A DNA stretch of 64,000 bases from NCBI RefSeq assembly GCF_019649055.1, contig NW_026570285.1, forward strand, positions 558,001-622,000, written 5' to 3'. Position numbers and translations under genes: made by a program. This document shows, piece by piece, positions 1-64,000 of the stretch; within the stretch, counting starts at the first letter, position 1; each line of letters opens with the position of its first letter. Source of the stretch: Paramacrobiotus metropolitanus (lineage: Eukaryota; Tardigrada; Eutardigrada; Parachela; Macrobiotidae). Below the pieces are notes generated by a model. That model did not search any database and was not told the origin of the DNA. It was given only the letters and a program-made list of their open reading frames with translations.

Positions 1-871
1 TCTTCTATTTTCTGCACTGCCGGGCATGTTTACTTCTGTACGGTAAAGCGGCGTCGTCGCCGATTCTGACACAGGTTCAAGTTCATAGTTCATATTCCGA
101 TGTTTGCGGTAGATGTTGTGCTGTTGGTTGTTCTTTGGTACTTGGTACTCTTGTCCAACAAAACACTCACTCGGCTTCGTGTTCTTGCAGTTGTTTTCCG
201 TTGTTCGTTTTCGCGACAGTGTTATTCAAAGGTTTATTTAAAATATTTTATAAAATTTATTCTCGAATTGGGTTATTACATATTGTTTATTCAAAGGTGG
301 ACTAGTTTCTACGCAAGATTATAAACATTAGAGAAATCAAATATTATCTGTACGTTGCTAAATGACGGTAGCATAAAGTCATTACAACTACAGTCTACAG
401 AGCATCGTGACTATAGAGATTCATTTCTGTTGGCTTACTGCAAGTCAGACTTACAAAAAGGCAAGTGGCAGTGAGTAACAACAAATGACGCGGAGAAAAC
501 TATCCAATAATGCGATAACATACCAACTGTCACTGTCGCGATAAGTGAATGACCGAACTTACGCTAAGTCAGCCTGTTGATAAACAACCGAGTATATGTA
601 CTTAATGCATCTTCACATCGCACATGCAAAAAAGAGCGCGAAAATGTTGCTGTATATCCAATTATCTTCAATACATCGGTAAAGCTAATTACTGCCGTCT
701 TGAATGACTATCGAGTTAGCTTTAATATTGCTTAATTAATAATAATTGCGCGAAATTACCACCTAATTAGTAATGAATGCCATCTCGAAGTCATTAAATT
801 AATGGCAGCATATGCATCTCTCTGCGTTGTAATTATGTTAAATCTGAATTTGTCAACTGTAAAGAAGAACC
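1..871. other. no gene seen
   Basis: AT-rich sequence. One short open frame at 100-324 has no domain, no splice context and low-complexity hydrophobic content, so I do not call it a gene. Nothing else was recognised. Confidence 0.5.
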
Positions 872-917
872 AAAATCTTCGCCACCAACAAATGTACTTC
901 TTGGTGGCGAAGATTTT
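872..917. repeat. perfect 17-bp hairpin with T-run
   Basis: Positions 872-888 and 901-917 are exact reverse complements (core TCTTCGCCACCAA / TTGGTGGCGAAGA) around a 12-nt loop. A T-run follows the right arm. In an animal genome this is not a bacterial terminator. It may be a tiny foldback repeat or a hairpin RNA precursor; function is unknown. Confidence 0.7.
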
Positions 918-1029
918 TTTGTTTTTTCCAGTCATGATATGGCGGCAATTTCCGTGCTATTGTTGACTTAATGTCAATGTACTGTGTGCATAATTATAAG
1001 AAAACTACCGAGTATGATAGCTCCAGGAT

Positions 1030-1423
1030 CTACTCACCCAGCTGGATTGTGTCGATTGCCGGATGGCGTGTGGACTTAGTGCCTTGATGATACTTGTCGC
1101 GGAACTGTTGCTCATCGAGGCAGTCCTGGCACGCTTGCGCCAGGGCTTCCTCACTCCAAGTTATAATGCTGCCGGTGCCGTGCAGTTCGGTGCAGACAAA
1201 GGTCACCGTGTCCGTCCCCGCGCACGCAAACACCCGGCAGCCGCCGTTCAGCTCATGCGCCAGACGGTGCGTCGCACACTCGTAGCGAATGGTCACTCCA
1301 TTATACGTACTGTAATGACACAGGTTTAAGGAACGCTCCAGGGGCCGGGCAGCGCACACGAGTCGTCGGCCCGTTTCAAGATCAAAGAGACCGACGGTCC
1401 GGGTGAGCTGACCACGCCTCCCC
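1030..1423 (-). CDS. internal or terminal exon of an unrecognised Cys-containing protein
   Basis: A GC-rich minus-strand frame stays open from about 1422 down to 1030, much longer than expected by chance here. It reads ...GLFDLETGRRLVCAARP... then ...HRLAHELNGGCRVFACAGT... and ends ...IDTIQLGE. Six or more cysteines suggest a secreted or extracellular module, but I recognise no family. The sequence at the 3' end, CTG|GGTGAGTAG, contains a plausible donor (GTGAGT), so the apparent stop may be intronic. The 5' edge has a possible acceptor (AACGTAG). Codon use is GC-rich compared with the flanks. The exon contains the left arm of the inverted repeat at 1307-1454. Confidence 0.5.
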
Positions 1424-1454
1424 TACGTTCCTTAAACCTGTGTCATTACAGTAC
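1307..1454. repeat. perfect 29-bp inverted repeat, left arm inside coding exon
   Basis: 1307-1335 and 1426-1454 are exact reverse complements (GTACTGTAATGACACAGG... at the left). The left arm encodes part of the minus-strand exon (RSLNLCHYS). The right arm lies just outside it, about 90 bp away. This looks like a short inverted duplication of coding sequence, not a transposon end. Confidence 0.75.
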
Positions 1455-1655
1455 TACATTTAAACCGGCAGCTGAAGCAGCACACCCGGTCCGCGCTGCC
1501 TAATTGGAAGGCGACACACCGGCGGCAAGTGCGCCGGGAGGAAGTCTAGGCGCAGCACGTGCGCCTGCTGGACGCCGATAACCGTCGACGAGCCTGTCCG
1601 GCCGGCCGCAAAAGCTGGGCTATTCCGCGGGCACCGGCAGACGTACCTTGTAACT
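1455..1655 (-). CDS. possible upstream exon (uncertain)
   Basis: This GC-rich island has an open minus-strand frame of about 65 codons (...GVQQAHVLRLDFLPAHLPP...) ending at a TAA just before the inverted repeat. A 43-bp intron (GTTTAAATG ... AACGTAG) could join it to the exon at 1030-1423. The plus strand also carries a frame here with one stop, so the direction is not certain. Confidence 0.25.
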
Positions 1656-2116
1656 GCTTTTTTTAGAAATCCTAATTTAATGAAAATTTAAAAAAATAAG
1701 TTTCTATAATTGTTTTCTAATTCTGGTGACCCCGAACATTACGATCCACTGGTCAGTCAACCGTATCACGCTCATCTGGCAGAAATTAGCTAGACTGCCA
1801 GCGCTGTCGGAAGTGTACCGTCCCGCGAATTCCACATCTGTATGTGTGCTTTTTCCCTCTTCGATTCCTGATCAATTTCAATGTAATTTTGATTTGTTTT
1901 TTATTATCATATTGGTATGTTTTTTGTTGGACAGTATTTCGCGATGGTGCAAGATGCCGGTTACGGCTGCTCAGTGTACCCTCTTGAGGTTGCTAATCCA
2001 TATGCCGGATATCTATCCAAATGCAACGGGGAAACGCGATATGTGTTATGGGTAAAATCCCCGAGCAGGATAGCATTGAAGAAGTGTTTTTGTTTTTTTT
2101 TTGCTCCGAGCCTTCT
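1656..2116. other. no gene seen
   Basis: AT-rich sequence with a short open frame (1726-2055) that lacks domains or splice logic. I see nothing I can support. Confidence 0.4.
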
Positions 2117-2262
2117 TATTCACATTCAGAATTTCAGCATTTAGATCCAGAATTCTAGTAATCAGAATCAGAGTTTCAGAATTCAGACTCAGACTTTTAG
2201 CATTCAGAAATAGAGTTTCAGTATTCAGAATCAGAATCAGATTCAGACTTTCAGCGCAGGCC
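2117..2262. repeat. solo arm of foldback element (CAGA/TTTCAG type)
   Basis: Irregular tandem of short units such as TTCAGAATCAGA, ending TTTCAGCGCAGGCC at 2262. The same end and units form both arms of the element at 31081-32182, so this is a single detached arm of that subtype. Confidence 0.7.
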
Positions 2263-2758
2263 AATAGTAAGCAGTCAAAAGCAGTACAGTACACACTTAT
2301 GAAGGTACGAAATTCTGAGATGAAAAGCTAACGTTCATGCAGCCACAGCGGCAGCAAAGTTATGCGCCTGTTAACAACATTGCTCGGTTTTACGGTATTA
2401 CAGCAGTTGTTCCTGTTACAAGACCGAATACACTGCATTTCCACGCTTTAATAGGCTGGTTCTTCGATAGCAAATTACGCAAATATGTATTGCAGATGAC
2501 GCTGTTGCATTGTAGCGGAACCACTCCTTACCCGGCATGCGAACGTTCAGTAAAACCGCCGAACGAAACGCTGCCGAATACGGAATGGCTTCACGCCCTG
2601 TTAGTGTAAATGAGTTTACCAAAGGTCACCAATAAATAGTTACACGTTAAGGTAGCGCAAGAAATACGGCTATAGTACAGTTAAGCTAAATTCTTCTTTG
2701 TCATATGATAGCAAATTTCACGTACAAATAACTGAAAGAGGCTGTGGTGGAAAAGATA

Positions 2759-3493
2759 GGCCCGCGCTCCTCTGACTCAGACTCTGACCGCTCAAACTCT
2801 GATTCTGACTACTCAAAGTCTGACTCTGACCACTCAAAGCCTGACTCTGACCACTCAAAGTCTGACTCTGATCCTCAAAGTCTGACTCTGACCGTTAACA
2901 CTCTGACCACTAACAATGACCGCCAGGTAAACAGGTTCTTAGATTTCTGTTTGCACTGGATTTCTTATATTCCTAGGTCTCTTAGATTATTCTTAGGTAT
3001 TTTTAGGTAAGTTAGTTTTTCATCAAATTTCTTAGGTTCTTCGGTTTTCCTAGGCTGTTTTGTAATTTTTAGGTTATACCAAGGTCGCTAAGGTCACTGA
3101 TGTTATTTAATTTTTCGTCAAAGGATTTCAAAAATGCCCAAGACAATTAGATGAATAACCTAAGAAGCCTAAGAAACTTAAGAAACCAAAAAAACCTGAC
3201 AAATCAAAGAAATCTAAGAAACCTGACAAATTTTAAAAACCTAAGAATAATCTAAGAAACCTAAGAAACCTGAGAATTACCTAATAAGCCTAAGAGCCTT
3301 ACGAAAAATAAGGACAAACCCACAATAACCGACGAACTTAAAAATTAACTCAAGAAATCTTGAAACCTGCTTTTATTGGCTGGATCAGGGTTTTGGTGGC
3401 CAAACAGTATCTGTACTGTACTTGCGGTCAGAGTGAGAGTTTGGGTAGTCAGAATCAGAGTTTGAGCAGTCAGAGTCAGCTTGAGCGCGGGCC
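2759..3493. mobile_element. foldback element A (TCTGAC-type arms)
   Basis: The left arm starts GGCCCGCGCTC at 2759 and is an irregular tandem of TCTGAC / TCAAAG units. The right arm (about 3425-3493) is its reverse complement and ends GAGCGCGGGCC. The interior has TTTCTTAGG-like sequence, then CCTAAGAAA-like sequence, both degenerate. It is a full-length but older copy of the family seen at 6486-6959 and 26307-26696. No transposase frame is present. No target duplication could be read at its edges. Confidence 0.8.
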
Positions 3494-4033
3494 CGGCATA
3501 TTTTGTTTGCGGCGGAATTGCTACGACCTAATGTTAAGCGATATGGTGGCCTGGACGAAATGTCGAAATGCCGAGGAATTGTCCTTATCGTTGTCCTTTC
3601 GGGAATTATCCTTTGTCCTTATCATTGTTATCAATTGAAAGATAAAGAAATGAAGGTTACAGTTTTCGGCTGTTGTTTGCTTCTATGATGGAGTGCTGCA
3701 TGGGATTTTGGTTTCGCATCTTACAAGAAAGTTGTACAAAAGTTCGACTTTGCATTAAGCTTCCGCCTGGAAAACTGTGTAATTACATTTTAGTAAAGCA
3801 TTTTAGTAAAACTTAAGCGCGCTTTAAGCGCATTTTAGTAAAACTTCTGAATAGATTATCACAACAAGCGGCATCTCAAGATCATTAAATTAGATAATCT
3901 AACACGCTATGAATTACTGGAGAGATGTACCCATATGGGGAGATGTGCCCATATCTGTCAGGCTTGGAGCATAACTGCACTCTTCCCTCACGCACATTTT
4001 GCAGATCCCTTGATCAACAGAAGCGATGTAATA
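3494..4033. other. no gene seen
   Basis: Intergenic sequence between foldback element A and the end of the kinase locus. Short open frames at 3503-3688 and 3925-4167 have no recognisable content. Confidence 0.4.
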
Positions 4034-4713
4034 TTAAGAGTAGTTTCTCCAGTAGTCCACGATATCGTCAGGAAGTGCAATACCTCCACGATTTGCAAGA
4101 TACTCGGCTGTATCCGGCCCATTTATTCGAAGGCTTTCGTTTTCTAATTTCTCGAGGAGTTCGGTAGCCGCAGGTCGTTCATGCGGTTCGAACTGCAAGC
4201 AGCTCAGAATGAATTCCTGAATCTTAGGCGGCATCCAATCGTATGTACGCGGCAGTTTCCTGTTGTCGCTGTTCAGGTGGTATAGAATCGCAAATTCAAA
4301 CAAGATGGGCTGTTCGTTTGCGCCAGTATAAAGTGGGGGTTGTCCGCTCACCAAGTGCAGCACAACACATCCCAGACTCCAAATACCACACTTTCTTCCC
4401 ACGTTCACAGGATGCTTATGACACCGTTGGTATTTCATGATTTCTGGGGCAGCAAACCGCCCATCCTCTCCTAGCCGAGCGCTGACTGGAAACTCTTCGG
4501 TGTGGTCTACATCTAGCTGCCGCATAATGTGAAAATCACCGATCTTGATTGTCCCTTTGAAATTTGCTTCGCTGAAGAAGATCACGTTGCTATTTATGTT
4601 GCGATGGACAATGCGCTGTTCGTAGAGGTACTTAAGGCCTTGTAATGCTTCCTGAGTCCATTTAACAATAATTTCGAGTGGCAGTTTGTGTTGAGCCGCA
4701 TTACCGAATGAAC
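4034..4713 (-). CDS. kinase domain 3, C-lobe exon (pseudokinase)
   Basis: Acceptor TTTTTGGAG precedes 4713. The first residues GSFGNAAQHKLPLE complete the hinge from the previous exon (TEHCAG). Motifs in order: LKYLYEQRIVHRN (HRD aspartate changed to Asn), KIGDFH (DFG glycine changed to His), FAAPEIMKY (APE motif), GIWSLGCVVLHL, and FEPHERPAATELLEKL at the end of the domain. Losing the catalytic Asp argues against phosphotransfer. The exon ends in a stop at 4034 after a short tail. Reading frame is intact. Confidence 0.75.
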
Positions 4714-4910
4714 CTCCAAAAAAAGAAGACAGTAGCAGTATTTATTTAAATATTTAAGAAGCAGAAAGTATTTACTATTATAATTTGTGCTCAATTTATT
4801 ATTCCCCTCAAATTACTGCGGATTGCTACTCGGGGGAGAAGTTTTTCTTTGAAAATATGTTGATATATAGCAGTTAGTACAGTACTTCCCCGGAGTCTAC
4901 AACAGCTTAC

Positions 4911-5283
4911 CGGCGCAGTGTTCGGTAAAAATTTGTATCGCAACTGGCAACGCAGGATTGTCAGGCTTGGCAAATTTACAACCAAAGTGCTGCAAAATAT
5001 TTTTATTCCCGTTTTGCAACGCCCGGATCCTGTAAACGTTAGCCGATTCTTTTGTGCGTGCGTCCGTACTAGCTTCCATAGCCAACGCAACAGTTTGTTT
5101 TCCGAAGGTCCTCGTCCACAAATCGCGCTGTTCCTTCAGTCCCTCATATCCGTCGCCGTATAGTCCAAAGCTCAAGATGTCAACAAGTTGTGGTGGGCGA
5201 CCACTGGGATTTATGAACAGAAGCTGGCCTTGTAGATGCGGAAACAGCATATCTCTGCTTCGTAGAAATGGGTGATTTTGCAA
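4911..5283 (-). CDS. kinase domain 3, N-lobe exon
   Basis: The frame reads QNHPFLRSRDMLFPHLQ, then SFGLYGDGYEG (the glycine-loop region), TVALAME (beta-3 position where the family has VAIK, with the lysine replaced), NKNILQHFGC (helix C to beta-4) and IFTEHCAG. Donor GCCG|GTAAGC at 4910 joins in phase to the exon at 4713. The loss of the beta-3 lysine agrees with domain 3 being a pseudokinase. Confidence 0.7.
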
Positions 5284-6485
5284 TTTGTCACTGTAAACGG
5301 ATCCTTAGGCGAAAGCAACTCCTGATAGAAAGTGACATCCATTGCAAACAGGTCATCCACGGAGTTTTCCATATTCAGAAAGGGATGACCACGTAGCTGT
5401 TGCAAGCTCCACCGCTTAGCAGGATCCTGCTTTAAGCAAAGTCCTAAGAAGTCTTCACAGGCACATGGAACCGGTCGAACCAAATCCGATCTTTGGACCA
5501 ATGGCGATACCTACCTGCTGTTTTGCCCCCTTATAAAACGCTTTGAGATTGGGAAGCAAGGGTTGCTCCATTGCAGGTCTTTGAAGGCAACAACCCGTAT
5601 GCATATGCCTCTCGAGTTCCGGCGGCTGATGGAAATTAATGAAGGAAATGGCCAAACATCCGAGTGCCCAGGAGTCCGGTGGAATGTAGGTCACATTGGG
5701 AGAGCTCTCTTTGATCCATGCCGTCCATAAATGTTTCAGGTTCTGTGTACCGCCGAGAATGGCAGCTTGACTGTCATGCATGATAATATTCTCTGGGAAA
5801 ATTCCTCCATGACATGTCGCTGACTGGAGAACGGTGTCGATAATAGCAATGATATCGCGACGAATGCATTGCAAATTTTTATGCGAATCTTCATCTGTGG
5901 GTGTCAGATGCAATTTATCCATTACAAAAGTTTCCGAAGAGACGGATGACAAGCTTGGAGATTCATAATTCTGTTCCAGCTGTAATAGCAGTTCCCCCAC
6001 GGATATTCTTTGTTCGCTATTGACAGTTAAGCATTGGCGAATACAGGTCACTAAATGTGCTGGAATAGCGTCTGCGACGAATGGCGCGTAACCATTCATG
6101 ATTAATGTACAGTACTGGTAACTGGTAATGTTTTCGGTCACGTCAATATGCTCCGCGTTATTGCTCAGTCTCTTTCCATGCTCGCCTTTGACGTAATTGG
6201 CTAGTTCTAACATGATACAGCCTAAACTCCAGCTATCTACCTTCCGTCCGGGTAATGCTGTGGGTAACTGCGCAAATTTTCTCAGCACTTCCGGAGACAT
6301 ATATCTTGTCGTGCCACGAATATGGGTAAAGTCTTTTAAGCACGTTCCTTCTCGCCGCATCTGCACCACATCATCTAAATCTCCGATTACAAAGGATGTC
6401 TGCCCGGATTTCGTACGCTTTATCAGCACGTTAGCCGGTTTTAAATCGCCGTGGATAATGTTGTGATTGTGCAGAAAACTTAAAC
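5284..6485 (-). pseudogene. kinase domain 1 C-lobe plus degenerate kinase domain 2
   Basis: From 6485 down: FLHNHNIIHGDLKPANVLI, FVIGDLDDVVQM, GTTRYMSPEVL, KVDSWSLGCIML, then CLTVNSEQRISVGELL closing domain 1. A linker follows, then domain 2 with CHGGIFPENIIM, PDSWALGCLAISF, QQVGIAIG, VPCACEDFLGLCLKQDPAKRW and GHPFL. The frame changes by one base between AIG and the VRPVPCACEDF part (near 5495), and again near 5290 before QNHPFL. The open frame running 5' into the repeat arm (MDSQSQ...) is transposon sequence, not the start of the protein. Confidence 0.7.
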
Positions 6486-6959
6486 GGCCCGCGCTCAAGC
6501 TCTGACTCTGACTCAGACTCTGACCGCTCAAACTCTGACTCTGACTACTAAAAGTCTGACTCTGACTGTCCAAACTCTGACTCTGACTGAATAACCTAAG
6601 AATAACTTAAGAAACCTAAGAAACCTAAGAAAACTAAGAAACCTAAGAAACCTAAGAAACCTAAGAAACCTAAGAAACCTAAGAAACCTAAGAAACCTAA
6701 GAAACCTAAGAAACCTAAGAAACCTAAGAAACCTAAGAAACCTAAGAACCTAAGAAACCTAAGAAACCTAAGAAACCTAAGAAACCTAAGAAATCTAAGA
6801 AACCTAGGAAACCTAAGAAACCTAAGAAACCTAAGAACCTATTAAGAAACCTTCAGAGTCAGAGTCAGACTTTGAGCGGTCAGAGTCAGACTTTGAGTAG
6901 TCAGAGTCAGAGTTTGAGTGGTCAGAATCAGAGTCAGAGTCAGAGTTGGAGTCTAGGCC
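6486..6959. mobile_element. foldback element B in kinase exon, 9-bp TSD
   Basis: A 474-bp element between perfect 9-bp direct repeats AACTTAAAC (6477-6485 and 6960-6968). The left end is GGCCCGCGCTC and the right end GAGTCTAGGCC. Arms are TCTGAC-type tandems in opposite orientation. The core (about 6600-6840) is a nearly perfect array of CCTAAGAAA, roughly 25 units. No protein is encoded. Removing the element and one repeat rejoins the kinase frame as MARG|LSFLHNHN, which shows it is an insertion into a coding exon. Confidence 0.92.
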
Positions 6960-7064
6960 AACTTAAACCTCGTGCCATTTCTATGGTATGACGCATTACA
7001 GTTGTTGCAGCCAGTAAGCATTTGTACTGGCGTAGCTGAAGCATAAGGTATGCCAAATCTTTGT
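6960..7064 (-). CDS. kinase domain 1, exon before catalytic loop
   Basis: Acceptor TTTGCTTTTAG precedes 7064. The exon reads KDLAYLMLQLRQYKCLLA, then VMRHTIEMARG, the helix that precedes the catalytic loop in protein kinases. It continues directly into LSFLHNHNIIHGDLKP on the other side of foldback element B. Both sides were therefore one exon before the insertion. Confidence 0.75.
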
Positions 7065-9110
7065 CTAAAAGCAAATAGGAGACATTTGTTTACATATGAC
7101 ACATTTTCAAAATATGGAAACATTCGCAGTTCTCCTTTCATTTCTCCACATTCGCAGTATTGCTGCTTTGTGCCAAAGATTACTTTGAACTTAAAAGCTA
7201 TCAAAATGCTGTGCAGCGACTGCTTGTTTGTTTCCCCGATTCGTGCCCCATCAAAGTGCCTATTGACGAAAGTACCCTTTTTTAGTGGAGGTGATTTTCT
7301 AAAACGTGACCTTTAATTACTAGAAGAAAATAATCTGTTTCGTATCAAGGCACCTCTCTTTATCAGAAACGGAAGCATCTCAGTCTTTGCTAAATCAAAA
7401 TGATTCTCTGTTAACTGATGCAAAATCGGGATATTCGAAAGATAATCTCGCGGATAGTGGTCACAGTATTCGAAATATCAGAAACAATTCCGTTTGTAAG
7501 CTACGGCTAAAGCTGTCGCTATTTCGCTTATTTTTTTGCTCGTTGCAGTGGCGTAAAACGACTAATTTTAAATAGCAATCCAATTGATTAAGCTATACTG
7601 AAGTATATAATTTACAGAATACCAAGCTACCGGGAGGTAAGACCGGTAGCTTGGAAGCGGCGGGTTCAGTTTTTGGTTTATTTCTCGCGAACCGTACCAT
7701 TACTTTCATAGGCTCGCTTGACAGCAAATTCCCCTCCTATCAAAAGTAATAAATTCTTTTCAATAAACGTAGGACTTTTCTTTTAACAGTGAGATCACCT
7801 GAATTCGGATCGAAATCTGCCTTGGCCCAGCTAGTACAATGCGGAATCTCGTAGCATTTTTTCCCGCTGAATCACTCAACTGAGACAAATTTGAATTTTT
7901 CTAACTGTTTTATCTGGGGCTGGGCTTCGTTTTTCTACAGCCAGAAACTGTTGGCTTGGTGCATGTACAGTACTGGGTGAGCTATGCAGTCAGCGAACTT
8001 GATGACGTTTATTACTCGGACTTTTTTTGACTAAGAAGCAGGAGAAGTGGGAGCCTTCACATTTGCTTCCCGTGAAATCCCTGAGCAGGCTTCTTGAGAG
8101 TCTATTTCTTCTAAACACTTATAGAACTCATCTGGTTCAAACTTGTTCTTGCAGAACGTTTTTCTGCAAGAGGATTGTTTTGTTTAAATTTAGCCAAAAG
8201 AAATTTAGGTAAAACCTAAATAAAAGTTTATTGCTGCAATGCTGTTGTCTGCCATGTAGCAAAAAAACTGCAACGAAAATATGGAAAAAAATATCTGATA
8301 AATACCGGCATTTTTCTGGTGGCATCTCTTTGCATCAGAAAAACAAGTAACAATTCCTCTACTCGAAATAATGGCCCGATGCACATTGAGATACCCAGCT
8401 GAATACCACCAATTTTTTATTTGGGATGAGCAATTTGGATTTTTTTGTTCCTGGTCAGCCTCCAGGTCCACACATTTATTAGAACAATAAACTCGTAAAA
8501 TAAATGGCATGTTTTAGTTATTACACAATTATCTTTACACAAGTTACGATTACACTGTACAGTTTACGGTATTATTCCGTGACCTCTTCCTTAACAATCT
8601 GTAGCACAATCACCTCCACTTCGTGAACTAACCGTTTCACTACTGTACAGTATGTTCTATTCTGCAATTCTGTTCACTACTTTAGCTGGGTAGTCCACAC
8701 CTAAAATTAGTTTTATTTATTAGAAATAGTTGATGGTCAGAATAACATAACTTCCAAATTCTGTAAACTGTTTACCGTTAAGATGTATGTTTTCAACTAG
8801 ACCATTTTCAACCACCGAACCATTTCCTCTGAAATAGTGCGATCACGCGGTAAGCCTGTAACAAACCATTCTGTTGGCAATCAGTTTGTACCTCTTAATT
8901 CTTATCAACCGCAATAGGTTTGCTATTACAACCTCACAGAACAGTGGCAATGTGCCGCAACGTACCACGGAATAAATATGGTGCTCAACAATAACTCAAC
9001 ATAACTCAGGCTCAACATTTATAAGGTACTAAAAATAAGGGATACTTTGTAGTTCAAAATTTTTGTGGTCTGATGGCACGGGAATAAAAATTAGAAGGAG
9101 ACCGTCATAA
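7065..9110. other. intron-like stretch of kinase locus, nothing firm
   Basis: AT-rich sequence with no element recognised. A weak minus-strand candidate for the missing helix-C exon (KRLVHEVE followed by GTGATT, near 8620) is too short to support. The open frame at 8205-8510 has no kinase motif. Confidence 0.35.
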
Positions 9111-10121
9111 TCACCCCCTAAAACCCCCGTTTATTTCAGGCACCCCATTTCGCACCCCGTTTATTATGGGCACCCATTTTGAATTAATATGGCGCAATAA
9201 TATTATGTGAACGGAATATTATTTACGTAGTCTAAAAATTATTATTATTGTTTCATACAGCTGCTTTGGCCGTAACAACTTAATATAAGTAAAAGATCAG
9301 TGTAACAGGTATAGAGATATACAGTACATATTACTCTGTACATTGTATGTCGTATCAATATTTTGTTCCCAATTCCGGCATATATCATATTATGCCGGCC
9401 GTCGGGTTCAAGCAGCCCTTTGGCGCCGGGGCCATCGGAAGCCTTGATCACTGATTTAGTATTCTCTTCACTTGCAAATGTTTGATGGCGAACCCGGTGA
9501 CCTTAGCATTTTTAATTGTCCAGCTTCAGTTGCCGGGGTCCAGTCAGCGCGGCCCGATGGGGTGTTCTTTGCTGAACTAATCTCTGGAGTATCGCCCGCA
9601 AACACTGCATTTTCACAAAAGCCTCAACTCACAGCAATTGGTTGGCAGAAAAGTCTTACAAGCTGGGAAATCACACGGTGAACTAAACGGTATCCGCACT
9701 ACCATCATTCGAAAAAATTACATTTTATTAATATTTTCTGTATTATAAAAGTGCACATCTAGTGCAATTGATTGTACAAATGTTAAGAGGAGCCGTTGGA
9801 AGTCGACCACCATGCGAAGCGTTTGTATGGTACGCTCGCATTTAACCATACTGTACTACTGTACGGTTAATACTGTATCGGTATGGTTAAGCGGACAGTT
9901 TGCCTAAAGCTTCTGATAGTGTCGGCTGGAAAGCCCGCTGTACGTAAACCAGCACCAGAAAGAATTAATCTACTTTTATCCGGATAAAACTGCAAAAATT
10001 ATCAAAGAATATTGAATCTGTTATACTGTATATCACATTAATTTAGAAAGGGTGTCTATAATAAACGGGGTGTGAAAAGGGGTGCCTGTAACTGTGTAAC
10101 ATACGTGGTTTTAGGGGGTGC
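9111..10121. mobile_element. about 1-kb element with imperfect terminal inverted repeats
   Basis: 9111-9175 (CACCCCCTAAAACC... CACCCCGTTTATTAT) is the imperfect reverse complement of 10050-10121 (ATAATAAACGGGGTG ... GGTTTTAGGGGGTG). The GGGTGCC/AAACGGGG module occurs twice within each arm. The interior has no transposase-like frame. It lies within the large presumed intron of the kinase locus. The superfamily was not identified. Confidence 0.6.
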
Positions 10122-10543
10122 CTATAAGTGTACCCAAATTAGAAACAAGATGATAACATACCCCAGTAACAACGGCATCAGGGTACAGCAGCAAACAAGT
10201 CCGATGCGCATGCGTTAAATTTGCTTGCTGCTTTGTTATTTTACAACTATTTCAACTTAATTTACATACTTCCTTTATTTTTCTGCGGCAAAAAAATTAA
10301 ATTCTCTGAATTTGGGGCCCGAACGGAAAGGTTTTCTGTTGAGGTGGGGCGAAAGCGAGCAAAGTTAAAGTTACAAAATAAAAATAAATAATATTGAACA
10401 CACAAACGAAATGTGAAACCAACCAGGAAAAAAGTCCATCATAATTTGGAAATATGGTCCTCCTTCGGCTTGCATTACTTTGACTTTGTAATATGAAACC
10501 AGGTTATCGTGCTTCAGCTTGAGTAGGAGTTTAAACCTCTCAC

Positions 10544-10755
10544 GCCATTCATACAGCTATCTTGGCAGGTCAAAATTGTTGATGTTTCTTCTGGGTAAAC
10601 GACTTTTATTGCAACGATGGCCTCATCAGTAAAATCACCACGATCTGTGATAATTCCCTTGTACACTATACCGAAGGTCCCTGCCAATGAAATCGTCAAG
10701 TGCGAACTGGAACTGGCAGTTGGATCCGAGTTCGATATTAACACCGTATAGCGTC
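10544..10755 (-). pseudogene. kinase domain 1, glycine-loop exon with 1-base loss
   Basis: One frame reads TLYGVNIELGSN, then FALDDFIGR; the next frame continues TFGIVYKG, then EAIVAIKVVYPEET. Together they form a textbook kinase start (glycine loop and VAIK lysine), but a base is missing where GGGG is expected (plus strand CCC at 10679-10681). Possible donor GGC|GTGAGA ends the exon at 10544. The homopolymer setting means a sequencing error is possible. Confidence 0.7.
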
Positions 10756-11023
10756 ATTTATTACAAGATACACCAGAAATCAATTAAACTGAACTGGGAA
10801 GGACTGGAACTGAATGTCCGTGCCTGCACGACAAAAAAATCAAGTTCAAAGATCAAGCGAAATATGTACTAAAACAATACGGTATTATGTTTCTCGCAAT
10901 ACCAGTACGGTCGTACGAGTACAACTGGTTGCTGCAATTTTCCGCATTTGTATCTCTAAAATACCCAACCGCAGCCCGCTGGAAACGTTCTACAGTTTCA
11001 GGTCCCACGGAAATCATATATAT

Positions 11024-11631
11024 GGAACGTTTCGTACCAAAGAAAAAAACTCGAACGTTTTTTTCCTTCTTGTAGTCACTGTAGTCATCTGTAGACAACC
11101 TGTAGACACCCTGTAGACAACCTGTATACATCCTAAGAAAACCTATGGAACCCGGTGACTACAGTACATATGTCTACAGTGGTGTCTACGGGCTGTCTAA
11201 GGATGTCTACCGCTGTATACAGGCAGCCCTTCTTAGGTTCAGCTCAAAACTCTGCCTGTATACACCGGTAGTCACCTGTAGACATCCTGTAGTCACCCTG
11301 TAGACAACCTGTATACATCGTAAGAAAACCTAAGAAACCTAAGAAACCAGGTGACTACAGTATGTCTACAGTGGTGTCTACGGGCTGTCTACAGGTGACT
11401 ACCGGTGTATACAGGCAGAGTATCGAGCTGAACTTGAGGGGCTGCCTGTATACAGCGGTAGACATCCGTAGACAAGCTGTAGACACCGTTGTAGACACTG
11501 TGTATACATCCTAAGAAACCAGGTGACTACCGATACGTCTACAGGGTGTCTACAGCCTGTATACAGGTGTCTACTGTGACTACAAGGAGAGAAAAAACGA
11601 TTTAATTTTTTTCTTTGGTACGAAACGTGCC
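11024..11631. mobile_element. foldback element F (TGTAGACA-type arms)
   Basis: Outer inverted ends GGAACGTTTCGTACCAAAG (11024) and CTTTGGTACGAAACGTGCC (ending 11631) differ by one base. Inside, arms are tandems of TGTAGACA / GTAGTCAC / TGTATACA units in both orientations. Short CCTAAGAAA cores occur near 11130, 11320-11350 and 11510. GGAAATCA flanks both sides (11009-11016; 11638-11645). The core is shared with elements A-C, but the arm repeats and ends are different. Confidence 0.8.
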
Positions 11632-11639
11632 ACAGGTGG

Positions 11640-12304
11640 AAATCAGATTAAATGCTCGCTGACTAAAAAGCTGTTTGACTCATAAGCGTGAGCCTTGTAC
11701 TTAAATGTTGCTGAACGGTTGCGGTATACTCCTACTAGTAGTAGTACGAAACCGCCGCATCTACCATGCCGCGTTGCCGAGGCAGTGACTTCTCTGACTT
11801 GCTATAAAATTTTTAATTAACCGTGAATAATGCCTTCCAGTTATTGAAAACGACTTGTCAGTTTTCGGCTGAATAATTAATGACTGTTCACCGCGTAAGT
11901 TTGTGTCGGTTACTCATGAATTTTCCATCTGTTTCGCCCTGAGCAAAATACAGTATTAAAGTGCAATAATACAAACTATAAGGCAAGCATTACGTCGGCA
12001 TTTCTGTATAACTGCCGACATTAAGCGGTCAAGGTCAAAAAGAGGAAGGAATTTTTAAAGGAAGGAACTTTTGTAGTCAAAAAGAGGGAGGAAATTTCGC
12101 TACCAAAAAAAGGAAGGAAATTTTTTGTGTGCTGAAAAACACAAACGTGGTTCATAGAGAGCAGAAATGGCACAACGGTTTTTGAAAGCTTCTTCTGAGA
12201 CAGCGAAGAACAGTGTATGCAGACTGCCGGTTCAAATTTTAATGGATTTTTCAGACACGCAATGAGTACTGTAAATTTGCTTCGGGAAGTCGCTGATACT
12301 GGGA
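11640..12304. other. no gene seen; purine-rich short repeats
   Basis: 12040-12125 holds four imperfect copies of an AGGAAGGAA-type purine motif. The minus-strand open frame across 12021-12443 is the complement of this and of the following gene, and has no recognisable content. Confidence 0.4.
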
Positions 12305-12960
12305 ATGCGTAATGGTTTTTGCGAGTATTCCCGTATAGGCTCATTAATAATTTTGAGGGCCGCGCTTTACAGTGGATTAGTATTAAGTACCGCATTGCAA
12401 CTGAAGGACTATCACCTGGATAGCTGTGAATCGTGTTATTCATGTGACGAACTCTCCCCCGCGAAACATCCGCTGACCATCGAGATGATCCACATCCAGC
12501 CGCACTGCGAGCGGCTCGTCCTGCACAACTGGACCGTCAGCCATCTATTTGGCCGTCCCATGTACGAGATCCTCGCCGAGGAGGGATTCATGCGGCTGAC
12601 GCCGCTGCCCGCGCGGGAAAAGGCGCGCATGCGGCCGCTCGGGTGGGAGCACGCGATGGCGGTGGATCAAGTGGAGATCACGCTGCGGCGACTGGTTTTG
12701 GACTGCCGCGAAGGCGAGCCGGGGATGTACAGCCGGTTCATGTGGGCCATCGACCGGCGCTTTCCGCGACTTACGGACGACATGCTGGCAAAGGTCAGGG
12801 CGGTTTATGCGCTTTGGGTGCGCAGCCTGGATCATCCGGCCGAATGGGAAACCATACGCAGCTACCTTTCAATGTAAGTCGCCTCATTAACACTAGCGTA
12901 TTAATTTTCAGATTGCATACGGTAGAGGCTCCGTACGTAAAACATTATGGAGTCAGATAA
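12305..12960 (+). CDS. two-exon gene, unrecognised product
   Basis: A GC-rich coding exon (about 12305-12873) ends at TCAAT|GTAAGT. A 39-bp intron ends TTAATTTTCAG at 12912, and the second exon (12913-12960) continues in frame (SILHTVEAPYVKHYGVR, stop). The protein reads ...HCERLVLHNWTVSHLFGRPMYE..., ...MRPLGWEHAMAVDQVEITLRR... and ...FPRLTDDMLAKVRAVYALWV.... It looks largely helical, with a hydrophobic stretch near the N-terminus (IGSLIILRAALYSG) if ATG 12305 is the start. The coding signal is strong from about 12440 onward, so the true 5' boundary is less sure. No family recognised. Confidence 0.6.
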
Positions 12961-15642
12961 GCACTACGCGTCACCCATAACGCGCCTGCTTATGGGAACA
13001 AAAACACTGAGAACAGTGCAGTGCAGATGCGCTGAAAATATTTGCATTTATCAAGCGAGTGAGCTATACAGGTTCATACTGCATGGTAAATACTGGTACT
13101 CTTGAGGGTGGCAGGCAGGTAGCCCACTACTGCGAACACTCACTTTACTTGCGGGCGGCTGCGCCAGTTTGAATTATACTTCTATGCGGTTTGTAAACGC
13201 TGAAAAAGCGAATTATGTAGTAAATAACTACATCTTGGACTTGGGCCACATGATGGTAGAATTTGACTGATGTTCGAGTTGAGTGCCTGCCAATTTGTCT
13301 ACTTTTTCTATGGCTGCTGATCGTAGAGCCGAAAAAACAACTTACTCTCATTCGCTGGTCCGCAAACGTATATCTTTTTGGATGCGAATGATTTATGAAA
13401 GATTTCTGTGAGCTGCAAGTTTTGTTTTTATTCTGATTTCCGATACTTTGTATTGACATTAACCCAGGAAAACCGGGTACTAGAAGGGATGGGAATACAG
13501 TTTTGAAAATTGGCAGTCTGGGACAGAAAAATTCAATTAAGAGAAAAATATTTTTTTCAAAATTTTAGCGATCATAGGTCAAGCAGGAGATGACCATGTC
13601 GGACTGACACGCATGGAAACCATGTTGCGCCGACATGTTATGTATTGCCGTTTATAACAACTGATTAAAAAATCGCACAGAATTTATCAATAGCTCAAAC
13701 GATAGATCTCAGCGAGTATTTTAATACAATTGCATTGTGATGGTCATCGAGATGACCCGTGGTCAAGGACAATCTAAAAACGAAAAAGCACTGATATGAA
13801 CCTTTACATAAGTGCTAATTGGGTATTTTGCAACAGTTGGTCACTTTGGCTTATGTTTTGGACAACTGGTCATCGACCTTAATGTGGATCACAGTTTGAG
13901 TGACACGTACAGGGGTAGTAATATTGTATCCGGTTGTGTAACTGAATGGGGATAGCAGAGATAAAGCAGAGCTAGTTCGGGAGAATGATCCCCATTGTTG
14001 TTAGACCGGTGGTCAATTCTCCAAACTGTTTTAGAGGTGATCAGGTTTTGAGAAATGCAGCACCCCTGTCAGTAAAGTTTTGCCATGCACTTACTTACGT
14101 CTACAAATACTATATAAAAATAGATGCAACACATTTTAGCATTTGCAAGGGAAGACCGGACTTCTGTGTCAGTTTTGATATCCGGTATACTTTCCGCCCC
14201 GCACATATTGATTTCTACAGATTTACAATACAATGCATGCCGAATGCGGCATAAGCCCTCATGAACCGGAAGGTCCAAATGTATGCTTGATGCAAGGTCA
14301 CAAGCTTCACCAGAGCAACAACGCGAAATTAGTAACATTTACAGGATTTCTAACTCATTACTACACTTTAACTAGGGTAAAATGTACCAAGAATACCGGT
14401 ATACGAATTGTTCGATAAACTATGAAGTAGCCAGGTTGCAGGACATAGAAATAATAACGCTTCGCCCACAACCAAATGTACTGTACAGCCGATATAGCCG
14501 AAACAGCCGTTCACGCAAATATTCCGGCCCGACGTGGAGTCGTTTTTGCAGTTTATTGTGGGTATTACGAATCACAGCTGTTTCAGAGCTACCGAGAACA
14601 GTCATTATATAATGTTTTTGCATTTTATTCACATGAATTACATTAGCGTTTAGTCGAAATTCACTTTTTTCGGATTTCCGGTTGGTGTTGACCAGTGGTC
14701 ACTTTTCTGACCACTGCGTACAAGTCAGTTAATGTAGCTTTTTATGGGCTTTCTTTTAATAGTTCATTGTACCGTGTACGATGTTTCTGCCAATTGTTAT
14801 AAATTTCTGTCGAAATATAATTAATTAGTACCCTGCCCAACCGTGTCAAAACCGACATGGTATTTTCATTTGACCAGCACTGACCAGTGAGCGTTTTTTT
14901 TCCGAACTTTGTTTCGTTCTTATATAGAGCTTATCGAATACTTCTTCTGTATTTTTTTTTGTAATTATCTGATGTGGAGGTGGCTGTACAGGTAAGAAGG
15001 ACCTCCAAGAACTCCGTTTGGTCATTTTTGACTATGTTTGGTCACTCCCTGGCTCTTACGGTCACGGTGGAGCTAACTGTTATACATTGTAAGTTGTTGT
15101 CTAACGTCTGTCCTTTGAAATGAAACAATTAAAAACAACCTACGACCATAATTACGGATTTGAGAGAAGAAGTCCTCCACCATGTCGGCCTAACACGCAT
15201 GGTGTGGAACGGGTTAAAGCCTCCTGTTTGTAAAAGAGAGGATGTGGAAAGTTTTGGAATTTGTTGATCCAGTTACGTAGCATCAAGTTTACTAAAATAA
15301 AATACTAACCAGCTAGCGGACAGACATTCCAACTAGACGAGCGGCTGCCACGGGTTTGAGAAATTTACAGCCAAACGGAGCTGCATTTGGGTGCAGCAGT
15401 TCCCGCATATTTTTTTAACAGTGTTCAGATACTGTCATACCTTTGAAATACATCAGCCAGCTTGTTCAAGAATAATGCGGTACAGAAATATGACTGGGCA
15501 ACGCTAACTCGTATATGTACTATAAACTTGTACCACCACATAACAAAATTGTCAACTCCCCAGCCGAATACGAAAGGGATGGTTCCACCACCCCCTTGTA
15601 AAAATTCAATTAAAATATACTAACTAGCCACTTACTTACGAC
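12961..15642. other. long intergenic stretch, no gene seen
   Basis: AT-rich, with many short open frames on both strands but none with a domain or consistent splice sites. Short repeated motifs around ACCATGTCGG...ACACGCATGG (13596 and 15180) and several GTGGTCA motifs occur. I could not delimit an element. Confidence 0.4.
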
Positions 15643-15690
15643 TTAAGGGATTTGGCCTGGTACATAGTAGCGAATTCGGGTACATACATT
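15643..15690 (+). mobile_element. end fragment of TTAA palindromic MITE
   Basis: TTAAGGGATTTGGCC...GGTACATAGTA...AATTCGGG...ACATACA matches the terminus of the MITE at 27361-28019. It stops where retrotransposon gag coding sequence begins, so the MITE end was cut by, or joined to, that element. Confidence 0.7.
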
Positions 15691-16703
15691 TTGGTACGGT
15701 CAACCAGGATAAGGTCACCGCGTTGGGAGCAGCCGGTGCGAAGTATACCGTGAATGTGAATTCTCGCCAATTAGCGAAGGAGTTTACGGATCTGAAATTG
15801 GCCAGTGACACCAAGCCACCGTTGTTTAGTGGGGAAGCTAAAGAAGTGGTGGATGAATAGTGCAGGCAGTTTCAGCGTATTGGAAATGCGCTAGAGTGGA
15901 CGGATGCTGTCTTGCTGAAGCAGGCGCCGATATACCTGCGTGAATTTGCAGCCAACTGGTATGACAGGGAGACCAGTGATGGAGCGAGGATTCCATGGGC
16001 TGACTGGGCGGCATTTAAGAAGCCATTAATTGCTCGATTTCGTCCGAAGGATATGATTCAGCGTTACAAGCGTGAGATGCGACGCCGAAAACAATTGCCG
16101 GATGAGGACGTAAGTACGTATTTCAACGAGAAAGTTTCGAAGTGTTATCTTGTTAATCCAAAAATGGACGATGCGGATGTCATCGAACATTTAAAAGATG
16201 GATTACTTGAATCATACTACGTTTATGTGGTGCTTTCTCAAGCAACCACGCCTACGGAGTTTTACGCTGATTTGGTGCTTGCACAGACTGCTGTGAAGCG
16301 CAGTAAGCGTAAAGAGAATAAGTACGTCACTGGGCCGGTGGCGTGCGAGGAGAAAGAATGGGAAGAAAGTGGGCACTGGGAAAATCGTCAAGAAGATGAC
16401 GACAGTACTGAAAACGCGCGGGAGCGACAGGTTGGTGCTGTGGGTCATGACGATAGTGCTGATGACAATAGCGACGACGCTGTTGAGGACAATAGCGTTG
16501 TGCGCAGTGGCGGTGCGGGCAGCACTGTGTATAATGCCGGCGACCGGGATGAGCCGCGTGGCAGTGGCCGAAGTGACAATGTTACATGGGGGTCACCGTT
16601 TAAGGGAAGGATGGCACAACGCAGTGCGAAATCGTGCTACAAGTGTGGTAACGTTGGACATTTGATGGCCAACTGCACGAGCAGTAGGCCACGGATGGAT
16701 TAA
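15687..16703 (+). pseudogene. LTR-retrotransposon gag, interrupted by a stop
   Basis: The open part (15861-16703) contains a retrotransposon gag core (YLREFAANWYDR..., FRPKDMIQRYKREM..., YFNEKV...) and ends with one CCHC zinc knuckle, CYKCGNVGHLMANC, near the C-terminus. The same frame extends upstream to about 15687 (...QLAKEFTDLKLASDTKPP...), but TAG at 15858-15860 interrupts it where related gags carry Trp. A long acidic, Ser/Asp-rich linker precedes the knuckle. No protease, reverse transcriptase or integrase follows, so this is a deleted, non-autonomous or decayed copy. Confidence 0.8.
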
Positions 16704-16918
16704 AAGAGGTGGAGGAAGATGTGGCGATCGTGCACAGACAGTAGTGGTCAATTAATTGGGACAGTGTAGCCGGGTTGGCTAATGTGCCCATTGAATTGTA
16801 TTCCGTGCAGTTAATTATGGATTCGGTGCATTATCGTACTCCGGATGGCAGTGATCTTGATGGTGCATTAAGATCAGCTAATCCATTCTTCGGGACGAAG
16901 AATCTAAGCGGAGGGTAA

Positions 16919-17400
16919 TGTTACGATCGTGGAGGTTTACGACCATGGACACTGGATAGCGTGGATTGCATGGCTGTATGTATCTTTATGGTCTTGTTTG
17001 TGCCGAGTCTGAGCTGTATCATTTATGATCATATTTGTGCGGGACATTTATGTCTTTATGGTGTTATGCATTTATATGCATGAGTGTTTGTGACCGATGG
17101 TCACAAACACTCAACTCGTCAAGTGTGAACGAGAGGAAGGCAGGACTAATCTGGCCTGCAGGAGCGGATGTGCAGTGGTCAGATTGGTGCGTGTGTTTTT
17201 ATAGCTTTTGTGGCTGTATGCGATATGAGCGTGTTGTGCGAGCATGCATATTGATGTGGTATATAAGTTGATGCAACTGTGTGGAGACGGCACAGTTGTC
17301 GGGAGTGCAGCTGTCATGAAATAAAAGTTAAGCTTTTTCCCTGTGGTGTACGTTGTACGAGGTAGACGTAGTGCTGCAGGGTTTTAAGAATCGCTTGAGG
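16919..17400 (+). mobile_element. LTR-like end of the gag element
   Basis: A purine tract (AGCGGAGGGTAA) is followed by TGTTACGATCGTGG at 16919, a typical LTR start. A TATA box (TATATAAG, 17260-17267) and polyadenylation signal (AATAAA, 17320-17325) follow in order, as expected for U3-R. No matching 5' LTR was found upstream of the gag, and the 3' boundary near 17400 is approximate. Confidence 0.5.
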
Positions 17401-17431
17401 CCATCGCAAAAACTTGGGAGTACAAAACTAG

Positions 17432-18100
17432 GCAGTCTGTGTAACTCCGACCACCACTACTATTACTGCTAGTAAGTTCATACAAATGTCAAACTTTAAT
17501 TTAAGACCAAGTCATTCTGCTGAAAATATCAGTACTTCTATAACAATTCCGTAGTGCAGGTGGTCGTCCTCATGATAATTGCGAATACGACCAGTTCAAC
17601 CGTTAATGTCTCCATCTACCTGGCTTCGCATTCTTTTAGTAGTGTTAAACCTGAAAACATTGCACTTTTCTGGTTATACTTCTTCTACAGTACCGACCAC
17701 AACCGGCACAACGTCTACCACAACGTCTACCATAACCACAACAATCACAACTCCCTCACCACTGACCGGATGTGACATGGGTACACCACCGGCTAATATT
17801 CCGCGAACTACGGGTAGGCTCGTCCTGTAATTGTTAGAAACTCTCTTACAACAAGCAACAACATCCGACGGTCTTTCAGTCCGCGCAGTATGCGCAGCCC
17901 GAGTGAAAGAAACTGAATTTCAGTACATGACTGATTTACGACGCTTTCAGGGTGTGGCGGCTGCGTTATCGTTCCAGCGACGGGATCGGTTGCATTTAAT
18001 TCCCTTGTTGGGGGAACTTTGGAGTGATAATCCCGGTAATTACCCAAACAACACTGTCTGCTTGTGGCTTTTTCTTGGACCGTCTGGGAAACGGTTGCAG
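17432..18100 (+). pseudogene. Thr-rich/CUB protein, copy A (frameshifted, 5'-truncated)
   Basis: Three exons parallel gene B on the other strand: 17432-17471 (VCVTPTTTTITA, donor GTAAGTTCAT identical to gene B), 17691-17813 (Thr-rich linker ending GCDMGTPPANIPRTTG, donor GTAGGCTCG) and 17951-18100, the first half of a CUB domain (CGGCVIVPATGSVAFNS, then in another frame NPGNYPNNTVCLWLFLG). The CUB exon is 2 bp shorter than copy B between the two halves, so its frame is broken and TGA is reached early. The signal peptide and Cys-rich exon of gene B have no counterpart; LTR sequence lies there. I found no second CUB half downstream. Confidence 0.7.
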
Positions 18101-19367
18101 GTATGTACACCAGCACTTCAGTAATGGGTTATGCCGTTTTAAACTTAAAATCACTGCCGCTTCACGCGCAACCTACTCTGTACTTTACAGTAACATTATG
18201 TAAAGCTGTAATTAAAGACGCAGCTCTGTATAACAATAAAAGCTATCATGCTTATCAGTTACAATATTGAAACCTATCTACTGCAACTGGTCCCATTATT
18301 ACTGGAGCATACTCCTGTTGTTACTACTGGGCAATAATTCGCGTCCGATATATTTACATAAACATAAAGAATAACACAGCGAGATAAGAACCGGCACATG
18401 CTCAGGTGGTGCTTACATAGCGAGCAAAAAAGCTACATGTTTACACACTGGGTAATGGAGCGATAATTGGAGAGAGATTAGGTCGGTAACCTGCAAAAAT
18501 TCAGGTCAGTGAAACAATGAGCAGAAGGCGCCAGCAGCTGCGGACACGATTTCAACTCTATAAGGGGTACCCTCGTGCATGCGTGGCAGTAAATGCTTCC
18601 GAAGTCATGGATAGCATGAGCTATACGAACAAAATCAAAGTTCTCTCGCTAAAGCGCGTTGCGTAAGGTTATGACTCTGTCAGAAGATGGAAACCACAAT
18701 GTAGAGATTTTGCCTTACATTCCGATTTATAATGAGTCAAGTATAACCTCATGGGACAATGTCAAAACGTTTTTTAATAGTCTGGTGCTGCTCTGTTGCA
18801 CTATGCCGCTAAAACGAGGGTTTTCGCAGAGTGATATGAAAGTTGCGATTTGTATAATTTCGGTAAATTTCTCCATGAAACCATCACTTTTAATTTTTTC
18901 GAATATGTTAGATACCGAATTGCAGAGAAATGATTTTCTTACATCTCGGAACAAAGAGAACAGGCGAAATAGCTCCAGAACACCTAACGGGCGGCCACCT
19001 CGGGGGAGGCGGCCAAGTGGCAGGCGGTTTAAAAGTTTGAATTTGCGACACAGTTTTTATTCGACGTTTTCGACAAAACAAATATCGAAACGTGATTTTC
19101 CTTAACGGATAACAAATCATTTCAAAACCTTAAATCTTGAACAAAAAACAATCAACCTGATCCATGCGTCGAGTACGACTGAATGACAAGAAACCTGCTT
19201 ACAAACGAAATAATTTACCCCAGACCCCAATACCAAAAAACCCGCGAAAATACCAAAAATTACTTAAACTTAAGAATGGAATCAAAAAAGATCGGCATCA
19301 TGGCATGTGCTTGCATATAAACTGACAATTATGGCCCGTCACCAAGGCTTCAACTGAAGCAATTGGC
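18101..19367. other. no gene I can support
   Basis: Contains a plus-strand open frame at 18659-19105 and an opposing one at 18727-18954 (NIFEKIKSDGFMEKFTEII...). Either could be a real exon, but neither shows a known domain. A short GC-rich hairpin-like stretch (GGCGGCCA...) is near 18990-19025. Confidence 0.35.
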
Positions 19368-20115
19368 TCATTTAGTCTTGTTTTCGAGACTATCCGCCGC
19401 AGATTTCTGGCTGGCTTCCTCTTCTTCCTCCGGAGCATAATCCGTGGGCTCCTCAGCTGGTCGCAGCAGACGACCAACCAGTTGGTACTTATCTGCAAAT
19501 AAGGTGGTTATTAAAAACAACAAATAATTATGGCACAACGCTGCATCAGATTTTGTCTTAAAAAATAAAACTAGACCATAAAAAGTTCTATAGGGCGAAC
19601 TGAGTGTCTCTTCCAGCGTAAAAATGCATATTTCAATTCTTGAAATTATTCACCTAAAAATACTCGAGGTATAAAAATTTTATCCTGAAACTGTTGATCC
19701 CAGTCCTTAACCGTGTTCATCTGATCCAGCGTCAAATCCGACAAGTCGTCGTGCGTGTCCCGCACCGCTGAATCATCCAGGGCAAAAGTGCCTAAACCTC
19801 TCGATGCATCTCTTCCCGCGAAAATCCCGTACGGACCACTTACGAAAAATAAACGCCGTTGAAGAATAGCGAGTTCTAATGTTCATTCACCTTCAGATTA
19901 TTGAAACAGCATGAAATCTTCGAATACACGACAAATAATTAAAATGCAGAAGGACAGAACGCAGCGAACTTTAAGCGCAGGAAAGTACCTGAGCCATAGA
20001 AACTTTTGCCTCTGGTAACATCGAACACTCTGGAAGGACTTTCAGTTCTTCCTGAGCATAATCCTTTTTGGGCAATTCGGGCAAGGGAGGCGGACGCACA
20101 GAGCGAGGGATGGAT
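19368..20115 (-). pseudogene. membrane-associated progesterone receptor component-like (PGRMC)
   Basis: The cytochrome-b5-like heme-binding domain of PGRMC is clear on the minus strand: LPELPKKDYAQEELK (20.0-20.1 kb), VFDVTRGKSFYGS (ending 19989), [14 protein letters not shown]...[20 protein letters not shown] (19.65-19.84 kb), then KYQLVGRLLRPAEEPTDY and an acidic tail to the stop at 19368. The FYG tyrosine that binds heme in the family is present. About 15-20 residues expected between EELK and VFDVT are missing, with a frame change. Two exon junctions need in-frame extra peptides ([12 protein letters not shown] and KIFIPRVFL) to use GT-AG sites. The N-terminal membrane anchor was not found. 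Probably a decayed or very divergent copy. Confidence 0.7.
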
Positions 20116-20547
20116 CGTCGTTATTATTACCCCGATAAGGAGCGCTTAACGATTTTTGGTAAGATTTATAGTCAACATCGATTCGCAATCGACAGTCATC
20201 AACAACAAATGTGTCAATTTGAAAACCCTAGGAATTTTTGGAATGTCGGTAACAAAGCCGTCTAAATGCTCCCCACACAACAAACAAATGCGAACTCTGT
20301 AAACAGATAGACAGACTGTGATATTATCCTGTTATGTTAAATTTTTAATATCCTATTATGTCCATCCGGAAAGATATATAATTATCATAAATTATGACCC
20401 TGAAATTTCTTCACTTTCAAAGATAAACAGTTCTTTCTCTACAGTTCTCTACAGATTTCCGCATTTCTACTGCGCACTTGTACGTTTCCAGAGTTAAATG
20501 TAAACAAAACTATTTGCTATAATGCAGTTCTGAGCATTCGAAATAAG

Positions 20548-20880
20548 TTGTTGGTTAGGCACAGTTGGGCGCATATCTATAACACGCAGTGTCACAAACC
20601 TGACTCTAAATACCACGTCCTACGAGCTGGCAGTAACTGTTGGTTGGGCGCAGTTGGGCGCATATTTTAAAATACAACTTTCACTTATTGTTACCACACA
20701 TCACCTGACCTTCGGTTTGTGTGATCGGTATGATTCCCGATCAGGATAGCATAATACAACTGTATTTTCGTTAAGGCCGTTTTGTTCTAATGGATATTTT
20801 GTACTCGTACCATGATAATTATTAAAGGTTCTCAGCTACCAGTAAGTTGTTACTTGGACTCAGTAGGTCGCATATTTATA
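20548..20880. repeat. three dispersed copies of a 35-bp direct repeat
   Basis: GTTGGTTAGGCACAGTTGGG...CGCATAT (20548), GTTGGTTGGGCGCAGTTGGG...CGCATAT (20639) and GTTACTTGGACTCAGTAGG...CGCATAT (20847) are imperfect direct repeats. No function is evident. Confidence 0.5.
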
Positions 20881-21254
20881 ACATATTATGATCTACTCAA
20901 ACTTGAAAACAAAGATATTGCCTTATTTATTTCGCCCTTTATTTATTGGTATTTTTAAAAGTTAATTACTACAAAACCAATACAAAATAACAAAATAATA
21001 GTGCAGTTCAATATAAGAAAAATACTAAGATACGAACTTCACAAGTATTAAGCGAGTAATTCAACACAATTACATCACATAGATAATAATACCGCACCAC
21101 CACTATCAGATAATAATACCACAGATAACTATAATGCACTTAGATAAAATGGTACAATGGCGCCAATAAATTGATGAATCACTCAAATAACAACAACAAA
21201 AATGAAAACGATTGGTCCATCTCAAAGTAAAACCAACGGTTCATGCTATTCCAT

Positions 21255-21446
21255 TCATTTATTTCGATTCTTCTTAGTTCCTGTATAAACAAATAAATGG
21301 TAAATAAATAAATTTAGAAAATATAAATTTAAAATAAATAATTATATTTAATTTTTTACCAGCAGATCGTTTGCTGGATTCAGGCTGCAATACGGTTGTA
21401 TTGTCGTCAGTGACAACAATATCCATAGCACTTCCTGGAATTTCGT
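21255..21446 (-). CDS. last two exons of an unrecognised AT-rich gene
   Basis: Acceptor TTTTGATAG, exon 21360-21446 (EIPGSAMDIVVTDDNTT...SSKRSA), donor GCTG|GTAAAA, then acceptor TTATACAG and terminal exon 21255-21280 (GTKKNRNK, stop). The phases join exactly. The tail is short, polar and basic. Upstream exons on the minus strand could not be assigned, but a TATA box at 22981-22992 points to transcription in this direction. Confidence 0.5.
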
Positions 21447-21539
21447 CTATCAAAATAAAAATTCATTATTAAATACCAAAAAATCATGTTCTCCAAATTT
21501 TTCCGAATTTAATCTTTAATAAAAAACATTTGTAAACCT

Positions 21540-21915
21540 CTAAACGGAACATTGCACCCACCTGTCTCTCATAACTCCAACTTCACTTGCAAATCTCAAA
21601 ACGAATCAAAATACCCTAAAATACTGAATGATACGGAACATTACACCCACCTGTTTCTTCAAAATATTTTCCAGCTTTAGTAAAATAAAAATCCTTAAAT
21701 ACAACAGACTTCACATCATACGGATCGTTACACCCACCTGTTTCTTCAAAATATTTTTTTCCCACACACATAATCATTCATCCATAACTATATTTACTCC
21801 ATAATATACCCAGATTCAAACCATTAAACCAGTCAACTTTACAGTACATTATACGCACCATATACTATACAATAAACCATACGGAACACTACATCCACCT
21901 GTTTCTTCAGTTTGA
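21540..21915 (-). repeat. four repeats ending in a splice-donor-like motif
   Basis: The motif GAAGAAACAG|GTGGGTGTAATG...CCG (minus strand) recurs near 21545, 21635, 21720 and 21880, about 85-160 bp apart. Two copies also share TTGAAGAAACAG preceded by AATATTT. Each copy looks like an exon end plus donor. They may be duplicated mini-exons of the minus-strand gene, or a simple dispersed repeat. Confidence 0.5.
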
Positions 21916-22980
21916 TTTTATCAATTACAATATCTGCACAACATAACTCCATAATGCCAAATAAATTTCCTATAATGCCACTTAATCTTTCTATATTTTA
22001 CCACAATATCCTTTTCCACATTTTCCGTAATATATTTTCTATTTTCCTTCATATATTCCATATTTTCCTTTTCTTACATAATATCTTTCATCATTTATTA
22101 ACATAAATATTATTTCTACCACTTTATTAATCAACTCACTATACCTTAAGATAATTTTCATTTTAACTTCCGCCTATCCAAATCACTCATTTCCAACTTT
22201 TTTGACATTCTAAAACTAAATGATGATATAACATTTAAAGCAAATCTCTCGTAGAATCAAATCAATTTCCATTCTTAAATCGTAGCGAAAGACCTCTAAG
22301 TTCAGCGCCAATGCAAAAATGTTTCTGTGTTCGTTTCGAAAGGTTGTTACCGAAGGTCATTACGAAAATGTTCCTGGCTCGTTATATTCTTAGGTTAAAT
22401 TATTGATATTGTTAATAACTAAAAGTGCTACTGGTAGAACGTTAAAAATTATTTATCTTTCACACATGCGAAAAGCTGCTACGCTCCGGTCTGCCAATGC
22501 ACACCTAGTTTTCCTACTTTACAAACGTACTCTCAACAGCATTTACACACCAAACATCCGAATATACAGATATACTGTATAAAATTGCAAGAAAAAATTA
22601 ACTTACCTCCTTAAAAACTAACCTTCTTAATACTAACCACCTTAAAACTATCCTTTTAAACCGCACTGCCATAAAGTCAAACGCCAACAAATACTCTATT
22701 TATTCCTTAATATCTTTTAATCTATTTTACTTAAGAAACCAAATACATTAAAAATTTAACAATAATTAAAAAAAATCCACTAAAAACAAATATTCCTTAC
22801 TTGTCACAAATTTGCCAAAATTCCTTCAAACACCTCTTCCCAGGCACTCCAAATCACTCTCCACCTTACTACAACAACCTTTACAATTCAAACTATCAAA
22901 AAAGACCTCACAACACAATCCACACAACAAACTTCTCACAACTTCCCTTAACCAACTAAATTTCAACCGCACTCCGATTT

Positions 22981-22992
22981 CCTTTTATATAC
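22981..22992 (-). promoter_or_regulatory. TATA box, minus strand
   Basis: GTATATAAAAGG on the minus strand closely matches the metazoan TATA consensus. It lies upstream of the minus-strand exons at 21.2-21.5 kb, with no competing plus-strand gene near. It would set a start about 30 bp further down (around 22955). Confidence 0.5.
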
Positions 22993-23351
22993 CCACAGCA
23001 CACTATGCTTCACAAAACCACCAATCACCAGGAAATACCTACCTCCCCCATCCGATAACTTCCAATCCAAAATCATTTCGTCAGAGAACTTTAAAAGCGG
23101 CCTCATTTATATCGAAGCACCCAACCCGAAAATCGTCCTTGACAGGACACATATGGCTAAACTACTGCTTCTACAAAAAAGACTACCCTTACAAATTCTA
23201 CACAACAGAGCCATATGGTCTCGGGTGCTAAACACCCTCTGTCGCAGTGGCAACCCCACCGCCTGCCGGAAAATGTAATACGGCCGTAATAGCTTTACAC
23301 TATTACATAACGCTACGTAGGTAAAATGAGCAATGCTCTGACTTTGAAATT

Positions 23352-23457
23352 TTTTGGCCACGCAACTGATGAATAGGGAATCTGCAGGCCCGCGTGCATA
23401 ACTGCTCTTTTGGCCACGCAACTGATGAATAGGGAATCTGCAGGCCCGCGTGCATAA
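23352..23457. repeat. tandem duplication, two 50-bp units
   Basis: 23352-23401 and 23408-23457 are essentially identical (TTTTGGCCACGCAACTGATG...), a 56-bp period with a 6-bp spacer. This is a recent local duplication. Confidence 0.85.
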
Positions 23458-23510
23458 GACTAAAGTAAGGCTCATTTTACAGGAATGCGTTATAGCCGTG
23501 ACAAGTGTAA

Positions 23511-23784
23511 GGGGCCATCCATAAATTACGTAACGCCAAAATTCACGGTTTTGAATACTCCCCTCCCCCTCTGTCACGAATGCTAACAAAACTGAGATCC
23601 CCTACCCTAAGCGTCACGTAATAAAATCAAAACCCGTCCATAAGCTATACCATTGTGACGTCATAATTGTAACAGAACGTAACAAATTTTTTAAGGCCCC
23701 CCTCCCCTTCGTCATAAATGGTAACGTTTCAAGGACTGGGGCCCCCCTTCCCCTGCTTGCGTTACGTAATTTATGGATGGTCCC
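23511..23784. mobile_element. MITE, PIF/Harbinger-like
   Basis: A 274-bp element with terminal inverted repeats GGGGCCATCCATAAATTACG... and ...CGTAATTTATGGATGGTCCC, flanked by TAA on both sides (23508-23510; 23785-23787). A 3-bp TWA target duplication and GGG-starting ends fit PIF/Harbinger. No coding capacity. Confidence 0.75.
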
Positions 23785-24217
23785 TAATCAAAAAGCCGGT
23801 TACACTTGGCATCATAAAGGTGCTCCATTAGCCGTACTGCGTTATGCATATCAGTTGATTTGTTGTAATAAACGTCTTCTGAAGACCGGTGTATAATCGC
23901 GTTCGTTATTATTGCAACTATTTCACATGACCCAAATACTTAATGGATCGGCCTGTTGTGGCAAATGATAAGCAACACAGAAGCCTTCGCACAAAGGCCA
24001 TCCAGCACACCGATATGAGATGATTTCAATTAAGCAATGCCAGAAAGTTGTGTAAATTCTGAATACATAAAGGCGATCAACCATTTGCCATGTCACTTAT
24101 TTAGCAACCATATCTCAGCACATCAGTCTAAACTCTAAACAGCTTGGAAGTTACGAGAATTTTATGATTATTGCTGCATCCTGTGACTGTATTGTTCCGG
24201 TAGTAAAAATCGCAGAG

Positions 24218-26259
24218 ATGTCTCGAACAGCATTCGTAATACTAGTAGACGTTTCCACCAGGATGAAGCAGGTGTACTCCGACATACAACCAAAAACCGA
24301 GGACGCAAAATTCTCTCGTATACAATCCGTATTTAATTCGGTTGTACAAATTGCATCTGAAGAAAGTGGAAAAACAGACTGTGAATTATCTGCAATGGCA
24401 TTTGGGGTCAAAACGAAATCCTACGACCAGCATCTTGTCAACATTTTTTCGTTACTGGAGTTTCAAAATACTGTTCACCAAACCATGAGGGAAAACGGGT
24501 ACACCCCCAGCGACGACAGGTGTTATCCAGGGTCTCACCCCCTAACGGCAAAAGCAAAGTCATGCAGCGAGGTATGTTTATATCTGCATAATCAAAGTTA
24601 TTAGTGATGCGAATTTAAGAATAGGTTCTACAATGGCGGGTTACCAAAATTTTGATTTTCGAAACTTTGTGACTGCAATCAGCATGGTCTGGTCCACCTT
24701 CAGCCCAAAGTTCAGTTAAATCAAATTGCAACTTAAAATGTTATAAATTTTTTTGTGATAGTTGCTCCTATTGTTTTGGCGGACCGACGATCTTTCTGCT
24801 CTGCTGCCACCTGTGGTCAATAGCGCACAGTCGAATGAATGACCATAACTGGCAATAGAACAGGAAAAAGGCGTCTAGAATAACAATCGAATGGCATGCG
24901 TAAGAGGAAGCAGACCAAAAGCATGTATACACAGTGAGGACACCAAGCGATAACAAGTCCCGCGAGACAAAGGGATAGGCATTAACAGTGCTCTGTGAGC
25001 GCCAGTGGTCATTCTCTGCTCATATAACTGTGGCGGCATTGCAGGCGCAAAAGTGAAGTATTCCCCGAAAGTGTAAAACAAAGAAAGTTCTTCGCTGAAT
25101 ACTAAACAATCTGACAAGTTTAATCCGTAAAATCTATAACTAATTTGCAAAACCTAAGAAAATTCCCAACTTTGTTCCGTACGTTAAAAAAACATTTGTT
25201 AAAACTTTGTGGAGCGTTTTTGTAGATTACTGTTTCCTAACTTCGTACAGAGAAATAAAGGTGTCATCGGGTGTACAAAAATGCAAATTTCAACCGCACT
25301 GTAAACTTTTTAAAAAAAAGCTCTTCACAAAGTTTTTCATATTCCAGTGTGCATACGCTGCGTCTAAGTCAAAATTAATTTTTTTGGAAATCAATGAAAT
25401 TTTTTATAACGGTTTACAAATTTGCAGTGAATAACGTCAGTTTCTTCCGCTTAAAAACATACAAATCATTTTTTAGATCCTTTCACGAGCCAGATAGACC
25501 CTTTCACGATTTATTAACAATCTCTTGCAGGATAGTTTTCTCGATTCCATGATGTCGATACTAGCATTGTGGCATCGACGCGGTGGACTACTACGTCGTT
25601 TTATTATGCACTTGTTCGAGTCGACCAGCCACATGTGGCCGCACAACAGATTTCCCATTCTGCACCCCACCGGCGTATACGGGTTTCTTTACCTTAGACA
25701 TGTTGACCACAAGGCGGAATCAGCCTTGCGGGGAGAACCGGTCAACGTCCACACCATGGACCCTGTCTACATCGAAGTGAATTACCACCGCATCATTCGT
25801 AAAGCGGCTGCTAACGTCCACCCACCTCTAACTCAAATGGAAACGGAACGGCTGGCTGTGGCAATCGAGCTGGTTTTCAGCCCGCTACAGGATGAGCAGC
25901 AGGATAACTTACTGCGCGCTGTTTCCAGTGTTGCTCCTCGGTTGACAGCGCAGCAGCAGGTGGAAATTCTAAGCGGAAAAGAAAATATCACTAAAGCGTT
26001 AACCGTAGAGCAACAGAAACAACTGTTCTTGGCTAGTACCCGGATTATGGCGATTACGATCGAGCAGGTAGAGAGATTGTTTTACAGCATGATGGAAATC
26101 GAACACGAAATGACAGCGGAGCAAATGAAGCAAATCGTGGTTCAAGTTTTGGAATTATTTGGGGTGCGGTTCGTAGAACTTCAGTTTGCTTGGGAAATCA
26201 AGAGGGAAGAAATCAAGAGAGAAGAAATCGAGAGAGACGCAGTTTCGAAGTTGAAGCCG
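24218..26259 (+). CDS. vWA-like domain and helical-repeat exons
   Basis: Exon 1 (24218-24571) starts MSRTAFVILVDVSTRM, an N-terminal von Willebrand A strand with the DxSxS metal site partly kept (DVSTR), and ends GAG|GTATGT. An upstream ATG at 24164 is possible but would add residues before the first strand. Exon 2 (25531-26259) begins after TCTCTTGCAG in the same phase (DSFLDSMMSILALWHRRGG) and continues into several repeated amphipathic helices (LTQMETERLAVAI, LQDEQQDNLLRAV, LTAQQQVEILS, LTVEQQKQLF, MTAEQMKQIV) and a charged coil (REEIKREEIERD), ending CCG|GTAAGC. It probably continues into the exons at 30.7-34.3 kb. Confidence 0.6.
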
Positions 26260-26306
26260 GTAAGCTTGCTAATATTTTCAGTAAGAAGGGCTAATAGTAA
26301 CTACGA

Positions 26307-26696
26307 GGCCCGCGCTCAAGCTCTGATTCTGACTCAGACTCTGACCGCTCCAGCTCTGAGTCTGACTACGCAAAGTCTGACTCTGACTGTCCAAACTCTG
26401 ACTCTGACTGAATAACCTAAGAAACCTAAGAAAACTAAGAAACCTAAGAAAACTAAGAAACCTAAGAAACCTAAGAAACCTAAGGAACCTAAGAAACCTA
26501 AGAAACCTAAGAAACCTAAGAAACTTAAGAAACCTAAGAAACCTAAGAAACCAAAAAAACCTAAGAAACCTAGGAAACCTAAGAAACCTATTAAGAAACC
26601 TTAGAAATCTTCAGAGTCAGAGTCAGAGTTTGAGTAGTCAGAGTCAGAGTTTGAGTGGTCAGAATCAGAGTCATAGTCAGAGTTGGAGTCTAGGCC
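26307..26696. mobile_element. foldback element C in an intron
   Basis: Starts GGCCCGCGCTCAAGCTCTGA and ends GTTGGAGTCTAGGCC, as element B does. TCTGAC-type arms surround an array of about 17 CCTAAGAAA units with a few substitutions. It lies just downstream of the exon-2 donor at 26260. No target duplication was visible. Confidence 0.88.
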
Positions 26697-27178
26697 GGAA
26701 ATGTTTCGAAAGGAAAAGCAGCAATACAGTATTCGAGCACTTGTGTCCAGTGTTATTTTACTGTTGTCGTAATACGGAAAAGTGATGTGATAGCGATCAG
26801 TTTCATAGTTTTAAATTAGGTGATTAAGTCTGCGATGGTAAAAAGAAGATTTGTGATTTTGATTCTGTTTACGAAATAGTTGCTAACATAATGGAATGCC
26901 CGTGCTGCACGACCCGGGCAAGGCGATCCCGAATTGTCGCACGTTTTTTAGGTGATCACGAATATTAACCCTGTCCTCGTAATGATTGCAAAAGATTTGC
27001 AACTGTGGTTAGATGGGCACAAAATCGGCGGCCAAACAGCCACTGCGTTAGAAGTGCTATTCGTTTGCAAGAAAAGAGTTGTGAGGCCAGCCTTCATGCT
27101 ACGTACACGCCAATCTCTGTGTGAGGCGAGAAGCGGCTCACGTACAGCGATAAAGTCTTTCAAATGATTTCAACGTTT
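26697..27178. other. no gene seen
   Basis: AT-rich presumed intron. The last 50 bases (GAGAAGCGGCTCACGTACAG...) match the sequence just before the second tRNA-like repeat (49455-49506) and belong to that repeat. Confidence 0.5.
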
Positions 27179-27250
27179 GCGCCGTGGTGCAGTGGTACTG
27201 CATACGCGGATCTAACGACGTAGCCAAGGTTCGATTCCCCCATCGGCGCC
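27179..27250 (+). repeat. tRNA-derived repeat (SINE-head-like), copy 1
   Basis: The acceptor stem GCGCCG pairs with CGGCGC. A D-arm TGCA...TGCA and Pol III box A (TGGTGCAGTGG) and box B (GGTTCGATTCC) are present. The anticodon region TACGCGGATCTAACGACGTA forms a 4-5 bp stem with a 12-nt loop instead of a 7-nt loop, so it is not a standard tRNA. It shares about 50 bp of 5' flank with copy 2 at 49507, which indicates a dispersed repeat. Confidence 0.6.
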
Positions 27251-27360
27251 TGTTTCAGTCATATCTCGGTTTCCCTCGGATTGCGCCCTGCTTACATCTG
27301 CATTAATTGGAATCGAAGGTGTATCACATACATAGAAATCTTGATATAAGCGCGCAAGTC

Positions 27361-28019
27361 TTAAGGGATTTGGCCCGGTACATAGTACCAAATTCGGGCA
27401 CATACACGAGGACTTTCGCTGTCGCGCACTCCCCAACACTTTCCTGCATTGCTTTATGATATTTTGTAGCCAAAGGATTCGTATACGTAGGCGAAAAAAC
27501 TGTTTGTGCGCGCAACATCCGGTTCGGGAGTTATTTGTGAAATAAAAGCTTAAACGCGGAGGTGTACAAAGTCTCATTATGACCCCATGCTCTTCAAATT
27601 TTGCACGAAAACGCATTAAAAGATCGTTTACCGAACCAGCTCTACCATTTTTTCAAATTTTAAAATGAATTTCAAAATTTTAAAAATTAATTTAAAATTT
27701 GAAAAAAATGGTAGAAAGCTGGTTCGGTACCAAAACGATCTTCATAGTAATGTGTGTTTTCGTGCACAATTTGAAGAGCATCGGTTCATAATGAGACTTT
27801 TGGTACACTTCCGCGCGTTTAAACTTTTGGAATTTTATTTCACTATATCTCCCGAACCGGACGTTTGCGCGCACAAACTGTTTTTTCGCCTATGTATACG
27901 AATCCTTTGGCAACAAGATGTTATAAAGCAATGCAAAAAAGTGTTTAGGAGTGCGCGACAGCGAAAGTGCTCGTGTATGTACCCGAATTTGGTACTATGT
28001 ACCTGGCCAAATCCCTTAA
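27361..28019. mobile_element. palindromic MITE with TTAA ends, 659 bp
   Basis: The whole element is an imperfect palindrome. The ends are TTAAGGGATTTGGCC and GGCCAAATCCCTTAA, so TTAA may be the target duplication, as in piggyBac-type insertions. Both halves carry GCGCGCA, ACTTTCGCTGTCGCGCAC and an AT-rich centre (AATTTTAAAAT). There is no coding capacity. Related copies are at 15643, 40140, 40711, 56398 and 60162. Confidence 0.85.
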
Positions 28020-29030
28020 CGATATTCCAATTTTATCGATTTCGCTAGCCCGAAGCTCGAAGCGAAACTTACATGTCCACGTGTTTCGTAATAACAACTT
28101 AGTGTGTACAGATAGAACTGTAGATTTTCTGCACACCTTGTAGGTCAGTTTTCAGTGAAAATAATGATGTCAAAAAAAGATTTAGGAAATTACCCTGGAA
28201 AAGGTTAAGATTTTATCATTTCGGAAATGGTAAATTCCTGCCTTTTCCCACCATTATCCGAACATCCAGCGATCTGGTTTGCCTGCGTGGCAAAAGCAGG
28301 ACTCTGTCACATACGTAGTTGAGGTTTGTATAATTTGCGCTGTAATTTGAGTTTACGGATAATTTGCGCTATTTCGATTTGGAGCACTTTTTACATGCTG
28401 CCGATTTGGCAGGGTTCCCAGGTCTAAATTAGTAACCGTAATTTGATCTTGTAGTCCAGTGATCGCCGTAGTACGGCAGTAGGTTCTAGACTCCGCTCTG
28501 TACAATCGACTATCTGCCGTTTCCGTAGTCACATAACTACCCTCCGGGCATACGGTCAACAAGTGCATACTAAAGTGCACTTCGATGAACTTTATATTCC
28601 GGCCACACTTTGACTTTGATGCGCTAGTTGGAATGCAGTATGAATAACCGCCTTCGATGGCGACAGCAAGTTATCTCACATGCACTTGATCCAGCCGGGA
28701 TTCTAACTTTACGTACAGTGTTCATACTGCATCCTCACCTAACCGGAATGAGTTTAGCAGAGCCATGCCCATTGCCATGTCCCCCATGCCCAGCACTGAT
28801 AATCTCATTCCGGCAATAATATCCCACTTCACCAACACTTTTTATCACAGTCCAGCAATCTCCCTCATGCATAATTATTTTGCTGACGCATAAATAAGGT
28901 TTTGGCAACGCTCAGTTTTTATAGGTCACCGATTGACCGGAAGTTCAGTTTTCAGTCACCCAGTTCACCAGTTTAGGCAAAGGGTTACCGTTCTGGGGAT
29001 GACTGCAGGGTAACACGACAGAAATATCCG
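28020..29030. other. no gene seen
   Basis: Sequence without recognisable genes. 28560-28600 has a small hairpin-like AAGTGCAT...AAGTGCACTT. It is probably intronic if the 24-34 kb exons form one gene. Confidence 0.35.
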
Positions 29031-29120
29031 GGGGAACACTTTTGCCGGGCACATACTGCTCTAGGTTGGTATTTGTTTACCAACCTAGAGTAGGTATGTG
29101 ACCGGCAAAAGTGTTGCCCC
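29031..29120. repeat. 90-nt imperfect hairpin
   Basis: Left arm GGGGAACACTTTTGCCGG...CTCTAGGTTGGTA pairs with TACCAACCTAGAG...CCGGCAAAAGTGTTGCCCC with about three mismatches or bulges and a 6-nt loop. Size and shape resemble a microRNA precursor, or a very small foldback element. Confidence 0.7.
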
Positions 29121-29129
29121 GTATATCGC

Positions 29130-29590
29130 TAAGGCTCTTTTGCCGCACAGAGAACAAAATGCGGCACTGAAGTTGGTGGGCTTTTTTGTCGCAATCAGAG
29201 GTGCATTAGCCACAAGCTATTTTGCCGCAGTGCGATAGGTGCGAATGATAAGTTAACTGGTTAGCTATTTTGCTACATACATAAGAAAACAAAAGCAATG
29301 TAAGAAAACCTGAGAAAACACAAGAAAGCTTGAGAAAACACAGAACATTACAAACATAAGAAGGTCTCAGAAAATATAAGAGAACGTATGAAATCAAGAA
29401 ATGTGATTAGACCACATTGACCGCAATATCCAGTTGCCGAAATAAGCGTTGATCGTAGTGAATCTGTGCGGCCGAAAATATTGGACGCGCGCAAAATAGC
29501 TGACTAGCCGAAAACCCACACTGGGGGACGGGCTAACCCGATTAACTGGTCGCAATTACTGTGGCGAAATAGCAGTAGGCTATTTTGACC
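29130..29590. mobile_element. possible degenerate foldback element
   Basis: Both sides contain inverted GGCTATTTTGCCGCA / GCGGCAAAATAGC-like units around a centre (29280-29390) of AAGAAAAC / CTGAGAAAACA units that recall the CCTAAGAAA core. Boundaries and ends are unclear. Confidence 0.35.
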
Positions 29591-30732
29591 AAAAATAGAA
29601 CACTGCACAGTCGCCACTGGTTACTAAAGCTCGTAAATTTTTCGCGCATGGAGCTAAGAGGTCGCGAACATCCCCCTGGCCATCCACGAAATGCCAAAAT
29701 TGTTATTTGGATGAAAATAGGTAGCTGGCACATTGCTTAATCTGACACAATTTAAAATTTTGTATGCATGTGACGCAGTGACCACTGGTGATCCTATAAA
29801 AAAACTTGGTATCCTATAAAAAAATCATTTTGACAGCAGCAGGCTATAGAGAATATTAAAAGCTTTACACAAGATTTTCTGTTAAATTTTATGCAGTTGC
29901 AGTATCATGCGAATCGGTGGCCTAAAAAGCTTTTGTGGGCTATTAACTGGAAGCGTCTTAGTGATCATCCAAAGTAAATATCGTCCAGTAAGAGAAATGG
30001 TTAGACTGGATCCACTTCATACTTTCCTATGACCGCAAAGCGTTGAGTGCGTCCTGAAGACCCGTAGTGTTAACTGGTCGGTATCCAGTATCCCCGTAAG
30101 TTCAGCTTCTAAATTTTATGATAATGTTTCTGCACATTTGCTGGCTGCGGCAAACCAAATGAAGCTTGAATGTGAACAGGAAGAAAACGAGAAATCAAAG
30201 CGAAATAAACCGCGTGAATGCATGGTTGTCAGGATTGGGACGTGAACAGTGCAAACTGAAGGCCAGAAGTTGTGAACCCAGAGACAGGTAGTAGGTTGTG
30301 AACTGATTGGTCACTGAAAAAATCGTATACCGACTTTATGGTTCAGATAAGAAAAATCATTTCTCATGGAATACACCGCCTAAGACAAAACGTCTGGATG
30401 CAAATTTTTCATTCAACTCTTAACTTCCTCGCACGAATTTATCCTTTCTGTACTCATCCCTCTTACTCTTGACCCAAAAATCGAACTAAGCAAACTTAGA
30501 GGACAAAATTTGCGAAGGACGTTTTGAGTGGTTTGAGGACCAAGATGGTCGACGGAGGGTTGGTTTCTCTTGCATCTGCCCTGCGTTTTTTAAATTACAT
30601 AAATTATGCTTTTTTTCCTTCATTTTTTTTACTGTACTTAGTTTAAGCCTGATATGACAGCGCTTTACAAATAACTGCCAAAAATCGATGATCTGTTTAC
30701 CTAAAACCTGGAGCGTGTTGTATTTTTGATAG
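29591..30732. other. no gene seen
   Basis: AT-rich presumed intron. The minus-strand open frame 30486-30776 overlaps the next exon and has no recognisable domain. Confidence 0.35.
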
Positions 30733-30998
30733 ATCAGCTCTGGGTATGATTTGCTGACAACGTTGCTGCGAGACAACGGAGCCCCCTATTGTGACGAATA
30801 CGTTCAAAAGTTCCTAACACAAGAAGAGTGTTTTTTCTTGTACACTTTTTATTATGCGGAGAAGTCCCTCCTAGAAGAAGCTATTAAAGAACTCCCGTCC
30901 GCTTGCCGGCAGGCGATAGCGAAGTATGCGTACAAAGGTTTCAAAAAAGTAGCAACAGGTATCAAAGCAGCAGTGACCATTGACCAATACTTTAAAAG
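30733..30998 (+). CDS. exon of the vWA/peptidase locus
   Basis: Acceptor TATTTTTGATAG, then ISSGYDLLTTLLRDNGAP, LTQEECFFLYTFYYAEK and AIAKYAYKGFKKVATG, with donor AAAAG|GTAATT. It starts in phase 0, matching the exon that ends at 26259. Its end phase does not match the exon at 32346, so an intervening exon or a rearrangement is implied. A diverged copy of its last part plus the first 45 bp of the intron lies at about 32200-32345, beyond foldback element D. Confidence 0.5.
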
Positions 30999-31080
30999 GT
31001 AATTCGAAGTCAGCAAATTTTGTATGGAAAACGTGATCGGTTTTATTTAGCGGCGAAATACAGCAGCAGTGCTTCACTCC

Positions 31081-32182
31081 GGCCTGCGCTGAAAGTCTGA
31101 GTCTGTATATGATTCTGAATGCTAAAAGTCTGAGTCTGAATACTAAAACTCTGGTTCTGATTCCTGGAACCTTGAATCTGAGTGCCAAACTCTGAATCTG
31201 AATAATAAAACTCTGAGTCTGGCAGGTCACGACTCGAGTCTCTAACTAAAATTATAATTATTGCAGTTGTGTTAAAACAATAATTAATAACTCTGGCGAT
31301 AAAAGTTATCTATACAAGTAATTACAGATTAGTATTAGGCGGCGGTAACTGCTCCTAAACAACAATGCGGGGCGCGGGACAGAGACGTTATAAATACCTT
31401 TGTGTGGTAAAAAAAAAGTGGTTCTGCGTCCAGTGTAGGATGAGATAGCCGGTATTCCCTCTGAATTTACCGAACGAGCCTGTGCCAACATAAAACACGC
31501 CCCTGTTAATGTGCTGCTATATTGCATACTCGTGCTGTGGCTACAGCAGGTGGAGCACACAATCATAATAACTGTCACATATGCACTACTTACAAGTTCT
31601 ATTTCCGACTTAATCTAGCTGCAAATGTAGTTGCACGGTGTAACTTTCTGAGCTTACATATTAGGCCTTCCTTTTTGAAACAACTTGTATTAGTTATTTG
31701 CTAGCTGCATTTTTCTTACAATATACTGATTGATGTTTGTAATTTTGCCGTTTAAATTAGCTTTATTCGCATCAAGTTTGAATTATAGTAGGTGCGTGTC
31801 ACTGAGTACAATCACAAGTTATGGTCAGGATGTAAAACATGGCACTGGCACATGCCAGCGGCATTGCCAATGGCATGGCAAGCGATAAAACCTGGAGTTT
31901 CTGGTAACTGGCAACGATCTGGAAGTAATGCGATTTTGTTAACGCGCCTTGTCATCCTATTTTTGTGGTACTTTGCGCAAACGGCGAAATGCAACTCCAA
32001 TATAATTTTAAATAGAGACTCGGGTCGTCCTCGTCACCAGCCAGATTTGGAGCCTTACTATTCAGAGTCACAGTTTGGTATTCAGATTCAGAGTTCCTGG
32101 AATCAAAATCAGACTTTTAGTATTTAGAATCAGTCTTTTAGCATTCAGAATCAGCTTCAAATTCATACTTTCAGCGCAGGCC
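31081..32182. mobile_element. foldback element D, 1.1 kb
   Basis: Starts GGCCTGCGCTGAAAGTCTGA and ends TTTCAGCGCAGGCC. Arms (about 150 bp) consist of TCTGAGTCTGAATAC / TTCAGAATCAG units in opposite orientation. Flanks CTTCACTCC (left) and CTGCACGCC (right) match at 7 of 9, consistent with an aged 9-bp target duplication. The interior (about 820 bp) lacks the CCTAAGAAA core and encodes nothing recognisable. Confidence 0.8.
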
Positions 32183-32345
32183 CTGCACGCCCCGTAGAAG
32201 TCATGGAAGTACCGATATACTTGCGCGTTTACCGGGAAACGACAGCAAAGTATGCGCACGAAGATTCAACACTCAACAGTTTCAGTGACGGTAATTTGAA
32301 GTTATCATTTTTTTGGTATGGAAAACGTGACCGGTTTTATAACAG

Positions 32346-34340
32346 GGATGAAACCCAACGTAACTCAACTTGACAGGCTCATCGAGGAACGCCCGTGCGC
32401 TGACCAGCAGGCAAAACAAGATAACAATACTTACGAAGGCTCTAAAACAACCAGTTTTGCTGGAGGTAATTTGAGTTCAGCCGTCTCAACACCCTTAGAG
32501 CAGAGGACAATCAATTTTCTAACAGGAGAACCTCACGACTTTGCTGAAAACGAGCGGCTGAATGCCAGAATGCAGGTGGAAAAGTGTACGGACCAAATCT
32601 TGAAAAAACACAGCCAGCCGAAATCTATTCAGATAAAAGAAGCGGCTGATATAATAAAAGAAGCTGCCCAGACCATCCAAAAAGAAACGCTCACCAAAAC
32701 ATTAACGACGCAGCAACTGGATCGGATTATCAAAAGTCTCCAACCGTATATGTACGGAGAAAATACACCGCTGTGTAAAGCCTTGTCATCCGCCTATTCC
32801 ATCTTAGGCGATAGCAGTAACCGCACTGCAGACTGGAGAATGCTACTACTTATAACTGCCGGCTATACTACCGATGGTGTCGTACCGCAGGTGCCTTCCT
32901 GGATAAAAGTAACTGTCGCCACGTGTTTAATTACCAGCGATTACGAGCCGAAGCAGTACAAGACGCTCCGTTACGTAGAAGACAGCAGCTGGTCCTTCCA
33001 AAGGCGGACGCTATTTAAACTTTGCACAACTGTACCATGCCGACATCCCACGATTCAGTTTCTCCGACGACAAAAATGGAAAATTCCGGATGAAGGAGAA
33101 ATAAGACTGTTTGCTCCTGTTAACGACCCAGAAGCTATTCAGGACTTTACTACCATGGTGCAATCATTAGCAGACAGTGGCGATGCAACTGCAAATCTAA
33201 TTGCCAGGGTCGCACTGGACGAATATATTAATGTCGAGATCCAGGCAGCCGCGAATTCTCCCCACAAACAACATGATGCGACATGCTATGCGTACGCAAC
33301 GGCAACGGTCTTTCATTTGGTTATGAAGAGGATACGAGGTTAGTTTATGAGCGATATTGCCGACTTTGTCTTTAAATAACAAACAATATTTCTCGGGGAT
33401 GCAGGCCATAATAAAATTCATAAACATATCAGTTACCAAATATTTGCTCAAACATAATACTGGTACACAGTAAAACGTGGCAGTAAGTACTATGTAGCCT
33501 CTATCTGTTGCTGTTTCCTCTGCCTCATGCATGTCAGAATTATAGTAGCTTATTGTCTCGCCAAAATTGCAAAGCAGTTTCGAAAAATTTTGTTTTACAG
33601 GCAGACATGGTGGCGTGCCAGCATTCAGACTTCTGTATAACGAATTTGTTGAATATTTTGGAACAAGACCGACGAATACAGTGAAGGTCATCGAAACATT
33701 TGCAAGCAAGTATCGGCTTAAATATCGTCAACTTAATGCTAAATGGGAGCCCGATGCTGGTGATAGGCAAACTTCTGATGACAAAGATCACCGGATTTTT
33801 CTATGCGAAGCTAGGCAAGCGTTAAATGCCGGGCGTCCTCTGATTGCGACATATTGCTTGAGTAAGTCACAAAGAGAAAATTTCGATCAGTTCTACAAAA
33901 GCAACAAACAAGGCGTACTGACGAAAGACGACTTGGGAGAATGCGGCACTGAGCCGACTGAAGGACATGCTGTTGTACTGATCCACTGCGATCCCGTGTG
34001 CCTGGTTTTTTTGAATTCGAGAGGGAAAAGATTTGCAGACAACGGTCTGTTCCGAGTTGCTGATAGTTCTGTTTTAAACTGCAAATATTATGAAGTTTAT
34101 TGGGAAAAAAGCGCATTGACCAAAGGCGAAAAGGAGCAGTTTACGCTGTCGGGGTACGAGAGAGCACACAGTTTAGCGCGACAGCTCCCCGACTCAGTCA
34201 AGCGCTTACCATATCATTGCCCAAACTGTTTGCAGTCATCCCCAGCCAATGAATATACCGGCAATTTCGTAGTAGCAAGCTGTCCAAAATGCCAGGAAAC
34301 ATTTTTTCCAGCGCCTATTGGATTCCTTCCTCGTCTTTAG
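32346..34340 (+). CDS. papain-like cysteine peptidase with C-terminal zinc ribbon
   Basis: Exon 32346-33338 (acceptor TTTTATAACAG, donor CGAG|GTTAGT) joins in phase to 33601-34340 (acceptor TTGTTTTACAG; KRIRG|RHGGVPAF). The catalytic core follows the C1/papain order: HDATCYAYATATVFHL holds the nucleophile Cys and its helix, EGHAVVLIHCD holds the His, and CLVFLNSRG the Asn. The region before it (...ERPCADQQAKQ..., DWRMLLLITAGYTTDG) is unassigned. The tail YHCPNCLQSS...ASCPKCQETF is a CxxC...CxxC zinc ribbon, unusual after a papain fold. No signal peptide or propeptide was seen. It may be the C-terminal part of the vWA protein beginning at 24218. Confidence 0.65.
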
Positions 34341-35956
34341 TCGGCGAGCTTTGTCATGGACCTGCACACATCTGCTAAAGAAAACGACGGTTTACAGAAA
34401 TGACGACATGGTTGACTTCTACGTGCTACCATTTAAGCCGTACAACAACGCTCAGTGATTTTTTATACGTAATTTGTTGCATTTGACCTGCATAGGGTGT
34501 TCACACCAAGTGCTGACAGCTTTTAAAAAATCCGCGTTCAATTTTCTTTTACTAATTTATATTTATCCGCTTCCATTTTATATACTATGAAGCATTCGAA
34601 ATCATCTAGCGCAAGTTTGGAAGATTAGTCAAGCAACATGGTTTAGATAACATATTTTGAAGATAGACACAGAGTTTTCCTCTCGTGTTGCAATTTGTAA
34701 AAAATCTAGAAAATTTATGGAAGGTTTGGTCATAGAAAGAATTGAGTTTGAATTTGTATGGATCGTAGATACCGTTTTGTCTGTGGCGTAACATTATTGG
34801 TGTTAACACAACTGACAATTTTTATTGACAATTTAATAATTCTGTGCATAAAAGCGTACGAGGCACAAGAATTACACTAGCAGTATGTATTTAAATCAAA
34901 TGTAAGGGTTAAAAATAGAGAAATTCAAAACCTCTGTACACAGCAAAACACCCGTTCCCGAACTTCATACGCCTAAGCGAGTGCGAACACCCGTGTACGC
35001 AACACGTGTTTTCCCGTGTACTGACCTAATTTTATACTAACCTAATTCCTAAAGGCCTATTTTTATTCGGGCTTGAGATCGTCACATCTCGTGAAACTGA
35101 GCTATTTCAGCGAGTCACATCTCCGCCACAGTGTCCGTAATTGATATGCGAAGTAAAAACCACACACTCGTCACCTTTCCGTAAGTTAGTTTCGTCAAGG
35201 TTACCTTCGTCCAAAGCTGGCTCCTTTCGTCAAACTTTGGAAGTAGAACTAGTTCTGTTTTTTAAACTTCACGATCGTACTGATACTGGTGCCGGTGTCT
35301 CTTCCGCCCGAATGATGGAGCAGTCGCGATTGCATAAATACACAGCTGCATACAAATGTACATCGTTGCTTAAGGCCTTAAGTAACAAAATACGCAGTGT
35401 TTTGTGTGCTAATATACGGTAAAAATTCAGAAATTCACTTCTTGTTATCGTCCAGTGGTGAGCAGTGCATTGTTGTTTGCATGCGATTCCGGAGAAGCAC
35501 GGATTTCCAAGACGAAGGGCGTATGCCAGCTCTTTGGTGGTTCGGATCTCTACGTGTAGTCAGTTCTGATAAAACGTTTCGGATAAATACAGTTTTCACT
35601 AGGTAAGTGTGCCGCTGGAGGTTAACCGCTCCAAGCCATAAGAGTCGGTATATTTGAAACAGTAGTTCAGACCGCCGACACCTTACGCAGTTGCAGTCCA
35701 GTGTTTAAGTCGCATGTCTTTTCCGCGGTACACAGGAAAGTTGATCAGGATTGCAGAGTAGTGCTTGATGATCTTTTCTCGACATCGCAATAATACGAAA
35801 CCCATCATAAGAAAATTGCAAGTTAAAAATAAAATGTAGCAGATTTCGTCGAGTAAACAGTAAACATGTGTATGGCAATGTACTCCGTTATAATTACTGG
35901 CTAATGCTGACACATATTGGCATATACTGCACAGTGTCAACTAATCAAGCAATTGC
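34341..35956. other. intergenic, no gene seen
   Basis: Downstream of the peptidase stop. Short open frames (35141-35422, 35397-35606) have no domains or splice logic. Confidence 0.4.
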
Positions 35957-35964
35957 GTGACAGA

Positions 35965-36539
35965 CAGGGGCTATTCGAGACCCCCATCGACCATGTACTA
36001 TTTTTTTAAGCCGAATCTGACCATGTAGTAATGATCAGCGAATTTTTCTGATCTAGAAAGTGTTTTTTAAAATTTTTTTCGGAACAAAAAAATTCTGACT
36101 GCCAGCCCCCTAAGCCCCCCACAGTATCCTGAGCGGTAGCAATGGTACCAGGGGCAAAAATTATATTTTCGTCGTTTTTTCACTTTTTCTAGGTAAATCA
36201 ACAACGCTGAATTCGATTTGACATTAAAAATATAATTTGAGCTAAGCATAAAAAGATTTACGTAAAACGAACAAAAATTCACACAGTTGATGTTACAACA
36301 ATTTTCAACACCCTTCTCAGCAAAAGTTCTTCCACACTGCTTATATTAATTTTTTAACATCAAATTTGAATTCAGCGTTATTGATTTACCTAGAAAAAGT
36401 GAACAACATACGAAAATAAAAATTTTGCCCCTGATCCCATTGCTACCGCCCAGGATACTATGGGGGGCTAAGGGGGCTGGCAGTCAGATTCGGCTTAAAA
36501 AAATAGTACATGGTCGATGGGGGTCTCGAATAGCCCCTG
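35965..36539. mobile_element. hAT-type MITE with intact 8-bp TSD
   Basis: Ends CAGGGGCTATTCGAGACCCC and ...GGGTCTCGAATAGCCCCTG are perfect inverted repeats that continue for more than 50 bp. Direct repeat GTGACAGA flanks it (35957-35964; 36540-36547). An 8-bp duplication with CAGGGG ends is diagnostic of hAT. About 575 bp, no transposase. Confidence 0.88.
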
Positions 36540-36547
36540 GTGACAGA

Positions 36548-36865
36548 AGACAAAAACCTGCAGTAAGTTGTGCAGTTACATAACCGTCAGTAATTATCTG
36601 TACAGATGTAACTGGAAACGGCTACAGTTACTTCGGCTGCCTCATGTAACCTTTATCGCAACACTGGATAGATTCGCTTGTTTGTCTTCAACCGGAAGTT
36701 ATTCCGTGGTATGTAGGGCAGGTTCATGGAACCCCTTTGTATCAATATATTGTACGCATCAAAGGCTTCCTCAGCAAAGGTTTTCCCCGTAGATTTTCCA
36801 ATCGCACCCGTCATAGTGTGCTTGCTTGGCGCAAGTGCCGCATTCTTGGTTGATACCCCAAAAGT
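36548..36865. other. upstream region of receptor 1
   Basis: No gene and no clear promoter element. The hAT MITE ends 327 bp before the receptor ATG. Confidence 0.4.
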
Positions 36866-37936
36866 ATGGACTTAACCATAATGGGCTTAAACGCGACAAT
36901 GACTCATAACCTGTCGGTACTGTGGACGCCGCATAACAACCATTCGGATTCCCGGTCGGTCAGCGTCTCCTTGGACGCCGGCGCCGTGAGCACCGGAATC
37001 CTGGCCGTCGCGTTCAACGCCTTGGCGCTGCTGGTGACCTTTACCAATGCATCCCTGTGGACACCCTTCAACATCTACATCGTGGCCATAATGTGCAGCA
37101 ACGTGGCGTTCGGCTGTCTGGACCGGGCACTGGACATCGTCGAGCGTGCGTACGGGTCAGTGTACCTGGGTCACTCCCTGTGCACCCTACGCTTGTACTC
37201 CATCTACATCATCTCCCCGCATTTATACAACTTCCCCTGGCTGATCACGCTGAACCGCGCCTGGGCCCTCTTCGCACCCGTCTCCTACCGGGCCCGCCAC
37301 AACCGGACCACCGCCGTCCTTTTCTGCGGCGCCGTGATGGTGTACGTGCACAATTTCATGCTGCCGTTGCTGATTCGCGATCGGATGTTCTATCGTCTGC
37401 CGTTGGAGGGCGGCTGCCGGCTGAATAACGCCGGCCAACCGACGCTCGTGGAGTTGACGTCTATCCTGATTTATGACGTACCCAAGTAGGGCATTCCGGT
37501 CGTCTTCCCCTTCTTACTGTGGAAGATGTGCTCGCGAATCTCGCGACGACCGGGTGCTAATCCAGCTGCACCGGAAGCTAGGCAGGAAGGTCCGCAGCGT
37601 CCCTTTATAGTGCTGACGTTGTACACCGGCAGTACCTTGGTTTGTTGGTGGCCGATCATATGCTACTTCACTATCCTTACCTACAATCCCAATACCAAAT
37701 TGCCCCTCGCCTTCTATCGAGCCGCATCCGACCTGTACACCATCCAAGCTGTCCTGGATCCGCTGATTTTCGGCCTGACCCTCGGCAACATCCGCAGTTA
37801 TTGGCGCCGGCTCTGCAGAAGAAGGACTAACAACCAAGTCATGCTGGTCAGCATTTCCGGTGACCGGGAAACCGCCGCCGCCAGAACAACCAGAGAGAAT
37901 CCCAACGTGATGCTGAATGTTGCCAGCGTGTCTTAA
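36866..37936 (+). pseudogene. rhodopsin-like 7TM receptor 1, one in-frame TAG
   Basis: A single uninterrupted frame from ATG 36866 to TAA 37936, except TAG at 37487-37489 in the fifth transmembrane segment (YDVPK*GIPVVFPFLLWKM). The receptor at 51195 aligns without gaps and has Ala there. Seven segments can be placed: TM1 GILAVAFNALALLVTF, TM2 FNIYIVAIMCSNVAFG, TM3 around LYSIYIISPHLYNFPW, NRAWALFAPVSYRARH in place of the DRY motif, TM4 AVLFCGAVMVYVHNF, TM5 as above, TM6 STLVCWWPIICYF (CWxP) and TM7 AVLDPLIF (in place of NPxxY). The N-terminus has N-glycosylation sequons (NLS, NHS). No intron. It is a pseudogene, a readthrough gene, or carries a sequence error. Confidence 0.8.
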
Positions 37937-39154
37937 TGTTTACTCTAACTTTATCCCAGTTCCCCAGATTGGCTATTGACTTCCCGGTGGAATATATATT
38001 GTCAGAACTTGGATGATCTTCTAGGCTGGACCACTGCTGTGAACTCATTGGAGCGACTTAGCCAGAAAATCCCGCTTCATCGGCAAGATGGTCTCATTAA
38101 AAAGCAGCGTGTTCCAAACTCTATTTCTTACCAGCGATCGCGCAGTAGAGGAATTCCGTGATCGGAGCACCACGCAAGCAAATCCCTTAATCCGGAGCAC
38201 TGTCCCGTGCTTGATCCTCATTTCGGGGTGATACCTGGTGCCCTTAGACTTGAGCGGCCCCACTAGGGCTCCGGTGGGGATCCAGCTTGGGTGTCGGTTC
38301 TGCCCCCACGGAAGCGCGAGTGCTTTGACACAATATGTCGGTTAAAGATCCTGTCGATTGTCGCTTATTTGCGTATAATTAACCGTATTTGGAGAATCTT
38401 TGTTTCAATTAGCGAATGTGACGGGCTGTGGCAAAATAAATAAATATAAATAAAATGCTGTGGCAATATAAATAAAATGCTGGCATACAGTTTTTCCACA
38501 GTGTTTGACAGATGTCTTTGCGTGTCCCTTTAAATCGACAAACGTCGCAGATTCAAGATCAATCGTTGCGGATTTCCTCAGTCATTACGATGACAATAAA
38601 TTTATAAGATGTACACACATCTGCATTAGAAAGTTATGAAACTTGTAAGATTTACATGTATAAGACGTGCACAGATGTACGCATTTACAGGAAGTAGAAA
38701 TTTTACAAGATGTACACAGGTCAACATACACTACAAAGGTCACACCACAGAAGAACGTTCTATAGTGCAATCTCTACGACTCTACGAGTACAGTGGGTGC
38801 GAAACGTTTGTCAGTACATATCCTGAAATAAATAATTCAGCACTTATAGTCAGTTATATGCGCGGAGTCGGTAGAGATGCTTCTGGCAGAAACCAGTACC
38901 GGTTACTTGTTCCAGATTTTTATCGTAGTTGCTATTTGTTGCTTATCTGGCTTTTTTTACCGAACGATAATACCGTTAACGACTCGCCCCCTTTATTCCC
39001 TTTATTCCCAGAACAGAAACCTTCACGGAACTACAGGCAAACAGGGACATACACTATAATCTATAAATACCGGCGCACAGTGAATCTACAAGACTTTTCC
39101 CGTGGCATAATCTTCGTTGCCGCAGCACGTTTGCCGTTATTTAAGGCTCGACAG
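37937..39154. other. intergenic, no firm gene
   Basis: Around 38045-38330 the minus strand has an open GC-rich frame (...KSKGTRYHPEMRIKHG...) of unknown origin, perhaps a mobile-element remnant. 38615-38720 has imperfect repeats of AAGATGTACACA-like units. Confidence 0.35.
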
Positions 39155-42100
39155 TTACTGTATACTCTGCGTATTCCCTAACAGATTAAGCGTAAAGCTA
39201 GTCAGAACGGTCCAACTAGACGGCTCGCACGTTGATTTTCCAGCCGCTCGCTGTGTCACTGCCATCCGACACAAAAGCGACGACCTGTACAGACCGAAAT
39301 GTATAACAACTGCTACCACGCGAATGTTGGCGGATAAGGCACTTACGGCAGGACTGTTCACGGTTTGCGCCGAGAATGCGTTACCTTGGCAGTATCTCTG
39401 ACCACCGATTACCAGTGCGTCATATGAACAAAAGTCGCTTATCTGGTCAAAAGACAGAGCTGCTCTTACAATAAGTATTCCGCACACTCGCATGATTTCT
39501 AATCCATTGAAAGATGGTTAAGCTTACATTGAACGGAACCAAAGGATCTTCCGTGAACTGTAACGAAGAGGACAGAATTTGTGTAGAGTAGCGCGGATTT
39601 CATAATCAATTAATTTCGTTGCAGGATGTTACTCGTACATTATTTTAATGCCGGGGTACATACCTCCAACTGTTTCCCAGGCGGGGCTATAAAAAGCCAC
39701 AAGCAGACAGCGTTGTTGGGGTAATCACCAGTTGCACCACTCTCCCCAGGTCCTCCCACAGGGGAATTAAATACAACCGAACCCGTTGCTGGAACGATAA
39801 CGCTACCGCCACACCCTGAAAATGTCGCAAATCAGTTTCCTTTACTGGGCATTTCTGCGTGTGAACTGAAAGACCGTCGGATGCTTTTTCTTGTTGGACA
39901 AGATCTAACCAGTTCTTAACAAAAATTCTGGACGAGCCTACCAGTAGTTAACGGAATATTCACCGGTGGTGTACTGGGAATGGCTGGGTCACATACGGCC
40001 GGCGCTGAGGAAGCTGTAGTTGTCGTTGTTGTTGTTGTTGTTGTTCATGCTGTGGTCGGTGCTGTCGAAAACAACAATAGCCTGAAGTTCACTTTTTCAA
40101 GGACTTCTACTATAAAAGTAATGTACTATAAAAGTAATGATTGGTATACACTGTTCTGAAAACCGGATGTTGCGCGCAAAACATCCGGTTGCCGAGATAT
40201 GGCGTACTAAAATGGGCGAAAAGTTTAAATGCATTGTTGTGTACCAAAAATCTAGTTATCACCCGATCTTTTTGAAACCTTGCTATAAAAGATATATGAC
40301 CATGAAGTCAAAAGTGAACCAAGATCAGATCCATAGCATTTTTTTCCGATTCTAAAATAAATTTCAAAAATTTTAAAACTTATTTTAAAATTATGGGGAT
40401 ATGCTATGAACCTAAAATTAGTTCGCTTTCGACTTTATGGCCATGTGCCTTTTCAAGCAAAGTTTCAAGAAGATCGGGTAAGAACCAGACTTTTGGTACG
40501 CAACAATAATGCATTCAAACTTATTACCCATTTTAATACGCCATATCTCGGCAACCGGATGTTGCCCGCGCAAACCGTTTTCAGAACAACGTATACAAAT
40601 CATTTAGCTTTAGAATGACATAAAATATTACAAAAAATGTGATTCGGAGTGCGCGAAAGCGAAAGTTTAAATGTATCCCATTTGTGGCGCTATGTGGCGG
40701 GCCATTTTCCTTAAGGAAAATAGCCCGCTACATGGTGACAAAATTGGGGCACGTACACTAAAACTTTCGCTTTCGCGCACTGGGAAGCGCTTTTTTGTAA
40801 TACTTTACGTGGTCCTAAAGCTGAATGATTTTTATACGTTATTGTGAAAACCAGTATCAGTTCCATTACATTTCTCCGATTTTAAAATAAATTTCAAAAA
40901 TGAGTAAGAATGACATAAAATATTTCAAAAAAACCATTCTGAGTGCGGGCCATTTTCCTTAAATTAAGAGTTCTACATTTATATGAACTTACTAGTGGTA
41001 GTTGTGGTGGTGGTTGGAGTTGAACAGACTGGACAAGTGGCACCTGAAACAAGTGTGAATCGTTATGACTTGAGAGTACTCCAAGTAGTCAGTAGTCACG
41101 CGTGCAGCACAGATTCATACTGTGCTCTTTCCCTGCAGTTTCCGTCCACCGCGAAAATGCCGGAAAAGCCATACCGGTTTTTCCATACCGGTATGCCTCT
41201 TTTATTCATTTTTGCTTTGCGACAGATTTTCACCGTCCCATCAAAGGTTTGCCAAAGTAACCAGTATCACTTTAGAATGTTAAAAACGCCAGAAACTATG
41301 TAACGGCATCACTCAGTATTGCCATCCTTCATTTGGGATTTCAAGTTCACAAAACCGATCAAGTGCAACTCCGAGACACACTAGCAATTAGACAATGTAT
41401 TAAGCCGACAAATTGTAACACGTCTGATATTATTGATACATAAGATTCTCCTAATGTCGGCCTATCATGTGCCAGGGTGTTGCGTGCCTCGAGCCTCGAG
41501 GCCTCAGCTGATCACTTGATGTGTCACACATTCAAGCCAAAATTCTCAGTAAACCTACGTTTACCCCAGCGACACGGCAACCGCCCTGTTCTCTCCAACT
41601 AAATGATATAAATATTCTTGTTAAAAAATAACGTTATAATTTGTTCCATTGCAAAGCGCGAGTTCTCCACAACTAATTCTAAATGCAGTGACCTAATGTA
41701 CTAGTACAAGGAACCGTAAAGCAATGGGGAAAGTTGATGTTGTAACTTACATGTTGTTTGAGGAGTCGTCGGGCACGTTACTGCCGGACACGTTACTGCC
41801 GGACACGTTAATGTCGGGCATTGGCAAGTCGGGCAAGTTACTGCTGCGGAGGCCGTTGTGGTCGCTGCAAGAACAAATTATTTATATGACCTTCGTCACT
41901 CGTCAGAGTTCCGCTTTCCAATCTACGTTATAAAGGCCACTTATCAATTGAGAACAGTACCTGCTGTCGTCGTGGGATACGGCGTGCAGCCGGTTTTTGT
42001 AGCGTTGACATAGGATAAGGCCGGGTCGCAGACGCACTGTTTACTATCGCTGCAGACGGAATATGCCGGCGCACAGCTGTGCCCGGGTGCGGCGCAGGGA

Positions 42101-42393
42101 CACAGCAGACCGGCCTTCGACACGTGACCGGCGCACCTGCGGACGAAGGCCAGTTCCGCGGTTTCGGCGGAGAAGAGGTCGGCTGTTGCGGATCGCGAGT
42201 TGGCCGGCTGAACCTGCTCGGGGGAAACAACGGGGGAAGAGGGCGTGGCCGACTGCGACGGCGCCGGGACGAAGAACGGTAGGTTGTTGCGAAGGAACTT
42301 GAATTCTCCGGCTGGCAGTAGTAAATGCTGGGCAGCGACGTGCCCAGCCGGTTCCAGACGGAGCAGAATGCAGACTATGACGAGACGTTGCAT
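39155..42393 (-). CDS. secreted Thr/Cys-rich protein with CUB domain, copy B
   Basis: Exons on the minus strand: 41961-42393 (start MQRLVIVCILL, a signal peptide, then a Pro/Ser linker and a Cys-rich module ...CPCAAPGHSCAPAYSVCSD...), 41751-41864 (repeated VTCP units), 40993-41043 (CATCPVCSTPTTTTTTT), 39942-40013 (SSAPAVCDPAIPSTPP) and 39664-39815 (first CUB half, CGGSVIVPATG...GDYPNNAVCLWLF). All these junctions are GT-AG and join in phase 1. A further exon about 39155-39470 gives the second CUB half (LSFDQISDFCSYDALVIGG). Its phase does not match the 39664 donor, so that junction is unresolved. An extracellular binding protein is likely. The last intron before the CUB half also contains a conserved GGTCTTTCAG shared with copy A. 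Confidence 0.72.
40140..40714. mobile_element. TTAA palindromic MITE, 5'-truncated, in gene B intron
   Basis: Carries the family features (GGATGTTGCGCGC, AT-rich palindromic centre, GAGTGCGCGAAAGCGAAAGT) and ends CCATTTTCC TTAA at 40711-40714. The left terminus is missing. It lies between gene B exons 40993-41043 and 39942-40013. Confidence 0.75.
40711..40962. mobile_element. second TTAA MITE copy sharing TTAA with its neighbour
   Basis: Starts TTAAGGAAAATAGCCCGC at 40711 and ends GGGCCATTTTCCTTAA at 40962. Internally deleted (252 bp). The TTAA at 40711-40714 is shared with the preceding copy, so the two elements sit end to end in the same intron. Confidence 0.75.
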
Positions 42394-42455
42394 GGTTAAT
42401 TATATCTATTACCTAGTGTTTGCTTAAGAAACACGGCTGCGTTTATATATATATA

Positions 42456-43459
42456 CAGGCCCGTCGTTAGACCCCTATCCAGTTTTCAAAACACTACTCC
42501 TCCTACAGTTTCCATCCGATAATTTTCCTGAATACACCATTGAAATCAGCGTAAAATTCTGAACAAGATGATTGAGGCCGATTTTGAAATTCAATTTCCC
42601 TGGATCGACTACCACGGGCGGTTTCCTATGCGACAGACATGTTTTGGGGTTTTCCCCCAATCTAAACATATTTTGACACTAAAACACGTTTTTGGCTTGT
42701 TTTTACTCGTTTTTCACGAACTTTAACTAATATTTAGTTATTTACATTCTTTTATGATTCAGCATCATAAATGTCATCATTTTCGGCTGGAAGGGATATT
42801 TCCCGTTTTTTTAGCAGGCGTCAGCTCAGTATACAGTATGAAGCAGACAAATCTTGTTTTACCGACTTTATTCGTGATGATCTTTTGCGAATTTTTAACG
42901 ACATGTCGATCTGCTCGGAAAAGAAAGGGCGTATTTTACCAAAAACAGATGTTTACAATCACATTAAAACGGACTGGAAATCGCATAGCATTAAGGATTT
43001 GTTAAATCTTTTAACGCTTGATCATTGCGCTGTAAGTGATGCCATGGATCCTCCTAGCGACATGCCGCTTATGCGCAAGCAAATATGGGACAATTTAAAA
43101 GACTGTCCCTTGCAGCCGATGATGATGATATTTATGATGTTGAATCATAAAAGAATTTAAAATAACTAAATATTAGTTAAAGTTCGTGAAAAACGAGTAA
43201 AAACAAGCCAAAAACGTGTTTTTTAGTGTCAAAATATGTTTGGGGGGTCAGGGGGGAAAACCCCAAAAACATGTCTGTCGCATGGGGAAACCGCCCGTGG
43301 TAGTCGATCCAGGGGGAATTCGAATTTCAAATATCGGCCTCAATCATCCTGTTCAGAATTTTACGCTGATTTCAATGGTGTATTCAGAAAAATTATCGGA
43401 CGGAAACTGTAGGAGGAGTAGTGTTTTGAAATCTGGATATGGGTCTAACGACGGGCCTG
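42456..43459. mobile_element. 1-kb element with about 320-bp inverted repeats and an internal ORF
   Basis: Ends CAGGCCCGTCGTTAGACCC and GGGTCTAACGACGGGCCTG. Left arm to about 42776 and right arm from about 43125 are near-perfect reverse complements. Both ends adjoin TATATATA, compatible with an 8-bp target duplication into a TA-repeat and thus with a hAT-type element, though the repetitive flank makes this weak. The single-copy centre is about 350 bp and holds one open frame. It ends about 60 bp before the gene B start codon, so it lies in that gene's promoter region. Confidence 0.75.
42771..43160 (+). CDS. 129-residue ORF inside the 1-kb element
   Basis: Starts at ATG 42771 at the inner edge of the left arm and stops at TAA in the right arm, so it spans the whole non-repeated centre. 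The product is hydrophilic and helical in look (SCFTDFIRDDLLRIFNDM..., KTDVYNHIKTDWKSHS...). No transposase motif is recognised. It could be a captured host fragment or an element-specific protein. Confidence 0.35.
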   Translation: MSSFSAGRDISRFFSRRQLSIQYEADKSCFTDFIRDDLLRIFNDMSICSEKKGRILPKTDVYNHIKTDWKSHSIKDLLNLLTLDHCAVSDAMDPPSDMPLMRKQIWDNLKDCPLQPMMMIFMMLNHKRI

Positions 43460-45408
43460 TATATATATATATAGTCTGGTAAAATCTGATGCAGCAGCGG
43501 CAACTAATTTTTGTAGATATATGTTACTATGGTTTTGGTAGAGAGTTGATGCACTATACCGAGGTTCTTGCAATGGCTTCAGGCGACTGATGCGAGCAGA
43601 CAGTTTTAAAACTTCATTTCAGACAGTTTCATTTTTTACTGTGACTGCTGTACATGAACGCCAGCTGGGCTTTCAGCAACAAAACCCGCTTGGTAACATT
43701 TTTCCCTCTGCTCAGATTGGCTTCTTGGATTTTCAACAGTTGCTTGCAAAATCTGCACAAAGGTTGTTGGCTTTTTTATTCTCTAGACGCTAATTTTTCA
43801 AACCGTTTCTGTAATTAGTGTTCCGTGAATCTGTATGGCAGCCGACTACTTTGAACGATAAGCCTTGCAGGCTTTTATTGTCGATCTCAGCATTTTGCTT
43901 CTTCTGCAATTTTGCTTCTGCTTTGCAATTTTCTTTCTTCTGTGTACGGATAGTGCGCGTACATGTACGGCAATAATTCTGCTCCGCGTTTCATATAGTG
44001 TACAGAGTACGGATAGCATTAACAATTACGTATACGTATACAACAAGAATCTGGCTCGTCAAGAGCGTCTGGTAGCAAGGACAGAACGCGGAAGATAAGG
44101 AGCAGAAAAAAAAAATTAAACGGTTATTATTACTCCTTGTGTAACTACCGGTTACAGTAGTCACTTCCGGTGGGAAGAAACACGGGAATCTCCAGAAAAC
44201 GCAACCGCTGCTTAAATTCTTCTCTTGCACCGGTGCAGCGGCGGCATAACATAATTCATTACTGCAGCGATCCTCACAGTTATACCGAATGCAAATATAA
44301 TACTAATCATTAAAAATATGATGTCCGCAAAAAATTATTTGCAGCCTTTCAGTAAGCTGTCTGTGCTACTATAGGATCTATAATTATGTCGAAAACTCGA
44401 AACCGGTCCGGATGTGTGCAACATGAATAATTATCAAAATTATTAATAAAAATATTACCAAATAAAGTTTAATCAATTTAGTACTATTAAATGAAGTATT
44501 GTGAAATAATTCTCTGTTTCATCGAATAAAGGGTTGTGTATTATCAGTTAAAGTCTAATCGGTTACCGTCCACACGCAGTCTGACTAAGGCCCAGTTCGA
44601 GGCAGTCAACTCGTCATAATGGAAAAAATAAAATTTTATACCTGAAGCAAACGTGTGCCGGTACAGAGCACAAAGAGCAGACAATTAATTCTATTCGTTC
44701 GGCAAAATGTTACGAACGTTTTTCTATTTACATTTCAATCGTGCGTTATTTTGAGCATGTTTACATGCGTGCAAGAATGCATTAGTGTAAAACCAGCGGC
44801 TTTGAGGAAATGCAGTGTTTATTTGTTTTTTAATAGTTATAGTGACATGCCAATCACAACAGCTGCAATAACCGTTATTCTGTAGAGTATGTTATCGCAG
44901 AATGTCGAGACTGGAAAGCATAATAAAACAGCGGCCGCGTGTTGTTGACATTTGCGTATTGTACTTAATTTAATCGAGTTTTGGCTAAGGAAAGACGTTG
45001 CATATAATATGCGGCGACTAATTCGGCGATTCAGCGCGTAAAGCAGTGAAGCACTGAATCTGTTTGAAAAGTCTGTCATCCAGGTGGTTAATCCTTCATT
45101 AATCCTTATGCTTGACCTCGCTTGGTCGTAGCTGGTGAGGCGCAGCTTCAGCTTAATATTTAAGGATTGATAACAGACACAATATGTTCACGTGAACGTG
45201 AGACGGCAACTACCTCATCGTAAATTCTGGCAGGCCTTTATCAAACGTTACCTAGCCGAGCATTGTCGGAACTGATCGCTCACCGGGAGTGTTCCAGTCC
45301 CGGCAACTGTTCCAGTTTTTTAACGGCGCTTAACAGCTAAGGACGGCACTTCCGTAGAATGTTAATTATTCGAATATATTACTTATTCGAATATGTATTT
45401 CAAACATT
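43460..45408. other. no gene seen
   Basis: AT-rich with scattered short frames. Nothing supported. Confidence 0.4.
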
Positions 45409-46900
45409 TCAAGACCAGCGTACCACCGAATTACAGCAGTTGAAACACTTTGAAAGCTGCACAGGACTCTTTTTTGATTTCTTTGTACAGAACTTAATTA
45501 AGCGATTAAAGCGGAGGTAAGTAACTAAGGCGTTATTCCCCTGGCGACCTGGATATAAGAGACTCTTGGTTTTCTTTTCCAGCGGCCACCTGATCCGCTG
45601 TCGTGCTGACCGGGTCGTGCTGCTGCTCGGCATCTCTGCCATGGTTTTCGCCCACATAACAGCTACTGACAATTCCGTCCTTGTACACCACGGCGTGACA
45701 GCGCATGGAAAGCCGCGCAGCACGGTACGCGCACCCATAAGCAGAAGGCCGGTGCAGGCCGGAAATACGATGTGCCTCCACAGATGTTCATGAGAGAATT
45801 CTTCGTGGAAGACGGTATACCGCATAATCTGGACGACAGGAATGTAGCCGACATCGGTGGTGAATATCGTCAGCACGCTGAGGCTCAATACGGCCGTCCA
45901 CAGGAACCTGCTGGTCGGGGCAGGGCCCGCGCGGGCTCGCCGCACCACGCACTGCCCCAACATACCGGTGCCGGTGCAGCCATCTTCTCAACTAACACGA
46001 CAATCCATGTCACGGTGAATCGGCCATCATGTATATTAAAGCGTATGAATGTTGTCTAAGCGGTGCACCATGTGTGGCTACCTGTTCTGACCAGCTCACC
46101 ATGCGCATAGCATGACTAGACACATTTATCGGAAGCTGCCCATTCTGTTTCTAAACCTGATTTTAGTTTTGGTCTTTCGTCCGTTCGTACGGGACGTACT
46201 AATAAAGTTAGGCCTGGGATCTGGCCGCACAGTGAATTGGTGTTTCTCGATTCCGGTAATCGTGATCACAGCTTTCTCGTGACCTTACATCCTTTTCCAA
46301 CCTGAACAGTCGATTGCTCCCTGGAAGCGCTCTTAAAGCAACTCCCGTTGAGATGCTTTAAGAGCATCGTTTTAATATTGATGTCCTCTGGAAAAAGAAC
46401 GATATGAGACGGGATGTGACCGGAATTAACTTGCAAGGATTTAGTCTCCGTTTTTGCTCATGAACAGTAAATAATTATAGAGTGTTATCAGATTTACCTA
46501 TCTTTAACACAAGTCACAGCGAGAAATATATCAAAGAAAACAACCATTAACAGCAATTTCTTGACGGTAAGTTTACGTTACCACATTTATTCAACGGCAA
46601 AATTTCAAAAGCAGTTCTTTAAAGGTCAGTAACGACTATAATGGAAAACAACTGCGCAAAAGCAAAAGCAGTTTTTACAAAAAGCGGAGTAAAGCGGCCA
46701 AGACAAAGTACTTGGGCGATCCGATCCGTTAGCTCCGAGGCGGTTCTAGCGCACTGCAAAATCCTTACCAATCATTTCCCAAATAACCCAGGCGATCGTC
46801 AGCAGCCCCGTCAATATCTCAACAATGGAGATCCAAAACAGCTGCCGGAGTTCCGGCAGGACCGTCCGTTTTCCCTCCCGGGCCACTGCTTGAAAAAAAA
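45409..46900 (-). pseudogene. multi-pass receptor-like remnant, copy 3
   Basis: A minus-strand exon near 46746-46895 encodes LPELRQLFWISIVEILTGLL..., a likely first membrane segment, ending in a TAG. Downstream, 46000-45600 reads GMLGQCVVRRARAGPAPTSR, FLWTAVLSLSVLTIFTTD and LWRHIVFPACTGLLLMGA. It is parallel in order to copies 1 and 2. Later segments are not readable in one frame (a frame change after ACTGLLLMG). The family is not identified; it resembles a 7TM receptor only in layout. Confidence 0.45.
46329..46365. repeat. 12-bp hairpin
   Basis: GCTCTTAAAGCA (46329-46340) pairs with TGCTTTAAGAGC (46354-46365) over a 13-nt loop. No other context. Confidence 0.5.
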
Positions 46901-47219
46901 TATCAGAGCTGAGTTTTGAACCGCGCAGATATGGAAAAAATTTAAGAGATGCAGTTGTAGATCTGTATATGTTTTTCTGCTACAGTCGTTAGTTTAAGAT
47001 TCTTAACAGGTGACATAATATGATTTGCTGCTGGTCTGACTGAAGGCCAGGAAAACGTCAACAACACGGCATTCGTAAGGGCACTGCAAAAAGAGACGGT
47101 GGAATCTGTCTACCTGTGAACATCGCATTGGACTGTTCGCACGGCTGCTGTGCATCATCCGCTGACCGGAAGCGGTTAAGATATGCATACTTTAACCAGG
47201 CGTCGTAGCTGCGTATGGT

Positions 47220-47970
47220 GATCTTCAGAGCGCGATATGTAAATCGCCTCGGTAACGACGTACACGCTACGAATTAAGAGCCTCGGTAACGATGGACACG
47301 CTACGGTACACCCACAGGTACACATCCGAATACGGTCCGATAAAACAGCTGTACTGGTAATGGCAGATGGTTGCAGTTCTAGCGAGGGTCATGGAAATGT
47401 CCGCGGTGCACAGCGTCAGTACGACAACATTCAAGAGGGCCGTCCACAGGAACCAGGCAGCAGCTACCGATCCCGCACGTTATCGCCGAACAAGGCACTG
47501 TCCGAGGATGCCGCTGCCGATTATACCTACATAACCTTGCCATAAGCCGGACGGCCTGTTTCACGTCGAATTCGACAGTTCGGAGGGTGTTGGCTGCAAC
47601 AACAAGGAATCTTGTAGTTATTGTGCGAGTGCCAAACAGTAAGGCCAGTTCGATTTGGCAGACTACAAACTGCACTTAGTAATTTCCAAAGAACGAATGA
47701 GACCATCAGCAATCCCAGAAAAATCTGAAAAAAGCTAATAGACACTAGGCGACTGAGTTCCGGGAATACAAAGAGCCGTTGTCCTTCCATGACCAATGAA
47801 TGGTTAGAAAGAGAAAGATGAACAAAGTTTGTCGCCGTTATGGAAATACATGTACAGTCTGTAGTTTCCGAGTTGCAGTGACAGAAGTCCATCTGCCTGC
47901 TTTTATTGACAGAAAACGCCGGTATATACTGTATATTTGAGTTGCGATAATGCAGACCAGAACGTCGCAC
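47220..47970 (-). pseudogene. multi-pass receptor-like remnant, copy 2
   Basis: The frame from 47970 gives an extracellular Cys/Thr segment and then LFVFPELSRLVSISFFQIFLG, the same TM1 layout as copy 3. After a possible acceptor (GTTATGTAG) the next part reads GILGQCLVRR*RAGSVAAA, FLWTALLNVVVLTLCTADIS and DVYLWVYRSVSIV. The TAA at 47480-47482 lies where copies 1 and 3 have Ser or Ala, so the copy is interrupted. Confidence 0.5.
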
Positions 47971-49038
47971 CTCGCCAGCGACAATTTGTATGTCTTGTGA
48001 CTAACACGCAATGACAAAACTATTGCGATAACCTCGGTGTATGGTCAGCACAGGAGACAACTAACAAAAGTTGTGTCGGCTAATATGCCGGGCCGCTTTC
48101 AATGCGCTCTGCAACAGTGTTTAACGATTCGCTCTGTTTTTCGTTTGACAGCAGCTTCTCAGCATGACACGGAATACGGATGACAGTAAAAGAAACCATT
48201 GGTCCGCGCCGTCACTGTCATTGCGCTGCTTAAAGACGGTTGACAACTTGAAAGGTAAGGCAGGTGTTCCACCCTGGCTGCCATCCCGAGGGAGAATGGC
48301 ATAGCGACCCTTGTAAAATTTTTTAAACTTTGAAACCTTATAATTCGTTGAACGCGAGTAAATCAACTTTTACAACGTACGTAGTAGTGTAAAACAGTCG
48401 ACCATAAAGAAACTGCCTGATTCTGGCCACCTTCCTCTAAACCGGGCTAATCAACGAGCGTACGTTTTGATCGGAAGCTGGTCAAGCTGGCTGGCGTTAC
48501 GCTTTACGCGCTAAAGCACTGAGAAAACACAAATAGCTACTCGTATGGTCGTTTAAGTGAAACACTATGTTAAGTGAATGGGCGATGGTCGTTTAAGTGA
48601 AACACCCGAAATATTTCATTCCACAAACCGATTTCCTTCTGGTTTTCTTTTTTACCCGATAGAGCTAGGTGTGCTCTTCACATAGTACTTGAAATTATTT
48701 AAAAAACTTGAATCGTTTTCTTGCAATTGCGTCGGTAAAAAAACAGTGACGACACGCTTAAGCCACGAGTAGAACTTGCTTAGTCGGCCGAAAATTTGAT
48801 CATTCGTTACTATATGTAAGCATACATCTTCGATCACTGGTTGTGCCGGTATGGTTCAACAAATGATTCGCGCGCAATATACATAATTAACGCAATAACA
48901 AGTTGAGCTCCGTCACAGCGTCCCGTGCTCTATCGACTGTAATTCAGCCCCCGTCCGTCCGTTGGCGACTACGGTTAATCTTATGAAAATATCTGGTGTG
49001 CACCAGGAAAGCCCGCACGCCAAATGCAGGTTAGGTGC
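47971..49038. other. no gene seen
   Basis: No supported feature. A short direct repeat, ATGGTCGTTTAAGTGAAACAC, occurs twice near 48545 and 48587. Confidence 0.4.
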
Positions 49039-49365
49039 TTAAATAGTGCAGCGTGGCGTGCCGCAAAGTAGTAAATAAAGTATGCAGTCAGGTTTAACCC
49101 GTAAATTTGTTATTCCTGTATTCCGCTGTATTTGCTTGCTCAATGTGTGGCCTGGTTGTACTGTAGCCACTAGATGAAACTGCACCACCTTCAGATCCGG
49201 CCGCTGGCTGTCTTCTTTGCCGGGCATCGTACACGTGACGTACAACATCGAGCGGGGTCGCAGCGTGTGCGTCAGTTTCCGAAAATACTCTGTGGTGCAG
49301 TTATCGCGGCTCCAGTAATATTGTCGAACGCCCTTCTCATGACACAGTGCGGCTGGCAACTGCCC
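49039..49365 (-). CDS. possible exon of an unrecognised protein
   Basis: Minus-strand frame LCHEKGVRQYYWSRDNCTTE..., FRKLTHTLRPRSMLYVTCTM... has biased codon use and sits after an acceptor-like GGGCAGTTGCCAG. Its Cys-containing, beta-rich look resembles the exon at 1030-1423 only in style. No family recognised. Confidence 0.35.
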   Translation of the reverse strand, partial: GQLPAALCHEKGVRQYYWSRDNCTTEYFRKLTHTLRPRSMLYVTCTMPGKEDSQRPDLKVVQFHLVATVQPGHTLSKQIQRNTGITNLRVKPDCILYLLLCGTPRCTI

Positions 49366-49506
49366 ACGCGAAAGGGCAGAAACTTACGAGCGTCAAATCG
49401 TAAACTGGCGAATCACATACAGAACAGAGCAGACCTTCGGTGAACGTGTAACCGGAGAAGCGGCTCACGTACAGCGACCAGGTCTTTCAAGCATTTTCAA
49501 CATTAT

Positions 49507-49578
49507 GCGCCGTGGTGCAGTGGTGCTGCCTACGCGGATCTGACGACGTAGCCGGGGTTCGCTTCCCCCATCGGCAAC
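49507..49578 (+). repeat. tRNA-derived repeat, copy 2
   Basis: Same structure as copy 1: GCGCCGTGGTGCAGTGG at the start, a 22-nt CTACG...CGTAG arm with a 12-nt loop, and GGGGTTCGCTTCCCC. The 3' acceptor strand (CGGCAA) pairs less well than in copy 1. About 50 bp of 5' flank (AGAAGCGGCTCACGTACAGC...) is shared with copy 1. Confidence 0.6.
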
Positions 49579-49619
49579 TTTTTCGGATGCACCGCAGTTA
49601 ACGACGGATGGAGCTCTGC

Positions 49620-50640
49620 TTATAGTTGCTTCGGATTGGCGCTGAGGGGCTCTAGAGCGATAGGAAAATGGCAGAATAAGAGCCTGAGTAGCAGCCGGGA
49701 ATATCACAGGCACATGAGTATACCGTCTTGTATAATAGATGTCCTGGGAGATTTCGGCAGCGATGATCATGGAAACGACGGTGGTGTACGGTGCAGCGTC
49801 AGCATGATAACATTAAATTTTCAGAATACCATTCACAGCAACAATGAAGCGGCGACCGATCCCGCACGTGATCGCCTAACCACGCACTGTCCGAGGATGC
49901 CGCTGCGGGGTCTACAGTTAAGGACTTTCCAAGCAACAATCATCTTGCAGACAATGTACCAACTGTGTACGAAATGCGAGGGTCTGGCGCGCCAACTTTT
50001 CATGCCCTCCCAAAAATACGTTTCACCGCAGAGACCCAGCCAACGGTTCCACAATAGCCACCATTATCAGGATTTCTAATAGTTAGATACTCAGTATCTG
50101 ATCGCTCGTTGGAACTTTATACCTGCTTTTTGCCCCGCAAACAGTTTTGCGATTATTCCAGGAAAACGATCAGCCTACTCAGTGCACTCTGCTTCATTGT
50201 TATTCATGGACCTAAGTAACAGAGTGTGTAAAGTCTCCGCGTACCTAGTTATGCCGATTTCCATCCGCAAAATCTGAAATGGCCAACTTTACGGCTCTTA
50301 TTGCCTGACCGTTACTTGGGGCGTTTGATGGGTTCGCGTGGTTGTTATTCAGCCGGAAGTCAATAAAATGCACGTATTACAAATTCGGGTCAACCTATCG
50401 CATAAATACATCAACTCAGCATTGCTCCTTGTTGTTTTGTAGGCTCCCAGCAACGTCATCCTGCTCGGCGCGAATGCCCAGATAAAAAATCTCAGAAACC
50501 CGCAAGAGCGGTATCGTCCAATATAGCCCACAAGCAGCGGTAAAATACCAGAATAGGAGCGTTCGCCATCAGCCCACCTTGACCGCATCTGCTCGAATCG
50601 CCTGTGATAGAGACAGGAAGTATGGATCTCCAACCCATTC
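49620..50640 (-). pseudogene. multi-pass receptor-like remnant, copy 1
   Basis: GILGQCVVRRSRAGSVAAS at 49.85-49.93 kb matches copies 2 and 3, but TGA follows where they have Trp (FLW/LLL*). The continuation (VSMIIAAEISQDIYY, ...VPVIFPAATQALIL) is in another frame. A weak upstream piece is at 50349-50633. Decayed. Confidence 0.45.
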
Positions 50641-51194
50641 GAGAAAACTTAACGAACGCTCCCATCCGGTGCTGCGATTATCACTTTATCTAGATAAACG
50701 GAAGAAAGATCCAGAGAATCACGGTAGCATTGATTCGCCCCTGTGAAAAAGCAGTGGAGCATGAGGCTGACAATAAGGACGCGGCGGGCGCGCAATGATA
50801 ACGTGTATAATTACTGAAGAGCGTTCACAATCGGCCAGTCTCCTAATGCATCCACAGATTCGCTTACCGAAACATTTTGCAGTTATCCGTGCCCTCCTTG
50901 GTGCAGCTATTTCGGGAAACTGACCGACAAAATTACCGATTACACACCACAAGAAACTACTATCGCAACATGTGGTATCCATTGCCTTCCACTTTTCCGG
51001 TTGTTTTAATTGAGCATTCTTTACAGAACCTGATTGTCATCTTAATGTAAGTCGGATGTTTCTCCGTCACATGCAGATTATATCATCACGCTGACGAAGC
51101 ACTTACAGCGTTATATAAAGCGTTTTTCAACACTCATCCTTTGTAAATTGTGAGTTCTTCATCTTAGCATGTTGACATAAGAACCATCCGCAAA
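50641..51194. other. upstream region of receptor 2, no gene seen
   Basis: A GC-balanced stretch with a minus-strand open frame (50719-50982) lacking recognisable content. Confidence 0.35.
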
Positions 51195-52834
51195 ATGGGC
51201 TCTGCTACCAACCTGACGGACGTTCTGTTGTCGCACAGCAACACCACATCCTTTCCCTCGCCGGCCAACGCCTCTGCCGTGCACCAGCTATCCCCGGGCA
51301 TCATCACCACCACAGTGCTATCCGTGACCTTTAACGTCCTCGGAGTGCTGTTCGCGCTGAGCAGCGCATCGCTGCGGACGCCCTTCAACGTGTACATCGT
51401 CGCGTTAATGTGCAGCAATATAGCGTTTGAGACCTGGGAATGCAGCATGCTGGGCCTGATGGACGCGTACGGACTAGTCGGGCTCGGCAGCTCCGTCTGC
51501 ACCCTCCGTTTGTACGGCGTCTACGTCCTGGCGCCCATCGTCTACCACACACACTTCCTCATCACGCTGAACCGCGCCTGGGCCATCCTGTGGCCTGTGT
51601 CCTACCGTGCACGACACAACCACACGGTCGCTGGTTTATTGTGCGCCGCGATGGTCGGATACGTGCACTTGATGATGCTGCCGGAACTGCTACGTGATCA
51701 CCTGTACTATCGTCTCCCGCTGGAATATGGCTGCTGGCTCAACGCTGCGCGTCAGGTCGGTAGCACGTTCATTCGCCGACCTACAATTCGCTGACCGACA
51801 TTTTGTTGACCGACATATTGCTGACTTACACAACTCGTTGACCGACAAATTGTTGACCGACAACTTGCTTTCCGCTGGGTTGATGACCGAAGTTCTGTCA
51901 AAACATTTTCGCTGACCGACAATTTGTTTTTCGGTCTGAAATGTTGGTTTTTGAGTTTCCTTGACTTGTTTTTTTTCTTGGGTTTCTTAGGTTTCTTTGG
52001 TTTCTTAGTTTTCTTAGGTTTCTCAGGTCTCTTAGGTTTGTCACGTCAGCACAATGTCGTCAGCAGGTTGTCGGTGTCGTTTACAAAGTCGTTCAACGAT
52101 GTGTCGTTTTCAACAAATTGTCGGGTAAACATTCTTAGGTTGTTCTTAGGTTTCTTAGTTTTTCTTGAGCTTCTTAAGCTTTTCAAGTCAGCAAAATGTC
52201 GTCAGCAAACTGTCGGTGTTCACACGAAGCCGTTCAGCAAACTGTCGTTTCAACAAACCGTCGGGTAAACATTTTGCCGGTCAGCAAAAGGTCATCAGCA
52301 AGTTGTCGGTCAGCGAATTGTCGGTGTGCCCGTTAGGTAACTTTGACGGAGTTCACGTCCATCTGGATGTACGATGTACCGTGCGCGTGCGTCTATATCA
52401 TCTATCCGTTTCTGCTGTGGAAGATGCTGGCGCGACGACGAGCGAAGCGAAGAAATCGCAGTGACAATCCAGCGGCGCAACGTGCACCGCTGGAATCCTC
52501 CAACCGGCCCTTCATCCTGCTGACGCTGTACACCTGCAGCACCCTGGTGTGCTGGCTGCCCATTATGATCTTCTACCTGTTCGCCACCTTCTTCCCCGCG
52601 GTCCCGCTGAGCCCCGCCTTCTTCCAAGGCACGTCCATCCTGTATAATCTGCAGTCGATCCTGGATCCGTTGATCTTCGCTATCACGGCCAGCAATGTGC
52701 TGGTAAATGCACGGCGACTGTGCAGTAGACTGTGTAACAACCAAGTCGGGATTTCTGCTGATCGGGCTCAGCTAGCAGCCAATCCACCGGGAATCAGGCA
52801 GAATGCCAACGTTGCCGCTACGGCTCCGACATAA
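51195..52834 (+). CDS. rhodopsin-like 7TM receptor 2, one intron
   Basis: Exon 1 51195-51755 and exon 2 52337-52834 join in phase 0 (ARQ|VTLTEFTS). N-terminus has N-linked sequons (NLT, NTT, NAS). Segments: TM1 TTTVLSVTFNVLGVLFAL, TM2 FNVYIVALMCSNIAFE, TM3 near LYGVYVLAPIVYHTHF, NRAWAILWPVSYRARH in place of DRY, TM4 GLLCAAMVGYVHLMML, TM5 CACVYIIYPFLLWKM, TM6 STLVCWLPIMIFYLF (CWLP) and TM7 SILDPLIFAIT. It is a close paralogue of the receptor at 36866, which lacks the intron. Ligand unknown. All segments are intact, so the gene is probably functional if the intron is spliced. Confidence 0.85.
51756..52336. mobile_element. foldback element G forming the receptor 2 intron
   Basis: 581 bp between CAG|GTCGG and CCGTTAG|GTAAC. 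Arms are GACCGACAATTTGTTG-type units; ACAATTCGCTGACCGACA near the left end is exactly repeated inverted near the right end. The core (51975-52045 and near 52135) is TTTCTTAGG units, the complement of CCTAAGAAA. Flanking 9-mers GCGTCAGGT (51749-51757) and CCGTTAGGT (52330-52338) match at 7 of 9 and look like a target duplication. The left copy gives the donor GT and the right copy the acceptor AG. Confidence 0.85.
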
Positions 52835-53670
52835 TGTAACGCATGTTCAGACGTTACTTTAATTTTTGTGTCCGGGACAATCTTCAATTTTTTGTGGTTG
52901 CGGGATTTATTTTGTTATGACCTTTGTAACGGTATTAAAGCCAAAGTTTGGTTTTTGCTATAGTATTCGATGTACAGCCACGGTTTTGTTATAATATTCG
53001 ACGAAGTTAACCAGATTCTGCAAACACTGTAGTTAATTCGGCGAGAGAACTGTTTTATTTTCCTTTGGAAACAATTTGCGTTCATGCCGTGAATGATCAA
53101 TTAGGAGGTACTGAAAGAAAATGGCAATATCGTTCCACAGGTAATTATCACGCAATATAAAATGGGCGAAATTCTTCCGGTAGGGTTGTGCGAACTCAGC
53201 GTAGTCGTTGCAAACAATTCATTAGCAAGAACTAGAATGATTATAGCATTGCAGTGACTGCACTGTCGATACCGGTATTCCTATAACCAAAAAACCTTTA
53301 TCTTCCTCATTAAAACCGTCTTCACTGTCACGAGTAGTGCCGCGTGTCAAAGCTTGCTTAGATGTTTTAGTGCAGGTGTTGTGGGCGTTGATTGAGCACA
53401 TTAATGCGGACAATCAACAACATCTTTTACGGCGTTATACCCCCATCGTGTTTCGCACACTAACGCTTGGATTACATTGTGCTCAGGGTTGACTTAAGTC
53501 GTAATCCCGGTGACGAAACGAAAAACGGTGGCGGTAGTGATTCTTGGTATTTTGTCGGAAAAATTACCACGGCTTTCTCGCATGGTGAGCAAATAAACAA
53601 ACTAGACTTAGTACCCATTATACTCGATTCGTCAAAGATAAAATTCGGAACTGCATTAACTATACGAGAA
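52835..53670. other. no gene seen
   Basis: Downstream of receptor 2; nothing supported. Confidence 0.4.
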
Positions 53671-53902
53671 TGTGCGCAGTCAAACCGACAGTAAATTTTT
53701 TCAGTGAGACCAACCGACAACCACGTACACAAGCAGACTTATTTTTTCACATAACAGCCACCCGTGGAAGCGAGGTATCGTTTGCACTGTAGGCGTGGTA
53801 CAGGTGACAGCCATCCGTGGATGGTTGGCAGTCGCCTGCACTATATGCACGGTTGTCGGTTGGTCTCGCTGAAAAAATTTACTGTCGGTTTGACTGCGTG
53901 CA
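53671..53902. repeat. 56-bp inverted repeat, MITE-like
   Basis: 53671-53726 (TGTGCGCAGTCAAACCGACA...) and 53847-53902 (...TGTCGGTTTGACTGCGTGCA) are reverse complements with about four differences, separated by 120 bp. It could be a small foldback element. No flanking duplication was recognised. Confidence 0.7.
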
Positions 53903-56194
53903 TCCTCGTACTCGAAGTACCCGGAACAGCCAGGCAGCCGCTGACTCAGAAGAACGCGCCGCTGTAATTTGGACAGTAAGCATGACCCTCCATGGAGGTT
54001 TATAGAATAATTTTCAGGAATTTCCGGCAAAAATGTCGGCTCCAAGTCCAGTCTGCGTACAGAGCACAGTTAAGTCGCAAGTCAATGGCAATTGTGTGCG
54101 AAGCACAAATCGTAGCTAAATTTCCTCCATTATTACCATAATACTGACCTAACGGCCAGCGCTGCGGCGGTGTACCAAAATAATATCATAAAATAACCGA
54201 CTAATATTAAACTATTTAACGCCGGACATTACAGCATATTTAACGCTGGAATTACAGCACGCTTACACGATCACCGGCATATTGCATAAATACAGATGTA
54301 CTGTTGTATTGTACATTCAGTACTTTTATAAAGCCGATATAAAACTACCCGATAAATAAAATGCATACTGAAGTGTATATTTTGCTCATTAACTTATCAT
54401 AGTGGCCCACTTAGGTGTTTTTACGAGAAGTAAGACAAACGACTGATGCCGGCTGGATAAGTTTTTTCTTGTCGGCCGTTCTTTCACCAACCCACATATT
54501 CGCCAGTAATTTGTTTCTGGATTTTTTTATTCGGTTAGCAGCGTTGGTTGGTTTTCTCGTTACTGTGCACGGGCGTTGCAGTGAACAAATGCAAAAAGCT
54601 ACGAATTCTAGCTTTGCGGAGGAAGTGCTGTGATGATAGTTTGCCAGTACTAACTTATTTACCGTGAAGCTGCATCAGATGCGGTAAATTACCCGCGCTT
54701 GGACGCGCACAAAGAAAAAGAACGGAAATCTACATAGTACAATTAGGTGCTTCGAGTAAAATTAAACTGCGCCAAGGCTTTGAGCGAAGAGCGCGTCGCC
54801 CAGCACCTGACGCATTACCGAAGACTTGAACATTCGATGACTCCGCCGCTGCCCATCTGCAGTGATCAGCAGAGCAATTATAAATTACAACGGACATTAC
54901 AAAAGTAAATATCTCTATTTTACCTCGTGCCAATTAAAAAAATAAATAAAACAAATAAATTAAATAATACAGAATTGGTATAATTTTTCTTGCATAAATC
55001 ATTATGTAAGCCATCGAAGGAAACGATAACCGAAAGTTTCTGTGAAGACTTTTTTAATGATCTACAACGGTGCTGACGTGGAACCTCGCAATGAATTGAG
55101 CAAGACCCTGCAGTGTAAGCGAAAACCACATGCTGATTTTTGCGTGAAAGGTATTCCTCGCCTTGAAAATTCAAATTTCACCAGTGTGAAAGCATACAAC
55201 AATTTCATCGCCAATCAGCTGAACAGCGAAGGAATTTCTACCAGATTCGTAAGTGTTTTTCGTTCCCCCACGTGGAGACAAGCGCACTGCGACGTTTGCG
55301 CGGATTGGAATATTCAAAGACGATGCTGATAAATCCACGACCTGAACTTTGGCCTCAACGTTTTCGTGCGAGAATGGGTGTACTGATTGATCTTGTTGAC
55401 TATTGTGATATCCTTCGTTTTATGTTACATACTGAAATAACTTTGTTTACTGTGCATTGTGATTACGATAGCTGGAAGAATTTTGAAAGGGGCATTTTTT
55501 TGGCAGCTGATCTTGAACGTTTGTCTGCAACCTCGTGCAGGCGTTTACCTGATTGTTGTAGACGTTAAGCTAATTAAACAAACAAACAAACAAACAAATG
55601 CCAGTTTTGTCTAAAGTTGTTTCGACGATAATTTTTAAGTATTAACTGCAAATAGTGTTAGTGTTATTGCGGTGTTAGCAAAATGTTTTGAAAGCTGAGA
55701 GATTAAAGTAAACTTTTTTCTTTCACAGGACAATAAATTTCTCCGTTTTTAGCCTTTTCGATATTGCGAATGCGGCAGTCTTTGCATTAAAAAAAAACGC
55801 ACATTATGGCCACTTCAGCGCACTTTACCGTTAGACACCAAAAAAGTTTACATTTCGCTGACAAAAATAAATTTGAAACGAGTTTTATTATTTTGTTACC
55901 GTAAGGTTGCTGAGAAGCTCCCTGTTTTGGGCACGTTCTCCAAACATTTATACTTGCGGTTCGAGCAAGTTTTTTTAAGCAGCGTTCGAGCAAATCCTCC
56001 CTTTCAATAAGAATGAAGAACTCCTAATGTTAACACAGTTTATGCTGCGCAAAAAGTTGGCTTTGCGGGAATAATTTTATGGTGAAGAAAATTAAAAATA
56101 AAAGGAGGTGCACGCAGATAAAGGTAGTGCCGAATGGTATATGTACGGAGTGGTCACCTCTCAGTATATTTCTTATTAATCACGGTTCCATTAC
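53903..56194. other. no firm gene; possible small exons
   Basis: 55042-55250 (+) is an open frame (LSKTLQCKRKPHADFCVKG...) ending at a good donor, TTC|GTAAGTG. 55272-55568 (+) is another open frame. Neither has a recognised domain, and their junction is not resolved. Confidence 0.35.
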
Positions 56195-57010
56195 CTGTCC
56201 GCCGCCTTGTAGACGTCCAGCTCGCCAACGCCCAGCGTGCTGCGCTGCAGGATCTTCTTCAGCGTGTCCAGCGAGATGGCCGTCCACTGCGCTGACCGCA
56301 GAACCGCGTCGGCCTGCGCATCCACCATGGCCCAGCACTTCTCGACAACGGCATCGGCACGCCAACGGACAGCCTACAGAGTGAGAAACGCGCCTTGTTA
56401 AGGAGAGCTGCCCGGTACATGGAATGAATTTTAAAATTTTTGAAAATTTATTTTAAAATGGGAAAAAAATGCTATGCTATCGGAAATCATACTGGTTCAC
56501 TTTCGGCTTTATGGTCATGTGTCTCTTACAGCAAAGTTCAAGAAGATCGAGTGATAACTAGAGACTTTTAGTACACAATGCATTTAAACTTTCGCCTTTT
56601 TACACGTTTTACACGCGCGCGCAAACGGTTTCAGAACAATGTATACAAAATTATTTAGCTTTAGAGTTTATACAGAGTACTGACATAAAGTATCACAAAA
56701 ATGTAAGTTTTAGTGTATGTATCCAATTTTTGACATTTTCCTTAATGTTTTCCACGAGTTCCGTACCTATAAGTTATAAACAATGCACGTACCTCTTCCA
56801 AAGTTCGTAGACAGTTATCAGCATTCAGTCGGTCTATAACAAAATCCGTGGAGCCTATCTCCACCAGCCAGGGCCCGTCGTACTTGTCGATCGGAATATA
56901 AATATCCATCGGAACGTTCCACGTTGTGGCCAACACGGAACAGGGATGGCAGGGAAGGCTCAATACTCGCCGCGATCTCCGATTCCACTGCATCGGCTCT
57001 CCGAGGCATC
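56195..57010 (-). CDS. BTB-BACK domain protein, two exons
   Basis: Exon 56195-56373 (acceptor CACTCTGTAG, donor GACAG|GTAATG) reads AVRWRADAVVEKCWAMVDAQ, AVLRSAQWTAISLDTLKKI and LQRSTLGVGELDVYKAA, a BACK-type segment as in BTBD proteins (Cys-Trp, Asp-x-Gln-Ala-Asp, ITLxxILxRxxLxVxE pattern). The preceding exon ends VIDRLNADNCLRTLEE|GTACGTG at 56793 and joins in phase; this is the last BTB helix. Its upstream limit (about 57010 or beyond) is not certain. Such proteins usually act as Cullin-3 substrate adaptors; that is family knowledge, not shown here. Further exons on either side are not found. Confidence 0.6.
56398..56745. mobile_element. TTAA MITE filling the BTB-BACK intron
   Basis: TTAA at 56398 and at 56742-56745 bound sequence with family features (CCCGGTACATGG, AATTTTAAAATTTTTGAAAA centre, GCGCGCAAACGG). 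The surrounding intron is 56374-56792 (419 bp), so 348 bp of it is the MITE. One half is shortened compared with the copy at 60162. Confidence 0.75.
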
Positions 57011-59094
57011 GAAGGGGGGCTGGCAGGAACATGATGACACCCCGTCGACGCCCCGCAGCGAATTGTCCGCTATCGCATGGCCCTTGCCAACGGCGGTCAG
57101 TTCTCGATGCAGACATGGTCGATGGGGCCGGGGTTTCTTCCTTCCGTCGACGGCGGCAGTGACTGAGAAGCACATATCCGCCTCTGTCAGTGTCATCCAT
57201 GCTACTGGTGACAGCCGCAGTAATGACTGCTTTTGTAGAAGAAAACTTGAAACTGTCTAACCGCCTGCAACGAGCCGAAGGATGCAATTACTAAACAGTC
57301 TCACTCTGAACTCAGCCGATGGGATGATAAAACGGCCGATGGAATGCAGTTTGCAGTTGTACGTTGAAGCCGAAGACGGCAAGTGCCGGCCACAAGCAGT
57401 CAATGCCGGTTAGGCGGATGTGGTATGTGGTGGCGCGAGATATAGCCGTAACCGTACTCCGCTGTTCATGCAGCGAGATGTCAGATGTTGTTTACATATT
57501 TCTCGAGGAAAAACGGCTATACTGGCCGCTGATAAGGACGGGGACTCGTCCGTATGGTAGATACAGAAGGGAATTTTAGATTTCACATGGTTTAGGCTCC
57601 GTCCACCAGAAACTACCGCGTCACATAAACAATACGTCAGCAGACTGAAAATCGTTTAGAATGCTTGTACGGATGCACACTTGCAGTGACGTACAGCTGA
57701 AAAATAAATCGAATCGAGAGTGCCGAAAGCGTGACCAACCTGCTCTCTGGGACGAGGTTAGAGCACACAAAAAAGATCCACAGGCAGCATACGCCGGCTT
57801 GCCGCTCAGCCATATGGCTGAGCCGTTGCACAGATCCACGTAAGGCAGATACTTTTTACGCGTCAGCCAACGACGGTGGGTTACGGCGCCTTACGTCGCG
57901 AACGAACGTAAATCAACCCGTAACGCAACTTCTACCCGAACGTCGAACTGTGCGGAACTTGTTTTGTAAAATCTAAAATTCGCTAGAATTTCTTTCGGTA
58001 AACGCGTTGCTGCTGCACCATTGCATGGCATTCGAAACCTGGCTTAAAACGTATGGCATCAACGCGTAAACGCACTGCTGCGCTGATGGTTATCAGATTG
58101 TACTTCAGTTACGTCCGTACTGAGTCTACTGACACATCTTTCTTATGGCTCAGTACAGATGCGTATGCGCAGATAGATAGGCGTATGTCCAGTTAGTCGA
58201 CTGACCATGACCTTTGCGCACCCACAGAGTATATCACCGCATCCCTATGTACATACACGCTGCGTTTCTATGTCTGCGTCTTCCGACCTTCCGGCTCCAC
58301 ACTGTGCAATTTGTTAACCAACGTGGAACGCCGCAATCGTGGCCAGCTGGAAAACCAAATTTTAAAAAAATACTACGCATTAATCTATCAACGCATAAAT
58401 GATTGTGTAGACAAAACATATATCTGTGTGCGGTATTCGATGCCGTCTAGTTGTACTTCGGGATGCGGTAAATGCCGCTGCCAGTCACAGGACTAATCAT
58501 GCTACATTAATATCAATAAAATTATGCGTTCTGTGATTTATTAATGTGGTCGTATCATAGTTACACTGCTGAAGCGCGAAATTAAATTAAATGATTATTA
58601 TCAAAATCAATTGAATTATTGTTTATTCCGTTCCGACAAAAAATTATTCCATTCCGCTGGAGAAATACTATTCCGTTCCAAGTAAAATCTGCTATACCGT
58701 TCCGTAGTCCGAAAACTGCATTCCGAATATTAGTATTCCGTTCCGAGTATACATTCCGTATTCCATTCCGACCAAAGGTGTAGGCCACATAAAAATTACA
58801 ATACATACATGCTCGTGTATACTATACTTCGAAATATGTGTACTTAACTAGTATAAAGGTCGTAACCGCCCTTAGTGCAAGCGAGCGAGCGTGTAAACCT
58901 TCTTCTTGTAAAGACGCGGTTGGGTAAGACTGCAACAGAAGTAGTTGAGAGTCTACTCGCTTTTTGTAGCTGTTTTATATCCTGTGGAAGGCTTATCAGC
59001 AGAGCTGCTCAAATATCAGTTTTTGCCACCGCTACGATGCCGATATGATCGACCGAAGCGAAGCGAAGGTCCTCTATGTTCAAGAAAACGGGAA
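57011..59094. other. no gene I can support
   Basis: Several short frames, none with domains. 58618-58775 contains about nine scattered ATTCCGTTCCGA-like units, a degenerate short repeat. Confidence 0.4.
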
Positions 59095-59135
59095 TTTTTG
59101 TGCGTCGGTCACGCACGTCGGTCACGCACTAAGTT

Positions 59136-59171
59136 GTCGGTCACGCCCTAAGAAGTTAGGGCGTGACCGAC
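59136..59171. repeat. perfect 16-bp hairpin, GGTCACGC units
   Basis: GTCGGTCACGCCCTAA pairs exactly with TTAGGGCGTGACCGAC over a GAAG loop. Two more GTCGGTCACGC units lie just upstream (59103, 59117). It resembles the arm style of the foldback elements on a small scale. Confidence 0.7.
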
Positions 59172-60161
59172 GCTTAGGGGCACTTAGGGGGACATCTAGG
59201 TGCTCAATAACACTTACGCACGACAGCATAGGGAAACCGTTAACCGACCATTCAGGCAAAACACTAACGGGCATACTAATGTGCTTATACGGTCCTAAGA
59301 TCACGTTTTACTAAGCCCTGTACTATGTAATACAATGTCCTCAGACTAACTACCAAGTAACAGCGCATAGCTTACTAATTTATCAGCTAAAGCGATAGCA
59401 GACCTTTTATATTCAAAAAAATAAACCCTTATCTTTTTCCGGTAGCATATTTACCACTGAGTTTAGAAGTCCACCGTTCTAGGCTTGCACTATAAGACCA
59501 AACCGAAGCTTGGGAGTCGGAACAGTAAAAGAGAACAGTAACTAATGCAACCCAGCAAAGTCCTACGTTCAGCATGATTTAGGTCTCTTTGCTAAGAAAC
59601 AATGGATTGGTAGGTGTGTAGACACTAAGAAACTGCAGAGTTGTGAGCGCGTAATAGGGCATACTAAAGATTGTAGGTAGGGACCACGCTCCCATCGGGG
59701 ACAACTTTGCTTTATATGGCGCTCAAAACAGGCGCATGGGCGCTCAAGCTATCGGGTTTTTAAAAGCGCAACGGGCGCTACCAGCAGCAGGTTGGTGACG
59801 CAGTGATTCCGAAGTTTTGCATTTTCTTTTGCAATCTACGATAAAGAGTTTGCGCGCGCAATAAACGTCACAAAATATAACAGGATAACATTTTATATAA
59901 GCAATAGGAATGTAATTATTGTATTGGCTGCTGCCCGCAGCTTCTACACAAAATTACTTATTCATAGGTTTAGTAGTAATTAGTGGTGCTAATATTTCAT
60001 GCATCCTGTACTAATTAATAAACGTTGTTATAGGAATGTGAGGAAATGTACTTTGCTAACCAATATTATGATCAAAAGGCCTTCTCGTATCACTTGCAGT
60101 TTAAAGAGAAGCGGTATGTACGGTTGCAACTTGAAAAAGACAAGCGTCGCTTACTAGCGCC
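59172..60161. other. no gene seen
   Basis: Nothing supported. ACACTAACGGGCATACTAATG at 59260 shares TAACGGGCA with the right end of foldback element G, possibly a relic. Confidence 0.35.
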
Positions 60162-60833
60162 TTAAGGGAAGTGGCCCGGTACATGGTGAAAATTCGTGTA
60201 CATGCACGAAAACTTTCACTTTCGCGCACTCGCAAACACATTTTTGTTTCGGTTTTGTGACATTCTGTAGCCAGAAGATTTGTATACACTGGTGAAAGCC
60301 GTTGGTGCGCGCAACATCCGGTTAGAAAGTTATGAGTGTTAGGAAATTCCAGAAAGTTTAAATGCGTTCAGGTGTACCAAAAGTCCCATTATGGACCGAT
60401 CTCCTTCAAATGCGCTCGTCCCTGAAGATCATTTTTACACCGATCCAGACTTTCATGATTTTTTTCAGATTTTAAAATGAATTTTAAAATTTTTGAAATT
60501 CATTTTGAAACTTGAAAAACATGCTAGAACAGTGGATCGGTGTAAAAACGTTCTTCGTGGTTACGTGTATTTACGTGCAAAATTTGAGGGAGATCGGTCC
60601 ATAATGATACATTTTATACACCTGAACGCATTTAAACTTTCTGGAATTTCCTAACAGCCACAACTTTTGAACCGGATGTTGCGCGCACAAACGGTTTTCA
60701 CACCAGTGTATACAAATCTTCTGGCTACAGAATGTCATAAAATCGAAACAAAAATGTGTTTGGGAGTGCGCGAAAGTGTAAGTTTCGTGCCTGTACACGA
60801 AATTGGTACCATTTACCGGGCCACTTCCCTTAA
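60162..60833. mobile_element. palindromic TTAA MITE, 672 bp, best-preserved copy
   Basis: Ends TTAAGGGAAGTGGCCCGGTA and its complement ending CCACTTCCCTTAA. Almost the entire length pairs with itself, including CGGATGTTGCGCGC, TGTATACAC and the AT-rich centre. Non-coding. Confidence 0.88.
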
Positions 60834-62869
60834 GCAGTAAGCGGCGTTAATTTTCCATGCACCTTGTACTAATAGTGAGTCACGAACGTCAGTAGAATGT
60901 TACGGAAATACATTCTTGTAGTTGTAACCAATATCGTACTCAAGGACTTTGTTATATTACTTACATTATACAGAATAGTTAGTACGAGAAGTACTGTTCC
61001 AATGTGAGCAACTACTTAAACTTATGTCTTAGTACGAGTAGTCTTTGCAAGCAGACCTGAACGTGTGACCTTTTTGGGCTATATTCCTAGCTTCGCTTCG
61101 GTCTTATAGTGCTAGCCTGAAGCGGTGCACTTTCCTAGTATCATTAGTTTTATGCCATTTTTCGGAATTATGCCGATACAATATATTATTTTTGAATGTT
61201 TTTATTTTTGATTCCGTTAAATGAAGTATAATATTATTTGAGCTTCGTACTGGTACATCACTGTACATGCGTTCCAAGAAACTATATTCAGAATTTTGTA
61301 AGATGAAATGGTTTATTGTTGGCTGGAAATTGCGTGAAAAAGATAAACGATGTCGTGAGGCCCTTGAGCTAACCAAGCTCAAGGAATTACAGATCTATGT
61401 GTTGGCCAAATATTGTTTGCGGTTACGCTCGATATTGTAGAGCCGATTTTGCGGCCGATAAGCAGCTTAAGCGGTTACTTATAATAGCTGAATGCTAAGT
61501 GGACAGTCGGCGTGATTGACTGGCATGAGTTTTAGCAGACTGGTGGATAGCGGTAGTCTCTCCATACTCCCTCACGCGGCGCAACGCGATACGAGCATAC
61601 CGCCACCTCTGGACATCTCTTTCCGTGATATAGATGATAATACTGATATAAATGATAATAACGACCCCGCGAGTGATACAAATGGACTGCTACACGATCA
61701 GATGTGACCACGCAAGCAACTGCGACGCGGCACTACTAATATAAATACCATACCGCACATTGCCGTCAATTTCGCACCAAATTCTTTACTTTAGGATACC
61801 GGTCATTGCTTTCATGTTGTTAGGCGCATGGAAGCCATTTAAATCTCAGTATTTTCAAATTCACGGAAAGATTGTCTTTGCTGCGGATAAATTGGTCCAC
61901 TGATTTACACAAACCGCGTATGCCAATGTAACCACACAAGATCTGAGAAGCGCCAGCGCAGATTTCTGTTTTTGAGACCACAATGTTTTTCGTACAGCCT
62001 GGTTTGGCTTGATTTGTTGCGCAAACGATTTATCGTTTCAACACCATATTCGATGTCTGGGGGCAGTAACAACGTAGGTGACGATAACGCAGTGACGATT
62101 CCCAACTGGATCACTTTCTTAGGTAAAGGGTACCATGTTTTTTATGACTTTCAGTTTAATTCGGTTGATTTTGTTCTGTAGCAAAACGGTCGAGTAACTC
62201 AAATTTACCATGGTGTTGAAAACCTAGTGACCGTTTCAGGCATAAAACAGTGGTTAGCAATTTACGGTCGCTTTTGGTCTTGACGTGCTAACTTAGCTCG
62301 ACCTGGTGCAAAAAGTGTTTTGGTGCTTGGATGTTGATTTGACTAATCTCGCCAGAATCTGCGGTCTACAATAAAGTTCATGAATCGCGTAATTTTCTAA
62401 AAAATATGTCGACAACAATTTATGAAAGTTTTAAAAATTTGTGAATTCTGGTAAGAGGCGTTTCAAAAAGGGAGAATTTCACCACTCTACTTACCATGTT
62501 GAAAGTTACCTATTATACGCAAAGTTCGTGAGGGCAAGGCCACGTCACTAAATCTCTGTAAACACCGGTGTATTTAATAGTAATAACCTTTAACGCAGAT
62601 CCCCTTTCTTTTTCTCCGCAAAAGAAAGAAAAACGGTAATCGCTGAGGTTTATTTTATTTGTACTTAAGTATTCAGATTTATGCAAACCTTTATGAATGA
62701 AACTGTTTTGAAGTTTGAAATAGGGTGTTGTCGCACAAGGCAAGAAACTTCGACCAAGCAATCAAATAAATCGTTTTTCATTTTCAAAAATGACATCTCA
62801 GTTTCATGCAGATTTTAATAAATTTTGTTGCATTTATTGAAACAAAAGTTTGAAATAGAAAAAATAAAT
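60834..62869. other. no gene I can support
   Basis: Short frames at 61516-61707 (+, Asp/Asn-rich) and 61972-62181 (+) cannot be assigned. No repeats were recognised. Confidence 0.35.
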
Positions 62870-63770
62870 CTTCCGTTCTACTTGATGCTTCAATTGCGAC
62901 GCCGCTCGGATTTTCCTTCGGTTTTCCTCGAAACAATAGTTCGCTACCGAATTTCGAAATGGCAACGGAAATTTCGTCCATAAAAACTTTTTTAATGAAA
63001 AGGATAATGGAATGCTTTTGTTTTACTTGCTGCTCGCTGCGCTGCGCTTGCTCGCGCCGCAGCTCGGCGTAGCTTTCGCCTCCGCTTTCGGTTTCCACTT
63101 CCGTATCATCACGGTAACAAAAAGTTCAAGCGGAACTGTAAGAAGAATCTCTTCTGAATGAAAGGACAATAGCATCCTGTCGCTTTATTTGCTGCTCCGC
63201 TCATTTTCCTGCGCTCGCTCGCGCCGCAGCTGGGCATCGCCCTCGGCTTTGCCTTCGGTTTCCGTGGAAACGGTAGTTTGCTACCTTAGCATCATGTGAC
63301 AAAACGTTTAAGCTGAACTGTAAGAAAAATCTCTTCAAAATAGCGGGACAGTAAAATCGTCTCGTTTTACTTGCTGTTTCGCTCGCTGCGCTGGGCTTGC
63401 TCGCGCCGCAGCTCGGCGTAGCCTTCGGTTTCCACTTCCGTATCATCACGGTAAAAAAAAGGTTAAACTGAACTGTAAGAAAAATCTCTTCAGAATAGCA
63501 GAACAATAAAATCCTCTCGTTTTACTTGCTGCTTCGCTCGCTGCGCTGGGCTTGCTCGCGCCGCAGCTCGGCGTTGTCTTTGGTTTCGCCTTTGGTTTCT
63601 GCAACCGTATCATTACAGTAACAAAAAGTTTAAGTGGAACTGCAAGAAGAATCTTTTCAGATTAATGGAACAATAGCCCTTTTGTTTTACTTGCAGCTCC
63701 GCTTGTAAGTTTTACTGCGCTCGCTAGCGCCACGTTTTGCGTCGCCCTCGGCTACGCCTTTAGTTTCCAC
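62870..63770. repeat. satellite-like tandem array, about five 150-180 bp units
   Basis: Units repeat the order TTTTACTTGCTGCT, GCTCGCTGCGCTGGGCTTG, CTCGCGCCGCAGCTCGGCG, TTCGGTTTCCAC, ATCATCACGGTAACAAAA, AACTGTAAGAAAAATCTC. Copies start near 63018, 63180, 63360, 63518 and 63680, with a diverged one before. GC-rich blocks alternate with AT-rich ones, and pyrimidine/purine bias gives spurious open frames on the minus strand. Confidence 0.8.
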
Positions 63771-64000
63771 AGTAAAGAGACAGGATACACTACTGTCGTA
63801 TTATGTGACTGCCAACGGTACTAAGAAGTACGCGATTAACTAACAGCTCTCCGGACGGGATCGCCGTAGTCACTATCCCTCCCTTGCTCAGTGGGTAGAA
63901 CAACTCCTAAATCAACTGTTACAGTAAATACGGACGGAACTAATCAGGAACACGAACCTACAGGAATCTCTAAGCAATTGTGCTGAGATAACTTCTAACC

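Follow-up and report, generated by a model that had tools for sequence, protein, structure and literature searches.

The window analyzed here is a 64,000-nt stretch of the genome of the tardigrade Paramacrobiotus metropolitanus. At 51195-52834 on its forward strand lies a gene for a rhodopsin-type receptor, which an inserted element interrupts after Gln187. Exon 1 (51195-51755, codons 1-187) and exon 2 (52337-52834, codons 188-352 and the stop codon TAA), when joined across 51755|52337, give an open reading frame (ORF) of 352 amino acids with a 7tm_1 match in Pfam (PF00001, E 2.6e-17). Read unspliced, the frame reaches a stop 13 codons past the junction, inside the element. The genome shows a large expansion of such receptors, and at least 110 matches to the receptor family cross codon 188 unbroken.

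Several other features of the window were recorded. Just past the receptor gene on its downstream side, at 53663-53910, two 60-nt arms with 93% complementarity form an inverted repeat, and a nested inverted repeat at 35965-36539, with 57-nt arms that are 100% and 126-nt arms that are 89% complementary, could be a mobile element or a hairpin. The stretch 20001-24000 has a low GC content and a C-over-G skew of -0.22 to -0.33, for which no clear cause was found; a mitochondrial origin of this 20-24 kb stretch was rejected, as code 5 ORFs inspected by eye gave no sign of it. The Rfam search returned no family at threshold anywhere in the 64,000-nt window.

The interruption begins at CAG|GTCGGT (51755/51756) and ends at GTTAG|GTAACT (52336/52337), which delimits a proposed GT...AG intron of 581 nt in phase 0 (51756-52336, forward strand). 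Of the 1,111 GT-AG pairs tested (donors 51691-52300, acceptors up to 52429), three restored the frame downstream; they share the donor at 51756, and only 51756-52336 does so while leaving the number of residues as it was. Both splice sites look weak: the donor GTCGGT has a C at +3, and 7 of 12 bases at the acceptor are pyrimidines, a number exceeded at 14 of the 27 AGs in the interval, none of which restores the frame.

The interval is a foldback structure, since its DNA fold (z = -7.06) was matched in stability by 0 of 100 shuffled sequences. The element itself measures 572 bp (51759-52330, forward strand) and runs from GGTAGCACG to GTGTGCC, ends that are common to copies elsewhere in the genome. 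Its left arm (51779-51928) contains 15-bp tandem units, which are also present in the right arm (52264-52325), inverted relative to the left one. Between the arms, at 51974-52039, the repeat search and the acceptor survey located a tandem repeat of 9-bp TTTCTTAGG-like units with acceptor-like sites.

We then used the interval to search the 169.8-Mb assembly (533 contigs); of 712 candidates, 40 were scored, and at least 78 matches were obtained. Both ends were sharp and common to the aligned copies (GGTAGCACG left, GTGTGCC right), and a genome search with the end patterns found 47 left and 95 right ends, where the reversed controls gave 0. A sibling family provided 45 left ends (control 2) and pairs with many of the right ends found for the focal family. 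The copy loci numbered 110, of which 10, the focal one included, came from the search with the interval; one (L099) was dropped at orientation, and 37 of the 109 oriented loci passed the two-end match. The addition of left flanks completed 20 more right-end copies, bringing the two-ended copies to 57 in total, and about a dozen matches with only a left end were left out of the set. From a consensus built on 31 of the 37 two-ended copies, focal copy included, the focal element differs by 13.2% and by 6 indel events. The element is therefore not young, unless its source copy had already diverged, and part of this distance may have arisen before the element inserted.

Because the other copies define the element ends independently, the focal target duplication could be placed at CGTCAGGTC (51750-51758, set by the left end of the family) and CGTTAGGTA (52331-52339, set by the right end), both on the forward strand and identical at 7/9 positions. 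The sequence-only reading had proposed a duplicated 9-bp target holding AGGT; the duplication and its AGGT stand, but the 9-mers it gave lie 1 base too far to the left. Its further claim, that this duplication supplies both splice sites, is supported by the corrected placement: the left AGGT copy holds the donor GT (51756-51757) and the right one the acceptor AG (52335-52336). To the proposed intron the left duplication contributes its last 3 bases, the element 572 and the right duplication its first 6, which add up to 581 nt. Of the two mismatches, one sets TAG in the intronic copy against CAG in the exonic copy, and the other falls on the third base of a valine codon; neither affects the exonic reading.

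Similar duplications flank many other copies. In the first-pass set, the flanking 9-mers agreed at 7/9 or better in 15 of the 37 two-ended copies (focal included), compared to 0.075% of the 1,332 mismatched flank pairs that served as the control for these 37. The sibling family reached this level in 13 of 20 copies, 11 of them perfect, compared to 2 of 380 mismatched pairs. Pooling both sets gave 28 of 57 two-ended copies at 7/9 or better and less than 1% of the mismatched pairs. The other 29 (22 first-pass and 7 sibling copies) fell below 7/9 at zero offset; among these 22, some (L010, L092 and L096) match at a small offset by eye and others do not.

To place the element among known transposons, MULE transposase domains were located at 54 places in the genome, at least two of which, on C1 and C74, sit between arms of the focal family. 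These relatives were revealed by the arm pattern, for which the best 100 of 228 places were used; no MULE relative was seen beside the listed end-pattern matches. The two elements are 3,027 and 3,090 bp long (L132, 265-3291, and L133, 334-3423 on the reverse strand), and more than 99.5% identical where aligned. They start with GGTAGCACG, end with GTGCGCC and are flanked by perfect 9-bp duplications, GAGCTCGCT and ATTGTGACA. The first ORF of L132 (C74) encodes a FLYWCH domain (PF04500, E 2.8e-9) and a MULE domain (PF10551, E 1.5e-6), and its second ORF has no Pfam match. The near-identity of these 3-kb elements and their perfect duplications suggest recent activity; their coding region is split into two ORFs, perhaps by an intron, and L133 sits in a coding flank that resembles a retroelement by eye.

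The focal element matches both arms of the MULE elements at ~75%, left arm resembling left arm and right arm resembling right arm (shuffled focal sequences matched in 0 of 50 cases), and the 31-copy consensus matches them at 83-87%. The focal copy itself has no FLYWCH or MULE ORF. The foldback nature claimed from the sequence is confirmed by the fold and the inverted arms, and the 9-bp duplications, composite inverted tandem arms, asymmetric ends and FLYWCH+MULE relatives place the element in the Mutator/Foldback family (Phantom-type, Tm1-like). Judging from the common arms, the 3-kb MULE elements or their kin presumably mobilized the focal copy.

An intronless paralogue lies in the same window, at 36866-37936 on the forward strand. 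The sequence-only reading had taken it to read straight through the interrupted codons, and it indeed aligns there without a gap, but an in-frame TAG at 37487-37489 makes it a poor reference on its own. The TAG is codon 208, and with 22 of 29 invariant residues retained downstream this paralogue may be a pseudogene or reflect an assembly error; upstream it retains 46 of 50, more than the focal gene does. Nine further paralogues were collected, eight of them free of stops in the match and one (L020) with a TGA, and all ten align through Q187|188 without a gap. More broadly, 113 paralogue matches were counted, after the two exons of the focal gene and seven short pieces from the C-terminus had been set aside from 122; of the 113, 110 run unbroken across the site, and 13 of the 110 contain a stop. 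Introns suspected at gaps in seven distant receptor paralogues were rejected, as the translations, judged by eye, resemble open loop insertions. Since the paralogues are gapless at the site, gain is far more economical than loss. The direction first proposed is hence upheld by paralogues from a single genome, in which an intron gain appears far likelier than a loss.

Exon 2 of the focal gene retains 28 of the 29 residues that are invariant in the nine paralogues, and exon 1 retains 43 of 49. Had the exon decayed neutrally by 8%, about 4 of the 28 residues should have changed; as some simulated runs changed 0, the conservation of exon 2 counts as support, not proof. The ORF is intact although the element lies 13.2% from the consensus. 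For 8% decay, neutral simulation gave such an intact frame a probability of 0.09 when indels were left out and of 0.0008-0.004 when they were added at 5-10% of the substitutions; for 3% decay the values were 0.05-0.41. Pairwise dN/dS ranged from 0.23 to 0.49, values that mostly reflect the time before the insertion. On the protein tree, the focal branch is 0.73 long and that of the stop-bearing paralogue 0.76, the others ranging from 0.08 to 0.48; given this long branch and the weak splice sites, splicing may be leaky or the gene under weak constraint. Taken on the sequence, the cell can probably cut the element out as a new intron, and we infer that the spliceosome removes it from the mRNA in vivo.

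The sequence-only reading had also linked the case to introners at large, an idea that found no support as regards the AGGT route in the two-ended copies. Only one other of the 57 two-ended copies, the sibling copy L051/L136 (about 96144-97544 of G000 C131), has AGGT on either strand in both flanking 9-mers, which brings the total to 2/57 with the focal copy. Its duplication is perfect (ATTTTACCT, or AGGTAAAAT on the other strand, the AGGT being antisense) and its geometry is splice-ready; when its 300-bp flanks are joined, no frame that crosses the join is longer than 52 codons, so this copy is not evidently in an exon. As a random 9-mer holds AGGT with a probability of 2.3% per strand, no target preference is needed to account for 2/57. 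Exact patterns of AGGT plus an element end gave 2, 0 and 2 matches against 8, 8 and 0 in the respective reversed controls; the absence of such matches is weak evidence, because the patterns are short and the controls were as high or higher in two of the three. Two sites with AGGT beside an element end were rejected, one on C446 that had no matching duplication by eye and one on C41 that had a short right-end stretch only, with no element seen.

Another copy, L004, at 5.9% from the consensus, interrupts the coding frame of a repeated gene family on C1 without AGGT. That family has 25 genome matches, two of which are the halves of the interrupted member itself, and by eye no usable splice pair adjoins the ends of the element. 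The insertions look blind, the focal one having happened to be splice-ready, and as far as the AGGT route in the 57 two-ended copies goes, the receptor case appears to be an isolated stroke of luck and no part of an introner burst.

The following series of events could account for the locus. A non-autonomous Mutator/Foldback (Phantom-type) element would have entered a receptor gene that had no intron, at a target with AGGT in it, and the 9-bp target duplication would have set AGGT on each side of the element. Of these two, the left one would then act as 5' splice site (CAG|GTCGGT) and the right one as 3' splice site (GTTAG|GTA), so that excision of the element together with one target copy would leave the codons exactly unchanged. 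With the family, ends and duplication of the element, the frame restoration, the gapless paralogues and the transposase-bearing relatives all observed, we consider it quite probable that a Mutator/Foldback insertion at AGGT made a new intron here, with both splice sites drawn from the duplicated target.

The insertion might instead have been disruptive, the element being hardly or not at all spliced and the gene a young pseudogene with a frame that has yet to decay. The weak splice sites and the better-looking acceptors in the interior would fit this, as would the long protein branch and the 43 of 49 invariant residues in exon 1, and decay of no more than 3% could well leave the ORF intact. 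The 13.2% distance from the consensus and the 7/9 duplication speak for an older insertion, however, and the 28 of 29 invariant residues in exon 2 and the exact splice-ready geometry also count against this reading; we regard such a pseudogene as unlikely. It is also conceivable that the intron is an old one, lost from the paralogues and later filled by the element. The ten aligned paralogues are gapless, though, and 3 + 572 + 6 explains all 581 nt: because the interval is wholly duplication, element and duplication, there is no remnant of an older intron, and this history seems highly improbable. That the family would be an introner in the full sense, making introns in many genes of the genome by the same route, could draw on its many copies and on L051/L136 as a second copy with (antisense) AGGT in a perfect duplication. 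Against it, that copy has no frame of more than 52 codons once its flanks are joined, AGGT in both flanks occurs at near the chance number, and L004 broke into a coding frame where there was no AGGT, and we hold this to be very unlikely too.

For the preferred reading, a new intron made by insertion at AGGT, the foldback arms may have been of some help. As the arms adjoin the target duplications on the inner side, one long transcript hairpin can form, and the predicted RNA hairpin spans almost from splice site to splice site (z = -5.8; 0 of 20 shuffles equally stable). Such a hairpin would bring the weak target-derived splice sites together and leave the interior TTTCTTAG repeats, with their likeness to acceptors, in the loop. 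That foldback transposons are in general predisposed to become introns is doubtful to us, and on the present case it can be tested concretely whether foldback arms aid the splicing of a new intron.

The route of intron gain proposed here is uncommon and has already been described, and the present case is unusually well documented by sequence. Few natural animal introns have every base explained by a DNA transposon of known placement and its target duplication. The receptor intron adds a Mutator/Foldback element and a tardigrade to them, and its genome also provides the transposase-bearing relatives and many paralogues without the intron. In the literature searched, which left most subscription papers outside, no report of tardigrade introners was found, and the combination of introner and mutator matched on MSH1 genes only.

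An early counterpart is the Ds-generated intron of maize, which Giroux et al. are said to have reported in 1994. It and the receptor intron are alike in being DNA transposon insertions converted to introns; maize Ds is a hAT element with an 8-bp duplication. For the element itself, the closest likeness is to Tm1 of root-knot nematodes, a Phantom-type Mutator/Foldback family (Gross and Williamson 2011, PMC3169594). According to the parts of that article consulted, Tm1 and the focal family have in common composite terminal repeats with tandem units (13-15 bp in Tm1), asymmetric outer motifs, 9-bp duplications, and short MITE-like copies alongside longer FLYWCH/MULE copies. Tm1 differs in sequence and belongs to another phylum, and those parts of the account do not mention intron creation.

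The anatomy that we propose for the receptor intron is exactly that of the AGGT-insertion model, as set out in the consulted sections of Yenerall and Zhou 2012 (PMC3443670), in which insertion at AGGT duplicates the target and provides an AG|GT donor and an AG|G acceptor, leaving the coding sequence unchanged. The same sections count 35 transposon-derived intron gains, in Oryza, Drosophila, Oikopleura and Zea; compared to these, the receptor intron is found in another animal group and derives from a Mutator/Foldback element. Finally, the excerpts used from Gozashti et al. 2022 (PMC9860276) describe introners, for example in Florenciella, whose two splice sites both come from the site of insertion; as to animals and land plants, they report introners from just two groups, both of them animal. 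The Florenciella introners and the focal element are alike in that the target supplies both splice sites and the element neither, whereas, set against the introners described there, a single case was found here.
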